Positions 1 through 64,000 of a DNA stretch of 64,000 nt are shown piece by piece. Below the pieces are notes generated by a model. It did not search any database, was not told the origin of the DNA, and saw nothing but the letters and a program-made list of their open reading frames with translations. Made by a program: the position numbers and the translations under genes. The DNA lies in NCBI RefSeq assembly GCF_026914185.1, contig NC_070563.1:7771001-7835000 (forward strand), written 5' to 3'. How positions within the stretch are numbered: the stretch's first letter is position 1; each line of letters begins with the position of its first letter. This DNA comes from Puccinia triticina (lineage: Eukaryota > Basidiomycota > Pucciniomycetes > Pucciniales > Pucciniaceae).

Positions 1-464
1 ATGATAACATTAACCACCACATACTGCTTTGCATCACCCGCGCTATCAGTCCAATAAAAGGACGTTTCATGCTCTTTTCCGCCGTCAAAAATGAGACTCG
101 TCTTGCGCTTTCAGCCGCCCGAACTTCAGACATCAAGATAACCGGATCAAGGAACTAAGTTGTTGATTTGATCAAGATAAGTACATTTTTTTTTTTTTTT
201 GGGGGGGGGGGGGTAAGAATGGGGTTACGAAATCAAGTTTGATATCAATCATCGAGTAAGGAGATCAAACGGCACCTGATTGTGATGGGGAGCTGCGACG
301 AATATCAGAGGTCCTTTGTCAGGGATTTTGTGCGACCCACGCGGACGAATCTCCCGGAAGAAGAGATTGATGATCCATTTTAATAGCAGAATGGCGAGAT
401 CGTAAGCACTAAATGGCAGTAGGATCAGTGTCTTGCAAGTCATTATTTTTCTGGATCTGGACAT
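1..464 (-). CDS. Glycerol-3-phosphate/dihydroxyacetone-phosphate acyltransferase, 5' part (runs off left edge)
   Basis: Acylates glycerol-3-phosphate at sn-1, the first step of phospholipid and triacylglycerol synthesis, in the ER membrane (yeast GPT2/SCT1 family). Exon 1 is 464..276 (63 codons). It has a hydrophobic N-terminal segment, then FFREIRPRG, then the acyltransferase block I APHHNQ. An intron (GT..TTAG) runs 275..155 and contains poly-G and poly-A runs. Exon 2 is 154..25 and continues FLDPVILMSEVRA, which completes the HX4D catalytic motif as HHNQFLD, followed by VSFLTAEKSMKRPFIG. A second intron starts with GTATGT at 24. I chose ATG 464; an in-frame ATG at 443 is an alternative. 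Most of the protein lies outside the window. Confidence 0.85.
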
Positions 465-634
465 GATAAAAAGCGAATGACCCACACATTACTTGCAAGG
501 AGGTTCCGATTGTGGAGCATCTGGGCCATCCTCTGAACACAAAATCTGTAAGATCAAGGATGAAATTCAAATTAGTAAGTATAGCTCGCCAACAAATGGA
601 AAGAATAGATGTGGCGAGTGCGATTTAAAACAAG

Positions 635-787
635 AAGAAGAGCGGGGCCTTCAAAGAAGCGAAAGACAGATTGAAAGACAATATCAGAAGAGGGGAGAAG
701 CGCATGGGGGAGAGTCGATCAGCGCACTTCAAGCTTGATGATGACGATATGTACAACGATCTTCATGGTGCTCGATCATCATTAGAG
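635..787 (+). other. Possible internal exon of an unrecognised plus-strand gene
   Basis: An open stretch of 51 codons sits between a potential acceptor (ACAAG) and a potential donor (GAG|GTACAT). It reads as a charged, protein-like sequence with KEAKDRLKDNIRRGEKRM followed by FKLDDDDMYNDLHGARSS. Composition is more protein-like than the opposite strand here. I could not find a start exon or a continuation, so this may be a chance reading. I do not recognise the family. Confidence 0.2.
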
Positions 788-931
788 GTACATACATAAA
801 AGCCAAGCAAGGCGCTGGATGGTAACTCAGAGGTAAACGTCAAGCACAGCGTTGGATTATGTATAGCAATGTTCTGAGAGGGGTGGGGGTGGCTTGGAGA
901 TGCAAGATAGATCAAGGAGTGAGGTACTAAC

Positions 932-1545
932 CGAGAGAATCGATGGATGAGTCTGGGTACGAATTGAGCGAGGCGATGGCTGAGCGGCAGGATCTTGCGA
1001 AAGGTTTGCAGGAGCGAGCTGAGATCCTCTAGCGTATCTTGGAGGGTATGGTTGAGCAGCTTGGGTGGGTGAGGCGCGGGCTGGTCAGATAGGTGCTCGT
1101 TGGCTGAGGTCCTTGGGGATTGTGAAGGGGATGGTGGTGATACGGGGTTTGAGTTAGCCCTTGAGGGTGGGTTTGAAGGGGCTAAGTTAGATTGAGGGGG
1201 ATCGACTGGCGGTGGTTCTGGCACCAGTTCCTGGTCGGAGTCGGTCAGAATGGGCGTGGCGGGTGGGGTGGGCACTTGGGTGGGCGGTGCTTGGATGGTC
1301 TTCGATGGCCGATGGAAGTCTTGCTGGGCTGGTCGCTGTCCCTCCGAGTCGAGTCCGCCGGCCTGGTCGCTGCTTGGGTCCATTTTATCAATCAGGGCAG
1401 TATTTGTGATGGTCAACAAGGGCTGGAGGGAATTAAATAGTGATACTCCGGAACTTCGATCGGGAGAATCCGCTGGGGAAAGATCAGACCTGGAACCAAT
1501 CCAAGGACCAAGACTCAAGCCATCCGCCCAGCCAACTGAAGACAT
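932..1545 (-). CDS. Hypothetical Pro/Ser-rich protein, first exon
   Basis: Open reading frame from ATG 1545, 204 codons to a possible donor (TCTCG|GTTAGT) at 932/931. The first two thirds are low-complexity and rich in Pro, Ser and Gln. The C-terminal part has an amphipathic stretch (DTLEDLSSLLQTFRKILPL). I recognise no domain. It lies upstream of the acyltransferase on the same strand, but nothing joins them. The complementary strand is partly open too, so the coding status is uncertain. Confidence 0.3.
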
Positions 1546-1559
1546 GAACAGCAGCACAG

Positions 1560-2980
1560 GTAAATATCACTTCCCAAATCCAAGTCCGGAAAAAATAGAA
1601 GTCTTGTGGGAGTCCGGGACTGTGCATGTCTAATCTGCCCCAGCCAAATTAACAGATATGAAGCATCCCAACCAAAAACACATCATGTTGATTAAGCTTA
1701 TCTGAACCCCTCAGTATCTACATGCACAAAATTTGCACGTTTTAAGCTTTGGTTGGCAACTTCACGGGCGAGTCAAACAAATTTCGCCACTATGACCTGC
1801 GCGCCGTCGTGTCCATGTGCAGATTTTTTTCAAGTCCTCATTCCCATCCTTCCCCGATGACTCATCCCCCCATTCCACCCAACCCTCCCACACCAACATG
1901 CCAGCCAAAAGCCTCGGATCTGATTTGCCTCAATCACTACTCAGCATATTCAAGCCTGGAGTCTTGATCATCTTGGAACAACCCAATAGTAATATTCCCA
2001 AAAACCTTCCCTGCTCCGCTGTTACCAAAACAGGAAGTCTGTGTTTAATAATATTTTCTCTCTGGGTTCAGCAAGTCAGTGATGAACATTGCTGCTCATC
2101 CTGCCACAACATTTGACTGGACATGACAGTGATGGACACCGCATTAAGATAAAAAAAATCTGCAGCACTACAAGAAAAAGTCAAGCAACGACCACCAGTT
2201 GACATGCAGGAACTCTGAGGCAGCTGGTGGTCTTCTTTGATCTTTGTCTAAGGCTACCTCAAGCAAGTGTTATGAGCTGTGGTGCGGGCTCTGCAGCGCA
2301 GGCTTCCATGTATTGTGTTTTGAAGAATCCTTGGACGGATTCGTAGGATTTTCCTGTATTTTCCCCCAAGGTTCAAGGCTGTTCAGGTCTCTTTTCATTC
2401 AGATTTTTACCCCTTAAAGGCCATGATAGCGTCATCAATGATGATTCCAGTGCACCCGGGCCACAGCATAGCAGCGTCTATCCCCCCACCCACCACCATC
2501 AAATGTTGCAATTTGGGATCAACCGTTTTTGTAGGGAAAACCCACCGCCGGGATATCTCTTGGATAGCGAGATCTGGCGCATTCACCAAATTGGCCCAGA
2601 ACCAGCTCGACTCAACGTGAGTTGAGATTTCTATCCTTTCTGACGGATGCTAATTTTTTATTTTATTTTTCTGCATGTAGCCGCAAGTCATCCACTGCAC
2701 GACCACCTTTAAGCTTCTGTCACCAATATGTTTGATTGCACCATTGGATGAGCACAAGACATGTTTTTTTATTTAAAATAGTTCAATTCTTTTTGAATGA
2801 GGTTACAAATCTGATAGTCGTTAGAGGCTGCTAGTTAACTTGAGTGGTGTTGAGTGATGATAGGAATTGGATCAGGAAGATTGGGTAAGAAGTTCAAGCA
2901 AGTTGAGGCTATCAATACAACAAAGACATTACTTTAGAGCGGTGGGACACAGTAGCCACAGTGCTTGTACCAGTTATAAC
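1560..2980. other. No gene recognised
   Basis: Mixed-composition sequence with only short frames (60-99 codons) lacking recognisable motifs. A 60-codon minus-strand frame (2589-2407) contains a Gly-rich piece but has no start or splice context I trust. Possibly old transposon remains. Confidence 0.4.
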
Positions 2981-2984
2981 AATT

Positions 2985-4050
2985 CTATGCATTCATTTCT
3001 TCAGTAACAACTTGAACAATATCCCATTCCGGGTTGTCCAAGCGGGTCAAAATCTGGGATGATTGCAGCTCTTGCTTAACTGCTGCAAAAGAAAGTTTGA
3101 TGGGGTTTAGTTCTGGAGAATAGGCTGGCAAATACATCAGTCAGACGCCGGCCGCATTGCACAAGGCCTGAGCCCGCTTGCCTCAATGGTACACAGTTTT
3201 ATCACAAACAACAACAGAGTTTACATCAGGGTATCAATTCATCCGATTCCTAGGAAGATTTTTAGCAGGGGGAAAGTCAGTGCAGTCCTGATGATCCTGA
3301 GAAATGTTTGACTGACCAAGTCAAATTCCAATAAATTTTTGAATCAGCGGCCAATGAAGGTCTCAAAAGTTGTTGTGAGGGTCACAAGGCCTCCGATTGA
3401 GATTGCTGGGAGAAGACTAAGTCTGTCTGCGTTCTGATTAATAAGGAATTTCTCTGCGGGGGTGCCTCGTGGCGACCTGGCAAGCGATCAGAGTAGATCC
3501 TTGTTGCAGAAGGCACTCTCATCTATAATGCCAAAGAAACAAACCAAGTCAGCTTTAGGAGCCCAAAAAAAAACTGGGTGGATGCACACACCAGTAAAGA
3601 CCAAAAACTTGGCTGTATAAAATTCCATCCGCTCCATGAACAAGTATTTAGCAACAAGACTCTTCCAAATGTTTTTTGTTTCTGGTTTTTATAGAGTAAT
3701 CGACAAACACTCAACAAGGTTCCAGTGAAGGCCTGCGGTGCTTAGCAATACTTTGGTCGAGTTGTACAGTTTCTCCCAAATCTCATGCAGGACCTGGGTT
3801 CAAGCCGGACAAGCTCAATCATGAAGACACAGTCTTCTCTTGATAGCTCCGCCGGTCGGCCGCGGGTTTTGTAACTATCCAGGTCCTTGATCACACAACA
3901 TGTTTCTTGGTAAAGGACGAGCCATTGAGAGAACAACTGCTGTGAAATCAAACATCCAAGAAGCCGTTGGATGTCTGGAAAAGACAGGCCCTCAAGGGCC
4001 ATTCAAACGGCGTGAACTTTTGTATCCGGAGCGTAGGACCGGAAACCCAT
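2985..4050 (-). pseudogene. Tc1/mariner-superfamily (IS630-like, DDE) transposase, degenerate
   Basis: Reading from ATG 4050, the N-terminus is MGFRSYAPDTKVHAV, then an in-frame stop, then MALEGLSFPDIQRLLG. It continues through a helix-turn-helix region and the linker TRGRPAELSREDCVFMIELV. This matches the usual N-terminus of fungal IS630-like transposases. Further along come FFGIIDESAFCNKDLL and RSLARSPRGTPAE. The C-terminus has the diagnostic YLPAYSPELNPIK, where the third acidic residue is expected, though Lys replaces the usual Glu, and ends at stop 2985. Several frameshifts and stops separate the pieces, so it is dead. No convincing terminal repeats were found. Confidence 0.8.
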
Positions 4051-4517
4051 TGTAAGATTCAGATTTGTGTGCTTTGTTGAGACAACAGACCAACCAAAGG
4101 CTGCAGGAATGGTTGTCGTGGTGGTGATGGGATGGGGGACACCTGCCAATGCTCATCACAGCAAGGCATGTGATACATATCACACCTCACCGCTGTGGGA
4201 GGCAAAACATGCTGCTGTGCAGCTTAACCACATAACTCTAAGTCATCAATTTTCTTGTTTGTCCAAGAGTTAATCAAAACACAATACATAGCTTACATGT
4301 ACATGTCACAGCACTCTCAAGGTTTGAGAGCCTGAGATGCCAGACTACTTCCTCATCCTGCAATCTACCATATAGGATCCTGAACCCCTGAATCCCAGAC
4401 TTCCTCTTTCTCTCCCAAGACTAGACCATAACACCAGCCTGACAGTAACTTAAAGTGATTACTTTTGTTGGCAGGAACCTCTTCTGTGGTAGCCCAATGA
4501 ATGGAATCTGAGATAAC

Positions 4518-4566
4518 AGTTGTGTAAACCTTGCCCTGTTGGCTACAGGGCAAGGTTTACACAACT
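4518..4566. repeat. 22-bp perfect inverted repeat with 5-nt loop
   Basis: Arms 4518-4539 and 4545-4566 are exact reverse complements (start AGTTGTGTAAACC), separated by TGGCT. The right arm ends where the terminal repeat of the adjacent hAT element begins (TAGAGATG). Confidence 0.85.
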
Positions 4567-7500
4567 AGAGATGTTGACTTTGCATCCGGGTACCCGCGCG
4601 TGTTCCAATACCCGCTGCCTTTTTTTCCCAATTTCTCACATCCGTAACCGTATCCGCATCCGATGGCGGGTGCCCGCTCTTCTGGGCGGGTACACGGGCA
4701 GGTATCAGCGGATACCCGCCCCTCAAAAATCACTTAAGACACAAAAATAATGTTTGGATTGCTATATGTCATCACTGCCGTGACAGCATATCAATCCACT
4801 GTCACCACAGGATCCTTCATGCTTGACTTGATCTTGTTCTGGCGCTTTTCTACGTACTTGTGAAGAGCGAGAGGTGGAATCTTGTTGTTATTTGAGTAGA
4901 ACAACAAGGCCATGCCTTGACCTACCAATTCTGGATGGAGGTTGTGTCTCCTGGCAGAGACATACTCCTGGCCAAAATTGAAGGTACGCTCCACATCAAC
5001 TGTTGTTGCTATAAATGAACAGAGATCACGTTCAGAAAACCATAATATGGTGTGATGCTTGAGCACAATCTCACCTACCTGGGCAACACAAGACGTAGAG
5101 GGCCATTTGTAAGAGCCCATGATGTGTATTTATGCTGCGTTTCTGCTCCGCCCACCAAGTGAGACCGTTCATTGGTTTGCCGTCTTGCAAAAAGAGGCCA
5201 CCGCTGAGCCATATATCCATGGAGTCCGATGAAGCTTCATCTGATCTGGCTACTGTAGCTGCCCCTAGCCCTGCCAAAACACCATATGGCTGTAGGAAGA
5301 TTAAGTCAGCCAAGGAAAATGAATCTAAAGGAGAGCTTTTGGTTACCTTTGGGGATCCTTTTTTGGCTGGTTTTGGCGCTGCAGTAGGTTGTCTTGGCTT
5401 ATACCAGGTATTATACATGTCCCAAGTGAGATTTATTGCCTCGTCAATCCACAACTGAGGCCACTTAGCTAGCTTAAAGTATTCATCTTTAAAAGATGGA
5501 TGCAGCACTTCAAGTTTAGAAAAAAAATGAATTGATTAGAAAAATTTATCATGAAATAGAAATGGGCTCGATGAAAAGACTTACCCATGGCTATCCTGTA
5601 AATTGATGAGCATTCAGTAAGAGAGTAATACTTGTTTGTGATTGCAAGACCGGAGCGGCAGGCATTTCTTAAAGCAGGAGGGTAGTGTTCATGCGGATTT
5701 GCTATCACCGTTGCAAGACTTGCTATTATTTGATTGATCATCACAACCACCTCAGCAACACAAGCTGATCCTTTTTTTGATATTTGAAGTGTAATATTGT
5801 AAAACGGCTTGAGGAGATGGACCAGGTCGGCCGCCAAGTCAAGGTCCTCTTGGGTTACATGAAGGTTGTGCGGCATCCCGAACTGCTTGTTGCGCTGCCA
5901 TATGATGCTGGTATGAACAAGATGTCAGGTTCAATGACCCACAGAGTTTTAACAATTCAATTGGACTCGCAGGGCATCCTCACATTGGATGATGCTCTTA
6001 ATTTGCAGGTAGGTGGAGTTCCAGCATGTTGGGACGTCACGCTCAATGCTGTCCGTTTTTTTGACTTGATGTTCTTTGCAAACCTCGACAAACTTTTCTT
6101 TGGGTTTTGGAGACTTCTTGAGCTTGTTTGCAATCCACGTAACTGTAGGGAACCGTTGGGTCATTTTTAACTACCAGAAGATAATGTAACAATCTTGTGA
6201 GACTGAGTCAAAAAAACTTGCCTTTGCAAGGGTTCGGTGACACATTTCTGAACTATAAGTATCTCCTGGTCCTTCCTCCTTGAGGTCTTCCAGATCAGCC
6301 AAAGTGATCTCATCTTTGTCAGCGAGCTCACCATTGATTTCTGCAGGTTCATCGTTATTGCATTCTGCTGGTTCATTGCTTCCGATAGCATCCTCCTCAT
6401 CATCTGATTCACATTGATCAGGATCTTGGAAGCTGTAGAAGCAATGATCATATCAGCTAATTTGAACACCAAAATAGGAAATTAGAGTGTCATTTATTGG
6501 CATACTTTTCACTGAGATCACATGCTTCCTCTTCTTCATCCAAATACTCAAACTCGGGAGCCCCTGGGGTTGTTTTTTTGACACGTGCAAACGGTTGAAG
6601 TATGGCCTTGACAATATGATTTAGGATATGTGCAAAGCACTGTATCCACTGCGTCTCCCCTTTGAAACGCTTCCAATTGAGTTTTGCCAACTCACCAATC
6701 ATTTTCCTGTTGTTTGCAGTGTTTTCAGAGACAATACCAAAAATCTAAAGAGAGAACAAGAGCGAAGAGCAGGGTTAGAGAGCAGGTATAAAGTGAAATC
6801 AAGCCGGAATATGAAAAGACAATTCTCACCCAATTGGTCAAGCCAAACTTCTCAACGATATACTGGACCATTTGAGCCAAGTATTCACCGGTGTGCCGCT
6901 CTTCAAGCTGAACGAAGTTGAGCGGGGTTGCTTCTAATCCAACATTACCAGCACTATTGTTGGAAAGGTGGTATATCACCGCGCCAATGATGTCAAACCC
7001 ATTGGGATTCTGCCATGCATCCACTCCTAAGTACAGCGCGCCCTCATGGATCTGAATATCTCGAGCAATAGTCAATCAAAAAGGAAATCAAAGAAACTGA
7101 AATATGGGTACACCTTCAATTCCATTCATAACCTTTCCTGAACCTCTAAGTATAGCATGTGGACGGCCTTGGCAACCATATTTTTACTCGGTAGATACTT
7201 GAGGATTGTTGGATGTAAAATATTCTTGAGGCTTCTATCTTCCAAGGCTGAGAACGGCTTGGCACCCTTGGCGCACCAGATGGCACATCTTTGTGTAACC
7301 GAAAGAGAGTGAGAGTCAACAGACCATTCAGTTGAATGAAAAGATGAACTTCAACTAATTAAAGAACACCCACCTCCTGTGGGTCAATGTCTCCTGTTCC
7401 AGATATGCCCACCAATGCAAGTGTCTTGTTATTTGATGGTATTTGCTGCTTCCTCAGACATTGGCCTGCATGCGTGAGGAGATTGCTGCACAATGATTTG

Positions 7501-8270
7501 TATGTTGGTCAATTGATAGTCTTAGAACATCTGAAAGGTGCATCTGTTTGATTAGTTTTCATCCATTGATGTAAATAGCAGAAAATAAACTTACGTCTTA
7601 CACTTTCATGTGATCATGAGGTGTTTGAATTTATCGAGCTGATTGGAAAGTGTTGGTGTCTTGTAGGAAGAATAAGCTGAGCTGACCTGGTTGCGTGCAA
7701 GCCTCTGTGCATGATCTACATTCAAAAGGGTTGGCTTGAGGGATGATGAATCACTAGAATATTGGTGAAGTACTTACAAAGGCGCTGCTTGTCGGTCGAA
7801 ATCGGTTGCCACAGGGGTGGATGATTCTGCATCGTCACATTCACCGTGTGGCTCCAACTTGCCAAGGTGGTTTGATTGGCCTCTTCTTCTGGTGATGGTG
7901 ACCGTGGAATGATTGTTTGGGGCCGCTTGCGTTGGTTCATGATGTGATGTTAGGATGATATGTTCCGGATTGGAGGATATAGTTGGGGTTGGAGGACATA
8001 TAGGGGAGCAGGGGTTGGGGAACAGGGCCAAGGGGGAGGCGGGGTGCGGGGCCAAGATTACATAGGCTGGGTGAGAGATTGTGTGTTGCGCAGCTGCGGC
8101 GCACAAAGACCCTGGGATGAGCGCCTGAATACCAGGGTACCCGCTGGGTTATAACAGCAACCCAGAAATCCGCATCCCCATCCGCGTCCGCTGGCGGGTA
8201 CCCGCCAAGGGTTAGGGTACCCGCCAGCAGATAGCGGATACCCGCAACGGGTTCGAAGTCAAAATCTCTA
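4566..8270 (-). mobile_element. hAT DNA transposon (hAT-1)
   Basis: Both ends carry an imperfect terminal inverted repeat: TAGAGATGTTGACTT at 4566 and, reverse-complemented, TAGAGATTTTGACTT ending at 8270. Inside each end is a cluster of subterminal GGGTACCCG-type repeats (4585-4710 and 8130-8250). These probably bind the transposase, as in other hAT elements. The transposase gene fills the interior on the minus strand. The 8-bp flanks (TACACAAC, GCCTGTAG) do not match, so the insertion is old or its ends are rearranged. Confidence 0.75.
4791..7940 (-). CDS. hAT transposase (RICESLEEPER-like), multi-exon
   Basis: DDE transposase moving hAT-1. ATG at 7940, stop at 4791. Recognisable blocks in order: a low-complexity N-terminus; CAIWCAKGAKPFSALEDRS near 7250; EGALYLGVDAWQNPNGFDI near 7030 (first catalytic Asp region); QWIQCFAHILNHIVKAIL near 6650; RDVPTCWNSTYLQIKS near 6040; NKYYSLTECSSIYRIAM near 5620; LHPSFKDEYFKLAKW near 5490; and the C-terminal dimerisation part WWAEQ..GLLQMAL. 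The last is joined by a clear intron (5098-5031) to ATTVDVERTFNFGQEYVS. Splicing restores the frame at that junction. I did not resolve every intron between 7700 and 5900, so it may be intact or lightly damaged. Confidence 0.7.
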
Positions 8271-8279
8271 GCCTGTAGC

Positions 8280-11180
8280 ACAGGAGGCTGGTAGAGCAAA
8301 TACTACCAGGACCTGGCAGGTTGCTGGAACTGGATCTAAAAGTTAGAGAAAGAACTGATAAGCTTACCTAAGTCAACTAATAGTCTCCTTCTTAAAAAAT
8401 CAAAGTGCTCAGTTTTGGAATGGTGGGCTTGAAGCTCTCAATTCCAGATAAAATGAAAAAGCTTGGCAAAAAGAATTAGTCAATTTTGACTGATACCCTG
8501 AGGGCTCCAGGCATGCCACAGGGACTTGAGCTGGTTGGTTCAGCACAGGCAGGGGTGGGGGTCACCCCGGGCCCTGGCACACAATACAGTTAGGCTTGAA
8601 GCAGTGACCCTGGAGGTGTAACAGTGTGGCCGCTGTGGAACCTCTCAACTGGGTGAGATGAGCTTGGAGGGGAAAAGTATGTTGGGATACTTGGGTGTTG
8701 GTAAGACTGCCCTCCTGGAATAAATCTGGGAGAAAGGGTTCACTAAGAATAAAATAATTTGTGGCTGACTTCTATTCTAGTGAGAACTATTACTGGAGCC
8801 TTACAAGGACAACCTGCAAGGGGGGAAGAATGAGGGTTCAAGGATGTATCTGGTTCTCTGTCAATTATTCACTAAGGTATTCTGATCTGGTTTCAATGAT
8901 GGTTATCTGTCTCTGATGATATTTCTCGAGGATAAAGGTGATGAATGCTAGTAGGTATCATTTACTATTCTAATGCAAGCATGAGGGGAAAGGAAACAAC
9001 AACTGATGAGTGTAATCTTTATAAAGGATCTAGTACATTGGGGTAAATAATAATCAAGGGAAATAGTGGGGCAATGCCTTCCCTGTACAACAAGTTGGGG
9101 TTTGTGTCTGGGGTTATTCTGTACTGGGGAAGGACATTTGGTTGGGGTAATTCCACTACTACAACTGGCTGGGGTTTCACTAGAATTTTCTTCAGGCTAA
9201 ACTATGTACTCTTCAGTTGGGGTGACTAGACTGGATGATGCAATAGTACTGGTTATGCCAGATGCTGATGGGGTTATTTATCTAGAGTGATTTTAGCCTT
9301 CTTGATTATGTATTTATCTGTACTATGTATAAAGATGCTCTTGTATAATAAATAAGAGGGAATTTCTTGTGAAATGATTGGTCTGTGACTGTTTTTGTGA
9401 TATGTAGCCATGTAACAGAAAATAAGGAAAAGAGCAAATTAAGAGAAATAATATAGCTAGCCATATGTAATAAAGATGGTACCCAGGATAACTTGACCTG
9501 TAGATTGTGATTCTGCTATAATAATGAAGGATTTTCTACTTATATGGGCTTGAAATACTATGTATGGGTTTGAGTGATCTCACCACACCGCCTAGTATTA
9601 CGTAATAAGTAAAAACATTGCTTGTATTCCACTGGAGCTTCATTTGTGTCCTTTTGAGTCTATCTTAGTTTGCTCATATAATTAGCTGAATAAATCACTA
9701 TCTATTATGGAGCTTGTTTGAAGGAAAATCTGGCACATGTGAAATTTCAGCATCTGGAAATTTTAACCAAAGCTTGGATCAAGCATTAGTTGAATCTCTG
9801 GTTGAGCTTTGGATATCTGAGGTTGTTGACATCAACTATGAACAGCTGTGGGAAATCTCAAAGATGAAGCCCCTGAAGGTGAGGATTGAGAGCCATACAG
9901 CCTATTTTTATTTGTAGGGAAATGTAGTTCCAGAAGCTCCAGATATGTTTCTCACCTTGGCCTCAGGGCATGCAGATCTTGGAGGGAAGTCCTCCAAGTT
10001 TGGTGCCTTATTCTGCGATGAAACAGTTCAATTTGAATGTGAATTGGAAGTGGCAAGTAGAACCAAAGGGAAAGGCACAAAATTGAGCAGGGGGGCCATT
10101 GTATTGAGGTGTGAGATGGCACTTCCCAAGACCCCTTCACTTCAAAAAATACTGGGTCAACTGCTTGCAGTTGACATCCTGTAAGGTTTATTAGTGGCAT
10201 AACTTGAGCATAAATTCAGAAAGATTGTGCCACACTAAAACCCTAGTGTACTCCTAGAGCTTAGTTACAGAGAGCAGCTCTTCAAGCACCCTTTCAGTGT
10301 GTTATTACCTGTGACATCTTACATATCTCTTCTCTAAGCTCTTGCTCAGCCTAGGAGTTCCACACTGCCACAGGTGCCAAGGTGCAAGTGCCATCTCTAG
10401 ATGATCTTGTGGAGCAGATCAAACTGTAGCTCTTATTTTCCATGACTGCACCTTGGTGAGTTTCTTGTTGTCTTGATTGTAGGTTTTATTCTTTGTTCCT
10501 TTGTATCTGTGACATATTCTTGCCTGTGGCTCCACTTTTTCTCTTTATTATATGGTGCCTGTGCACTCTCCCAATTTATATCACTTGTAGCTGTCTTCAA
10601 TTTTGACAATAAAGATGAATCACTGGTGCTGGAATTCTACTGGTTATCTATGATATGATTGGCCTGCTGAGTTGAGGCTTCAAGATACCAGTACATGCAG
10701 GCAAACATTTGGGAAGTCCTTTAATATTATGACTCCAAGCATCTCCAGCACCAGATGTGCCAGGCTTGCAGCTCCGGGACAGGGAAAGCTCTGGAATCAT
10801 CATTTTCGCTCGATGAGTCCGCTGCTCGCTATGTGTACTAGAAGTATCAGGAATCGTAGACCTAGTTGTGTTTATGTTGTATGTACACGGACCCTACGTC
10901 TATCGAAGCTCGGTTGAGAATCCAATCAGGGCTGGTTCGCTTCTGATCAGCCGCGGTTGCGCAACCGGAATATGGCCAGCGGACCCTACGTAGCAGATAT
11001 GGCCCAGTTCGGGTGGTCTGTGTGACAGGTGGGAGTGAAAGTGTACTTTTTAGTGGCGCTGTATTGCGCTCGCTCGAGATAACCGAGGCCCGCTCAGACC
11101 TCCGCTTGCTGGCTCTTCTCGTCCTGCACTGACTCGCCAGATTAGGTTCACCCCCTTGTTTCGCTCCTTACCCACTGCAC
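8280..11180. other. AT-rich transposon-like sequence, no gene recognised
   Basis: Only short frames occur (67-82 codons at 9714-10200 and 10473-10917) without recognisable motifs. The composition resembles decayed retrotransposon sequence, but I could find neither LTR ends nor pol motifs. Confidence 0.4.
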
Positions 11181-11337
11181 CCAGCATTTAAATTACACAT
11201 CACATCATCCCGGCCTCCCTTCGTTCCTTCCCTCCGACTTCATCGCCGTCACTCTCTTTTCCGTCTCACTCCATTCCCTCCCACGCCATCCACATCTCTG
11301 ATACCACATCCACAACCGACTAACGTTCTAGCTTATC

Positions 11338-12789
11338 ATGTCTGCCCCTGAAGTGACCGCCCCCGCCGTGACCGAGCCCGTTGTTGCTCCGGCTGCTACT
11401 GAAACCACGCCTGCTGCCGAGACCCCGGCCTCAGTGGCAACCCCAGCTGCCGCCACTGTCAATCAGCCCACCGCTGAGGCTGAAGCAGCTGCACCAGCCG
11501 TCAGTCACCTGTTGTTTCTTTCTGTCAATCAATTACAACCAAACTAGTCGCACTCGCTGACCACATTTATTCCAATCAATTCAGGCTACCGAATCAACCT
11601 CGCCGGACGAATCTCAGACCCCTGAGGCCAAGTCTGAAGAGAAGAAGGAGAAGAAACAGGGCCGAAAACCATTTGCCGACCTGCTCAACAAAATTCTCAA
11701 AGTTTGACATTCCCTTTTTTACTCGTCCCCGTTCCTTCTTTGCTGATACCCTCGTGTCTACCTGTTCTTCCATCCAGCCTCACCCACAAGACAAGTCAAT
11801 GCCTGAGAAGAAGGGCGAAGCCGAGGCCCCTGCAGCTGTCGAAGAGGCCGCGCCCGAGGCCGCCGTCCCGTGAGTATCTTCAATCTTCCGTGGTCTACTT
11901 TACCCACTGACCACTCTTCTTACCCTCACAGAGTCGTTGAGGCTTCCCCCGTAGAGCCTGAGAATGCTGCTGACGCACCAGAAGCTGCTGTTGCGACCGA
12001 AGCTGCTGTTACCGCCGATGTCCCTGCAGAGGCTGCTCCGGCCGAGGACGCTGCCAAGGAAATCACTACTCCTCGCAAAGAACGCGGCAACATCTTTGAA
12101 AAGTTCACCGCATTCGTCCTCAAGCCCAAGAGCCCGAAATGCAAGAAATTGGAGGCACCTAAGGAAGACGGTGAAGAAGCCAAAGCTGAGGCGCCTGCAG
12201 CTGAGGTCAACGCCACTGCTCAGCCTGCCGAGGTACGTCTTTCTCTTGGAGCCATGGTAACCACAGGTCCTTACCCTGTGCGCTTCTCTAGGACGCTGCT
12301 CCTAGCCCTCCTGAAATTGCGGCTCCCCAGATCACCGAGACCCCTGTCGTCGAAACCGCTGCTGCTACCGAAACACCTGCCGAAGAGACCAAGGTGGAGA
12401 AGAAAGAAAAGACCCCTAAGGTGAATAATACTTCTGTTTCCCCTTCCTCATCCTTCTCACCTCTTTCTAACCCGTTTTGTTTCTCAGGATCTTGCCAAGC
12501 TTGCCCGACGGTTCAGTGGGCGATTGTTTGGTGCAGAGAAGAAAAAGGAGACCGCCAAGAAGCCCGAGCCCACTCAGGAGGAAGCTGAAGCAGCCGTTCA
12601 AGCTGAAGGCCCCGCCGACGTAAGAATTTCTGAGAAGGATGTTTCTCCCACCTGCCTATTACTGATAGCGCTTTACTTTTGCAGGCTATCGTAGCTTCGG
12701 ACGCTGCTCCTCAACTCCCCGCCGAAACAAGCCCTGAGGTGACCCAAGCTCCTGCTGAGCCGGCTCCTGTGATTGCGGCTGCCGCATGA
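11338..12789 (+). CDS. Ala/Pro/Glu-rich low-complexity protein, 345 aa, seven exons
   Basis: Exons: 11338-11499, 11585-11701, 11778-11869, 11932-12232, 12292-12420, 12488-12619 and 12685-12789. All six introns are GT-AG and frame-consistent. The start is the first ATG after a long pyrimidine-rich leader (11200-11330), typical of highly expressed fungal genes. The protein is mostly Ala, Pro, Glu, Thr and Val. It is broken up by short basic amphipathic blocks: KKQGRKPFADLLNKILK (exon 2), RKERGNIFEKFTAFVLKP (exon 4) and DLAKLARRFSGRLFGAEKK (exon 6). No signal peptide or membrane segment is visible. Function unknown; disordered proteins of this style occur in basidiomycetes, but I cannot name the family. 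Confidence 0.8.
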
Positions 12790-12981
12790 TCCACCTGCCT
12801 TCGCTGTGCTCAACTCCCTCGCTTAATTCTACCAGCTTTCCTCTAATACCATACCTCGTCTTTAGCTAGGCCCACAATCCTCCGTTCTGATGCACTCTGT
12901 TCTGAGCAGATTCCATAATTACCTCAGCAGACCCTAAGTTCGCCCGTACCCATAAGGCCTGCGCTCAGTCTAAGTCACAAC

Positions 12982-12987
12982 AATAAA
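12982..12987 (+). terminator. Polyadenylation signal AATAAA
   Basis: AATAAA lies 193 bp after the stop codon of the Ala-rich gene, followed within 25 bp by CTTCGG and a T-run. Confidence 0.5.
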
Positions 12988-13508
12988 GCTTCAACAGATC
13001 TCACTTCGGTTTTTTTTTTTGGCAATCTTGGATCTACCTTATACTCCCTCCTCATGTGTTTTGCTTTCGTGTTTATCTATCATTTGCAACTACGTACACC
13101 TAGCATTCTTGAACATGTTTGGGCTCCTTCATCTTCCATTGTGGACTTCGCCGTTTGTTGCCTGGACACCTCATCTGCATCCTAACTAAGCCTCACATGA
13201 ATCAATCACATTGTCAAAGCAGCTTGGAGCTTGTGACATCAATCAATGCAAGGCTGAAAGGCAGTGTTTCAATAAGTCCTGTCTGCTCAGGGTTGTGCCT
13301 GGAAGCTCCAACATTAAGATTAACTTAGTGTTGGATCTGATTGGCCTTGGCAGCAATTGAGAGTTGTAAGATGGCATCTGCAGCGGCCAGGGGAGCCGTG
13401 AGGATGTGCTGGGTGGATGGGTAGGTTGAAAATCAGTTTTTAAGGTATTGAAACTAGAACCAGAACTGAATAAAAACAGGATTAGAATAGAAAACAGATA
13501 GATACAAA

Positions 13509-13700
13509 TGTAGCGGGTTACTTAACGTACTCAGGTATTTCCATGTTCATACCTGGTTTTTGTGTACCCCCTTTTCTGCATTCATACCTGTTTTTTTTCT
13601 ACTCATTTCTATGCAACACAAATGATATCAAAATTCATCAAAAATTATGACAATAAGTATCATGCATTCAGGATGGAAGAAAACCCAATTCTTAAGGCCC
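13509..13700 (+). repeat. Truncated end of the 61.7-kb foldback element family
   Basis: GGGTTACTTAACGTACTC, the string GTACCCCCTTTTC and CTACTCATTTCTATGCAAC follow in the same order and spacing as in the outer about 190 bp of each arm of the palindrome at 61725-63052. The similarity stops near 13700, so only one end is present. Confidence 0.7.
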
Positions 13701-14548
13701 TGTTTGGCATCAATATAATCAGTGAAATAATCATGAGCAATATAATTTGTGACATTGGATGACTTCCCATAGCCAAATTGGCTAGACTTAGTGGGCATCA
13801 CTAAACCTTGTTTGCTGGTGAAAACTTGATCTCAATCAATTCTCACCAGCCAGTAAGGTTTAACCTTGCCCTCTAGATCTAGCTTTTTAGCCCACGGAAA
13901 GTCATCCATTACACCTGAAATGAAAATTAAATGAATATATCACTGGCGTTTGTCAGTACATGCAGAATAATTTTATGTACCATCCAATGCAGAATGCACA
14001 CCTCCAGAATGACCATTCAAACGTCATTCCAAGGAACTTCTCCCTCTTGATGACCGCTTGACCGGTCATCAAAAACAAAAATAGAACATTTTTAAACTGG
14101 TCTCTGGAGGATTTTGGCCAGAAAGGTTGAAGTCCTCTCAATCAATCTCAATTACTGGCTACAGTCAAAGGTAAACAAGCCATCAAGAGGCTTTGGGTTG
14201 GCCAGTTCAAATGGTCATCCAGAGGAGTATGGCCTGTTTGATTGGTCATCCAGAGGAGTATACCCAACCTCTTGATGACCGGTTGAATGGTCAACAAGGA
14301 GGAATACACAACACCTGGATGAATTGTGTGACCCGTCATCTAGAAGGTGTATGTATCCTCCTTCTTATTGACTGGTCAACCAGTCAATGAGATCATTGAT
14401 AGGTTGTGTACACATTGAGAACCAGTCAAACCTCTCCATGATTGGTGGAGAGGGTGTTTGACATGTATGTATGTACCAGATCTGAGCTGCCAATATATTG
14501 AGGGGTAGTAATGCAATTACATGAAATTGTATATATTGCTTTGCCAAA
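13697..14548. repeat. Possible Tourist-like non-autonomous element
   Basis: The left side begins TTAAGGCCCTGTTTGGCA followed by CAATATAATCAGTGA. The right side (14530-14610), reverse-complemented, contains GTGTTTGGCAAAGCAATAT and again AATATAATCAGTGA. The inner part has repeats of GGTCATCCAGAGGAGTAT (14210-14260) in several orientations. The boundaries are tentative because only the GTTTGGCA core matches at the very ends. Confidence 0.35.
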
Positions 14549-14930
14549 CACCATCAGTATTTCACCAATATAACCATGAAGTATATGTGAAATATATCAC
14601 TGATTATATTGGTGTACAGTGGGTAGGCAATTGTATCCGCCACACTGTTTTGGACTCTAGAATCTCCCCCCACTAACTTCAAGTCATTCCTTTTCATGAG
14701 ATTGTTCAAAATAGGCTTCCAAAGATGAATATGAAAAAACAAAGTCATTGTGGTATGCTTTATGGTATCCCATATACCAAAATCAAAATTTTCTGCTTTT
14801 CTTTCTTATTTCTATTAGTTTTACTCTTAATCTCCCTTTTCCTCTTATCAATCACTTAATATTCCTCAAGATTCAGCTTCTAGGGACAAATTCACCCCTA
14901 GTCTTGCCTTACAGAACACTCATATATGAA

Positions 14931-14984
14931 TGTAAATTCTGAGTGAGCGCCCTTATATAAGGGCACTCACTCAGAATTTACATA
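14931..14984. repeat. 54-bp near-perfect palindrome
   Basis: Two 27-bp arms (14931-14957 and 14958-14984) with one mismatch and no loop, centred on TATATA. The outer sequence is TGTAAATTCTGAGTGAG. Confidence 0.85.
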
Positions 14985-15704
14985 CTCTTACACACTCAGA
15001 ATATCCCTTACAACCTCAAACAGTTACACAATCCACATTTACAACACTTAGTTACACACATGGTTACATACATAGCTACATACATATTTACACATAGCTG
15101 CATCATCACTTACATACATACAGTGTACACATGCAAGCACTCATGCAGGTGCTAGCTGCATGTGATAGCTGCATGCACTAGCTGCATGCGCTAGTGGATT
15201 TTGCTTGCATAACGACAGCAGGTGACCTGGTGACAGCATGACTACACTAACATCCTGTCCTGACCAATCACACCCCCTGATTCAGCCTGCAGGTCATAAC
15301 CCATAATCACATGTACAGTCCTGACCAATCACATTCACCCATTCAGTATATGTACTAGCCAAAAACCCTCATGTACCTAGCTAAAATATCTCATGTGGAG
15401 CTCCTCTGGAGCTAAAATCCCTCACTGTTGTCTATAAAAGGAGGCTCTCCTCCCCTGTTGTAGCTTTCCCCCAGCAGACTACTAGCAGACTACCTGCACT
15501 CAATTTCCCCTATAACAAAGTACACAACTGCTCACTCCACAATATACCAGTCACCCTATATTTTGGTTTTACACACATTACAAAACACTTACACACAAAA
15601 TAACAACGCTAAACAACACTCACATTACATAACACAAACCTCTGAGGGGTCCCCTTTGACCAACTATCACCTGGTTGAAGTCCAGACTCCTCACTCATAA
15701 CACA
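14985..15704 (+). repeat. LTR-like fragment with internal TATA box
   Basis: The block CTAAAATCCCTCACTGTTG, then TCTATAAAAGGAGGCTCTCC (about 15412-15458), looks like a retrotransposon promoter in an LTR. A similar block in the opposite orientation lies at 18705-18775. The 3' part ends in CTCACTCATAACACA. No coding region of a retrotransposon is attached, so it may be a solo or truncated LTR. Confidence 0.35.
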
Positions 15705-15957
15705 TTTTAGCAACTTCATCGCACCCACTTTATAACAACAGTTATCTTTTGATAACACTCCACTATCACTACATTAAACCTGCCAATCTGAGATTAATGG
15801 GCTTGTTTTAGTGTCTAGTGAACCAGGAAAGGCAGAGGTTTCCTCATACATCCCTTTCCGCACTCAGCAAAAGGTTCTCAGGAACACTTTTGAGCTTTAC
15901 ATTGTGGTGTTTCAATTTTTTTTTTTGGAAAAAAGCAAGTTTTTCTTGCAAGCTTAA

Positions 15958-16828
15958 GGGCCTGTACCATAGCGGCTCAAAAAGCTGTTTTTTGGCTGGA
16001 AAACGACTTTCCTCACGGAAAACAGTTTCCTCTCGAACACGTGTACCACAGCACCTGTTTCTGGGGGAAATCAGAACTTGTTTTTTGCTCAAAACAATCA
16101 ATTTCCAGAAACAGGTCTGACCCTGTTTCTCATGTGTGTTTTCCTTCTGCTGAGCCCCCTCCAACCAAGACACCGGGGCGTCTCTCGGCCAATGCAACAT
16201 GTGCATCGGTCTTTCTCTCATCTCGGACTGATGCAACATATGTATTGGTCCATCTCTCACCTTGGACCAACCCATGATCACCTTGGACCGAGCCAACAAC
16301 TTGGTCCGTCTATCCTCCCAGACTGATATTATCAGTCTGAGAGGAATTCTCTCCTTCCTCTCTGACCAATGCAACTAGATTGGTTGGAGAGGGAGAGAGA
16401 GGGTTCTGCCACCAATACTATGTATCGAGTAGCTCTCTCCCCCTTCCTCTTGGACTGCTCTATTGGATTGGTCTGAGGGGAATCCTCCCCTTCTTCCTCT
16501 CTGCCCGATATACAATTGGTCCAAGAGGAAGAAGGGGAGTGTTCCCCTCAGATTGATACATTGTATTGGTCTGATGGGATCCCATCTTGGACCAATACAC
16601 AATGAATGTATTGGTCTAGTGTTGAGGACCTTCCATCCCCCCTGGACCCATGTGTTATGTATTTATGTATGTACATACACAGTTTGGGCTGGGAGAGAAG
16701 TGCAGGAAGCCTGCGGTTGTGGTGCACGATTATGGGAGGCTGTTTTTACCTCTTGATAAACTGAATATTGAAAAAAAGAAAACTGTTTTCCTCGCGCGGG
16801 AAAAACAGATTTTGTATGGTACAGGCCC
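15958..16828. mobile_element. Tourist/PIF-Harbinger-like non-autonomous element with TAA duplication
   Basis: Terminal inverted repeat GGGCCTGTACCATA at both ends, flanked by TAA on both sides (15955-15957 and 16829-16831). A 3-bp TWA target duplication and a GGGCCTGT-type end are typical of Tourist/PIF-Harbinger MITEs. The 871-bp interior has many inverted sub-repeats built on TTGGTCC/GGACCAA and no convincing gene. Short frames inside follow these repeats. Confidence 0.75.
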
Positions 16829-16839
16829 TAATTCTTTTT

Positions 16840-17160
16840 TTCAGAGAAAGGTGAATAGACAGAAAGCAAGAATTGAACATGAAAAGAATGATAATAAATG
16901 AAAAATGTGACCCAAAAAAGGTTTAGCTTGGTGATTGGAGAATGTGTAGTCAAAATGGGGGCATTTACAGTGCCAGAATGTCAGGTATGCTGGTGAATGA
17001 CTCACTTCACACATCTTTGAAACTACATACAATCAACTTTTTTCTAATTTTTTACTTATGATTATTCATTTCAGATCTTATACTATCATTCTTTAACCTT
17101 CAATTTATTTTTGAGAAAAATATTGCAGTTTTTGGTTTTCTTGTTTAATTTTTGTAAATT
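16840..17160. other. AT-rich spacer, no gene recognised
   Basis: AT-rich sequence between two small non-autonomous elements. No frame or motif of note. Confidence 0.4.
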
Positions 17161-17161
17161 A

Positions 17162-17648
17162 AGGCCCCATTGGGAGCCAATGTAATCCGGGCAATATATG
17201 ATTTTTTTTTCGTGACATCCTATGGGACATCTGTGATGAGCGAGAGCAGGGTCTGAGAACTGACAATAGCATGCACGTTGTGGGCGGTGTTTGAGGATTG
17301 TGGAAGGATAATAATTTCATGTCAGACTAAAACAAGAAGAGAAACAAGGAAGATGAGAGAAAGATAACCTACCTGAGAACAGCAGGCATGTTGTGGGTGG
17401 TGTTTGAGGATCGTGGAAGGGATCAATGATGAAAGGGATCCTTCCACGCCTGCTGCCTCAGGTAGCCTAAATACAACATGTAACATGGCTGTGAAATGTG
17501 AGAAAGGGAATGACATGTGAGAAGCAGAGAAATGGAAACAAAACCTGAGTATGTAACTCGACAATCTGATCAGGTCTGCCAAAAATTGATCAGATGTCAC
17601 AAAATTCCAGATCATATCGGGCAATTATATTGGCTCCCAACGGGACCT
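17162..17648. mobile_element. Non-autonomous TIR element with internal direct repeat and hairpin
   Basis: The ends AGGCCCCATTGGGAGCCAAT and, reverse-complemented, AGGTCCCGTTGGGAGCCAAT match over more than 20 bp with a few differences. Inside, a block of about 55 bp (containing GTTGTGGGCGGTGTTTGAGG) occurs twice in direct orientation at 17234 and 17374. It is then followed by its partial inverse GATCCTTCCACGCCTGCTG. No clean target duplication is visible (TAA versus TAC). Confidence 0.6.
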
Positions 17649-17699
17649 ACATAATTTTGGGTTTTGTTTTTATTTTTTTTGTGTTTTTGCTTCAAAGAC

Positions 17700-18642
17700 T
17701 TTTTTGAACCATCTGGTTGGCGGGTACCCACCAGCTTGTGCATGTTTGGGTGCGGATGCTGGATTTCTGGGAGAAATCAAGCGGGTACCCGGGTAGTCTA
17801 GCGGGTACCTGCTCTTGTTTGGGCAGGTGGCGGCTGCCACAGCGACCGGAAGGACCGGGAAGGCCTTCCTTCTGGTCAAAGAGGTTTTGTAACCTCTTCA
17901 ACTGGAAAGAATCCTTCTGGTTGAAGGGGTTACAGAACCTCTTTGACTCGACTGGAAGGAAGGCCTTCCAGTTGAAGAGGTTACAAAACCTCTTCAACCG
18001 GAAGGATTCCTTCCAGTCAACTTCGACTGGAAGGGAGTCCTTCCGGTCGAAGGGGTGATAGAACCTCTTCAACTGGAAGGCCTTTCCAGTCGAAGAGGTT
18101 TTGTAACCTCTTCAAAGGCCTTCCAGTCAAAGAGGTTACAAGACCTCTTTGAGCGGAAGGATTCCTTCCAGTCAAAGAGGTTACAAAACCTCTTTGAGCA
18201 AAAGGATTCCTTCCAGTCAAAGAGGTTACAAAACCTCTTTGAGCAAAAGGATTCCTTCCAGTAAAAGAGGTTACAAAACCTCTTTGAGCGGAAGGATTCC
18301 TTCCAGTCAAAGAGGTTTTGTAACCTCTTCGACTGGAAAGGCCTTCCAGTTGAAGAGGTTCTGTAAACCCTTTGACCGGAAGGATTCCTTCCAGTCAAAG
18401 AGGCTACAGAACCCCTTTGACCAGAAGGAATCCCTCTGGTCAAAGAGGTTTTGTAACCTCTTTGACTGGAAGGAATCTGTCCGGTTGATTTTGAGGGGCA
18501 GGTACCCGCGCAGGTACCTGCAGGTACCCACTCTGATTGCCCCAGGCGGTGCGGGTGCGGGTGCGGGTGTCAAACTTTTGGCAAAAAAGCTGGCAGGTAC
18601 CCACATCCAAACAGGTACCCGGGTTCACAGGGGCCATCTCTA
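17700..18642. mobile_element. Non-autonomous relative of hAT-1 carrying a minisatellite
   Basis: The right end, reverse-complemented, is TAGAGATGGCCCCTGTG followed by GGGTACC repeats, matching the terminus and subterminal GGGTACCCG repeats of hAT-1. GGGTACCC repeats also occur at the left (17720-17815), but a left terminus was not found. The middle is the 45-bp array. It seems to sit in, or next to, an LTR-like block at 18643-18790. Confidence 0.55.
17872..18480. repeat. 45-bp palindromic minisatellite, about 13 units
   Basis: Each unit is made of two palindromes: GGAAGGATTCCTTCC and a hairpin AAAGAGGTTACAAAACCTC. Four consecutive units between 18144 and 18323 are almost identical; outer units are more diverged, and some have the hairpin loop inverted (TTTTGT in place of ACAAAA). 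Because 45 is a multiple of three, frames stay open on both strands. I regard those frames as artefacts. Confidence 0.9.
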
Positions 18643-18790
18643 GTATGGTGGTGATGGTAAGTGTGAGGGTGGTATGTAAATAACTAGGGAGTACTGAGTT
18701 GAGGAGAAGACAACTGGGTGGAGGAGAAGCTCCTTTTATAGACAAATTTGAGAGATTTTAGCCCCCCCTGAGAGGGGCTCCTGAATTAGG
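18643..18790 (-). repeat. LTR-like block with TATA box, inverse of the one at 15.4 kb
   Basis: Reverse complement reads CTAAAATCTCTCAAATTTG then TCTATAAAAGGAGCTTCTCC, matching 15412-15458 on the plus strand. Confidence 0.35.
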
Positions 18791-19257
18791 GTTTCAACTA
18801 TTCTAGACAGGGGTATGAGGCTTTTTAGCTGGTGGCAGTAGGTACAAATGATGTCATAATATGTACAAACAATGCCATTATATGTCAGGGGTACATAAAT
18901 GATGTCAGAAGGATGCAGTGGTGCCCCATGAAAGTGACAGGAAGTGAAATTAGGCTGAATGAAATTTCATACAGATGCAGTGAGTGCGTAAATGAAGTCT
19001 GAGGCTTCAGAGACAGTTTAAGATGATTTCATAGTATGGAAATAAAGGAAAGCTTGACACAATTTAATGAATGTAGTTTGATAGGGAGATTTAAGCTTGT
19101 ATCCTGTGAATTGATGTGTATACACATGATGCTGTTATAACTGACTTGAGGATGGTGAATGGGGGTGCCAAACATGTGATAGGTGCCTAGTGGGATCCAA
19201 AGAGGTGTAACTTTAAATCCAGGGGAGTTCCAGTGACACCTCCAGTGGTGACTAAGG

Positions 19258-19606
19258 GCAACGCTGAAACCAATCCAATACATGTATTGGTATTTATTGA
19301 TATTGGATCGGTTTTGTTTCCAATACATCGTATCTGTATCGGATCTGCAAACCAATACAATCCAGATGCATTGAGATACGTGGATCGGGTCCCCAATCCG
19401 ATCCAATATTCAATAAATTGCTTGGGTGGGCCATTGGATTTTGTCCAAATGGCCCAGAAAAGAAAGAAAAAAAATCAATACAATACCATCATATTGTATC
19501 TGTTTGTCAATACAATACATGGTATCAAATTCTTATGTATAAAAAAAACAATACGATCCATGGTATTGCCGATACCTGTCTTGGATCGTATTGGTTTCAG
19601 CGTTGC
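19258..19606. mobile_element. 349-bp MITE with TAAGG duplication
   Basis: Terminal inverted repeat GCAACGCTGAAACCAAT at both ends. TAAGG occurs immediately outside on both sides (19253-19257 and 19607-19611). The interior consists of repeated and inverted variants of CCAATACAAT/ATTGGATCGG. No gene inside. Confidence 0.75.
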
Positions 19607-19611
19607 TAAGG

Positions 19612-20100
19612 ATGAAGTTGGCCATAGAATCCATATCTGGGGTCTGTTGTGGAACTCCGTCCATGACAGGCGGCGACAGTTGTTGGAGGGGAAAAGCTTT
19701 GGGGGAATGCCCTCCAAGGATTGGTTGCAAGGAAGTCAAGGGATCTGAGAGCAATGAGGTGAGAGGGGGTTTGATTTATGATGGCGGTCAGAGCGCATCA
19801 GCAGCGTTGGTTGTTGAGAGAGGAAAAGAAGGGAAGCCGGTGTAAAGCACCGGTAGGAGAGATCATGGAAGGGAGGGAAAGAAGAGAAGCTCTGGGAAAA
19901 TTTGACTGAACAGCGGGAATAGAAGGGAGGGGATTGGTGAAGAGCCCAGAAAAGGCGGGATGATGATACTGAAAAGATCTGGTACACCATGTGCATGATG
20001 ATAGAGAGGTCCGACAGGTTGTGGGGATCAATAAAGCTCAGAAAGGGGAACTCAAGAGGCGCAGATAGTGATGATCAATAAACATTTGATGGGAAAATTA
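19612..20100. other. No gene recognised
   Basis: Purine-rich sequence with several short overlapping frames on both strands, none with recognisable motifs. Confidence 0.35.
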
Positions 20101-20126
20101 TGGTTCAGAGTCAATCCCATGCTGCC

Positions 20127-20450
20127 CCATCAATGAGCCCAACTGATCCTCAGTTCTGCCCAGCTGATACTCAGCTTTGGTACCCAGCTCATACTCAGCT
20201 TTTTTGTTTAGCTCATACTCAGCTTTTTCACACAGCTCACTCTCAGAATTGGAATAAAGCCTTTTGACCAGTCCTTGCCCAGGTGATGCTTAGCTTTGGA
20301 CTAGTCCTGGCGCAGAATTGTACAAAGTTTGTACCAGTCCTTGCTCAGAATTTTCCTAGTCCTGTCCCAGCTGATGCTCAGCTTTGACCCAGTCCTGGGC
20401 CAGCTGGCCAGCTGATGCTCAGCTTGCCAAGTATCAGCTGAGCCAGGCTA
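20127..20450. repeat. Degenerate short tandem repeats (CAGCTGATRCTCAGCTTT type)
   Basis: Variants of CAGCTGATACTCAGCTTTG, or AGCTCATACTCAGCTTTTT, recur about eight times with spacers of CCAGTCCTGGC type. Each copy contains AGCTGA..TCAGCT inverted pairs. Confidence 0.7.
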
Positions 20451-21224
20451 GGGAAGTGTCCTCCCTGAGTCCAAGTTCTGCAAACTAGGATGATGGGAGG
20501 GGGCATGGCATTCTGATCCCCAGAATACAGACCATCACTCTGAATCTTATTGATCATATCCACTGAGTTAAAAACTTTGAGCATGGCTTGCCAATCAGTC
20601 CTCATCCATATCCGTATCCCACCTTTCCTCCCCTTCCTTAAGATCACCACCCTTTTCTTTTCACGCAAAAACACCCACTGCCAAGGATATAACCCCTGGT
20701 AAACATCTCAAAACCACCCCCACCAACTAGCTATCCCCAATCTCACCTGCGCTCATCTCTACGGACAATCAACCCAAGGGCAGCCTAAACAGCACCCATC
20801 CCCTCACACAACTGCTGCCGCCTAGCACGGACAGGAGTCCCTCACCACATGCATCAATGTAAGGTCCGGTGAATCTGTTTAGTTGTTGAGTGGAGGCCTA
20901 GTTGCTGCAGCTACCAATGTGCAGGTTGTGTGGGGTGCTCTGTAGCTACTACACCACGGAGAGCGGTCAACTGTGGCTTGACGCGAAAACTTGGGTTGGG
21001 CCAACCCTCCCGCTTCCCTTCAGATATTTGGGCCGGCTTTGTAGCTGGAAAAGATGGCACCCGCGGTTGGCTTGACTGCCAGCGTAGGGTTGGCATAAAA
21101 CCACTCTGTCAGCCTGCAGTCAAGCAAACTCCCGACACCATTTTGACGTTGGTGCACCACTGTCAGCCCTGCATCCAATGTTAGCCTGCCACAGGCGCCA
21201 AATTCAGGATTGGGTCAAGAGACC

Positions 21225-21340
21225 TGAGGGCAAATCACCAAAAGTACTTTTTCCCTGGGGATTGAACCCACAATGACCAGCTTGTGAGTCAGCACTTGAG
21301 TCCAGGCATCAATGATGACCACTAGACCATGGCAGACTTC
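21225..21340 (-). repeat. tRNA-derived SINE-like head 1
   Basis: On the minus strand an A-box-like TGGTCTAGTGG (21329-21319) is followed about 50 nt later by a B-box-like GGGTTCAATCC (21269-21259). This is the layout of a pol III promoter in a tRNA-related SINE. A complete cloverleaf is not evident, so I do not call a functional tRNA. Confidence 0.5.
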
Positions 21341-21689
21341 CTAAAAGTAGAACACAGTAATATACACTATATTTCTTGAATCCAGGGTTTACTGAGTATT
21401 ATGAGCAAAGCAGATGCTCTCATTCTTCGCAAGACCTAACTTTTGTTTTCATTTTTTTTGTAATTTCTCTCCTATGTAGCCTTTTTCCTCACATGGAAAC
21501 AGGCACGGAAAACCTATTTGGAAAATCTTTTTTCTTTTTTTTTTGGTTGGCTTGCTCAGTTGGGTAAGCCCTGGAGGGCTGGCAAGTCCTGGTGGACTTG
21601 CGCTTGACCAACTGGTTAAGCCAACAAGTCCCTCAGGCTGGCCCAACCAGCTGAGGTTGTTGGCCTGCCCGCCAAGGCCGCCTCTTGTT

Positions 21690-21865
21690 GGTTGGGTAAG
21701 CTATTGGAGGACTTCCTGTTGATCTGGAAAGTCAGATCTGAGCCACCAGATATCCAATTTCGCAGGGAAATCTGGGTCTCCAAAGATCCCCAAAGTGATC
21801 CAGATTTCCCTGCAAAATCTGGAATTCCAGATCTGTTTGAAAGTGACAGGAAGTCCTCCATTGAA
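21690..21865 (+). repeat. Palindromic repeat shared with 61.3-61.6 kb
   Basis: CAGATCTGAGCCACCAGATAT and TTTCCCTGCAAAATCTGGAA recur at 61280-61580 in the same style, with inverted copies inside each locus. Confidence 0.65.
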
Positions 21866-21894
21866 CGAACTTGTGAAAATTATGGTCCGAGTGA

Positions 21895-21990
21895 AGTGGG
21901 TATTGAACCCACAACCTCGTGTACTGTGAGAGTTGAACTCACATACTCAGCATTCATGAGTGATGCTATAACCATTCATGAGCCAAGTAC
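21895..21990 (-). repeat. tRNA-derived SINE-like head 2
   Basis: Minus strand: A-box-like TGGTTATAGCA (21974-21964) and B-box-like GGGTTCAATACC (near 21911-21898), with a second B-box-like GAGTTCAACTC between them. Adjacent to the palindromic repeat at 21690-21865, which may be its body. Confidence 0.45.
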
Positions 21991-22038
21991 ACATTGCATG
22001 GAAATGAGTTTGAGGTGATGACAGACATAATAGGGGGT

Positions 22039-22248
22039 TTCAAAGTTGGCCAGATGCAACTTGCATGCACTTTTGCAAGTCGGTGTTCAAGTTCATTCTT
22101 GAACACCAAGTTGCAAAAGTGCATGCAAGCCACACTGTACTAAACCCTCTAAGCCTGCTTGAATGTTTTTTTGAAATTTGGTCTTCAATAAAAGCCTTGA
22201 ACACCAACTTGCAAAAGTGCATGCAAGTTGTGCATGGCCAACTTTGAA
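22039..22248. mobile_element. 210-bp MITE, long terminal inverted repeats
   Basis: Both ends read TTCAAAGTTGGCCA inward, then AACTTGCATGCACTTTTGC, about 45 bp with few mismatches. An extra hairpin GGTGTTCAAG..CTTGAACACC lies at 22083-22110. Nearly the whole element folds back on itself. Confidence 0.7.
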
Positions 22249-22509
22249 TCTAATATGCAAGAGGTTGCAAAATAAATGCATTTAACATTGGAATTGTGGT
22301 ACACTGCAACTGAGCAGACAATCTACTCTCAATATAAGTTGGGTTACCCCGGTTGAACCAAGTGCAATGCCGATGTAGTGGTTGGTAGGGTTGACATTAC
22401 ACTTGGGTCAGATGGGTCAGACCAACGTACATCTGACCCATTGCTGCCCTCGACTAACCTCCACTGTCAGACAAAGGGCAGACAGGTCAAGCACACTCAA
22501 GTCTGATAA

Positions 22510-22801
22510 GCAAGACAAGAGCTGGGAACAGCAGACACGACACCGGGGAGTGAATGATGTTGGTGGAAGGATAATGAATTGAAAATGTCATGGGAGGAAA
22601 GGAAAGAGGAAGAGAGAAAAACAAAGAGAGAGAGAGAAATGAAAGACTAACCTGGGAACAGCAGACACGACACTAGGGAGTGAATGATGTTGGTGGAAGG
22701 ATGAGGAAAGGGAATCCTTCCACGTCTGCTGCTCCCAGTACACTACCTGACAACGTGAACTGGATGTAAAATGTGAGAGAGAAACTGTGACATGTATGTA
22801 G
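22510..22801. repeat. Second copy of the direct-repeat-plus-hairpin family
   Basis: A block starting GGGAACAGCAGACACGACAC and ending GTTGGTGGAAGGAT occurs at 22517 and again at 22655. It is followed by the partial inverse ATCCTTCCACGTCTGCTGC. This is the layout seen at 17234-17475. The downstream part (ATGTGAGAGAGAAACTGTGA) also resembles 17490-17520. The copy appears to be interrupted at 22802 by another MITE. Confidence 0.65.
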
Positions 22802-23210
22802 CAACACTGGGTCAATAAGATACCAGTAACGGTAACGTATTGATATTGTATTGATTTTTGGTGCGTTATTGTTACTGTTACCAGTAACGGCAGCGCGTTA
22901 CCAATATTCAGTTTGAATTTTGGATTTTTTTTCAAGCTGTTACAATATTGCTGCTGATATGAAGTCAATATTGCCGCGGTATCAAGATCTTTTTGGCTCT
23001 TTTAGCCTTTTTTTTGCTCTAATACTGGCATTACCACGTTATCTGCGTTACCATAACGGTAACGGTATGGTAACACAGATAAAGTTTTGATACGCGCAGC
23101 GCGCAAAAAAAATTGTTACTGCTAACGGTAATGGTCCAATTAGGTAATGGGGATCAATTCAATACAAAATTTGGCCCAATATCATATCAAATTGTATTGA
23201 ACCAGTGTTG
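22802..23210. mobile_element. 409-bp hAT-like MITE with TATGTAG duplication
   Basis: Ends: CAACACTGGGTCAATA, and reverse-complemented CAACACTGGTTCAATA. TATGTAG flanks both sides (22795-22801 and 23211-23217); shifting the end by one base makes the duplication 8 bp, as expected for hAT. The interior has repeated GGTAACG/CGTTACC motifs. Confidence 0.75.
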
Positions 23211-23335
23211 TATGTAGCACACATAAAGAGATGGAAAGGAAATAACAACTCACACCTCAACAAAGTCCACCCTGTTTCAGACCCCACAGTCAAGCCAGTG
23301 CACTGCATCTCAAAAAATGAACCTGTGGTGTAGTG

Positions 23336-23781
23336 AAAGGCTGAAACGCTGCGCTGCGCTACAAAAAAGCGGCCTTTTAGCGCAGCGCAGCGGGGAACCG
23401 CTGCGCGGTCAGCCCAAAAAGCGGTAGCGCAGCGCCAGCCCCGCTGCGCTACCGCTGCAAATAGCAGGGCCCAGCTTTTTCCCCAACCCAAAAAGCGGTA
23501 GCGCAGCGGGCGGGGCCGCTCCTTTCAGCGCTGCGCAGCGGCCACCAAAAAAGCTGCGCTGCGCTTTTTTTGGCTGGCAGCGGGGGAGCGCTACGCGGCC
23601 AGCTCAAAAAGCGGTAGCGCAGCGATGGTTCCGCTGCGCTACCGCTGAAAGTAGCGGGTCTTTGCTTCTTTCCAGACCCAAAAAGCGGTAGCGCAGCGGG
23701 CAGGGCCGCTACTTTCAGCGCAGGGCAGCGGCCACCAAAGCCGCTGCGCTGCGCTTTTTGAAGCGCAGCGCTTTCACCCTT
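23336..23781. mobile_element. GC-rich hAT-like MITE with GTGTAGTG duplication
   Basis: An 8-bp duplication GTGTAGTG flanks the element (23328-23335 and 23782-23789). The ends AAAGGCTGAAACGCTGCGCT and, reverse-complemented, AAGGGTGAAAGCGCTGCGCT are related. The interior is strongly GC-rich, with many copies of GCGGTAGCGCAGCG in both orientations. No gene inside. Confidence 0.8.
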
Positions 23782-24321
23782 GTGTAGTGGAGGCCTGCCT
23801 ACCTAGGAAATATAACTATGCTCTCATATATATATACATGATTTTACTATTTGTATGAATTTCTGCCTAGATATGGCCTGCACTAAACCTATAATTGTAA
23901 ATAAATTTGAAAATAACTGAGCTAGCTGGGTAGCTGGAGTCAAGCTAGGGATTAGCTCCCATTGTTGCTGTTGGGGTCAGTACAAACAACCGGCCAGAAA
24001 GGGCGGGTAGACATTTGCATTTGACGCCGGCATCAAACCAACTGCTCAGTTTGACGCTGGGAGCCATACAAACCCCATCAGACGCTGGGATCAAGCCAAC
24101 ATGTACAATGAATTTCATCCCAATGTCAATCCCTTGTTGGCTTAGCGCAGGGTCAGTAAGGTGTGCACCAACGCAAATGCCAACGTCAGATAGACGTCAG
24201 AGTCTAGCTTAACAAAGCCTCTTGGGCGGAGGGTCCGGGGGAACCCGCCCGGGGGGCTCTCCGCAGGAGAGGCTTATGAGTTATGTCTTGATTCAAGCAG
24301 GAGCAGAAAGGATCTGCTACA

Positions 24322-24346
24322 GTTGCGCAAGGCATCCTACTGTACA
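24322..24346. repeat. 25-bp internal inverted repeat, left copy
   Basis: GTTGCGCAAGGCATCCTACT plus TGTACA-type end; exact reverse complement of 37049-37073. Absent from the short element IV. Confidence 0.85.
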
Positions 24347-24929
24347 AGAAATACCCCCAGGGACCCCCGTCCGAAATTTTAGCGCCAGTTTTTTTGTTTT
24401 TTCCCAATTTTTCACAGCCAAAATCAGTTGGAAAAGGGGTTGTGATGGGTTGGGATCACGGTGTACATATGTAGTACACGCCGGGGGTACTTCCTGGCGA
24501 GCGGGTTTGTGGATACAACGGGTGACACCGACTTCGTGAAACCCACATATAATTCACTCGGCCCCCGTCGGTATCACCACCCAGTTGAAAATGGGTGGAG
24601 ACGAGGCAATACCCAGTTGTCTCCACCCTCTCGGGGTCTCCTTGTGATAGCACAGACGAGGAATCCACGGCCACCCTTGGCGCCCGGTGGAGCCAACAAG
24701 AACACAGAATTGTGTCCAATGGGATTTCCTTGTCTTTCCATCAGACAAGGAATCCACAGTTGTTGCTGGATTCCAATGGTGACAGAGACGCTTAGGGTTA
24801 GTTCAGTGACAATTGCTGCGGTCCATGCGCATCCACTTGAGGACACGCAAACCACTCCCAGGGCAAGCAACAACTTGCCCGATTTGAACTGACATCTCCC
24901 ACTGCGAGCTTGCCCATCTCCGCACAGAG

Positions 24930-25178
24930 ACCACCGAGCACACCCAAGCAGCCACCAACCTCCCTCGCCTGCCAGAGACACCCCACACTCCTCCCCTTCA
25001 CCTTCAACCTCGCCGAAGCCAAGGGCCAGATCCAGGCTGCAGACCCACTAGTCTCCATCCGACAGATCAAGAAACCGTTCCAGCAAGCGATCCAACTCAC
25101 CCTCAAGTAAGCACAATCCGCAGCCACAACCAACAGCAGCAGGACCAACTGACTGTCACTCTTGTCCACGCAGAAACC
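24930..25178 (+). pseudogene. Captured host-gene fragment in element I, upstream exon
   Basis: Reads FTFNLAEAKGQIQAADPLVS and IRQIKKPFQQAIQLTLK up to a donor (CTCAA|GTAAGC, exon end 25106). The intron ends CACGCAG at 25173. The next exon begins AAACC (25174-25178) and is cut there by element II. It resumes at 35736, where the frame reads on as NQTVDPHLMPTYYCLQRLL. I do not recognise the protein. The conserved-looking residues and a proper intron suggest a cellular gene piece carried by the transposon rather than a transposon gene. Confidence 0.5.
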
Positions 25179-25665
25179 CAAACTTAACACAAGTCCCAAG
25201 CCTCCGTGCGGGCGTGCAGCATTTGGCTGGTTGCAAAGCGACCCCGACCGGAGGGAGGGACTTGCATGCAATTGCACCTTTCTTGCGTGAGACGATTCCA
25301 AGGTTTGGCTGAGGTCAGCCTTGTTTGCGTCACCACACCCTCTTCACTCAACCTAATCTTTCTAGGTTTTAACAAGTCATACGTCTACATGTTCTTTATT
25401 TTTCTGCATTTTTTTTAATGCAAAATCTGCATTGCATCCAGTGAAAAACAATTATTGAAGTTCAACATTTTGAACTTTGATTCTTGAGGATCATATCACA
25501 AGGCCCGAGCGCGGTCACATTAAAAGCATAATTATGCTTAAGGGGGACATCTACCGAGAAGCTCACATCACACGGTAACTTCTGTATAATTGCCATCCGA
25601 TCACCACATCAAAATTTTTGATCACAATACTCGCCCTTCCGATCTCAGCCCTCCGGTAATTCAAG

Positions 25666-26480
25666 ATGCTCCCTCCCCCCGACCAACCCGCTAATCTCTC
25701 AACCCAGGCATCAAAGGTTTCATACATTTGCGACGTGATGAACTCGGTCAACATGTCCCCAAAGAAATTCTTCCTTGCTTTTGTGGAGCAAGACGACATT
25801 AACATAGTTAGCAGGCGTTGTCTTTGGTCAAATGAACGCTGGGACTCAACAAAAATTCTAACTTAACAAAGTCCCTCCCTATGCGGGAGGTCGGAGTTCG
25901 GAGTTCGGGTGGTGGTACGGGGGATAACTCATTTGGGTGGAGCTTAAGTTTGGCTGGTGGCGAAGCCACCCCCTCCCGCAGGGAGGGACTTACGCCTAAA
26001 GCGACTGTTTGGGTGGCAGAGCACCCACCAAAAAAGGATGAAAATCTACATTTTGATTTTTCCAGCCTGCAGCTTCAACGCTGCCCCCCCCATTGTCGGG
26101 ACTTAAGCAGCTATATACATCATTGAATTTTTAAGCTCTTCAGCTCATCGCAATAGCATCAAGGGATTTTTTGATTGGTTTTTGAAGAAAGAGGCAAGCC
26201 TCAAGACCACCCTCTTCTTGTGCGGTGCCTGGCCCCGCAGGTCCGAGCGGGGAAATTTGCTTTTCCCTTTATTCTCCTTTGATTTTTTGTTCGAGTGATT
26301 CTCTTCAATAACGGAGTCGATAGAAAGACAGACAGGATGCATTCGCATCCATCGATGGTCGGAACCTCATATGTAGCTCGCATAAAGAGCGAGCTACAGC
26401 CTCTCAAAGTTCAACCAGATTTCCGCCCGATGCTCTCAGGCGAGCACCCCCGCTTTGGGTATAAGTCCCTCCCTGCGGTC

Positions 26481-26514
<34 letters not shown>

Positions 26515-29100
26515 AGCCACACGCAGAGGAGGGACTTAGTTAAGTTAGACAAAAATTCTTCTTAATGCAATTGGAACCATGGTTTGCTCTCAAGAACCTG
26601 GCAAAACAAACTGGAGCGATTTTATCCTTGGCCAGGTATGTGTTGTGATTCTTTTGGGACTGACTCTCAATCTCCTGCTTCATCAACTCATCCCAAACTG
26701 AGTTTATGTTTTGTTCTTCAGGCCCAGAAAATCCTTAAGGTCAACAAGGAACGCGACAAGCCTTGAGGATTGTACTACAGCTCCACGAAGATCAAGCCAG
26801 ACTTTTTCAGCGAGAAAAACCGAGCGGCCAGGGACAAGCAAATGACGGACAAAGAGCATCCTTTTCTTTACAGACTCCTCAAGTCCAAAATTATGCACCA
26901 ATCAGCTGTTCAAGACAAATATTCCGACGGCGAAGACGATGACAAGGATGACGCTGACTCGCTGCGGGGCCCCTTTGACGAACCTGCTGAACTTGACGAG
27001 GACACTAAAGCTGCGGCTAAGATCCATCATGCCCACGTAGTAAGTCAACTTATTAACCTGATTTGCCTTTATTCAATGTTAATAAATCTTTTTGTTGCAT
27101 TTTTATCTGTCCTGCAGGTAGCTAAAACAATGTGTTCAATGCTCACATTTGCATCCAACCAGCGCAAAAATGCAATGCAGTTGGAAAATTCAATAACCTT
27201 TGTAGCTTGCGGAATCCTTGACCGGGTCAACAAATATCTCAATTTTATCGGATTAAGCTCCTCTCGTCAGACTGCTCATTTGGCGTTGCGCACGCTTGGA
27301 AGGAAAGCCAAACAAACAATTAAGAACCACATGAAACTAGGTCCTCCATTGTCTCCAAACTTCTGCCCACTGATTTGCATAGACAACCTCGATTTCCAAG
27401 AAGCAGTCCACGTCAAATCAGTCAACAACCAAAGCAGTATGTTCCACGGGACCTGGGGGTACCTCCATCATCCCAACCCCGCAATACTAGCTAGCGTTGA
27501 TCCAAAAGACCTAACCATTGAAGCTTACAAGATGGCCATTGCAAATTCTGCTGAGGAAACGATCTCACCCGGGAAATTTGTCTTAACCAAGGAGGAAAGT
27601 TCCCACTATTGATCAGTATTGAAGAGTCAAGTAGCTAGTGTTTTCATTACCTACATTGCTGAGGCAACGGATAAAACACCGATCATCCCACTGAAGCCAC
27701 CTCCAATCAAAGTTCTAGACACTCAGAAGCCAGACATCACCATGCTCAAGCTGATGATTGCATCCAACAACAGCTCCGAAGGAGTTGGCAAAGTACTTGA
27801 AGGGCTTGCACGACAAAGCGGACAGACACCTGCAACATTTGCGTCTAGACTCATGATCCTCAAAGGTGATCTAGGCACCTGTCTAAACTTCAGCAGCTTA
27901 AAAGCACAAAGAAAACCGAACAATCTTCCGGAGGAAAGTATGTCAAATATTTTCATTCTACTTGGTGGGGCACACACACTCTGGAATGTTGCGCAGGCGA
28001 TCATTTCCCTGCACTTTGGTGACAGCTTGGATTCTAAAGACCTTGGATGCTGGCACTTCTTTGAGGCTCTTGGGGTGAAATAAAATCAAGTCCTCAACAA
28101 GAAGGACTTCTCACTGATGCTTGTGCAGGTACAGAAGGTCCAAGAAGCAACAATTGCTTATCTGATCCTGTATGATCCTGTACTCTTCTTTTCCTTGTTT
28201 TATCATCTGTTTTTTTCTGTTGGCTTATTGACACTTGATTGCCCAATTCATTTCATTACTTCAGGTTGATTATGGGGAAGCAGACAGATGCTTTCCCCAA
28301 AGAAAAGCTTTCCATGAAAGCAAGCAATATTGTTAGCATAATTGATTCAGTCTACAAAAAGTTTCTTTCCCCCCAGGCCCTTTTGAAAGCAAAGAATCCC
28401 AAAGCGCCATGCCTTGCAAACATGCTACTCCGCCTGCGTGATTTCTCTAGTTTTGTCGAATGTAACCGGGCAATGAAAGCGGGCAATATCAGGCGTGTAT
28501 TGAATATCTGGAAGAGATGGTCGGTTATGGCCATGGGAATCCAAGGTCTCACAAGCTATGCAATTGACCTGCCTCAAATGTATCTATTACTCACAAAAGT
28601 ACTTCCCCCCTGACTTTGATTAGTCCTCAAGCATTCCCTTCTCATTTCTCCATCAGGTAGGCCAAATCATTTTTTGGCTAAAGACTTTTACCTAGAAAAT
28701 CAAAAATTCTTCTTGAAGTACTTCTATAATAACACGGGCATGGGCACAAAGATTGATTGGCTGAAAGATGAGTACTCCCTTGCCATCCCTGTTGTAAGTA
28801 ACTCAATATTATTCCTTATTTGAACAGTTTATTAACAAAATCCCTCCATCTTCAACAGCTACGTGCGCTCCTGGACTCGCTTAACAAACAATGTGGTCAA
28901 GATCATATTTATCAGTCGCACAAGAACACTATTTCAATGCCTTCAATGCTTGGCTTCATCAAAATGGACAATCAGTACAATATTTTCTGTACCTCCGCCA
29001 AATCAAATCGAACAAACAAAAAGGAGGTGGTGGACATCTACAGAAATGGGTTCAAAGTGATGCAATCGGATGTGAAGAAAGGAAGCACCAAAATGAATTG
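25666..29100 (+). pseudogene. DUF6589-family protein gene, interrupted
   Basis: Unknown-function family common in basidiomycete genomes; I infer a transposition role from its place in element II. First piece from ATG 25666: FFLAFVEQDDINIVSRRC to WDSTKI at 25857. It resumes at 26558 after element III as LLNAIGTMVCSQEPGKTNWS. Later blocks: CPLICIDNLDFQEAVHV and MFHGTWGYLHHPN near 27400; MILKGDLGTCLNFSSLKA and ILLGGAHTLWNVAQAI near 27900; NHFLAKDFYLENQKFFLKYF near 28700; DHIYQSHKNTISM near 28920. Introns at about 26636-26721, 27020-27117 and 28168-28263 are GT-AG. In-frame stops at about 26764, 27610 and 28081 show it is dead. Confidence 0.7.
25858..26548. mobile_element. Element III: 691-bp non-autonomous member, 9-bp duplication ACAAAAATT
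   Basis: ACAAAAATT lies at 25849-25857 and 26549-26557. The ends read CTAACTTAACAAAGTCCCTC and, reverse-complemented, CTAACTTAACTAAGTCCCTC. Each end has a hairpin built on AAGTCCCTCCC..GGGAGGGACTT. It splits a codon run of the DUF6589 gene: the flanking protein reads DSTKI before it and LLNAIG after it. An unbroken C-run of about 33 lies at 26487-26514 and beyond, in the right hairpin. No gene inside. Confidence 0.85.
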
Positions 29101-30815
29101 ACTACGCCCCGCAACCACCCTCCACAAGCAGACTATTGATGATACAGAGGTTCTTGACAACAATGGGCAAGTTCACAACAAAGAGGATGATGTTGTGTCT
29201 TGAGTTTGGTCAGATATAGGTATAGTTGTGGCTTTAGATTTTGGGGTTCTCAAATTGCTAACTCTTTCTCTGTTGCAATTAATTTCAGTCAAAGGAAGGA
29301 CTATTGTCGTGTCTTCAGTCGGCCCAAGATCTATTGTTGTGTCTTCAGTCGGCCCAGGTTCCGGTCCAGTATGTTTCTCTCAAAGTCTTTCTGCATTATC
29401 CCTTTTGTATTGCTCTAGAATCACTTGATCATCTAGCCATTTCAACCTCTTCCTTTCTCTCTCTATCTTGGCCTTTGTTGGAGGTTTTTTTGACTTTGAG
29501 GTGTCCACTTCTGTAATTTTCCTTTTTTGAGTGTGATTTCCCCGGCCTCCTCTTATGTAATCCTGGTAAGCATTTCCAGCGCAATATATATTGATTACGG
29601 TTTGTTCCAAATGCTTCATCTGCCCATCAATCATCTCTCCACCAATAACTCGAGTGATTTCCATCAGGGGTAGGCCTCTTTTGATAGCAAGCGCAAACGC
29701 TCTTGCTTGCTGGATCTCAAAAATCTGTTCAACATGCACTTCTGCTGTATCCACATTGAATGTTTCCTCAAACAACCGGCCAAACTCTGCCACCAGCTGA
29801 TTAGCCAGTTCTTCCAGGACCGGCGCAAGCAGAGCTTTGGTTGATCCAAGCCGGTACGTCGGCCGTTGAGATTCTCTTGCATAAATTGTGTTCAGAGGAT
29901 TGTCTGGTAAGTCTTCCCCTGTTTCCATGTACTGATCAAAGTTTGACGTTTGGAATCTTTGAAAATTATCCAAAACACTCAATACCTTTGTTGGCTCACA
30001 GTTGGAACACAAACATGCAGGGAACATCATCTCCCTTTGGCGCGCACGTTCTTGGATCACGTTGGGATCCTCACAGGATAATGGTACATATCCAACCCTG
30101 GAAAAATGTAACAATATTGTAAGTTTATCTTCTCTAGAAATTGACGCCTCTAGGTGGAATATCTTACATGTCATCTATGGCAAAACAAATTTGCAAGCAG
30201 ACCGGAGTGATTGCCAGAGCATCCATCCTCTCACCATTGGTTTGTCAAGTAGGTGTAGTGAATTCTTCAACCCTGTTCTTACCAGATCTGCGATTTGGCT
30301 CAACAAACAAAATGGCCAATCCATTCTATCCCCCTCTCCCACAGCAACCAATCAACTGACAGATGGATGCGGGATCCCCTCGTCCAATGTGAAAAACCAA
30401 TCGAACCCGCTTCCAATTCTGGCCCAGGCCTAGTGCCATCGTACAAAAGATTACAGGAAATTCACCAGCCGCAAATTTTGTCGTGGTCTCTTGCTTTCTC
30501 ACATCACCCAAACATGCGTGGAACCGCCTAGCAAAGGAACTGTTGGCATCTCCGTGGCCACCTGGGATCTGTTTAGCCTTGTGAATAACCTTCAAAGTTT
30601 GCATGGTAAGGTTTTGAGTAGTGGAATAGATCAGTGCTGGTATTATCTCTTTGTTGGGGATGCAGGAACGTGGCCCGTATAGTTGCAGGAGGTCATAACA
30701 CGACTTTAGCAAATGTTTCATCGGCACCCAAATGATGCAAATCTCCGGTCGGCTGAGCTCCGCATTGCGGTAAGATATAGACTCTTCAGTTATTTTTAGG
30801 CTCTCTAGAAACACT

Positions 30816-33800
30816 GGGTAGTTACGATATGATACATTATTGAGCGTTTTTTCATATCGTAACTAGTCCCGTTACTGCAAACCATCGTTACGGTAATTAG
30901 TAACGACAGGAATCCTTAGCATTCCATATTGTATCACAATCTTCTAGTTTTATTTGTTTATTTCTGGGTACCGTAGCGCCACTAACGCGCCATAATGCCC
31001 AGTATTGTGCTTTACCCTGGGGAAGTGTTCTACATACCGCTGAGTGTCAGCTTACCCCTGCATTCTTCTATCTGAAATGTTTCGGGCACAGTACCCACAC
31101 AGTTGTACTGTTGGATTCCGCGGAATCCGACAGTACAACTGACTGTGTTGGGCCTTGGCGCTGCTAATCCCAGCGACTCCCCCCTGTCATTGAAGCTTAG
31201 ACATTTTTCGAAATCGCGCTCCCCTGTTGCTTGCCAATCACCAGTAAATCCAAACACTCTTGGTTTTTTGAAACTTTGCTATCAGCTTTATCTTCTTAAC
31301 TGCATCCAAGATGAACCCCAGAACTCAGTCAGAGAAAGGTACCGAAGACCTGGATGCTAGTGGATATGCAACTGACCAGTCTCAACTCCGCCGTTCAAAA
31401 AGAGCATCATCGGTGGTTGCGGAGCCAAACATGATTCCAACAGTCTCAGATTCTCGCGCCAGTTTAACGAAATCAGCCAAAACGCCGGCAGCCCCCGCTT
31501 CGGAATCTGCTCAGTCAACGGGCCCATCCAAATCAAAAGCTAAGCCCAAGAAAAAGCGAATCATTGAAGACGAGTCCTCTGCAACTGAAGTGGCGCCTGC
31601 TATTGTCAGAAAAAAGAAGACGAAGCCCAAGAAACCAAGCAAAAAGGCATCTGTGCGTGTGAATATGATTTCCATTGATTAAACGAGTGGGTGATTAAAG
31701 CTTTTGTGATTGATTTGTTTTGAATGTTTTGATTAGGCAAACACGACTGTTGAAGACTATGACTATAGTCAGGAATCAGATGAATCTATCGAAATTCAGC
31801 CTTGCGAAGCTAAGAGAAAAATGGAAAAGGAGTTTGATCATATACTTGATTTGATCACGAACCTTTTTGGAAAAAAAATGACAAGCCCAACACTCAGATT
31901 AACTACCGCTGCAAATGGTGTAAAACCGTTGTCCGTGCGCACCCAACCTCAAATGGCAACTTGAAGGTCCATTGGGACGGTTCCACTCAGTCGGAAAACA
32001 AAAGTGTTGGCTGCGTCAACCGATCAAAAGCCAAGGAAGCTGGTGCAAAATTACCACCCTCCGTTGCCGAACGCAATCTCACTGAAGCTAAGGGTGGGGG
32101 TGATCCGAAGCAAACCGTCATTAGTGGATTTCTTCAGGTCAAGCCATCATTTGTCAACCGGGTTCTCAACCAGTTGATTATGATATGGCAGATTCGCCAG
32201 GCGCTGCCATGGACACGGATTGAAGATCCGTACCTTCGTGCAGCTTTTCTGTATGCAAACAACAAGGCCATTCTGTTTGCACGACATTGGTCGGCCGATG
32301 AGTCAAAGAGACTCTACTCAATGCTGAAAAAAAATGTGTTTGATGATTTAAATGTACGCTACAGTACATGTGCTTGCTATTCGTTAAATTTTGCTTTTTG
32401 ATACTGATTGGTAGCATGTAATTTTTTCATAAGAACCTTGATACAAAGTTCACCCTTATCCATGACGTATGGACAACAAAGGGGAACAGATTCGCATTCA
32501 TTGGGGCCGCGTTGGCTTACATCAATTTGGACTGGGAGTACACAGTCCGACATTTAACTCTCAAGATGATTCCATGGAAGCATCATGGACATTTACTTGC
32601 ACGGCCGATTGCTAGCCTCCTCAACAAAAAAAAACTGTTCCAAAAAATGTTGGCACAGACTACTGATTCCGGTTCAAACAACAACACTATGGCCAGCGAG
32701 ATGTATAGCTTGATATACGCCAACGAACCACCGGAGACCAGCTCGTGGGATCCGATGACCATGCACGTCCGCTGCTTCTGTCACAAGCTAGCGCTGATTG
32801 TGAATGCCGGCCTGGCCTCTTTATCACTGAAAACGCTTCCCCCAGCAAAAGCCAAGGAGTCGGTCCTTGGATTTTTCCCCGTTCTAGGGAGACTTGTCGA
32901 GGAAGACGAGGATGCAGTTGAAACTTTATGCTCGGAGTCGTCTGGTTCAGCCTTGGGCGTTGATTTGGACCCAATGGCCACGACAAGTCTGATTGAAGAC
33001 GATTGCGCTTCTCAAAGCGACTACGGTAATGCTGATGATGAGCTGTCTGATACCAATGTGGCTCCCACTCCCACTCCAGCTTCCGAAATCGATCCTGACG
33101 ATGAACCAGTCACAGAAAAACATGCAAATACAACCATGCTTCAAGCACTTACGACAAAGTTGGATGTTGTGATCAAAAAAATCACCCGGTCTGCAGCTCA
33201 GCGAGCAAGTTTCAATCGCATGGCCAACAAGATGGGTGTTAAGGTGGCGCCATTGATTGCGGGTTACGGGATCCGCTGGAATGTGAAATACGAGAGCCAC
33301 CGCAAAGCACTTGATGCCCGAGAAGTAATTGACGCACTTCTCAAGGAAGATCAAGCCCAGGAAGAAACCGGGGTATTCGACAACGTGCATTTTTCTCCTC
33401 GGGATTGGGTTTGGATTGACAAATTAAACCGCGAGCTTGAGGTGTGTATTCTCAATTAATTTACACAACTTGACTGCCACTGATCATACGACCATTGACA
33501 GGTTTTTGTTACGCTTACCGCACAAATGGAAGGGAATCAGCCCACCGGGGCGCACGTGATTCCTAAATATTTGGAGCTTAAGGAGCAGCTATCCGGAAAG
33601 CTCGATCGCGCCGAAGAGAAGGACCCATTGTATCCAATGTACTATGCCATGCTCAAGCGGGTTGAAAAGTACTTGGCGGAGGCGATGGACTGTGAGACGC
33701 TGCTACTTGCCACTCTTATTCATCCATGCTTTCGGATCCATATTTTTGAACTGGTCTTTGGAGCCAAAAGCAAAGAGGTCAAGGATTGTCTTGAACTTCT

Positions 33801-34325
33801 CAACCGTTGGTTCCTGGACTTCAAGCAAAAACCAGTCTGCGGCTCAACCTTGGCCGACCCATCCGAGATCACATGTTTAGAAAATACAACAGCACCCGAT
33901 TCAGACTCCCTCATGTCACGGCTTGCGTCCCGTATGACTCAGCAAACGACTCCGCAGGAAAACAAAATAGAATCTTTCCTCAAAGCCGAACTTGCCTTCA
34001 ACAGCAAGTCAATTGCCAATAAATCCACTCCTCTGAAGTGGTGGCGGGATCACTGCATGGCTTATCCGACGCTCTCTCGGATGGCACGGGCGTATCTTGG
34101 GGTATCTGGGAGTTCGTGTGCAGTCGAAAGACTATTCTCCGCTGCTTCCGATGTCTGCAGCAGCAGCGGTGGCTTGAACCCATCTACAATGACTCGCTGT
34201 GTCAGTAGTATGATGTGGCTAAGGGAGCAGGTCCCTCTCACTGGTGATTTTGAGGAGGCCGGCAAAGTTTTAAAATCTTTGGTGCCAGGTCCAAAGAAAA
34301 AAGCGCCTGCATGATTTTCGCCGAG
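30816..34325 (+). mobile_element. hAT element (hAT-2) inserted in the helicase gene
   Basis: Occupies the gap in the helicase gene. The left boundary begins ACACTGGGTAGTTACG, similar to the end of the MITE at 22802. The right boundary follows the transposase stop almost at once, so the right terminus is probably lost. A complex palindrome lies at 31090-31150 (CAGTTGTACTGT arms around GGATTCCGCGGAATCC). No target duplication was found. Confidence 0.6.
31311..34314 (+). CDS. hAT transposase with BED-type finger, one frameshift
   Basis: Exons about 31311-31655, 31737-32353, 32434-33441 and 33502-34314. Order: a Lys-rich N-terminus; a BED-like zinc finger (YRCKWCKTVVRAHPTSNGNL then KVHW); LIHDVWTTKGNRFAFIGAA; the catalytic-region block QTTDSGSNNNTMASE; VRCFCHKLALIVNAGL; a long acidic insert; and the C-terminal dimerisation region VSGSSCAVERLFSAASDVCS. 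One frameshift lies at an 8-A run (31870-31877), where one more A would keep the frame into the BED finger. Otherwise the frame is open. It may be a recent pseudogene, or the base may be a homopolymer sequencing error. Confidence 0.75.
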
Positions 34326-35730
34326 TAAAGGCGCATTAATTCCTAAAAGCCTGGCCGCAATGTCTCCGTACAATGGAAAAAAAACAGCCCGATCCTGATG
34401 GCGGCCATGCGAGAGGAGCTTCTTTGATTTTCCACTAGCAACCAAGCCCCACACATAAATCATGTGTGCCTCGTCCACCACAACCAACGAAACATGATCC
34501 TGGAAGCTCTTGTTGAAAAAAATTCTGGTAAATATTGCATTGTTTAGCAACACCTCAGGGCTCTTCAAAACCATTAGCTCAAATCCAAACAGTAGAAATA
34601 ATCAATCTACTAACTCACCAGGTAAATGAAAGAATATTTCCCCTTCAATATCTCTTCTTCGACTTCCTAATTCAGGTTCATTTTTGTGAGATTGATTGCT
34701 GATATTCCCAGATTTCTTGTTTCCAGTACCTATGTATGTATCACGGTTTAGTTTGTGGGATTTTTGTATTGAATGGACAAAAGTGCTTACCTGATTATTG
34801 CCAAGCGAGTCCAAAGGGTTCAATACCAACACGATCGGCTTTTTATATTTGGGAAATAAATCCCAGTACATCTCAGCAATCCGGCTCTTGCCAACTCCAG
34901 TTCCGGCAAGGACAAAAGTATTGCGGCGGTTAATCAAATCAATGACGGAATCTAGTTGGACTTCGCCTGGGGTCCATAAAACTTTGCCAATTGGTTCTTC
35001 AACATTTCAATTTGCCGTTCTTGGGTCATGTTGGTGATATTCTTTTTCAAGGTAAGTTCACCCGATTTATTGTTGAGCACTTGTCCAGATCCTCCCAACA
35101 AAGGTTCTTCTGTGTGGTTGATCAAGACATCTTCAAAGGGTAAGGGGTCTTCTGTAACACTGATAGCATCTGCCGGCGACGTTGAAGGGAGCGTATCCGG
35201 CTGATCATTACCGCCAGAAGGTGGATTCATCTGTATGTCCGCCATGGTGATTGTGAATGTTAGGTTCTTCAGGAGTTGTGTTCCGCTTTTTTTCCCTGAC
35301 TTGGACTTGCCTTCAATCAGTGTTTACCGAGTTGGACTCAGTAATATATGTAGCTGTTATTAATGATTGCTTAATTTTCTTTAACTCAGCATTTTTTCAT
35401 TAATTAACCTTAGTCATCATCATATGTGATGTTCTTCATTATAATAAATAATTTCTTTGTATTTCTTGCAAGCCAGTTTCAAAAATGAAAAAATTAAAAA
35501 CAACAATAAGAAAAATATGAAAAAATAACTGACATGGCAAACTTTCAGAAAAACAAAACAACAAAAAATTGGGGTGAGGGGCGTAGACGTGAGAAGAGAA
35601 ACGGTTGAAACCGGGCTCTATATCACACTTGTCTCATGCGAGCTTTGTGTTCTTGCACGTAAGCCTCTCTGGTGAGACTGGGCTGCCGCCCAGACCCACT
35701 CACCACAAGTGGCTTAGTTAAGCTCGGCAG

Positions 35731-36119
35731 AAACCAGACCGTCGACCCCCACCTCATGCCCACCTACTACTGCCTCCAGCGCCTGCTCTGCGCGCTTCCC
35801 CCACTGCAATCGCCGCCCTACGGAGCATCATTGCACTCGCTGAGGCAAGAGGCTGCATGTAAAGGGCACAAGCTCAAGATGGCCCTTGACCGCCACCAGT
35901 GAGCCCTTGTTGGCGATCCTGCTCAGTAAGCCCCTTCTGCTGCCTAACCTCATCCTCCTTCTCACCAGCAGCTCAAGAACTCATTTGTCCACCACTCGGC
36001 CATCAGCCACACCAAGTCCACCAAATGGTGGCTCAAACATCTGCGCACCAAGATGGACTTGCCAACGTGTGAGGAGGGTGAGGTTGAGGGGACTTACAAG
36101 CTCATTCTCCCTATTTAAT
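35731..36119 (+). pseudogene. Captured host-gene fragment in element I, downstream exons
   Basis: Continues the gene interrupted at 25178. NQTVDPHLMPTYYCLQRLL leads to SLRQEAACKGHKLKMALDRH, and a donor-like CA|GTGAGC lies near 35901. An acceptor (CACCAGCAG) near 35970 precedes LKNSFVHHSAISHTKSTKWW and a stop at 36119. The frame does not join exactly at this second intron; one base seems to be missing, as expected for a captured copy under no selection. Confidence 0.45.
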
Positions 36120-37040
36120 CACCATGAACATGATATATCATCTGCTGTTGTAATATTGTATATAAATTTTGTTTTTAATTTTTGAATTGATCTAATTAAT
36201 GCAGCAGTTGCTACCCAGTGGGTGGTAGCTTTCAATTCAAATTACTAGCACCAGAAAACCGTGGATGTAGCACACCCCCGTCCAGTGTGGATTCCACCGT
36301 TCAATGTGTGGTGGGCCATGCGTGGGCTTGACCCGCCCATCAGGATCACGCTGATTCCTCGGGGAGCCGACCACTTGGGGCTTGGTGATCTATCCGTGAG
36401 CCCGACGCTGCCATGGGTATCACGAGGAGTCATCGGGGATTCCACGGACAGCCAAAGGCTCTTGTGGAATCCTCGGGGCCATCACAAGGTGTCCCTGTGA
36501 TCCATTTGGTGGAGAGCACGTGAACATGTGGACCAGCAGCCGCTGGTCCAACCTCACGCAGGGGCACTACAGGGAATCCACGAGGATTCCTCGGGATATC
36601 CTCGTCAAAGGACTCCCCGGGTGTACACTCCATGTTTGCCATGAGGGCCCCAAATTGCCCAGCTGGGTCACCTCAGGGCCATTGGAGGTGCTCTGATGTT
36701 GCTTGGGGGGCCTCCAATGTTGCTCAGGGGGCCTCCAATGTTGATCGGACGTGTTTGAATGTTGATCAGAGGTACGATATCTATGGACTTGGTGCAATAC
36801 ACCCATACATATGGGTTTAGCATATGTAAGCTGATATGTATGGCTTTACATTATGTAGTTAGGCCAATGTCTGTAATTTCAGACCCAAAAAAAATGATTT
36901 TTTTTTTGGCTGGTCAGAAACCTTAGCCCACTTAGAACTGGAATCTACATCATCCAAAAAGCTCAAAAATGTCATCTACATGACATACTACTCAAATGAC
37001 GGGACGTACATTTGGCCCGCGTCTCAAATGTATTTTTGCG
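36120..37040. other. Element I interior, no gene recognised
   Basis: Contains a short direct repeat GGGGGCCTCCAATGTTG at about 36705-36740 and inverted GGATTCC/GGAATCC pairs at 36440-36600. No convincing gene. Confidence 0.4.
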
Positions 37041-37048
37041 GGCAAGGC

Positions 37049-37410
37049 TGTACAGTAGGATGCCTTGCGCAACTTTACACTAAAAATCCCAACTAATATA
37101 AAAAAACTGAATACACAGAGTTGTAGGTTCTGTTTTTGCGAGGAATTTGAGCTACTCATCTATCTTGTAGCCAGACAAACAACTCCTGGAGTCCCAAACA
37201 AGTGGAGCCTCATTTGGAAGACTTGTGAATTTTTGATCTATTGAAAAGGTCAACAGATTGTGATAGGAAAAATCTGAGTAGACCAAATTGTAGAGAAATA
37301 AAAGTAGCACAGGGTCCAGATAGGGCATATTGGTGGAGAGGCTGGGGGAGGAGCTATAAATTTTTTAAAAACCTCTCAGCCAAATGAACTTTCTGCTCCC
37401 GCATAAAATT
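37049..37410 (-). repeat. Copy of the interior of element IV, inverted
   Basis: From ACACTAAAAATCCCAAC (37067) to CAGCCAAATGAACTTTCTGC (37377) the sequence is the reverse complement of 51186-51510 with few differences. It starts with the right copy of the 25-bp inverted repeat (37049-37073). Confidence 0.85.
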
Positions 37411-37411
37411 A

Positions 37412-39537
37412 GTGGTTTAACATTAAGCGGACCGACACGCACCAACCAATTTTTTTTTGGCAGCATTCCTCCCCCTCTGAATTTTTCAACAAACTACAGA
37501 TACAAAATGACCTGGATCGCTTGGCTCTTTAAGCAATTGGCGCCGAGCAAGAGCCAAGCAATGACCTGCAATCAGGTACAGGCCATGTGCTTTTATACTT
37601 TTTCCCCACACCTCAATACATTGTGAAGACTCACCGGTCTTCCCTTTTCCGGTACCTTATTTTAGGCCACCTAATGGCCTTTCCTCTGCCCGCTCTCGGG
37701 CTCTCATCTTATTCTTAGCCGCTCTTGGCTATTACTCTTCTTTTATCTCCGCTCTCATCTTATTCCTAGCTGCTCTTGGACATCACTCTTCTTTTATCTC
37801 CTATATTGGTCTTATCCGACTAGCTTCTCTACTCAGCAGCCGCTCTCGGCTGCCTACATATATACCTTATTACTCTAACCGGCGCTCTCACCCATGTTGT
37901 ATCTTGTCTACTTGAATAATCAATAACGTTTGTTTTTGGGCTCAATTGAATTTTCCATGTTTTCCCTGCAAGGTCCTTGCCCTCACTTGGATTAATCCAC
38001 CAAGTGGCAACCGCGGTGCCATCCTTCCACCACCCCCAAGTAGGAACGGAAGTCCTGCAAGACCTGGAAGGATTTCACCAAATTGTTGCATCTACTCCCC
38101 CCGATTCACATTGTGCTTATGTCTTTTGAATGTTGTGTAAAGCGTCCGGTGGGCTGGCAGTGCACGGGCTTCTTCATCCATCCCTTCTTTGGAAGCTGAA
38201 GCTGAGCAACAGGTTGGGACATTACAAGTCAAGAACAATAATGCTGTGATTACCCCGACCTTGCATGAAGTCGTAGCTGTTGGCGCGGTTGGCCCAAGTG
38301 GCTCTCCACTGGAAGTAGTCCAAGTGACTGGGGATTCTCCTACAACATCCCAAAAAAGAGCTAAAGCTCCTGCCAGCAATGCTCAAAAGCGAAGAAGACA
38401 TGGCCAATAGGAGTTGTCTGCGTACTTTTTGACCTGGTTAGATCTGCTGACATTGAATCTTGAGTTTTTTTCTCCTCTACAAGGAATTCTTAGTTTGGCA
38501 ACGCTTGCCTCACTTATTTATGATCCTTTCCCCTTGACATGTGTGACAATTACCTTAAGCAGTAATAACTCTACCTCTCCCCTAGCTTTGATCAAACGTT
38601 CCCACGAATCCTGTATCCGCTAATATCCTCTCTTAGCATGTCTCCCAACTTTTGGAACTTCTAGCGCTTGCCTTGAGAAAATGGCCTGACCTCTCCAATA
38701 AAACCTCCATTAAAAATCTTGTTGAATCTTGTTCTACAATGTGGTCATAATTATTTGTGAAGAGCTGTTAGTTAAAAACAGCCCTCAACTAAGGCTGGTG
38801 TTGCTTTAATGTGTTCCTTACGTGAAATACCACTAGGTTTCAAGCAGAAGGGTAACCACAACCATATCATGGAACTTCTTTGCCTTAATTAATGCTTTGT
38901 CATGTGACAGCATCAAGACAGTACTCTGAGGGCAAGGATAAATTCATCTCTGCAAAGCGCACTGCTTCAAGTGGAACAAAGATATTTCCTATAACATATC
39001 ATTGTAGTCAATCACAGTTTATACTAACATGTGAGGACAAACAATAGGTGTCAGCTTTACATGGTTAAAGCGGCTGGGTCTGAATGAAGTTCAAACCAAC
39101 ACCTCCCCTTGCACTTAAAAATAGATGAATAGCAAAAGGGTTGCTTGGAGGAGGGGTTAACTGGGACAAGGATGAAGCAACATATATGAAGCTTTGTCAC
39201 AAGTGAAATGTCCTGAAAATTTGGCTGTTTTCAGCCAGGAAACCCCCTGTAAATAGGGGTAATGAAAATGTATGGTTTTTTTGGCAAAAAACCCATAATG
39301 GTATGAATGGGGTTTCTTGGCCTCATTTGTAAGGACTTCAAGTGGATAAAGTTTTTCCTGGGTAAGGGAGGGTAGCAACTAAGATGTATGAAATTCCTGA
39401 GAATGCACCAAAAAAGCCCCCCCCCCCCCCGCCCCTCCCCCTCAGAAGCACACCTTGGCTTACTTTTGGTGCCCCCAAGTTTTTTCTTTTATTACACCAT
39501 TAGTCACAGGGCAGCGGAGCCGCCCATGAAACCTAGT
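37412..39537. mobile_element. 2.1-kb insertion inside element I, LTR-like part
   Basis: Element IV runs uninterrupted through TAAAATTTGGGATAATGC (reverse strand). In element I the two halves are at 37412 and 39538, so the sequence between is an insertion. It contains a tandem duplication of about 60 bp (37695-37805, CTCATCTTATTCTTAGC and CTCATCTTATTCCTAGC), LTR-like AT-rich ends and a 74-codon frame at 38189. No retrotransposon protein is recognisable. Confidence 0.4.
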
Positions 39538-39884
39538 TTGGGATAATGCGCAAGTCCCTCCCTGCGGGAGGGGCGGCTTCGCCGCCCCCCAGCGCTCCCA
39601 CCAGGGGGGACTTGTGTTAAGTTAGCGTCAGAGTGCACCCGTAGGTTGTCAACTTTGGAAGCTGTCACTTGACCGCTGAAAGGCCATGTGACAGCTGATC
39701 GGTCAAACTCTGTACTCTACTCGGCCCCGTTGCGGCTGGCTCTCAACGTTTCCCGACACCTTAACTTGGCCAACTATCGACTATCAACTATTCGCATCTG
39801 CAATCGATCATCTCGTTAGGACCTAGAAAAATTAAACTTCTCAAATCGCTTGGTCGGTCACTCTTGAAAGGATCCGGCAATCCG

Positions 39885-42800
39885 ATGAGTTTTAAGTTTG
39901 GCGCCTTCTCCGGCCCATCGGCTGGTGGAACAGGCTCGTCTTCAATCGGTGGAGGAGGTGGTCTTTACGCCGGGATATCTTTGGGTGGATCGAATCCAGC
40001 CAAGAAAACGACGGATGAGCCTATCGAAAACTCGGCCTCCGACTCTGCTCAACCAACGACAGTATTGGCCCCCAACACAACTGGCACCAATATCGATCAG
40101 GACGAGCAATTGGGCAATAATAATAACCCAAATGATGATACCAAGAAAGATGACGAAAAGTCTAAAGGTGAACCCATATCCATCTTAAACGTCCATTCTC
40201 CATGCATCTTTACTCTTAAAGCGGTACCTCCTTCTCGCTCCGATTTCCTTCCGGCCCGCTCCCCCCTCTTGCGCCTCCGCAATCAATGAAGAACATATCA
40301 AAATATATCAAAATGCAGTCCTCTCACACCACGATTCTCGTATAAACTCTTCAGCCACCTTAAAAATTCTGGCATATTTTGTTTTTGGACTGCTTGCTAA
40401 TCTATGAGCATCAGCTTCTTCATGGTCTTCTTCCCTCCGATTCGCGCCGGTGATTCGAAAACAGCCCGCAAAATCAACTACCAAGCCTTTCGCGGTACCA
40501 TTCTCCGCCACGGTCTCAGTTACCGCCAAGTCCGGTCTCGCCGCTACTGCTTTTGCACCTGATGACGATCACGAAGTCGCCCCAAGTAATCCAACTAGCC
40601 GCACGATGCACATTCCTGGCCGTGCCAAGGCGGCTCTCAATGCACCAGCGCCAGCACCTCCGACCTCGAAGGCTCCCAGTGTATTTGCGCGGAAAGGCGG
40701 ATTTCTTGCGGCACACGCCCCCGAGCGTATTCCTGGAAGTTCCAACGCCACTGGCGCATCCGCGGGTACTCTCAACGCATCAACCACCGTTGAGAAAGTT
40801 GACTCTAGCATTCCGGGTTTCAAGCATTCATTTCCGGCAATGCTTGCTCAAACAACAACCTTGAAAGGACTAGTACCCTCCAATAACTCCGGGAATTCTA
40901 ATAAGCTCCTGAAAAAGAAACTGGAACAACCTCCGCCTCTTACCTTACCCGACGATGAGTTTGGGACAGGTGGGGGTGGCGATGTCAATGGATTTGGACA
41001 GTCAGAGGCCGGTCGCAAATTGGCCCTGAGGGCTGCTAGAAACTCCAAAAAAGTACGCCATCCTATGAATTTCTTAACACCGGGACAAACGATGTCCAAG
41101 GGGCTAAAATAGCTAGCTGGTGGATGATAATCTAATTGATGATTCAAGTCCAAGAAGAAGGGGAAAACCCGTGAAGTAGACCCCGCAATCTTGTTCATGG
41201 AAGATTATGACCCGGCTCGACCTAATGATTACGTTAGTCTCTGTTTTCAGATTTGGTCAAAATCTTCCAATCTCAAAAAGCTGATCACTTCCTCCTCCAT
41301 GGTGCTTTGACCACGTCAGAATGAATGGATGAACTTTATCAAGCGCCGACGTGAAGAGCGCCGCGAAGCCTTACGACTTGAACGCCAGCGTCAACAGCGC
41401 CAAGAGCGGGACGAAATGTCTGAGAGTTCGTACTACAGCTCTGATGATGATGGCAGCGGTAGTGATGATGCCAGAGCGGCTCCTCGAAGTAAGCGATGCA
41501 TTTCTACTTTTCTAATGGATTGGATAGCACTTACGTGACTTCGTCCAATTTCGTAATAGCCAACTTCTTTGCACCACCTCCAGAGTATAATGAATCTAGC
41601 ACGAAGGATGAGAACACCCAACGCCCTTCTTCACTGGGAACGCTTCCTTCGATGCCACGCGCCGAAACTGGAGACGAGGCTTATGCTCGTCGAGTAGCCT
41701 TGTCTCAAGGCATTCCTTATAACCCCCCACAGCATATCACGGGCACTGAAATTGGTATGGCTGAGTCCGGTACATCAGCAGAGCCGCCGCCAACGAGCGC
41801 TGGACCAATTGTATCCGTTGCTGATGCTCAGGCACGTGCAAAGTTTATCGCGGAACGTCTTCAAAGATTACAAGACTCCAACAATGGGGGACCCGGTGTT
41901 TCGCCAATACCTGGTAACGATTCACCCGGAGCCCCTCCATCCATACCGCCCCAACTAGCATCTGATCCGCCTCCGACAATGTTAGAGGCTCAAGCTAAAG
42001 CTAGGATGATTGCAGCCAAGCTTGCCGCTCTCAATGGTGCAAAACCTTCAGCAATCAATACTACTGGGCTGCAGCAGACGATTCCACAGCCTAACCAAGC
42101 ATCTGGTTTAATGGGGCCAACCGCTGAGGCACCGAACAAAGCGTTAGTATATCTTCACCATTATCATTGTCCATATGATCCCTGCAAGCTTGTCCAAATT
42201 TGGACAACGAAGTAAACCACTGATTACTGCTGACCTTCTCGACTAGTCCGGGCCAGCCCGACTTCGCCCGGCGATTGATGGATAAGTACGGCTGGAAAGA
42301 AGGACAGGGATTAGGAGCCAATGAATCAGGCCGAACGAGCATCCTGACGGTAGCAGCCGCCCCCTCGGCCCCTGGCGGCAGCAAAAAGCGCAAAGAGAAT
42401 CCTGGTGATCTCGCCATGCCTGGGGCGGCGGGACCGCAAAAGATCGGATCGATGGCCAAAGGAAGAGGTGTGGTGATCGATGAGGCGAAATCCCAGAGAG
42501 ATCTGGAAGAGAAGATCCGGTACGGGGAGCCGACCCGGATCGTCTATCTGACGAATGTCGTAGCGGTTGAGGAGGTGGATGATGAGTTGGCAACAGAAAT
42601 TGGTCAGTCTTTTGTGTGATTATCAAATCTTTTAGAATTTACACCACTGTTCTCGTAGATTGTTTTACTCCATACTATTTTATTAAAATACCCACTTTAT
42701 TCGTCTTTCAACTTGTCAACAGCTGAAGAAGCAAGGAAACATGGGATCGTGGAAAGGTGTTTTGTTCGAATCGTTCAACGAGGCGATAGCGCTGATCCCT

Positions 42801-43034
42801 CGGAGAAAGTCCGAGTGTTTATCGTGTATTCCGGATTAGTTGGCGCCTGGAAAGCTGTTAAAACGTTTGATGGTAGATTTTTTGGCGGTCGAAATATTCG
42901 TGCTAGGTTTGTTTGATTTGATTCTCGGCTTGAATTAGATATGATTTATCTTTGCTGGTTTTACTGACCTCCAATATGTTGGTTCTAGATTCTTTTCGGA
43001 GAACTCGTTCACCTTGGGCGATTGGGACGCTTGA
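39885..43034 (+). CDS. SPF45/RBM17-like splicing factor (G-patch and UHM-type RRM), 780 aa
   Basis: Nuclear splicing factor that acts in 3' splice-site recognition; the plant homologue is DRT111. Exons: 39885-40167, 40415-41052, 41149-41232, 41320-41488, 41560-42142, 42247-42602, 42723-42906 and 42989-43034. All introns are GT-AG and in phase. Order: Gly-rich N-terminus with MSFKFGAFSG; WSSSLRFAPVIRKQ; EDYDPARPNDY; an Arg/Glu-rich helix (KRRREERREALRLERQRQ); a Pro-rich linker with two repeats of the ADAQARAKFIAERL kind; the G-patch DKYGWKEGQGLGANESG; and the C-terminal UHM ending DGRFFGGRNIRARFF. It is longer than the human protein (about 400 aa) because of linkers. Start ATG 39885 matches the family start. 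Confidence 0.92.
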
Positions 43035-43846
43035 TCAACAGCAATATCGAAAGCAACAGTTTATCATTTTCTTTTGGTCTCGGCACGCATTCTTGTTCAT
43101 GTTTTTTATGTGTTATCCCCAGTGAAAAGGAAAATAGTGCAACTGCTTTGGTTGTCGGATACCCTTTCTACGTGTGTTCCTATGCAGGCAGCTCGTTTTT
43201 TTCTTCTTTTTTTGCATTCACAACCACGTGCCAGGCATGTGGCGAGATTGAAAAAGCGCTGCATTATTCTCTTTGGCAAGTCGTCCCCTGTGCAGGTTCA
43301 ACCGGGCGATATCTACTCCCTTTGGATTTCCCGGCTCGATGTGATTAGTGTGCTGTCTCAGATTAGTGGGTTGATGATTTAGTCAGTAGAGGGAATGGAG
43401 CCTTCGAACAATCAGGTTTGGCAGATGTACAGGTGGTGATATTGAGACCCCATCATCCAGGGTCCAACTCAGAGGGTAATATAGTACTCTTCATACAAGC
43501 ACTGCCGGGATTGAAATACGTCCAATTGATGGCAGTTTGAACAAGCCAACCCACCAATTTTTGACTGCCTCTTGGCCTCCTTGATTTTGTATAATCTTCC
43601 CACCTCCTCAAGCTGGTGCAACAGCAAATGTTTTTGCAACTACATACATAAATATGTACATAAGTCCCATCTGTCCCGTGGACCCCGAGTACACGATGTC
43701 GGCTCGACCGGATCGAGTAGCGCAAGTCTTCCTGCTCCGGCCGAACGAGCCTCCCCGAACCTCCAGCCTCCTCCCTCTCCTTGCAAACGAACACCCAACG
43801 ACTCACAACTCACCACCGGCACCATCAAGCATCGACCAGCATCAAG

Positions 43847-44475
43847 ATGACTAACTCAAACTCATCAACATCCTCTTCCCCACCAGCCACATCATTCACC
43901 GAGGTATGCTCGAACGTGGCTAGTGCGATCACCCAATACTTCACCCCAACGGTGGTGGCCGAAGCCAAGGAAGCCACCGAGGAGGAGGAGGAGGAGGAGG
44001 AAGATGAACCCGAAGATGTGAGTGTCTCTCTGTCTACAATCCTGATTGATTTTACCGCGGACTGCTTCTGACCATCGGTTTTGATATTCTAAAAAGCCTG
44101 CTCCAGCAATCCGAGAGGGTAAGCGTCTTTCTTCGGAATAAGTGATCGCTCTTTTAGCGTGGAAGACATGGTGCTGATTTGGCCAACAATCCCTTGTTTC
44201 TTTTTTGATAGAATGTGCGGAATCCAAGTGCTCGAAATACAAGCGCCACTTTGATCACTGCCAAGAACGAGTTTTAGGTGGCAAGGGTGACAAGGGAGAA
44301 GATTGCGTGGAAGAGCTCTTTCACTTGATGCATTGCGTTGATGAATGTGTACGTTGACGATCTGTTGTACTAAGTGCTCACAAATGCATTCAATAGTGCT
44401 TGAAGACCTGACTTGAGATCTCTTTATTTACTTTCATTTTAGGCTACCCCGCAAGTTTTTAGCAAATCAGTTTAG
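43847..44475 (+). CDS. QCR6: Cytochrome bc1 complex subunit 6 (hinge protein), 120 aa
   Basis: Acidic subunit of mitochondrial complex III that helps cytochrome c1 dock cytochrome c. Exons: 43847-44017, 44097-44118 (22 bp), 44212-44348 and 44443-44475, all GT-AG and in phase. The protein has a Ser-rich N-terminus, a run of about ten Glu, then CAESKCSKYKRHFDHC and EDCVEELFHLMHCVDEC. These show the paired cysteines that form the two disulfides of the helical hairpin, and the protein ends ATPQVFSKSV. Length is usual for the family. The poly-Glu hinge region is characteristic. Confidence 0.93.
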
Positions 44476-44784
44476 ACTTGTCAACCGACGTCCATTTCCA
44501 AAAGTCGGGTTAACATCCATCCACCCCTAGCTCGAGAAACTTTTGGATTGGCGTTCTACTCGTCAATGGCATCTCATTTAGAATCTTTTTTCCTCTAGAA
44601 TCACTGGATTCCAGCCAGCTTGATAGAAGATCGACTTGCCCATCTCAATGTGCCACAACCTTTTGGCAGCTTTCTAGATCTTGTACAAATATTCCTTTTT
44701 GTTGTGGCACTGGCTTAGGTCTTGACTGTGACACCTGTCACAGACCATACAGTTCTCTTTCCTCACTGATTGAGCAAAGTATCC

Positions 44785-45223
44785 CTAACTTAAAGTCTCT
44801 CCCAGATGGAGGCCTTCGGCTTCCCTCGGGAGGGACTTGCCTTACAGGCAATTTTGGCCTGAGAGTTATGCCCAAAATCCTTGCCTTTTTGTGCTAAGGT
44901 CCCTGTATGGTGCTGTCTTTTTGTAATCACCCTGTGCCGGACTATTTTTGGTGGATTTTTGAAATTAGTCAATCAAGCCAGAACAACCCTCATCTGGTGC
45001 GTTGCTTGAGTCCAAGCACAGCCAGTTTATGTTTGGCTTCTTTATCCTTTCTTTTTTGTTTGACAGGATGTATCAACATTCTGAGCAGACAGAAAGTGAG
45101 CCAAGATGCCAGAGCATCTATTGATGCCCTGGTCTACACGCCACGGCCCCCACATTAGTCCCAAGTCCCTCCCTGCGGTCGGCGGCCACTCAGCCCTGCA
45201 TGAGGGGGAGTTTGTTAAGTTAG
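44785..45223. mobile_element. Element V: short member of the hairpin-ended TIR family
   Basis: Ends: CTAACTTAAAGTCTCTCCC and, reverse-complemented, CTAACTTAACAAACTCCCCC. Each is followed by a hairpin closing with GGGAGGGACTTG. The 9-bp flanks AAAGTATCC and ATAGTCCAT do not match, so it may be rearranged or be two separate ends. The interior has no gene I recognise. Confidence 0.55.
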
Positions 45224-45229
45224 ATAGTC

Positions 45230-45830
45230 CATGGAGGACGCGCCGTAGCTGTACATTGTTCAGAGGCTGAGTTCCAGAAGGGTCTCAGCCCTTACTCAGC
45301 CGCCTAGGGGAGCCCGACCACGTTGTCCATGCAACTAGCTCCAGGCTCCCCAATGTGTGGGTTGGCTGCGTGAGGAGCCCACTCACGCCTTGGATTAGAA
45401 AGGCGTGCCGCAGCCGCTCTTCTGTCCAGGGCGCCCGCGCATTCTTATTGCGGCGGGCCTTGAGTGGCAACTCCTCCGCGAGACAGCTTTAGCGCTTTAG
45501 CAGGAGGCTTCTTGAGGAGGGCCTAATGTGAGCCCTATAAACTCGGCTTCTAAGAGCCTGAGACATTAGGTGAGCCCAAACCTCTGGGAAGCACAGACCT
45601 GACTCGTAATTTGATTACAATCCAACCACACACATGAGATTACTTTGACAAGATAGCCAAGGCGGACCTTTTCTCTGAAGGAGAGTACACCAGGGAAAAA
45701 TTGAGGTCACCTGAGAGCAGGTGATGTGAAGAAGACTCTTGTTCAGTCTCCAATCATACTCCAAACCCCATTGAGTGGGACTCCCACCACAAAGGGGTCA
45801 TTGTTTTTGATAGTGGAGTCTTGCCACAGT
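45230..45830. other. 3' flank of the DIRS element, no gene
   Basis: Follows the tyrosine recombinase on its strand. It probably includes the terminal repeat region of the DIRS element, but I could not match it to the other end. Confidence 0.35.
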
Positions 45831-45833
45831 AGC

Positions 45834-46911
45834 TCAGGTGTCTGAACATGTTTTACTAAATGTCACCTGCCACCAGCTGTCATCACATTTTCCCTGGTGG
45901 TATGGTCTCAGATAGAGCTTATAGCAGTCTGAGGTCCAGCGACCTAAATAACACAATTGGTTGACTGGTACGCCCATGGTGTGTTGCAGCGAGGCCCCCC
46001 CCAACTCGAAATGAGTGTCCCGAGATGCCGTGGAAACCACCAGACGTTAAGGTTGTTTTTAAGAGTGAGACCACCGTTGGGCGCGTAAGGTGGCGGCGTC
46101 CTGTCGGCGTGGGGTATCCGAAGAGGCTATCCTCTGGATGCTTGGAGTCCGCTAACCTTCTGAGAACCGCCGCCACAGGGCACAGGGCGCCTTTCACGGG
46201 TTTTAGATGCACAAATTGAGGGGCACCCGGTTTTGCCGTCTTTGCGCCTCTCAAAGCCAGGGAGATTGCCAGTGGATTGGACTCGCCTTTGGGGTAGGAC
46301 AATTGCACGTCTTTCACAAGGAGGGAGGAGGCCGCGTCCGGGGGTGTTGACTTGTGCCAGTACGTTAGCTCAGCCAAGTGGGCCATCCCCCAGAAGGTGA
46401 TCAAGGCCAAATCAAGAACCGCGCGTTTGAAGGGATCACCGCCTCGCCAGGTGGCGTAGAGATACACCGGATGGTGCAGGTGGATGGCCGATTTGGGGGG
46501 GTGGGTGGGAGATTTGGTGTCTAGCCATTCCAAAGAGCATAGAAGGACAATGAATTTTGAGGCGGATTCGGAGGGGTATCTGTGGTCGTAGTAAAGATGC
46601 CACACCTTCAAGCCAAATAAGTACCGGGCTACGGTTTTCGCCGTCACCTCCCGTGCGGCCTGCTTGCCCATTGCTCGCCCTGCCCACCAACAGAAATGAT
46701 AGATGTCTTTCTCTGTTGCCGGTAGGAGGACACGTTTGTCAGAGGTGGTGCGTTTGAAGCGGATATACTTCTTCACGCCTGCGTTGTACGTGAGTAGGGT
46801 ATTCCATTTCCAGTGGTACAACATGTGTATGTCTAACGCTGTTGGCACCGTGATGGTGCAGCCATTGGATAGAAATGCCGTGATGCTAGGTAGGTGGTAT
46901 TGGACTGGCAT
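45834..46911 (-). pseudogene. DIRS-type tyrosine recombinase, one frameshift
   Basis: Integrates the circular DNA copy of a DIRS-type retrotransposon in place of a DDE integrase. From ATG 46911: LLPATEKDIYHFCWWAGRAM, VLDLALITFWGMAHLAELTY (catalytic Arg region), then GISGHSFRVGG (H-x-x-R box). An 8-G run near 45998-46005 shifts the frame; the next frame continues ASLQHTMGVPVNQLCYLGRW and TSDCYKLYLRPY with the nucleophilic Tyr region. Catalytic residues are recognisable, but the gene is broken. Confidence 0.8.
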
Positions 46912-47070
46912 TTCTCGGTGGACTTGGAAGAGGTAAAGGGGGCGCTGCTAGAATTTGATAAGGAGATTTGGGACGGAAGGATATGACAACAAGGGTTTGG
47001 AGCCAGTACACCTACAACCAATACCAACAATTTAAAGAAGAAAAGACACGGATCATCATTACACGATGTG

Positions 47071-48746
47071 TCAATCAACGGGGGAGAGCAGGCTATGCAG
47101 GTCAATAGGTAAATCTACATGGATCCAGTTGCTCTTGTGGAGCCTGGAGCGGTCCCCTTGGGAGAGTGCGTCAGCGCGGTTGCTAGCGGAAGTGATCCAT
47201 TGCGCTTTGATGTCTACTTCCTGGGATATCAGGAGGTCCTGAATGACTTTCCATTCTTTGTTGACTGCTACGTTGCCAGACCTCCGTCTCCCAATGACCA
47301 ATTTGGTCAATGTATTGTCTGTCTCCACCCAAAAAACCCTACCTTGATGTCTTCCTAGTGACACCAGGATCAGCAAGCCCAGGCAAACCGCTACAGTTTT
47401 GAGCCAGGAGATGTTGCGTGGGTAGCTGGGATCTGAGTTCCAACCAGTCTGGATGCAAAATTGGGCCCAGCGTCCGCAGACTATAACACCAATGCCGAAA
47501 GAGGTGGAGGCATCACCAACCCAACCTATATTGACTGGATGAGGACAGGCTACCAGCCGAGTAAGTTTCTGGGTTGTTAACGTATCAATCCAACGCTCTA
47601 CATCATCCAACACGTAGATTGGCGGTTGGCGCGGGTGGTGGCGGAAAATCCAGCTATTCATCCAGCGGTAAAATCCGTTGATGTAACACCGGAGTTGAGG
47701 GAACAAGCAAGTGACATGGCCTAGCCTGCCCGCCATGAACTCTACTTTGTCAAAGGTGAAGACCATTCCGGGGGTTAGGAAGGAGCCAGCTAATTGTTTG
47801 AGGCATTGTTCAACCTTCTCTTTTGGTAGCCGGATGGTCATCTCGCGACCATTCCAGATAAAACCTAGGAACTTCTGTTTGTCTCCGAAGGGGGAGTACT
47901 TAGTTTTGTTAGTTTGTACCCCTAGCACCCCAGACCTGTCGGCCACTTCGTCCATATCTACCTGTGAGTCAATCTCTTTCACAAACAGGTTGTTGTCCAC
48001 CCAACGGAAGATGGTGGTCAAGTTGAACTCGTGTAGCATAATCAGTTTCCAGGCGTCTGCTGGCCAGAGCCGCAACCCGCTACACCGCCAAATGTGATCC
48101 GAGTGTCCAATAACAGTTTATTGTCAAAAGTGAGGGTAAAGAGATATGGCCATTGCTCTGGGGCCGTGGGAATTTGGCGATACTCCTTCTCCCAGTCAAA
48201 CAAGGCAAGCTGGCATGGCCTCTTGCATGACCTGAAGAATGCGGCAACGACTTTGAAGTTGTCCCAAGTCGTCGTGAAGTTGAGCTTGTTGACGAAAGAG
48301 TTTACCAAAGGGATCCTGGGGTCTGACCTTGGAAATGACAGGTCGTTTATTGGGCATACTGAGCCGTCTCCGTTCGCCACTGCTCCTAGAGGGCTGGAAC
48401 GGAAGAAGGGAAAAACTTTGGACACTTGCTCGTGAGTATAGGGCCCGTACATCCTCCCTGTGGCTAATTCAGCAGCGAAGGACTTTTCTATCTTCTCCCT
48501 TGCAAGCGTAGCGGAAGAGTGATTGGGCAGGGTCCACCATCTCATTGGTGGTGACAGGGTGTGAGGAGGGATGCCCTGGTCAAACCCGTTCTTGAATCCA
48601 TCAAGGACGTCGCTATATTCCGGGAGTAGATTGGCTGAGGACAGGGCATGCTCCCACTCAACTATGTTCATCTTGCAGACGGCATCAGTTGGCCAAGGAG
48701 TGTCTGTTGAATTGTACACAGTTAGTGCAGTCTTAGGGCACGGCAC
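47071..48746 (-). pseudogene. DIRS-type reverse transcriptase and RNase H
   Basis: Upstream part (48746-48042): RMYGPYTHEQVSKVFPFFRS, INDLSFPRSDPRIPLVNSFV and LALFDWEKEYRQIPTAPEQW, ending ITFGGVAGCGS. A frameshift near 48060 leads into PADAWKLIM, then FRWVDNNLFVKE, where the usual catalytic Asp-Asp pair reads Asp-Asn. RNase H-like blocks follow: VNIGWVGDASTSFGIGVIV and GRVFWVETDNTL, then SNRADALSQGD. Stop at 47071. The frameshift and the changed active site indicate a dead copy. Confidence 0.8.
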
Positions 48747-49069
48747 TGGGCAAGGTACTTATTGAAATCCAGAGATTGAGTCAACTTACCTGACCGTAAT
48801 TTACCATTAACTGGTAACACTCTTATCCTCTTAGAGTGGGAGTGGTCTGGCACACGAGTCAATTCAAGTGGGCTAAAAAGTTTAAGGTAATTGCATTATT
48901 TGAAATCAAAGGACAAAGGAAAGGAACAACAATGAGTAACTGGTGTCTCAACGGAGCAGGCTCTAAATTGAGATGTTAGATAACAATAGATAATTTGACG
49001 GAAAGGAGGACAAAGGAAGGACATTCAAGTGTGAAACAAGAAAACAAAGAATGGGGTGTGGAGTGGGTC

Positions 49070-50677
49070 TCACATCGGTGCTTGTTGATTGCCGGCACCT
49101 CTTTCTCTTTGAGATCTGTTGTTGTTTGGGGCTCCTTGAGTCCTGCCGCCTGTAGGGTTATAGAAAGCTCTATTGCCACCAAAGTAGCCTCTAGAGCGGC
49201 CACCTCGGCCCTGAGGATAGTTGCTTTGGGATGAGCCTTCAGATGATGGGGGGGGAGCTGGTGTGAATTTATTGGCGGCTTGTCCTTTTGGGGCTCCTGT
49301 TGATGGGTCCCATCTGTTACGGAGGCCTCCAACCACATAGGGATTATCATTGAAGTCTATCTCATTCTTCTTCCTAACATCTGCATACACCTGATCCGCC
49401 ATGTCTTGACGGAATACTGAGATATTGGGAACAAAGGTTTCATCTCCTATGGTGATGTGGTGTGCAAAGGTGTTGGCGCGCATCTGAATGTTGTACCTGA
49501 ACGCGGCCAAGAAACAGAAGTTCGAATGAATCCGGTTGCAGTGTGCTTTGTGCGTCAAGAGCCAGTCGGCAAAGATCTTGAAACCATACACATCCCTAAC
49601 ACAAACATGGAATTCTCTGTGTGCCACCGTCCATGCTCCCAACGTTAAGGTCCACTCGCTCGGATATGGATAACCGTAGTATTGGAGACCTTTCTCAGCT
49701 GCATTCTTGTCGGATTTGGGCCGGTTCAATGCTTGGTGAGACATTGCATCCGACTGCCACTTGCGGTTGAAGATGGTTAAGGGAATTGGGGCCTTCAGTT
49801 CTTTGAGGTTTTTGTCAAAGAATGGGGTAAAGCCAATGCTTCCGTGTTGATTGGAGCAACCGGTTCTAAAGCTTAACCCTTTCTGCTTTGCTTCAATCGA
49901 AGTAGCCAAAGCGTTGTTGGGAGCATTGAAGGAAGGAGTAGAGTTTTGTGGGGAAGAATTGTTCAACAAGTTTGACAGAAGGGAAGGTCTGATCATCTGT
50001 CTGTTGATTGAGGTCTCAGCAAGGGGGCTTGGGTGTTGTTGACGACTGAGGCCAACATCTTATAGAAGAAATCAGATCTGTCCATATCTCCGTCGTTCTC
50101 GGCCTCTACTGCTTTCAACCAGATGGCTTCCCTGTTATCTCCAAAGGTGGGGGGATTCTGGGTTGTCATTGGTCCAGCCACATGTTCTGTGTCGCCTCTG
50201 CAATTGATGTCGCCAAGAAGCTTGAGGATCTCTGGATCGCCTTCATTGGCCAGGTCATCTGGGAGTGCTTGTTGGGTTCTAGAAGTGGATTGCTTCTCTG
50301 ACGGCTTGGCCACCTTCTTTGTGGACTTCTTTGGCTTAGCCAGTGCACTCGTTTTTGCGCGCGTGTTCTTTGCAGGACCGGCGGCGGGCTCTACAGGGGC
50401 TGAATCTGATCAAGCCACTCCAGTAAGTCTCTGCTCAACCGGTAAGGGAGGAGTCTGTGAGTCGGTACATACCTTGGGGAACAAGGGCTGCTTCTACAGA
50501 AATGGCTTCCGCTTGGGAGTTCTCTATGCCAGCCGGGGGAGTCAACTCCTTGCTGGACTTAGGGTCAGATATGGCTGCTCCAGACGCAAGTGGGCGCGCT
50601 TCAATGGGCGTTAAGGCACCAGTGGACTTATCAGTAGAAACCTTCGACATGGAGAACTTTGAGAGAGAATCAGACAT
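49070..50677 (-). pseudogene. DIRS gag-like gene, two exons, one frameshift
   Basis: Starts at ATG 50677 (MSDSLSKFSMSKVSTDKS). An intron with GTATGT donor near 50473 and TGATCAG acceptor near 50407 joins Lys/Pro-rich sequence and NEGDPEILKLLGD. A frameshift at a C-run near 50025 is followed by IRPSLLSNLLNNSSPQN, HCNRIHSNFCFLAAFRYNIQ and an RGG-rich tail (RGGRSRGYFGGN) ending at 49070. The RG-rich tail fits nucleic-acid binding. Its position upstream of the RT fits a gag role. Confidence 0.65.
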
Positions 50678-51080
50678 GGTGGAGTATTGAGCAGGCGGTG
50701 GAAAGATGATGAATGGGTAAACTACCGGTATGGATTTGAATGGTGTAATGGGCAAGTCTTTCATTGGGGAGTTGATTGTGGTGGTGGAGTGATGGTGCAG
50801 GCTGTATATCAAAGATTGGATAGGTGAAAAGAGGGGTGTAGACTTCTGCCAGAAAATTTCTGAGAATGAGCAATACGCGCCTGTCGAGGAAATAGCGAAT
50901 GAATGATAACGAATGAGCAAGACAACCTACTCCATCTGAAGGTTTAAATACCTTTGAGTCCTCTAGGTCTCTTGTAGAGTGGGTGTCTCTCGTGGCCTGG
51001 CCTCACTGGTTCGGGTCGACCACGCGTATATCCAAGCCTTTGTAAGCGCGCGCATCTCCTTAGGCAAAACTAGCCAATGT

Positions 51081-51618
51081 CTAACTTAAAACAAGTCCCC
51101 CCTGGTGGGAGCGCTGTGGCTGGCGGCGAAGCCGCCCCTCCCGCAGGGAGGGACTTGTGCATTATCCCAAATTTTACGCAGGAGCAGAAAGTTCATTTGG
51201 CTGAGAGGTTTTTAAAATTTTTATAGCTCCTCCCCCAGCCTCTCCACCAATATGCCCTATCTGTACCCTATGCTACTTTTCTTTCTCTACAATTTGGTCT
51301 ACTCAGATTTTTTCTATCTCAATCTGTTGACCTTTTCAAAAGATCAAAAATGAACAAGTCTTCCAAATGAGGCTCCACTTGTTTGGGACTCCAGGAGTTG
51401 TTTTTCTGGCTACAAGATAGATAAGTGGTTCAAATTCCTTGCAAGAACAGAACCTACAACTCTGTGTATTCAGTTTTTCTATATTGGTTGGGATTTTTAG
51501 TGTAGCAGATCCTTTCTGCTCCTGCTTAAATCAAGACATAACTCATAAGCCTCTCCTGCGGAGAGCCCTCCGGGCGGGGTCCCCCGGACCCTCCGCCCGA
51601 GAGGCTTTGTTAAGCTAG
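51081..51618. mobile_element. Element IV: 538-bp deletion derivative of element I, 9-bp duplication AGCCAATGT
   Basis: AGCCAATGT at 51072-51080 and 51619-51627. Ends CTAACTTAAAACAAGTCCCC and, reverse-complemented, CTAGCTTAACAAAGCCTCTC. Hairpins: ACAAGTCCC..GGGACTTGT with an inner GGCGGC/GCCGCC stem on the left, and AAGCCTCT..AGAGGCTT on the right. In inverted orientation it matches the left 125 bp, the 37075-37410 block and the right 90 bp of element I, but lacks the gene-bearing interior. Confidence 0.9.
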
Positions 51619-51754
51619 AGCCAATGTGGTGTCGGATCCAATTGTGTCTATGGATGGATTCTTCATCACCGCGGGTTTGAGGGACAGGCGCTAGCCATGG
51701 ACTTAGGCCACCTATGCTGCGTGCCGGTAACCCCCAATTATGTGCATATGGTAG

Positions 51755-52393
51755 ATATGGTGTTGCAAGCGCGTCTGGGCACATACCCAACTCCCGCTTG
51801 GCCGAGTGCCTGCAGGGGTTGGGTATGTGCCCAGCGGGCTTGATTGGGCAGGTTGCGCGGGGGGCAGAGCTTGGCACACAGTCAAGTCCCACTTGGCCGA
51901 TGGGATCTGTGACTTGGCATGCAACACGCCGGCCCTTGTCTCTGCCTCAAAAGGCAAGAACAATGTGCCCTCAAGGAGGGGAAATGTTCTCCCTTCTTGA
52001 CATCGCACATCGGACATCAACAAGGGAGCTTTTCCTTCTTGATGGCCGGTCTGTAGGCTGGTCATCGGGGAGGAAAGACTCCCTTCGCGGTGGTCAATAC
52101 TTGTATTGATCATCAAGAAGGGAGTCTTCCCTTCTCGATGACCAGTTTGTAGACCGACCATTGAGGAGGGAAACTTCTCTCCTTGATGGCCGGCACAGCG
52201 TTTGGTGTGCGTGGCACCCTTGCTTGAAATTGGCCCAGCGGGGCTGGGCCGATTTCAAGCAACCAAGCGGGGGTTGGGAGTGTGCCAGGCGGGCTTGAGG
52301 ATCGGCCAAGCAGGCTTTAGGGTCGGCCACGCGCACTTGGCCTTTTTTCGGCCAAACTTTGGTGAGTGCCCAGACGGGCTTGCAACACCATAT
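51755..52393. mobile_element. 639-bp palindrome-rich TIR element
   Basis: Ends read ATATGGTGTTGCAAGC inward on both sides, followed by CGTCTGGGCAC. Inner inverted pairs include GGGCACATACCCAAC with its complement (51777-51832) and CTTGAAATTGGCCCAG with CTGGGCCGATTTCAAG (52222-52258). No clear target duplication and no gene. Confidence 0.6.
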
Positions 52394-52399
52394 AACGGG

Positions 52400-53020
52400 T
52401 TGAAGTGTGTGGCAAGTGTCCGGCTGCTTGAAGCCTCCCAGGCCTTCTTGTCTACCTCACCCACCACTCGACCCGACACACAGGATAGCCTCGTCGAGTC
52501 TACCCCGGATTGGTTATCGATGAGACGAACTATTGCAACCAACCATCGATCATTCAATCTGCTCAAACATCGTTGCCATGGAACAACAAGTCCTAGCTCC
52601 ACCAACAAGCTGGCATGCCCGAATGTACCCTAAGCAATTCCAAATCGGGAGGAGCGTTGTTTTGGAAACAGGGCAAAAAAAAATGTTTACGAGTAAAAAA
52701 AAGCGCGCCATTTGAGCCACGTACACATTAATTTGTAACCATGGGTGGGGGGCGCAACAGTGGAAACAATGAGCACACATGAAAGCGAGAGTAGCATACA
52801 AAACATGTAACCAGACAATCATTGTTGCCTGGTGAACAGGCAGATGAGCAAAAAATTAAACAGAAAGAAACAGAGATTTGAGAAGTTAGCGGTCCAAGAT
52901 GGACTGTTTCACCATATAAGCAACACTACCATCCCCCTGTCATCTGCACCTTGAATCAGCAGCCCCTCATTCCCATTCATCACACCTCGCTCCCTTCCTT
53001 CCATCTTATTGCATCACCAA
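52400..53020. other. No gene recognised; 3' flank of the FAR1/MULE-like gene
   Basis: Contains short frames only. An A-rich stretch (52675-52705) and pyrimidine-rich sequence near 52920-53000 may be untranslated sequence of the minus-strand gene. Confidence 0.35.
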
Positions 53021-53030
53021 GTGGCTATGT

Positions 53031-56000
53031 TCATCGAAGTTGCACCCTCGGAGCGAGGATTGTTGCCTCCTCCATCACCCCAACAATCTCAAAGAGCCGC
53101 TCCTTGAACAAACCCATTGACAAAACGTCGGATTTCAAAACAAACATCTTCGAGTTCTTCACGACCTTCAACAAGTCATCCATGCGCTTGAACGCTCCCC
53201 ATCCGACCTCTACCATTTCGCCAACCAAGACTGCCGCCTCGGCGCCGTTCATAGAGGAAGTATCATCAACACCCCGGAACATAGGTGCCACCGTGTGAGA
53301 TATGCCTGGTATGCGATCTTCAACCATCCGCAAGAGCGCGAAGCACACCTCCTGAAATCGATTCATCAAACGAGGTGATGAAAGCTTGGCCATACCCTTC
53401 CGATCTTTCTTTCTCTTGAGCACATCGGTGATCCGCTTGAGCGCAGACATTCCAGAGTTGAGTTCCGCCGCAATTATTCCTTTTGGAGTTAGTTGCACTG
53501 CTGACGCAATCGGCTCTATCGCTCCGTGGTTGATGTTATTTTGTACCGGATCAGGAGCGCTCGACCCACCAGTGGCAAAAGTTGGGTGTGCAGTGCTGAA
53601 CGGAGCATATTCTTGTTGGCCCGGGCGAAATCGTTTTGAGAAATTCAGCTCGTAAGGCGAGAAAACACCTGAGTTACGTCGCTTGGAAGATTCAGGTTTG
53701 GGTAGATGTGAGCTTTTGATGACCTCGATATCGGAATCGCAAGGGTCGCTGTTGATTTGAATGGTGGCGGGCTGGGGTCTACTGGGTGCCTTTTCAACAA
53801 CCAGAAGTTTGAATTCTCGCGCCAAGAAATACATGTGGATGCATGCGCTGCCGGACCTGGTGAAGAACATGCAGCTGCAGGTGAGCAGGCGACCCTCGAT
53901 GACTCCAAACGGAGGCAGGTAATCGACACGATAGGACATCTCGGTTGGGTTAGAAAAGGAATCAACCTGGAACTAGAGTGTGGTGTTGGTTGCGTGCAGT
54001 GTCAGTTGTGTCGATTCATCTGCAGTAAATTTTAAATACATGTAGGAGGAGCATACATACATGGTTGTTGTACTTGAGGATCCGAGCGCCAATCTGCTCC
54101 AAGTACTGCTTGGTGAAGCCTTTTGCCCGATTCTTGGTTCTCAATTGGAACTTGTTTGCGCGTTGTTTGACGAATCCCGTGTTCGCCTGACAATGATCCC
54201 TGCCAAAATCGGGCTCCACAACGTCGCAGAAAGTCTGTGTCAGCTCATTGATGCAAGGCCGCTCAGATGCCGAGATGTATCGTGACTTCAGGACGCGGTG
54301 CCAAGCCTCCGCGTAATTATTGGTGTCCATACCCTGGTGTGCAGTCTGTCGTAAAAAAGAGGAATTTCATTTTAGTGCTTCCCAACAACGGAAGGGATGC
54401 AAACGGCGAACTTACAGTGCGGTAGTATAAAGACCAGTGTTTGATGTATGTATACCACTGTGAATCGACGTAATCTGCGAACCCCTTGCTCACTAACCGC
54501 CACTTGCTGAGATAAATCATCATCCGGCTTCTTGGGTAATCGCCAGCGTAAAGCATCTGTCGGAAATCTGCTATCGCCTCAGATGAGCGATTTCCCAGGT
54601 AATTGGCTGCTTTACTCTTCACGGCTTTCATGACATGGAACAAACACCAAAAGTGTCTTGGTGCTTGTTCCATGAGGTCGCCAAAAGATTCCGAAACCGC
54701 TGTCTTGATGGCGAGGGCACAGTCGCTCATCACGGCGTGGGGCACAAGTCCGCACGAGAATCGGATCCAGCTGAGGATGCGTACAATGGGATCTCTGTGA
54801 TATCAAAAAGTTAGTGGTAAGTCAGCAACAGACTGGATGAGTTTGTTTTTAGGAATGGAATCATGTACGATGAGCACTTACATGGCCAGGGAGGTGGTGA
54901 AGGCCCAGCATACAGGCAATCCTTTGCCAGTGATGGGGTTGCGGATCAAGACCGTATATAGACTGACTTTGCGGCCTTGAGAGAGGAAATAATTCTTCAC
55001 GGTGTTGTGTGTTGCATCAATAAATATCATAGTCTTGCCGTGTTCTAGCATCATCTCGCGTTGCCACGGAGATTGAATTGCAAAAAGAAACGCATCGGAA
55101 TCGGTCAGCACAGGGGCATAAGTGTGCCAGCCGGTACTGGTCAAGTGAGATTCCCAAAGTGACATCGACACGAATACGTCCCGGTCCCGTCTAGCTTGAA
55201 AAGTGAGCCTTGTCTTGATCAGGTAGTTGACATGGTCGTATAGGACCGCATTCGATGCCGGAACAACAACACCGGTCCTGGCACAAAGCTGAGGTGTTGG
55301 CGGTGCAATTAGAATTCAGTGTTGGTGCTTTCCACACCTACCAAGAAGAAGACAAGAAAAACTTACAGCATGAAGGTCTCGAGATGACAAGAGGCGATGG
55401 ATGCCTTTCCATCCAATACCCGAATCAACACGGGTGATGATCCAGTCATCAATAACCTTGGGAATCCGAGTGTTTTCCATGTCTTCTTTAGTGTTGAGTT
55501 CGTGCGAATGTTTCCAATGCCATTCGACCCGCAGCGAGTCTGTGGCAATGTGGTGGGTGATGGTGAATCTGGCCTTGCAGCCACACTTCCTTCCGGATTC
55601 TTCTTTCCGGGAGTTGATTGGAGCCTCGTGGTGCCCGTTGCGAGGACATTTGTAGTAGAGCTTGAAATGGTACTGCATCGGTGGGCCGGGTTTCTTGATT
55701 GGAGGGGTTTCAACTTGATTGGTAAAGCAGTTGTCGAGGGTCCAACGAACTGTCTCTTGCATTTTTTCAACAAAAAGCTGGGCTTCTCCCATAGAACGGC
55801 CAGGAATGGAGAAGCAAAACGGATGACTGTTGAAAGCCGGACCAGCGCCGCCTAACCAACGGACCATTCTTAGCGTGCACGGAGCAAGCTTGACACCATG
55901 TGGAACAGGGACCTCTTCGATGAACGGTTCAGGTACAATATCTTCAATGTCAATAATGAGTGGATATTTGTTACTGGGTGGTTTTAGTTCGGTGTTTAGC

Positions 56001-56074
56001 ATTGCTTGGAGGGATGAAAGCACTGAGGAATGTGGAGATGATTTTGTGTTGGCGTTTGAGGTGATTGAGAGCAT
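53031..56074 (-). CDS. FAR1/MULE-type transposase-like protein with SWIM zinc finger, 906 aa
   Basis: Exons on the minus strand: 56074-55367, 55288-54882, 54794-54416, 54345-54061 and 53972-53031. All introns are GT-AG and the joined frame has no stop. Order: N-terminal FAR1-like zinc-binding domain (YYKCPRNGHHEA, KCGCKARFTITHH, WHWKHSHEL); MULE DDE domain (MIFIDATHNTVKN, NPITGKGLPVCWAFTTS, HAVMSDCALAIKTA, HFWCLFHVMKAVKS, NNYAEAWHRVLKSRY); SWIM finger (LLTCSCMFFTRSG..CIHMYFLAREF); and a C-terminal extension of about 200 residues without known domain. The first two Asp and the later Glu of the DDE domain are visible. It could be an active MULE transposase or a domesticated FAR1-like regulator. 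I saw no terminal repeats around it. Confidence 0.85.
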
Positions 56075-56689
56075 TTTTCAATGGAGTGTGGCGAGGAAGG
56101 TAAGGGATAAGTAATTGGCTCGGGTCTTATGGATGGTAATGTGGGGGATGAAGCGGTGAAAGGAAATTTGGGGGGGAGTGAGGCAGGAATGGAAAGACCT
56201 GAGGGGAAGGCCGGTGCCGGAAGACAATAACGCAGGCAACGATATGTAAGGATCAAAAGCTTGGGGGGAAGGTTGTAAAAAAGCCGGGCGACTGGAGGTA
56301 ACCGAAAGGGTATGAAAGGATTAACTTGAAAGTAAATATGTACAAACAACGCAATGATCGTGATTTTATGAAAGGCAAACACTGAAAGCTTAGGTTTGCT
56401 GTATAGATTAAAAGGTTGGAAGCTTAGATTTCTGGGCAGAGGTTGACGGTTGTGGTTGATGCAAGACAAAATTGATAAGAAAAATTGTGAGTTGTGGTCA
56501 ATGCAAAACAAGATTGATATGATGGCTCCGGGCCGAGTGAATAACTGGGTTGATTGGAGGGCTATTGCTTTGTGGCAGCAGCAATAGCTACTTATATGGG
56601 GCCTCACGGTCCCAGGGCTCTCCTTGGGAAGACAATACTCCAAATGTTTTACATTGGAGGCGAACTCAGACAACCGGACATGCAACAAT

Positions 56690-59600
56690 GTGTAGGATAA
56701 TCTTGGTCATAATTAACGGGCTGCAAAGCCGAGGCGGTAATCACTGTATGTAATGTGTGACACCCTTTTTTTTCCCGGGGCCCATTTCTAAGGTTACGTG
56801 TCCGGATTAAGAATTGCTTAGGGTATTTTCAACTGAGCAACAAGCTGTACTCCGACACGCTGCTTTTACCTAGGACGGACTTCCCTCTACGTCGTCTGAA
56901 GTCGGAGGAGAGTGAAGCTCAGTTACGCCTGCGAACCACGAAGCAATTATGGGACTGGCAGGCTAGTCTGTTCAGACTTCTCTTGATTGTTTCGAGTGTC
57001 TTCATCAGTCTGACAAACTATGACTTCCATTTGTTTTGTAGAGTAAACAACTGCAGAGACCCGTCTGGACGCTGCATGACGGACCTCCGTACGCCAACGG
57101 CGCGATCCATATGGGCGAGTCTTCTCTTCAATGCTTGCCGCGTCTCTCAAAAATTCATCATTAATTCTCTGTCGCTATCATCAGGTCATGCGCTCAACAA
57201 AATATTGAAAGATATCATCAACCGAAATAAGCTGTTGCACGGTTTCCGGATCAAGTAAGCAAATGGGTTATTCTTGGAGTGATTCAGGTCTATCAAGACT
57301 GAGAACCCCCTCCGTATTACCAGCTATCTCCCTGGTTTCGATTGTCATGGTTTACCCATAGAGCTCAAAGCCATACAGCGAATTCGCGCCACCCATCCTG
57401 ATACCGAATCACTCGATTCAGTCCAAACTCGCGATGCTGCTCGGGCAACAGCGATGGAAGGTATTGAACTGCAAGCGATGCAATTTGATCGTCTATCTAT
57501 ACTAACAGATTGGGAGAAAGCATGGCGGACACTGGGTAGGTGGGCTTCGATCGAGTGATTTGGCCGCGATTCAACCAGATGATTAAGGATATTAACTATC
57601 CTGATTTGACATGTAAAGATCATGATTACGAAATCAAACAGCTCAAAGTGTTTGCTCAAATGGTCAAGAATCGCCTTATCTCCCGGCACCGGAAACCTGT
57701 CCATTTCTCACCATCTTCAGGAACCGCCCTAGCTGAAGCTGAAATCGAATATCGAGATGATCATCTGAGTCGTTCAGTTTACGTGGCATTCGATATTGTA
57801 AATCCTTCGTCCGCTTTACAAGCGATCGTAGCACAATTCGATTTCACTGCAAAGCTCAAAGCTGTCGTATGGACCACAACTCCATGGACTCTGATAGCTA
57901 ATCAGGTAAGTTATTAGATCACCGGCAGCTTCTTCTTGTGCCGATCAATTCAAGATAACATGACATATCCTTTTGGGCTCCAGGCGGTTGTAATCAGCAA
58001 GTCGGCGCGGTATTCTCTCGTGAAACTCTCTTCCGATCACTCATCATCCGATGCGGAAGTCGTGATATTTGCAACTGAGCGACTCCCGGCCCTCAAGGAA
58101 CTTCTCTCAGATGGATCGCTGAAGCTGGAAGTCGTTGGCGAACTTAGTGGTTAAGCTTGTGGTCTTCATACAATGGCCTTATCCTAATACTATCTGATTT
58201 ATACCTTTACATCTCCGATATTTCATTCCAGGCGAGGAGCTAGAATCGTCCACGTATCACCACGATTATAACCCTTCAGAACTCCCAATCTTCAGTGCAA
58301 AGCATGTCACGGTCGAGAGTGGAAGTGGACTTGTACATACCGCGCCATCTCATGGGCTGGAAGATTTCTATGCATACACCGACTTCATGAAAACTCGGCG
58401 GCCCTCAGAGACCTTTCCTTTGATCGAGGTTGTTAATGACGAAGGCAAATTCAATGGTTGGGGTGCTGCGGAATGGAGCAGGAGGTTACATGGAAAAGCA
58501 GTGCTAGAGGAAGGAAATAATGAAGTAATTTGCATGCTAGAAGAGAGAAACGATTGATCGGAAAGGAAGTTAAAATTCGACATAAGTATCCATACGACTG
58601 GAGGACAAAGAAGCCTATTCTAACGAAGTCAGTGCTCCAGTGACTCGAATGCAAGACGTCAATATTTATTTTAATTTTACTTTTTTTCGTACCTTCTGTA
58701 GAATCACGAGTCAATGGTTTGTGGAACTTGAAAATATACGCAAGGCTGCTCTTTCTATGATTGAGCGTGTTGATTTTCACCCTCCGGCAAGCAGAAACCG
58801 CCTCGAATCATTTCTCAAATCTCGCTCTGAATGGTGCATATCTCGCCAACGGCCCTGGGGCGTTCCAATCCCAGTGCTATACTCCGTTGAAACCGACCTG
58901 CCGTTATTAACCTATGAATCTGTCGAGTGGATTATCGAAGTTTTAAGACTGCGAGGTACTGATCATTGGTGGAAAGGACCCGTTGAAGACTTTATCCCAC
59001 CTGGCACTTCAGGCAAATTCAAGAAGGGTACCGACGTGATGGATGTATGGTTCGATAGCGGCGTGTCCTGGCTGACTTCCGACGGGGCCCCAGCCGACAT
59101 GGTATTGGAAGGATCTGACCAACATCGAGGATGGTTCCAGTCCCAGATGCTCACTTTCATCGCTGCGAGTCCGTCGCACCAACACGATAATCCGGTCTAC
59201 AAATCAGTTGTCACTCATGGTTTCACGCTAGATAAGCATGGTCGAAAGATGAGCAAATCAAGTGGCAACGTGCTTAGTCCACTCGAGTTAATTAATGGAG
59301 ATGAAGTGCGCCTCTTTCTTGTTTTGGTTTTTTATGTAAGAAAAAAAAACTACTTTGGTTAATTGGTTTTGACCTTGCCGTTTCGAGGTTAGACAAAAAA
59401 GCAGCCTGCATTTGGGATTGATGTTCTTCGGTTTTGGACGGCCTCAGTGGATTTCAGCAAAGATGTGACGATCGGGGTCGATCAACTTTCACGGCTCTCA
59501 GATGCTGTTCGGAAAATTAGATCTACTGCTCGGTTCTTACTTGGTAATGTGTATCGAGATGGAAATGTCAAGTCGAGTAAAGATGGCTTACCTCGCGACG

Positions 59601-60981
59601 ATTTTGGGCTAGTGAGTGAATGTATTTTTATCGAAAACTCTTCAAGAATCATGTTAAGTTAACATTTGTTTATCTGGACAGATCGAAAGATACATGCTAC
59701 ACCTTCTCTACGAGTTCCAGCACTCAGTCCAACGTGCTTACAACGAACTTGATTTCAAGCAAGGTTAGCACTTGGATACCATTCTCGTTCTCTCATGAAA
59801 ACCATCTTGAAACTCACTGTGTTCTGGTATGTTTTTGATTCTCAGTGGTACAGCTTGTCATAAGCTTCACAACGAAAACACTATCGTCATTTTATTTCGA
59901 AACGGTCAAAGATATACTTTATAACAATGCTCAGGGGGATCTGGAACGTCAACGCGTGCTTGATTTGATGTTGAAAGTGAGTGACATCAACTGCATCTGG
60001 AACTCATAGTGCTAGAATTGTTGACAGTGTGTGTGCAGATCCTAGATATCTACAAACTCGCTATTGCTCCGATCTTAACCCATCTAGCTGAAGAAATTGC
60101 AACACATCAACCCTCTTTTGTTCCTTCTAACACGTCTCACCCTGCCAGTGTCTTCGAAGAATGCTGGCCACCATTGGTATGTAATTCGATCTGTAACTGC
60201 AACCATATTTCTTTACGAAATGACACATCTCCGTATTGATTACCGATCGGCTGTTTACTTATTTATCTGTTAAAAGTGCGAGGACTGGAAAGACTCAAAG
60301 ATTGCTAACAAGATGGAATTCTTAATTTCTATAAGAGATTCGATCATGCGTGAAGCAGAGGTCTTGAGACAAGCTAAGTATGTAGAAAACTGCCATATTT
60401 TTCTCAAACTCAATAACTGACGCTTGATGGGTAGAAAACTTCGCTCTTTGGAAGAAGTTGAATTGGTGCTTGATATTTCCGGGGCGATCGGGAATTCACC
60501 AAACGAAATGGCAGAGACTTTGGTAAAGCATGGTTAGTTGCCGAAGTTACGAATTTCTTGAGGTTACTAATTTTACTGATTTATCTATTTTTTCGTGGGT
60601 GATCTGTCTATCTAGATAGCTTACTACCCCGCTTGTTTGGGCTGTCAGATGCATCAGTCTGCAAGACTGCCAATGTGACCAACACGGTCCTTAATATCGC
60701 TGCCCCGGCTTGGCAACATCCATTCGAATTCAGATTCGATGATCGTCAAGACTTGATCAGTAAGTTCGTCTGGCTCTGATGAGATTGTTTGCGCATGGAT
60801 TTTCTCAGGATATTCTTCATTCTCATTGATTTGTTTTTCTGTTGTTGTCTCGTACTTAGTTAAACTGTTTATTGTTCCTGCCTGGAGGTCGAAATGTCCC
60901 CGATGCTGGAAGTTCACGGCAGAGGAAGGTTGTCCGGTTTGTGTTCGATGTGCAGAAGTCTTGACAACACCGCCACCATAA
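56690..60981 (+). CDS. ISM1: Mitochondrial isoleucyl-tRNA synthetase, 17 exons, one apparent frameshift
   Basis: Charges mitochondrial tRNA-Ile. The secure part starts with TLLLPRTDFPLRRLKSEESE (exon ending 56961). Exons follow at 57042-57114, 57185-57254, 57324-57535, 57619-57905, 57984-58149, 58232-58627, 58702-59305, 59402-59611, 59682-59763, 59846-59976, 60039-60176, 60277-60377, 60435-60532, 60616-60759 and 60860-60981. Class I motifs: LHDGPPYANGAIHMGH (HIGH) and KMSKSSGN near 59247. WTTTPW marks the editing-domain region, and CPRCW..CPVCVRC is a C-terminal zinc site. Two introns start with GC. Near 58550 one base appears to be missing. The start exon (ATG 56690, spliced at GGCG|GTAATC) is a guess. 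Confidence 0.85.
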
Positions 60982-61214
60982 CATTCTTGGGTGAAATGAT
61001 TTGCTACATGATAATTCAATCCCTTTTGTTTGTTCTCAATTGGAAGAATATTTTATCTTGACTTGTCCGTCTGCCATTGGAAGTCAACTCCTAGGTGGTG
61101 AAATCTTTGTGTCTTGATAATCTATCACCCGCAGGCAATCATGATGAAGGACACAAAATACTCAACATTCATTACATATGCTTGTGCTGTTTCTTTTCCA
61201 AACAACAATGACAG

Positions 61215-61233
61215 CGGTACTCAGTTAAGTTAG
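61215..61233 (-). repeat. Lone end of the CTAACTTAAC family
   Basis: Reverse complement reads CTAACTTAACTGAGTACC. No hairpin and no partner end found nearby. Confidence 0.35.
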
Positions 61234-61279
61234 GTGGAGGGTGCTGGTCATATGATGACCCGATTCTGCATAAAATCTG

Positions 61280-61600
61280 ACATCTGTTGGCTCAGATTTT
61301 GCAGGGAAGTCTAGGTCCCTGAAGATCCCTGAAGTGATCCAGAGCTTCAGATTTCAGATTTCACAGGGAAATCTGGAATTTGGGACTCTGGATTGCTTCG
61401 GGGATCTTCGGGGACCTAGATTTCCCTGCGAAATCTGAAATCTGGTGGCTCAGATCATTGGAGGACTTGTCGTCGATCTGGAAAGTCAGATCTGAGCCAC
61501 CAGATATCAAATTTTGCAGGGAAATGGAGGACTTCCCATCACTTTTGAACAGATCTGGAATTTCAGATTTCGCAGGGAAATTGTCAGCTGGCTACTATGG
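61280..61600. repeat. Palindromic repeat shared with 21.7-21.9 kb
   Basis: CAGATCTGAGCCACCAGATAT and TTTCGCAGGGAAAT-type blocks occur here several times in both orientations, matching 21690-21865. Confidence 0.7.
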
Positions 61601-61724
61601 CAGAGCCACCGTGACATAGAAATAATACAAATAAAACCATAAAAAGTAGTGTTACATATGAAAGAGACATTATTACTCCTACATATGTAAAACTACGCAA
61701 AAACATTAAAAACATATATAAATA

Positions 61725-63052
61725 GGGGTTTACTAAACGTACCCGGTTTTTCCCCGTTTGTACCCGGTTTTTGCGTACCCCCTTTTCCGCGTGCGTACCC
61801 GGTTTTTTTCCACTCATTTCTACGCAACGCAAATAATACCAAAATTCATCTAAAATGATGAACATAATTATCATGCAATCAGAATTTCAAAAAACTCAAT
61901 TTCCAAATGATTAATTAATTTGTACCCGCTTTTCTGGGGTAAATACTAAGGGTATAACTTTTTTGTTACATGCCCCAGCCGCACAAAAACTTCAGGGCAC
62001 TTATAATTGTGGATATTCTACATTCCCTGAAATTTTTAGGATTTTCAGGGAGTGGGCGGTGGGCTTAGTAGGAAAATTCCCGCTAACTGAATAACTTTTT
62101 TGTTACATTTCCAAACAAGCTAAAAATTTCAGGAATATTTAAAATCTGTATAATCTCCGTGTCCTGAAATTTTCAGCAATGATGTGGCATAAAAACATGA
62201 GATATAAGGGGTGTGCGGCAGTCTTAAGGGGAAAAATCCAGCTAATTGAATAGCTTTTTTGTTACATATCACAGCAGTCCAAAAACTTGAGTAAACTTTC
62301 AAATATGCATCTTCTCCTTGACCTTGAATTTTTAGCAATTTTGTGGCATCAGAACATGAGTTATATGGGGTGCGCAGTAGTAGGTATTATGACTACCGCG
62401 CATCCCTTACATCTCAGGTTATGATGCCACAACATTGCTAAAAATGTCAGGTCACAGAGGATATTCATATTTGAAATTTCAATCAAGTTTTTAGACTGCT
62501 GTGATATGTAACAAAAAAGCTATTCAATTAGCTGGATTTTTCCCCTTAAGACTGCCGCACACCCCTTATATCTCATGTTTTTATGCCACCCCATTGTTAC
62601 AAATTTCAGGACACGGAGAATATACAGATTTTAAATATTCCTGAAATTTTTAGCTTGTTTGGAAATGTAACAAAAAAGTTATCCAGTTAGCGGGAAATTT
62701 CCTACTAAGCCCACCGCGCACTCCCTGAAAATCCTAAAAATTTCAGGGAATGTAGAATATTCACAATCATAAGTGCCCTGAAATTATTTGGCGGCTGGGG
62801 CATGTAACAAAAAAGTTATTCCCTAAGTATATACCCCAGAAAAGGGGGTATGCAAAAAATAATTAATTAATTGAAATTGGTTTTTTTGGTATTCTGATTG
62901 CATGACAATTTTGTTCATCATTTTTGACAAATTTTGATATTACTTGCGTCACGTAGAAATGAGTAGAAAAAAACCGGGTACGCACACGGAAAAGGGGGTA
63001 CACAAAAACCAGGTACAAACGCGGAAATACCCGGGTACGTTTAGTAACCCCC
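61725..63052. mobile_element. 1328-bp foldback element with 8-bp duplication TATAAATA
   Basis: TATAAATA lies at 61717-61724 and 63053-63060. The two halves (about 61725-62382 and 62388-63052) are near-perfect reverse complements, with a loop of a few bases near 62385. The outer end reads TTACTAAACGTACCCGG. Each arm is built from three related units of about 150 bp, each starting TAACTTTTTTGTTACAT or a close variant (61949, 62093, 62252). The 8-bp duplication suggests mobilisation by a hAT-like transposase. No gene inside. Confidence 0.9.
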
Positions 63053-63060
63053 TATAAATA

Positions 63061-64000
63061 ATTGATTACTCAGCTTTATTTAATTAATAAGTAAAACATT
63101 ATAGAAGATTCTTATTCTACGGGTAAAATAACCTAGGGTACCCTTAATTATTACCCCTTCCTTGTGTAAACTAACTTCAAAGTTTACGCAAGTGCATCAC
63201 GCCCTGCATGGATGCACTTGTAAGCATATATATATATAAGTACATATTTTTTCACCCATTTACAGTGACGTAACTGAGGTGTTGTGTATAGTTTAAAAGA
63301 TGGCTTTATTTGTTGCGTGGCGCACCCAAGCCCGCGTGCTCTGTTGCCTAGAACTCAAGCCCGCACTCATAGTGTACATATATGCATAATGCATAAACTA
63401 GCCCGCAACCAAAGCGCTCAGGTTACCAGTAAGTAAGAATAGGCCAGAATACACCCCAATAGCAATATTACATGTGTTATATGTCTTGTACACATGTAAT
63501 TAATCACCAAACAAGATGTAATTACCACGTCATCCAATATAAAAACATTCTAGATGGAAAAAGGCCCTTGCAACGTACACAGGAGACACTAGAAAGCGCC
63601 CCAGCTTCTCCCAAGCCTCACTACATATAAATTACAACTGTAGTAAATATGTAGAAGGGGTCAAATGAACTGGAGCACTTAATAAGCGCCTCCAGAACAT
63701 GTATGAAGCACTGCTTGCACATGTACAAGTGCACAGAAGCCAGTTCTAGTACCTTCTGTGGCCCATTTCCACGGAAATGAGCGTCACAGAACCCCCAAAC
63801 CAGCCCCCATGACGTGTAAGGCATGTGTAAAATCACGCAGAACCTCTGTAAATGGTCCTTGGCAACCCTTGTATCCAAGCCCCAAGGTTCCACAACCCAC
63901 AGCGCCTTCTAGCGCAACCAAATTGCCTCAGAATGCGCCCACAAGTGTCCCCATGTCCCCTGGGCGCCCCTGGAGGCCTGCCTAGGTTATAAAAAGGGCC
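63061..64000. other. AT-rich sequence, no gene recognised
   Basis: Starts with an AT-rich part containing ATATATATATA at 63227. From about 63590 the composition is more balanced, but only short frames (75-90 codons) without motifs are present. A gene could begin outside the right edge. Confidence 0.4.

What the first reader, a model, noticed from the sequence alone, without database searches (positions are those of the whole stretch)
25179..35726. Candidate autonomous transposon carrying a DUF6589 gene and a RecQ-like helicase gene
Element II has matched ends and a 9-bp duplication. Its own coding content is two convergent genes: a DUF6589-family protein with Asp-containing blocks (CIDNLDF, KGDLGT, followed by GGAHTLWN) and a RecQ-like DEAH helicase. 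Both families are greatly repeated in rust genomes and usually annotated as cellular or unknown. If they are the two genes of one transposon, DUF6589 may be its transposase and the helicase an accessory factor. I know of no described eukaryotic DNA transposon with this pair; Helitrons carry a Pif1-type helicase, not RecQ.
Basis: partly seen in the sequence, partly recalled or inferred. Interest (0 to 1): 0.88.

Follow-up and report, generated by a model that had tools for sequence, protein, structure and literature searches.

The report
Rust-fungus DNA transposon with RecQ-like helicase
The stretch is a decayed copy of a common jumping-gene family in a rust fungus that carries its own cutting enzyme and a RecQ-like DNA-unwinding enzyme; it closely fits a known kind (AcademH), and suggests that a protein family listed as of unknown function is the cutting enzyme.

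Summary
Confirmed, and largely explained. Element II (25179-35726) is a real insertion: inverted ends of the form CNANCTTAAC and an exact 9-bp duplication (GCAGAAACC). It holds a decayed DUF6589 gene and a convergent RecQ-like helicase gene split by a nested hAT. In the genome, 109 of 131 DUF6589 loci have a convergent RecQ-like gene within 10 kb (random mean 0.67). Of 34 other pairs inspected, 18 have such ends with an exact 9-bp duplication, against 0 of 1122 flank-swapped controls and 0 at lengths 7, 8, 10 or 11. A DUF6589 model (pLDDT 86) resembles DDE transposases best: Hermes, P element, ISCth4, RAG1. So DUF6589 is very probably the transposase. However, transposase-plus-RecQ elements are in print (KolobokH), and AcademH, described as helicase-encoding with 9- or 10-bp duplications, fits each feature I could test. 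I could not compare DUF6589 with reference Academ transposases. Best verdict: a rust lineage of AcademH-like elements. What I did not find in print (one search) is any mention of Pfam DUF6589; 108 of 132 RecQ-like loci found here lie beside a DUF6589 gene.

The parts
25170..25178 (.). left 9-bp target-site duplication GCAGAAACC
25179..25188 (+). left terminal inverted repeat CAAACTTAAC (element start)
   Evidence: ends of this form with a 9-bp duplication in 18 of 34 other pairs
25849..26557 (.). nested 691-bp non-autonomous relative (25858-26548, ends CTAACTTAAC) with its own duplication ACAAAAATT at 25849-25857 and 26549-26557
26770..27612 (+). DUF6589 gene, N-terminal piece with the CIDNLDF block; closed by an in-frame stop
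   Evidence: frame; motif by eye; no Pfam match of its own
27619..28080 (+). DUF6589 domain, first half, with KGDLGT and GGAHTLWN
   Evidence: Pfam PF20231 1.5e-21; 130 genome matches
28239..28610 (+). DUF6589 domain, second half
   Evidence: Pfam PF20231 5e-16
29383..30174 (-). helicase gene, C-terminal piece (no Pfam family)
   Evidence: 124 genome matches
30329..30814 (-). helicase gene, Helicase_C / RecQ-like piece
   Evidence: Pfam Helicase_C 8.7e-6; RECQ4 5lst 9.1e-6; TIGR00614 9.7e-6, below cut-off; 146 genome matches
31311..34314 (+). nested hAT-like element that splits the helicase gene (coding part; outer ends not resolved)
   Evidence: Dimer_Tnp_hAT 4.3e-12 at 33526-34311; ends not found
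34335..34574 (-). helicase gene, DEAH-box piece (VVVDEAHMIYVWG); low bound approximate
   Evidence: read by eye; same motif in L046 and L048 helicase frames; no PDB helicase match for the frame that holds it
34605..34937 (-). helicase gene, P-loop / DEAD piece
   Evidence: Pfam DEAD 2.3e-5, just under its cut-off; no PDB helicase match
34955..35245 (-). helicase gene, presumed N-terminal piece (no family match)
35717..35726 (-). right terminal inverted repeat, reads CGAGCTTAAC on the minus strand (element end)
35727..35735 (.). right 9-bp target-site duplication GCAGAAACC
24898..25112 (+). target: left part of a cohesin-loader-like gene fragment; paralogue on contig C8 runs on without the element
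   Evidence: blastn 70% to L110 1088-1319
35729..36106 (+). target: right part of the same gene fragment
   Evidence: blastn 81% from 35734 to L110 1377-1439 and tblastn 6e-22

Best explanation
Element II is a decayed member of a DNA transposon family of the AcademH type. The DUF6589 protein is the DDE transposase: it binds the CNANCTTAAC ends, cuts the element out and joins it to a target with a 9-bp stagger, which repair turns into the 9-bp duplication. The convergent RecQ-like helicase is the element's second gene and most likely unwinds ends or joined intermediates, or helps repair the staggered gaps. The same machinery probably moves short relatives with such ends (two in this window). 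Shown here: gene pairing, ends, duplication length, an empty paralogous site, near-identical copies with different duplications, and a transposase-like predicted fold. Inferred: catalysis, the helicase's role, and mobilisation of the short relatives. The name AcademH rests on matching features, not on a sequence comparison with reference Academ transposases.
Confidence: 0.82

Rival explanations
1. A rust-specific DDE superfamily distinct from Academ that took up a RecQ helicase on its own.
For: All named DUF6589 relatives listed (120 of 140, 96 of 96 and 120 of 157 hits shown) were from Puccinia and Melampsora, the rest unnamed proteins of other sources; no paper in the held library names DUF6589; no Academ reference sequence was available.
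Against: Helicase, 9-bp duplication and fungal host match AcademH as described; the homology search reaches only relatives sharing exact words and scored a capped candidate set, so the narrow host list is no evidence of a narrow family.
Confidence: 0.14
2. A MULE (MuDR) element, which also makes about 9-bp duplications (recalled).
For: Duplication length.
Against: Five DUF6589 proteins and one locus frame gave no MULE transposase family in Pfam at E up to 1; MULEs with a RecQ helicase are unknown to me (recalled).
Confidence: 0.02
3. KolobokH, a fungal transposon lineage that encodes a RecQ helicase.
For: RecQ helicase with a DDE transposase in fungi.
Against: [quoted passage not shown] here duplications are 9 bp of differing sequence and the helicase lies on the opposite strand.
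Confidence: 0.01
4. Not a transposon: a repeated cellular gene pair or segmental duplications.
For: The proteins are annotated as hypothetical or uncharacterized in rust genomes; RecQ helicases were read as an enriched gene class in rusts (passages of PMC9370660).
Against: Exact 9-bp duplications at fixed ends in 18 of 34 pairs, similarity between copies ending at those ends, an empty paralogous site.
Confidence: 0.005

Closest known systems
AcademH (lineage of the Academ superfamily; Kojima 2020, paper not held, known here through PMC10045372 and PMC10799480)
   Same: Encodes a helicase, 9- or 10-bp target-site duplications, present in fungi including Basidiomycota.
   Different: Transposase homology and end sequences could not be compared; described as low-copy in fungi, whereas 109 convergent gene pairs are found here.
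KolobokH and Kolobok-1_CCri
   Same: DDE transposase plus RecQ helicase; in Kolobok-1_CCri the helicase is on the complementary strand.
   Different: TTAA 4-bp duplications, here 9 bp.
hAT (Hermes) and P element transposases
   Same: Top structural matches of the predicted model; RNase H-like strand order followed by a long helical region.
   Different: 9-bp duplications here, 0 of 34 at 7 or 8 bp; 8 bp for hAT and P is recalled; no hAT Pfam match in six DUF6589 sequences.
Helitron
   Same: Carries a helicase.
   Different: Rolling-circle nuclease and Pif1 helicase, no inverted ends or duplications (recalled); here there are both.

Membership tests
AcademH | 9- or 10-bp target-site duplication | tested here: met
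   18 of 34 inspected pairs exact 9 bp, plus element II; 0 at 7, 8, 10, 11 bp
AcademH | helicase gene in the element | tested here: met
   RecQ-like helicase locus convergent with 109 of 131 DUF6589 loci; identity of the helicase
AcademH | transposase with RNase H-like (DDE) fold | tested here: met
   predicted model and structure matches only
AcademH | catalytic acidic triad | tested here: inconclusive
   conserved acids present, but which three are catalytic is not settled
AcademH | transposase homologous to reference Academ transposases | not testable with these tools
   Kojima 2020 not held; no Academ reference sequence found
AcademH | end sequence typical of the lineage | not testable with these tools
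   no reference ends available
KolobokH | TTAA 4-bp duplication | tested here: not met
   9-bp duplications of differing sequence
[quoted passage not shown]
   helicase on the opposite strand, convergent
MULE | MULE transposase domain | tested here: not met
   no MULE family among Pfam matches at E up to 1 for six DUF6589 sequences; remote relation not excluded
hAT | 7- or 8-bp duplication and hAT dimerisation domain | tested here: not met
   0 of 34 at 7 or 8 bp; no hAT Pfam match in six DUF6589 sequences
Helitron | no inverted ends, no target-site duplication | tested here: not met
   both present

The most novel reading that the evidence does not exclude
DUF6589 elements are a separate superfamily, not Academ, in which a dedicated RecQ-like helicase is essential to the transposition chemistry (for example resolving a branched or replicative intermediate), a mechanism that I know of for no eukaryotic DDE transposon.
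Probability: 0.1. Interest if true: 0.7.

Novelty: new member of a known kind. Interest (0 to 1): 0.42.

Why it matters
It gives Pfam DUF6589, listed as of unknown function, a specific and testable role as a DDE transposase, and accounts for the large RecQ-like gene number in this rust genome: 108 of 132 loci found with the window's helicase piece lie within 10 kb of a DUF6589 gene. A published comparison of rust genomes read RecQ helicases as a variable, enriched effector class and linked them to repair (passages of PMC9370660); at least here such copies look like transposon genes and should be masked before gene-family counts. It also provides many natural copies for asking what a RecQ-like helicase does for a DDE transposon.

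Tried and rejected
Chance or cellular gene pair: rejected. KolobokH, Helitron, hAT and MULE: see membership test. A sequence search with the DUF6589 profile against the PDB found nothing useful (best E 0.46). Three homology searches did not bridge to animal or other fungal Academ proteins; their lists were capped (120 of 140, 96 of 96, 120 of 157 shown). Families missing from the structure listing are not thereby excluded (note). The outer ends of the nested hAT were not found. In one search some contig lengths were approximated; one search repeats the test with the lengths shown by the tools, C12 and C14 sharing the remainder equally. Of first-look candidates, 102 of 223 were scored, 150 of 153, 132 of 132, 80 of 270 (not used in the counts). 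One search timed out; one search is the faster rerun.

How the end form was found: a search without a fixed end form, on the first 20 pairs (ends alike in at least 7 of 10 bases, exact repeat), gave at 9 bp 12 of 20 against 31 of 380 swapped, but was not specific at other lengths: 6 bp 18 of 20 against 341 of 380, 7 bp 18 of 20 against 196 of 380, 8 bp 7 of 20 against 107 of 380, 10 bp 2 of 20 against 10 of 380, 11 bp 1 of 20 against 7 of 380. The pattern CNANCTTAAC was then set from the window, L046, L048 and those 20; of the 10 pairs analysed only afterwards, 6 qualify. Selection: of 78 convergent pairs, 64 had a gap of at most 2200 bp; one is the window's own, 4 were fetched whole, and 30 of the other 59 were examined at their ends (DUF6589 match over 1 kb, helicase match of at least 440 bp). 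29 of those 59 and the 14 wider pairs were not inspected. In the set L098/L100 the two duplications (GAGTTAGAC, AGTTAGCAT) share six bases.

Papers: PMC9587614 Background section and passages; PMC10045372 Discussion section and passages; PMC12730594 outline and passages; PMC10799480, PMC12210899, PMC8290104, PMC10294476, PMC4522978, PMC9370660 passages only; Kojima 2020 not seen. That DUF6589 is not in print rests on one search of the held library.

Full report
What is there. The window lies on contig C6 (7771001-7835000) of a 122.8-Mb, 18-contig assembly; the named relatives of its DUF6589 genes are proteins of Puccinia and Melampsora, so the host is taken to be a rust fungus, species not established. 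Element II starts at 25179 and ends at 35726, with ends CAAACTTAAC and CGAGCTTAAC and the exact duplication GCAGAAACC on both sides. Inside are DUF6589 pieces on the plus strand (Pfam 1.5e-21 and 5e-16) and helicase pieces on the minus strand (Helicase_C 8.7e-6; DEAD 2.3e-5, just below its cut-off). The genes converge. The DUF6589 frame has stops at 27610-27612 and 28081-28083, inside coding sequence by eye against the family alignment. The helicase is interrupted between about 30815 and 34335 by a hAT-like element (Dimer_Tnp_hAT 4.3e-12) whose outer ends I could not find. A 691-bp miniature element with such ends and its own 9-bp duplication sits at 25858-26548. So this copy is dead; elsewhere in the genome 2 of the first 21 DUF6589 matches listed have no stop (which reads introns through).

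The pair is a genomic rule. A first count gave 78 of 83 DUF6589 loci convergent with a helicase locus within 10 kb, 64 of them with a gap of 1.4 to 2.2 kb. With a more complete search of the first-half DUF6589 piece (130 matches) the union is 131 loci, of which 109 are convergent with a helicase within 10 kb, 1 lies on the same strand and 21 have none; 108 of 132 helicase loci are near a DUF6589 locus and 24 are not. Random placement gives a mean of 0.67 convergent pairs and at most 5 in 1000 trials.

The pair is bounded by transposon ends. In 34 inspected pairs I looked for CNANCTTAAC (at most one mismatch) on both outer sides with an exact flanking repeat. At 9 bp, 18 of 34 qualify; at 7, 8, 10 and 11 bp, none; with left and right flanks of different pairs compared, 0 of 1122 at 9 bp. 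The end form was set after seeing 20 of these pairs plus L046 and L048; among the 10 analysed only afterwards, 6 qualify. Copies 97.5 to 99.3% alike have different duplications, and their similarity ends within 9 bp of the predicted ends on both sides (L072/L076 with L073/L077; L098/L100 with L099/L101; L102/L104 with L103/L105). The end motif CTAACTTAACAAAGTCC occurs 1643 times in the genome with up to two mismatches, against 52 for the reversed control, which points to many short relatives; two short elements with exact 9-bp duplications lie in the window (25858-26548, 51081-51618).

There is an empty site. The left flank of element II resembles one other place, on contig C8 (75% over 151 bases); the right flank searched alone found only itself, but a local comparison finds it there too: L110 runs from the left-flank match (1088-1319) to the right-flank match (from 1377) with 57 bases between. 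Exons of L110 match the cohesin loading factor family weakly but in order (PF10345, 1.3e-5 and 0.011, both below the cut-off).

The helicase is RecQ-like. The window piece matches RECQ4 (9.1e-6) and RecQ (0.009); two other window pieces match no PDB helicase. A longer piece from L046 matches RECQ4, bacterial RecQ, RECQ5, WRN and BLM among solved structures, and also DEAD-box proteins (46 sequences in all). In NCBIfam its best match is DpdF (2.2e-16), then RecQ family (3e-14), all below their cut-offs.

What is known. Kojima 2023 states that AcademH generates 9- or 10-bp and AcademX 3- or 4-bp duplications and relates this to the helicase and nuclease they encode. A 2024 survey places AcademH in Basidiomycota, Ascomycota and Mucoromycota as low-copy elements and says that DEAD and Helicase_C domains were recognised as transposon-derived likely through the discovery of AcademH and KolobokH. 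KolobokH carries a RecQ helicase, but Kolobok duplicates TTAA. The element here therefore fits AcademH in duplication length, helicase, fungal host and DDE-type transposase. I could not compare transposase sequences. No paper in the held library names DUF6589.

Verdict. A transposon with these two genes: nearly certain. DUF6589 as transposase: very likely. AcademH membership: likely, not proved. Role of the helicase: inferred.

Noticed in passing
24318-24346 and 37049-37077: Outer inverted repeat, 97% complementary, 12.7 kb apart, enclosing element II. Its 24-base core occurs 109 times in the genome with up to 3 mismatches (0 in the reversed control), with several inward-facing pairs about 540-900 bp apart, so it looks like the end of another transposon family; TA on both sides would fit a TA duplication.
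   Followed up: partly
24949-25107 and 35729-36106: Between those outer ends, apart from element II, lies a partial copy of a cohesin-loader-like gene whose paralogue is on contig C8: possibly a gene fragment captured by the outer transposon, later hit by element II.
   Followed up: partly
51081-51618: 538-bp element with CTAACTTAAA / CTAGCTTAAC ends and exact 9-bp duplication AGCCAATGT: a second short relative in the window.
   Followed up: partly
31311-34314: hAT-like transposase gene nested in the helicase; its outer ends were not found.
   Followed up: partly
23344-23766: Dense direct and inverted repeats built on AGCGCAGCG / CGCTGCGCT, a possible separate small element.
   Followed up: no
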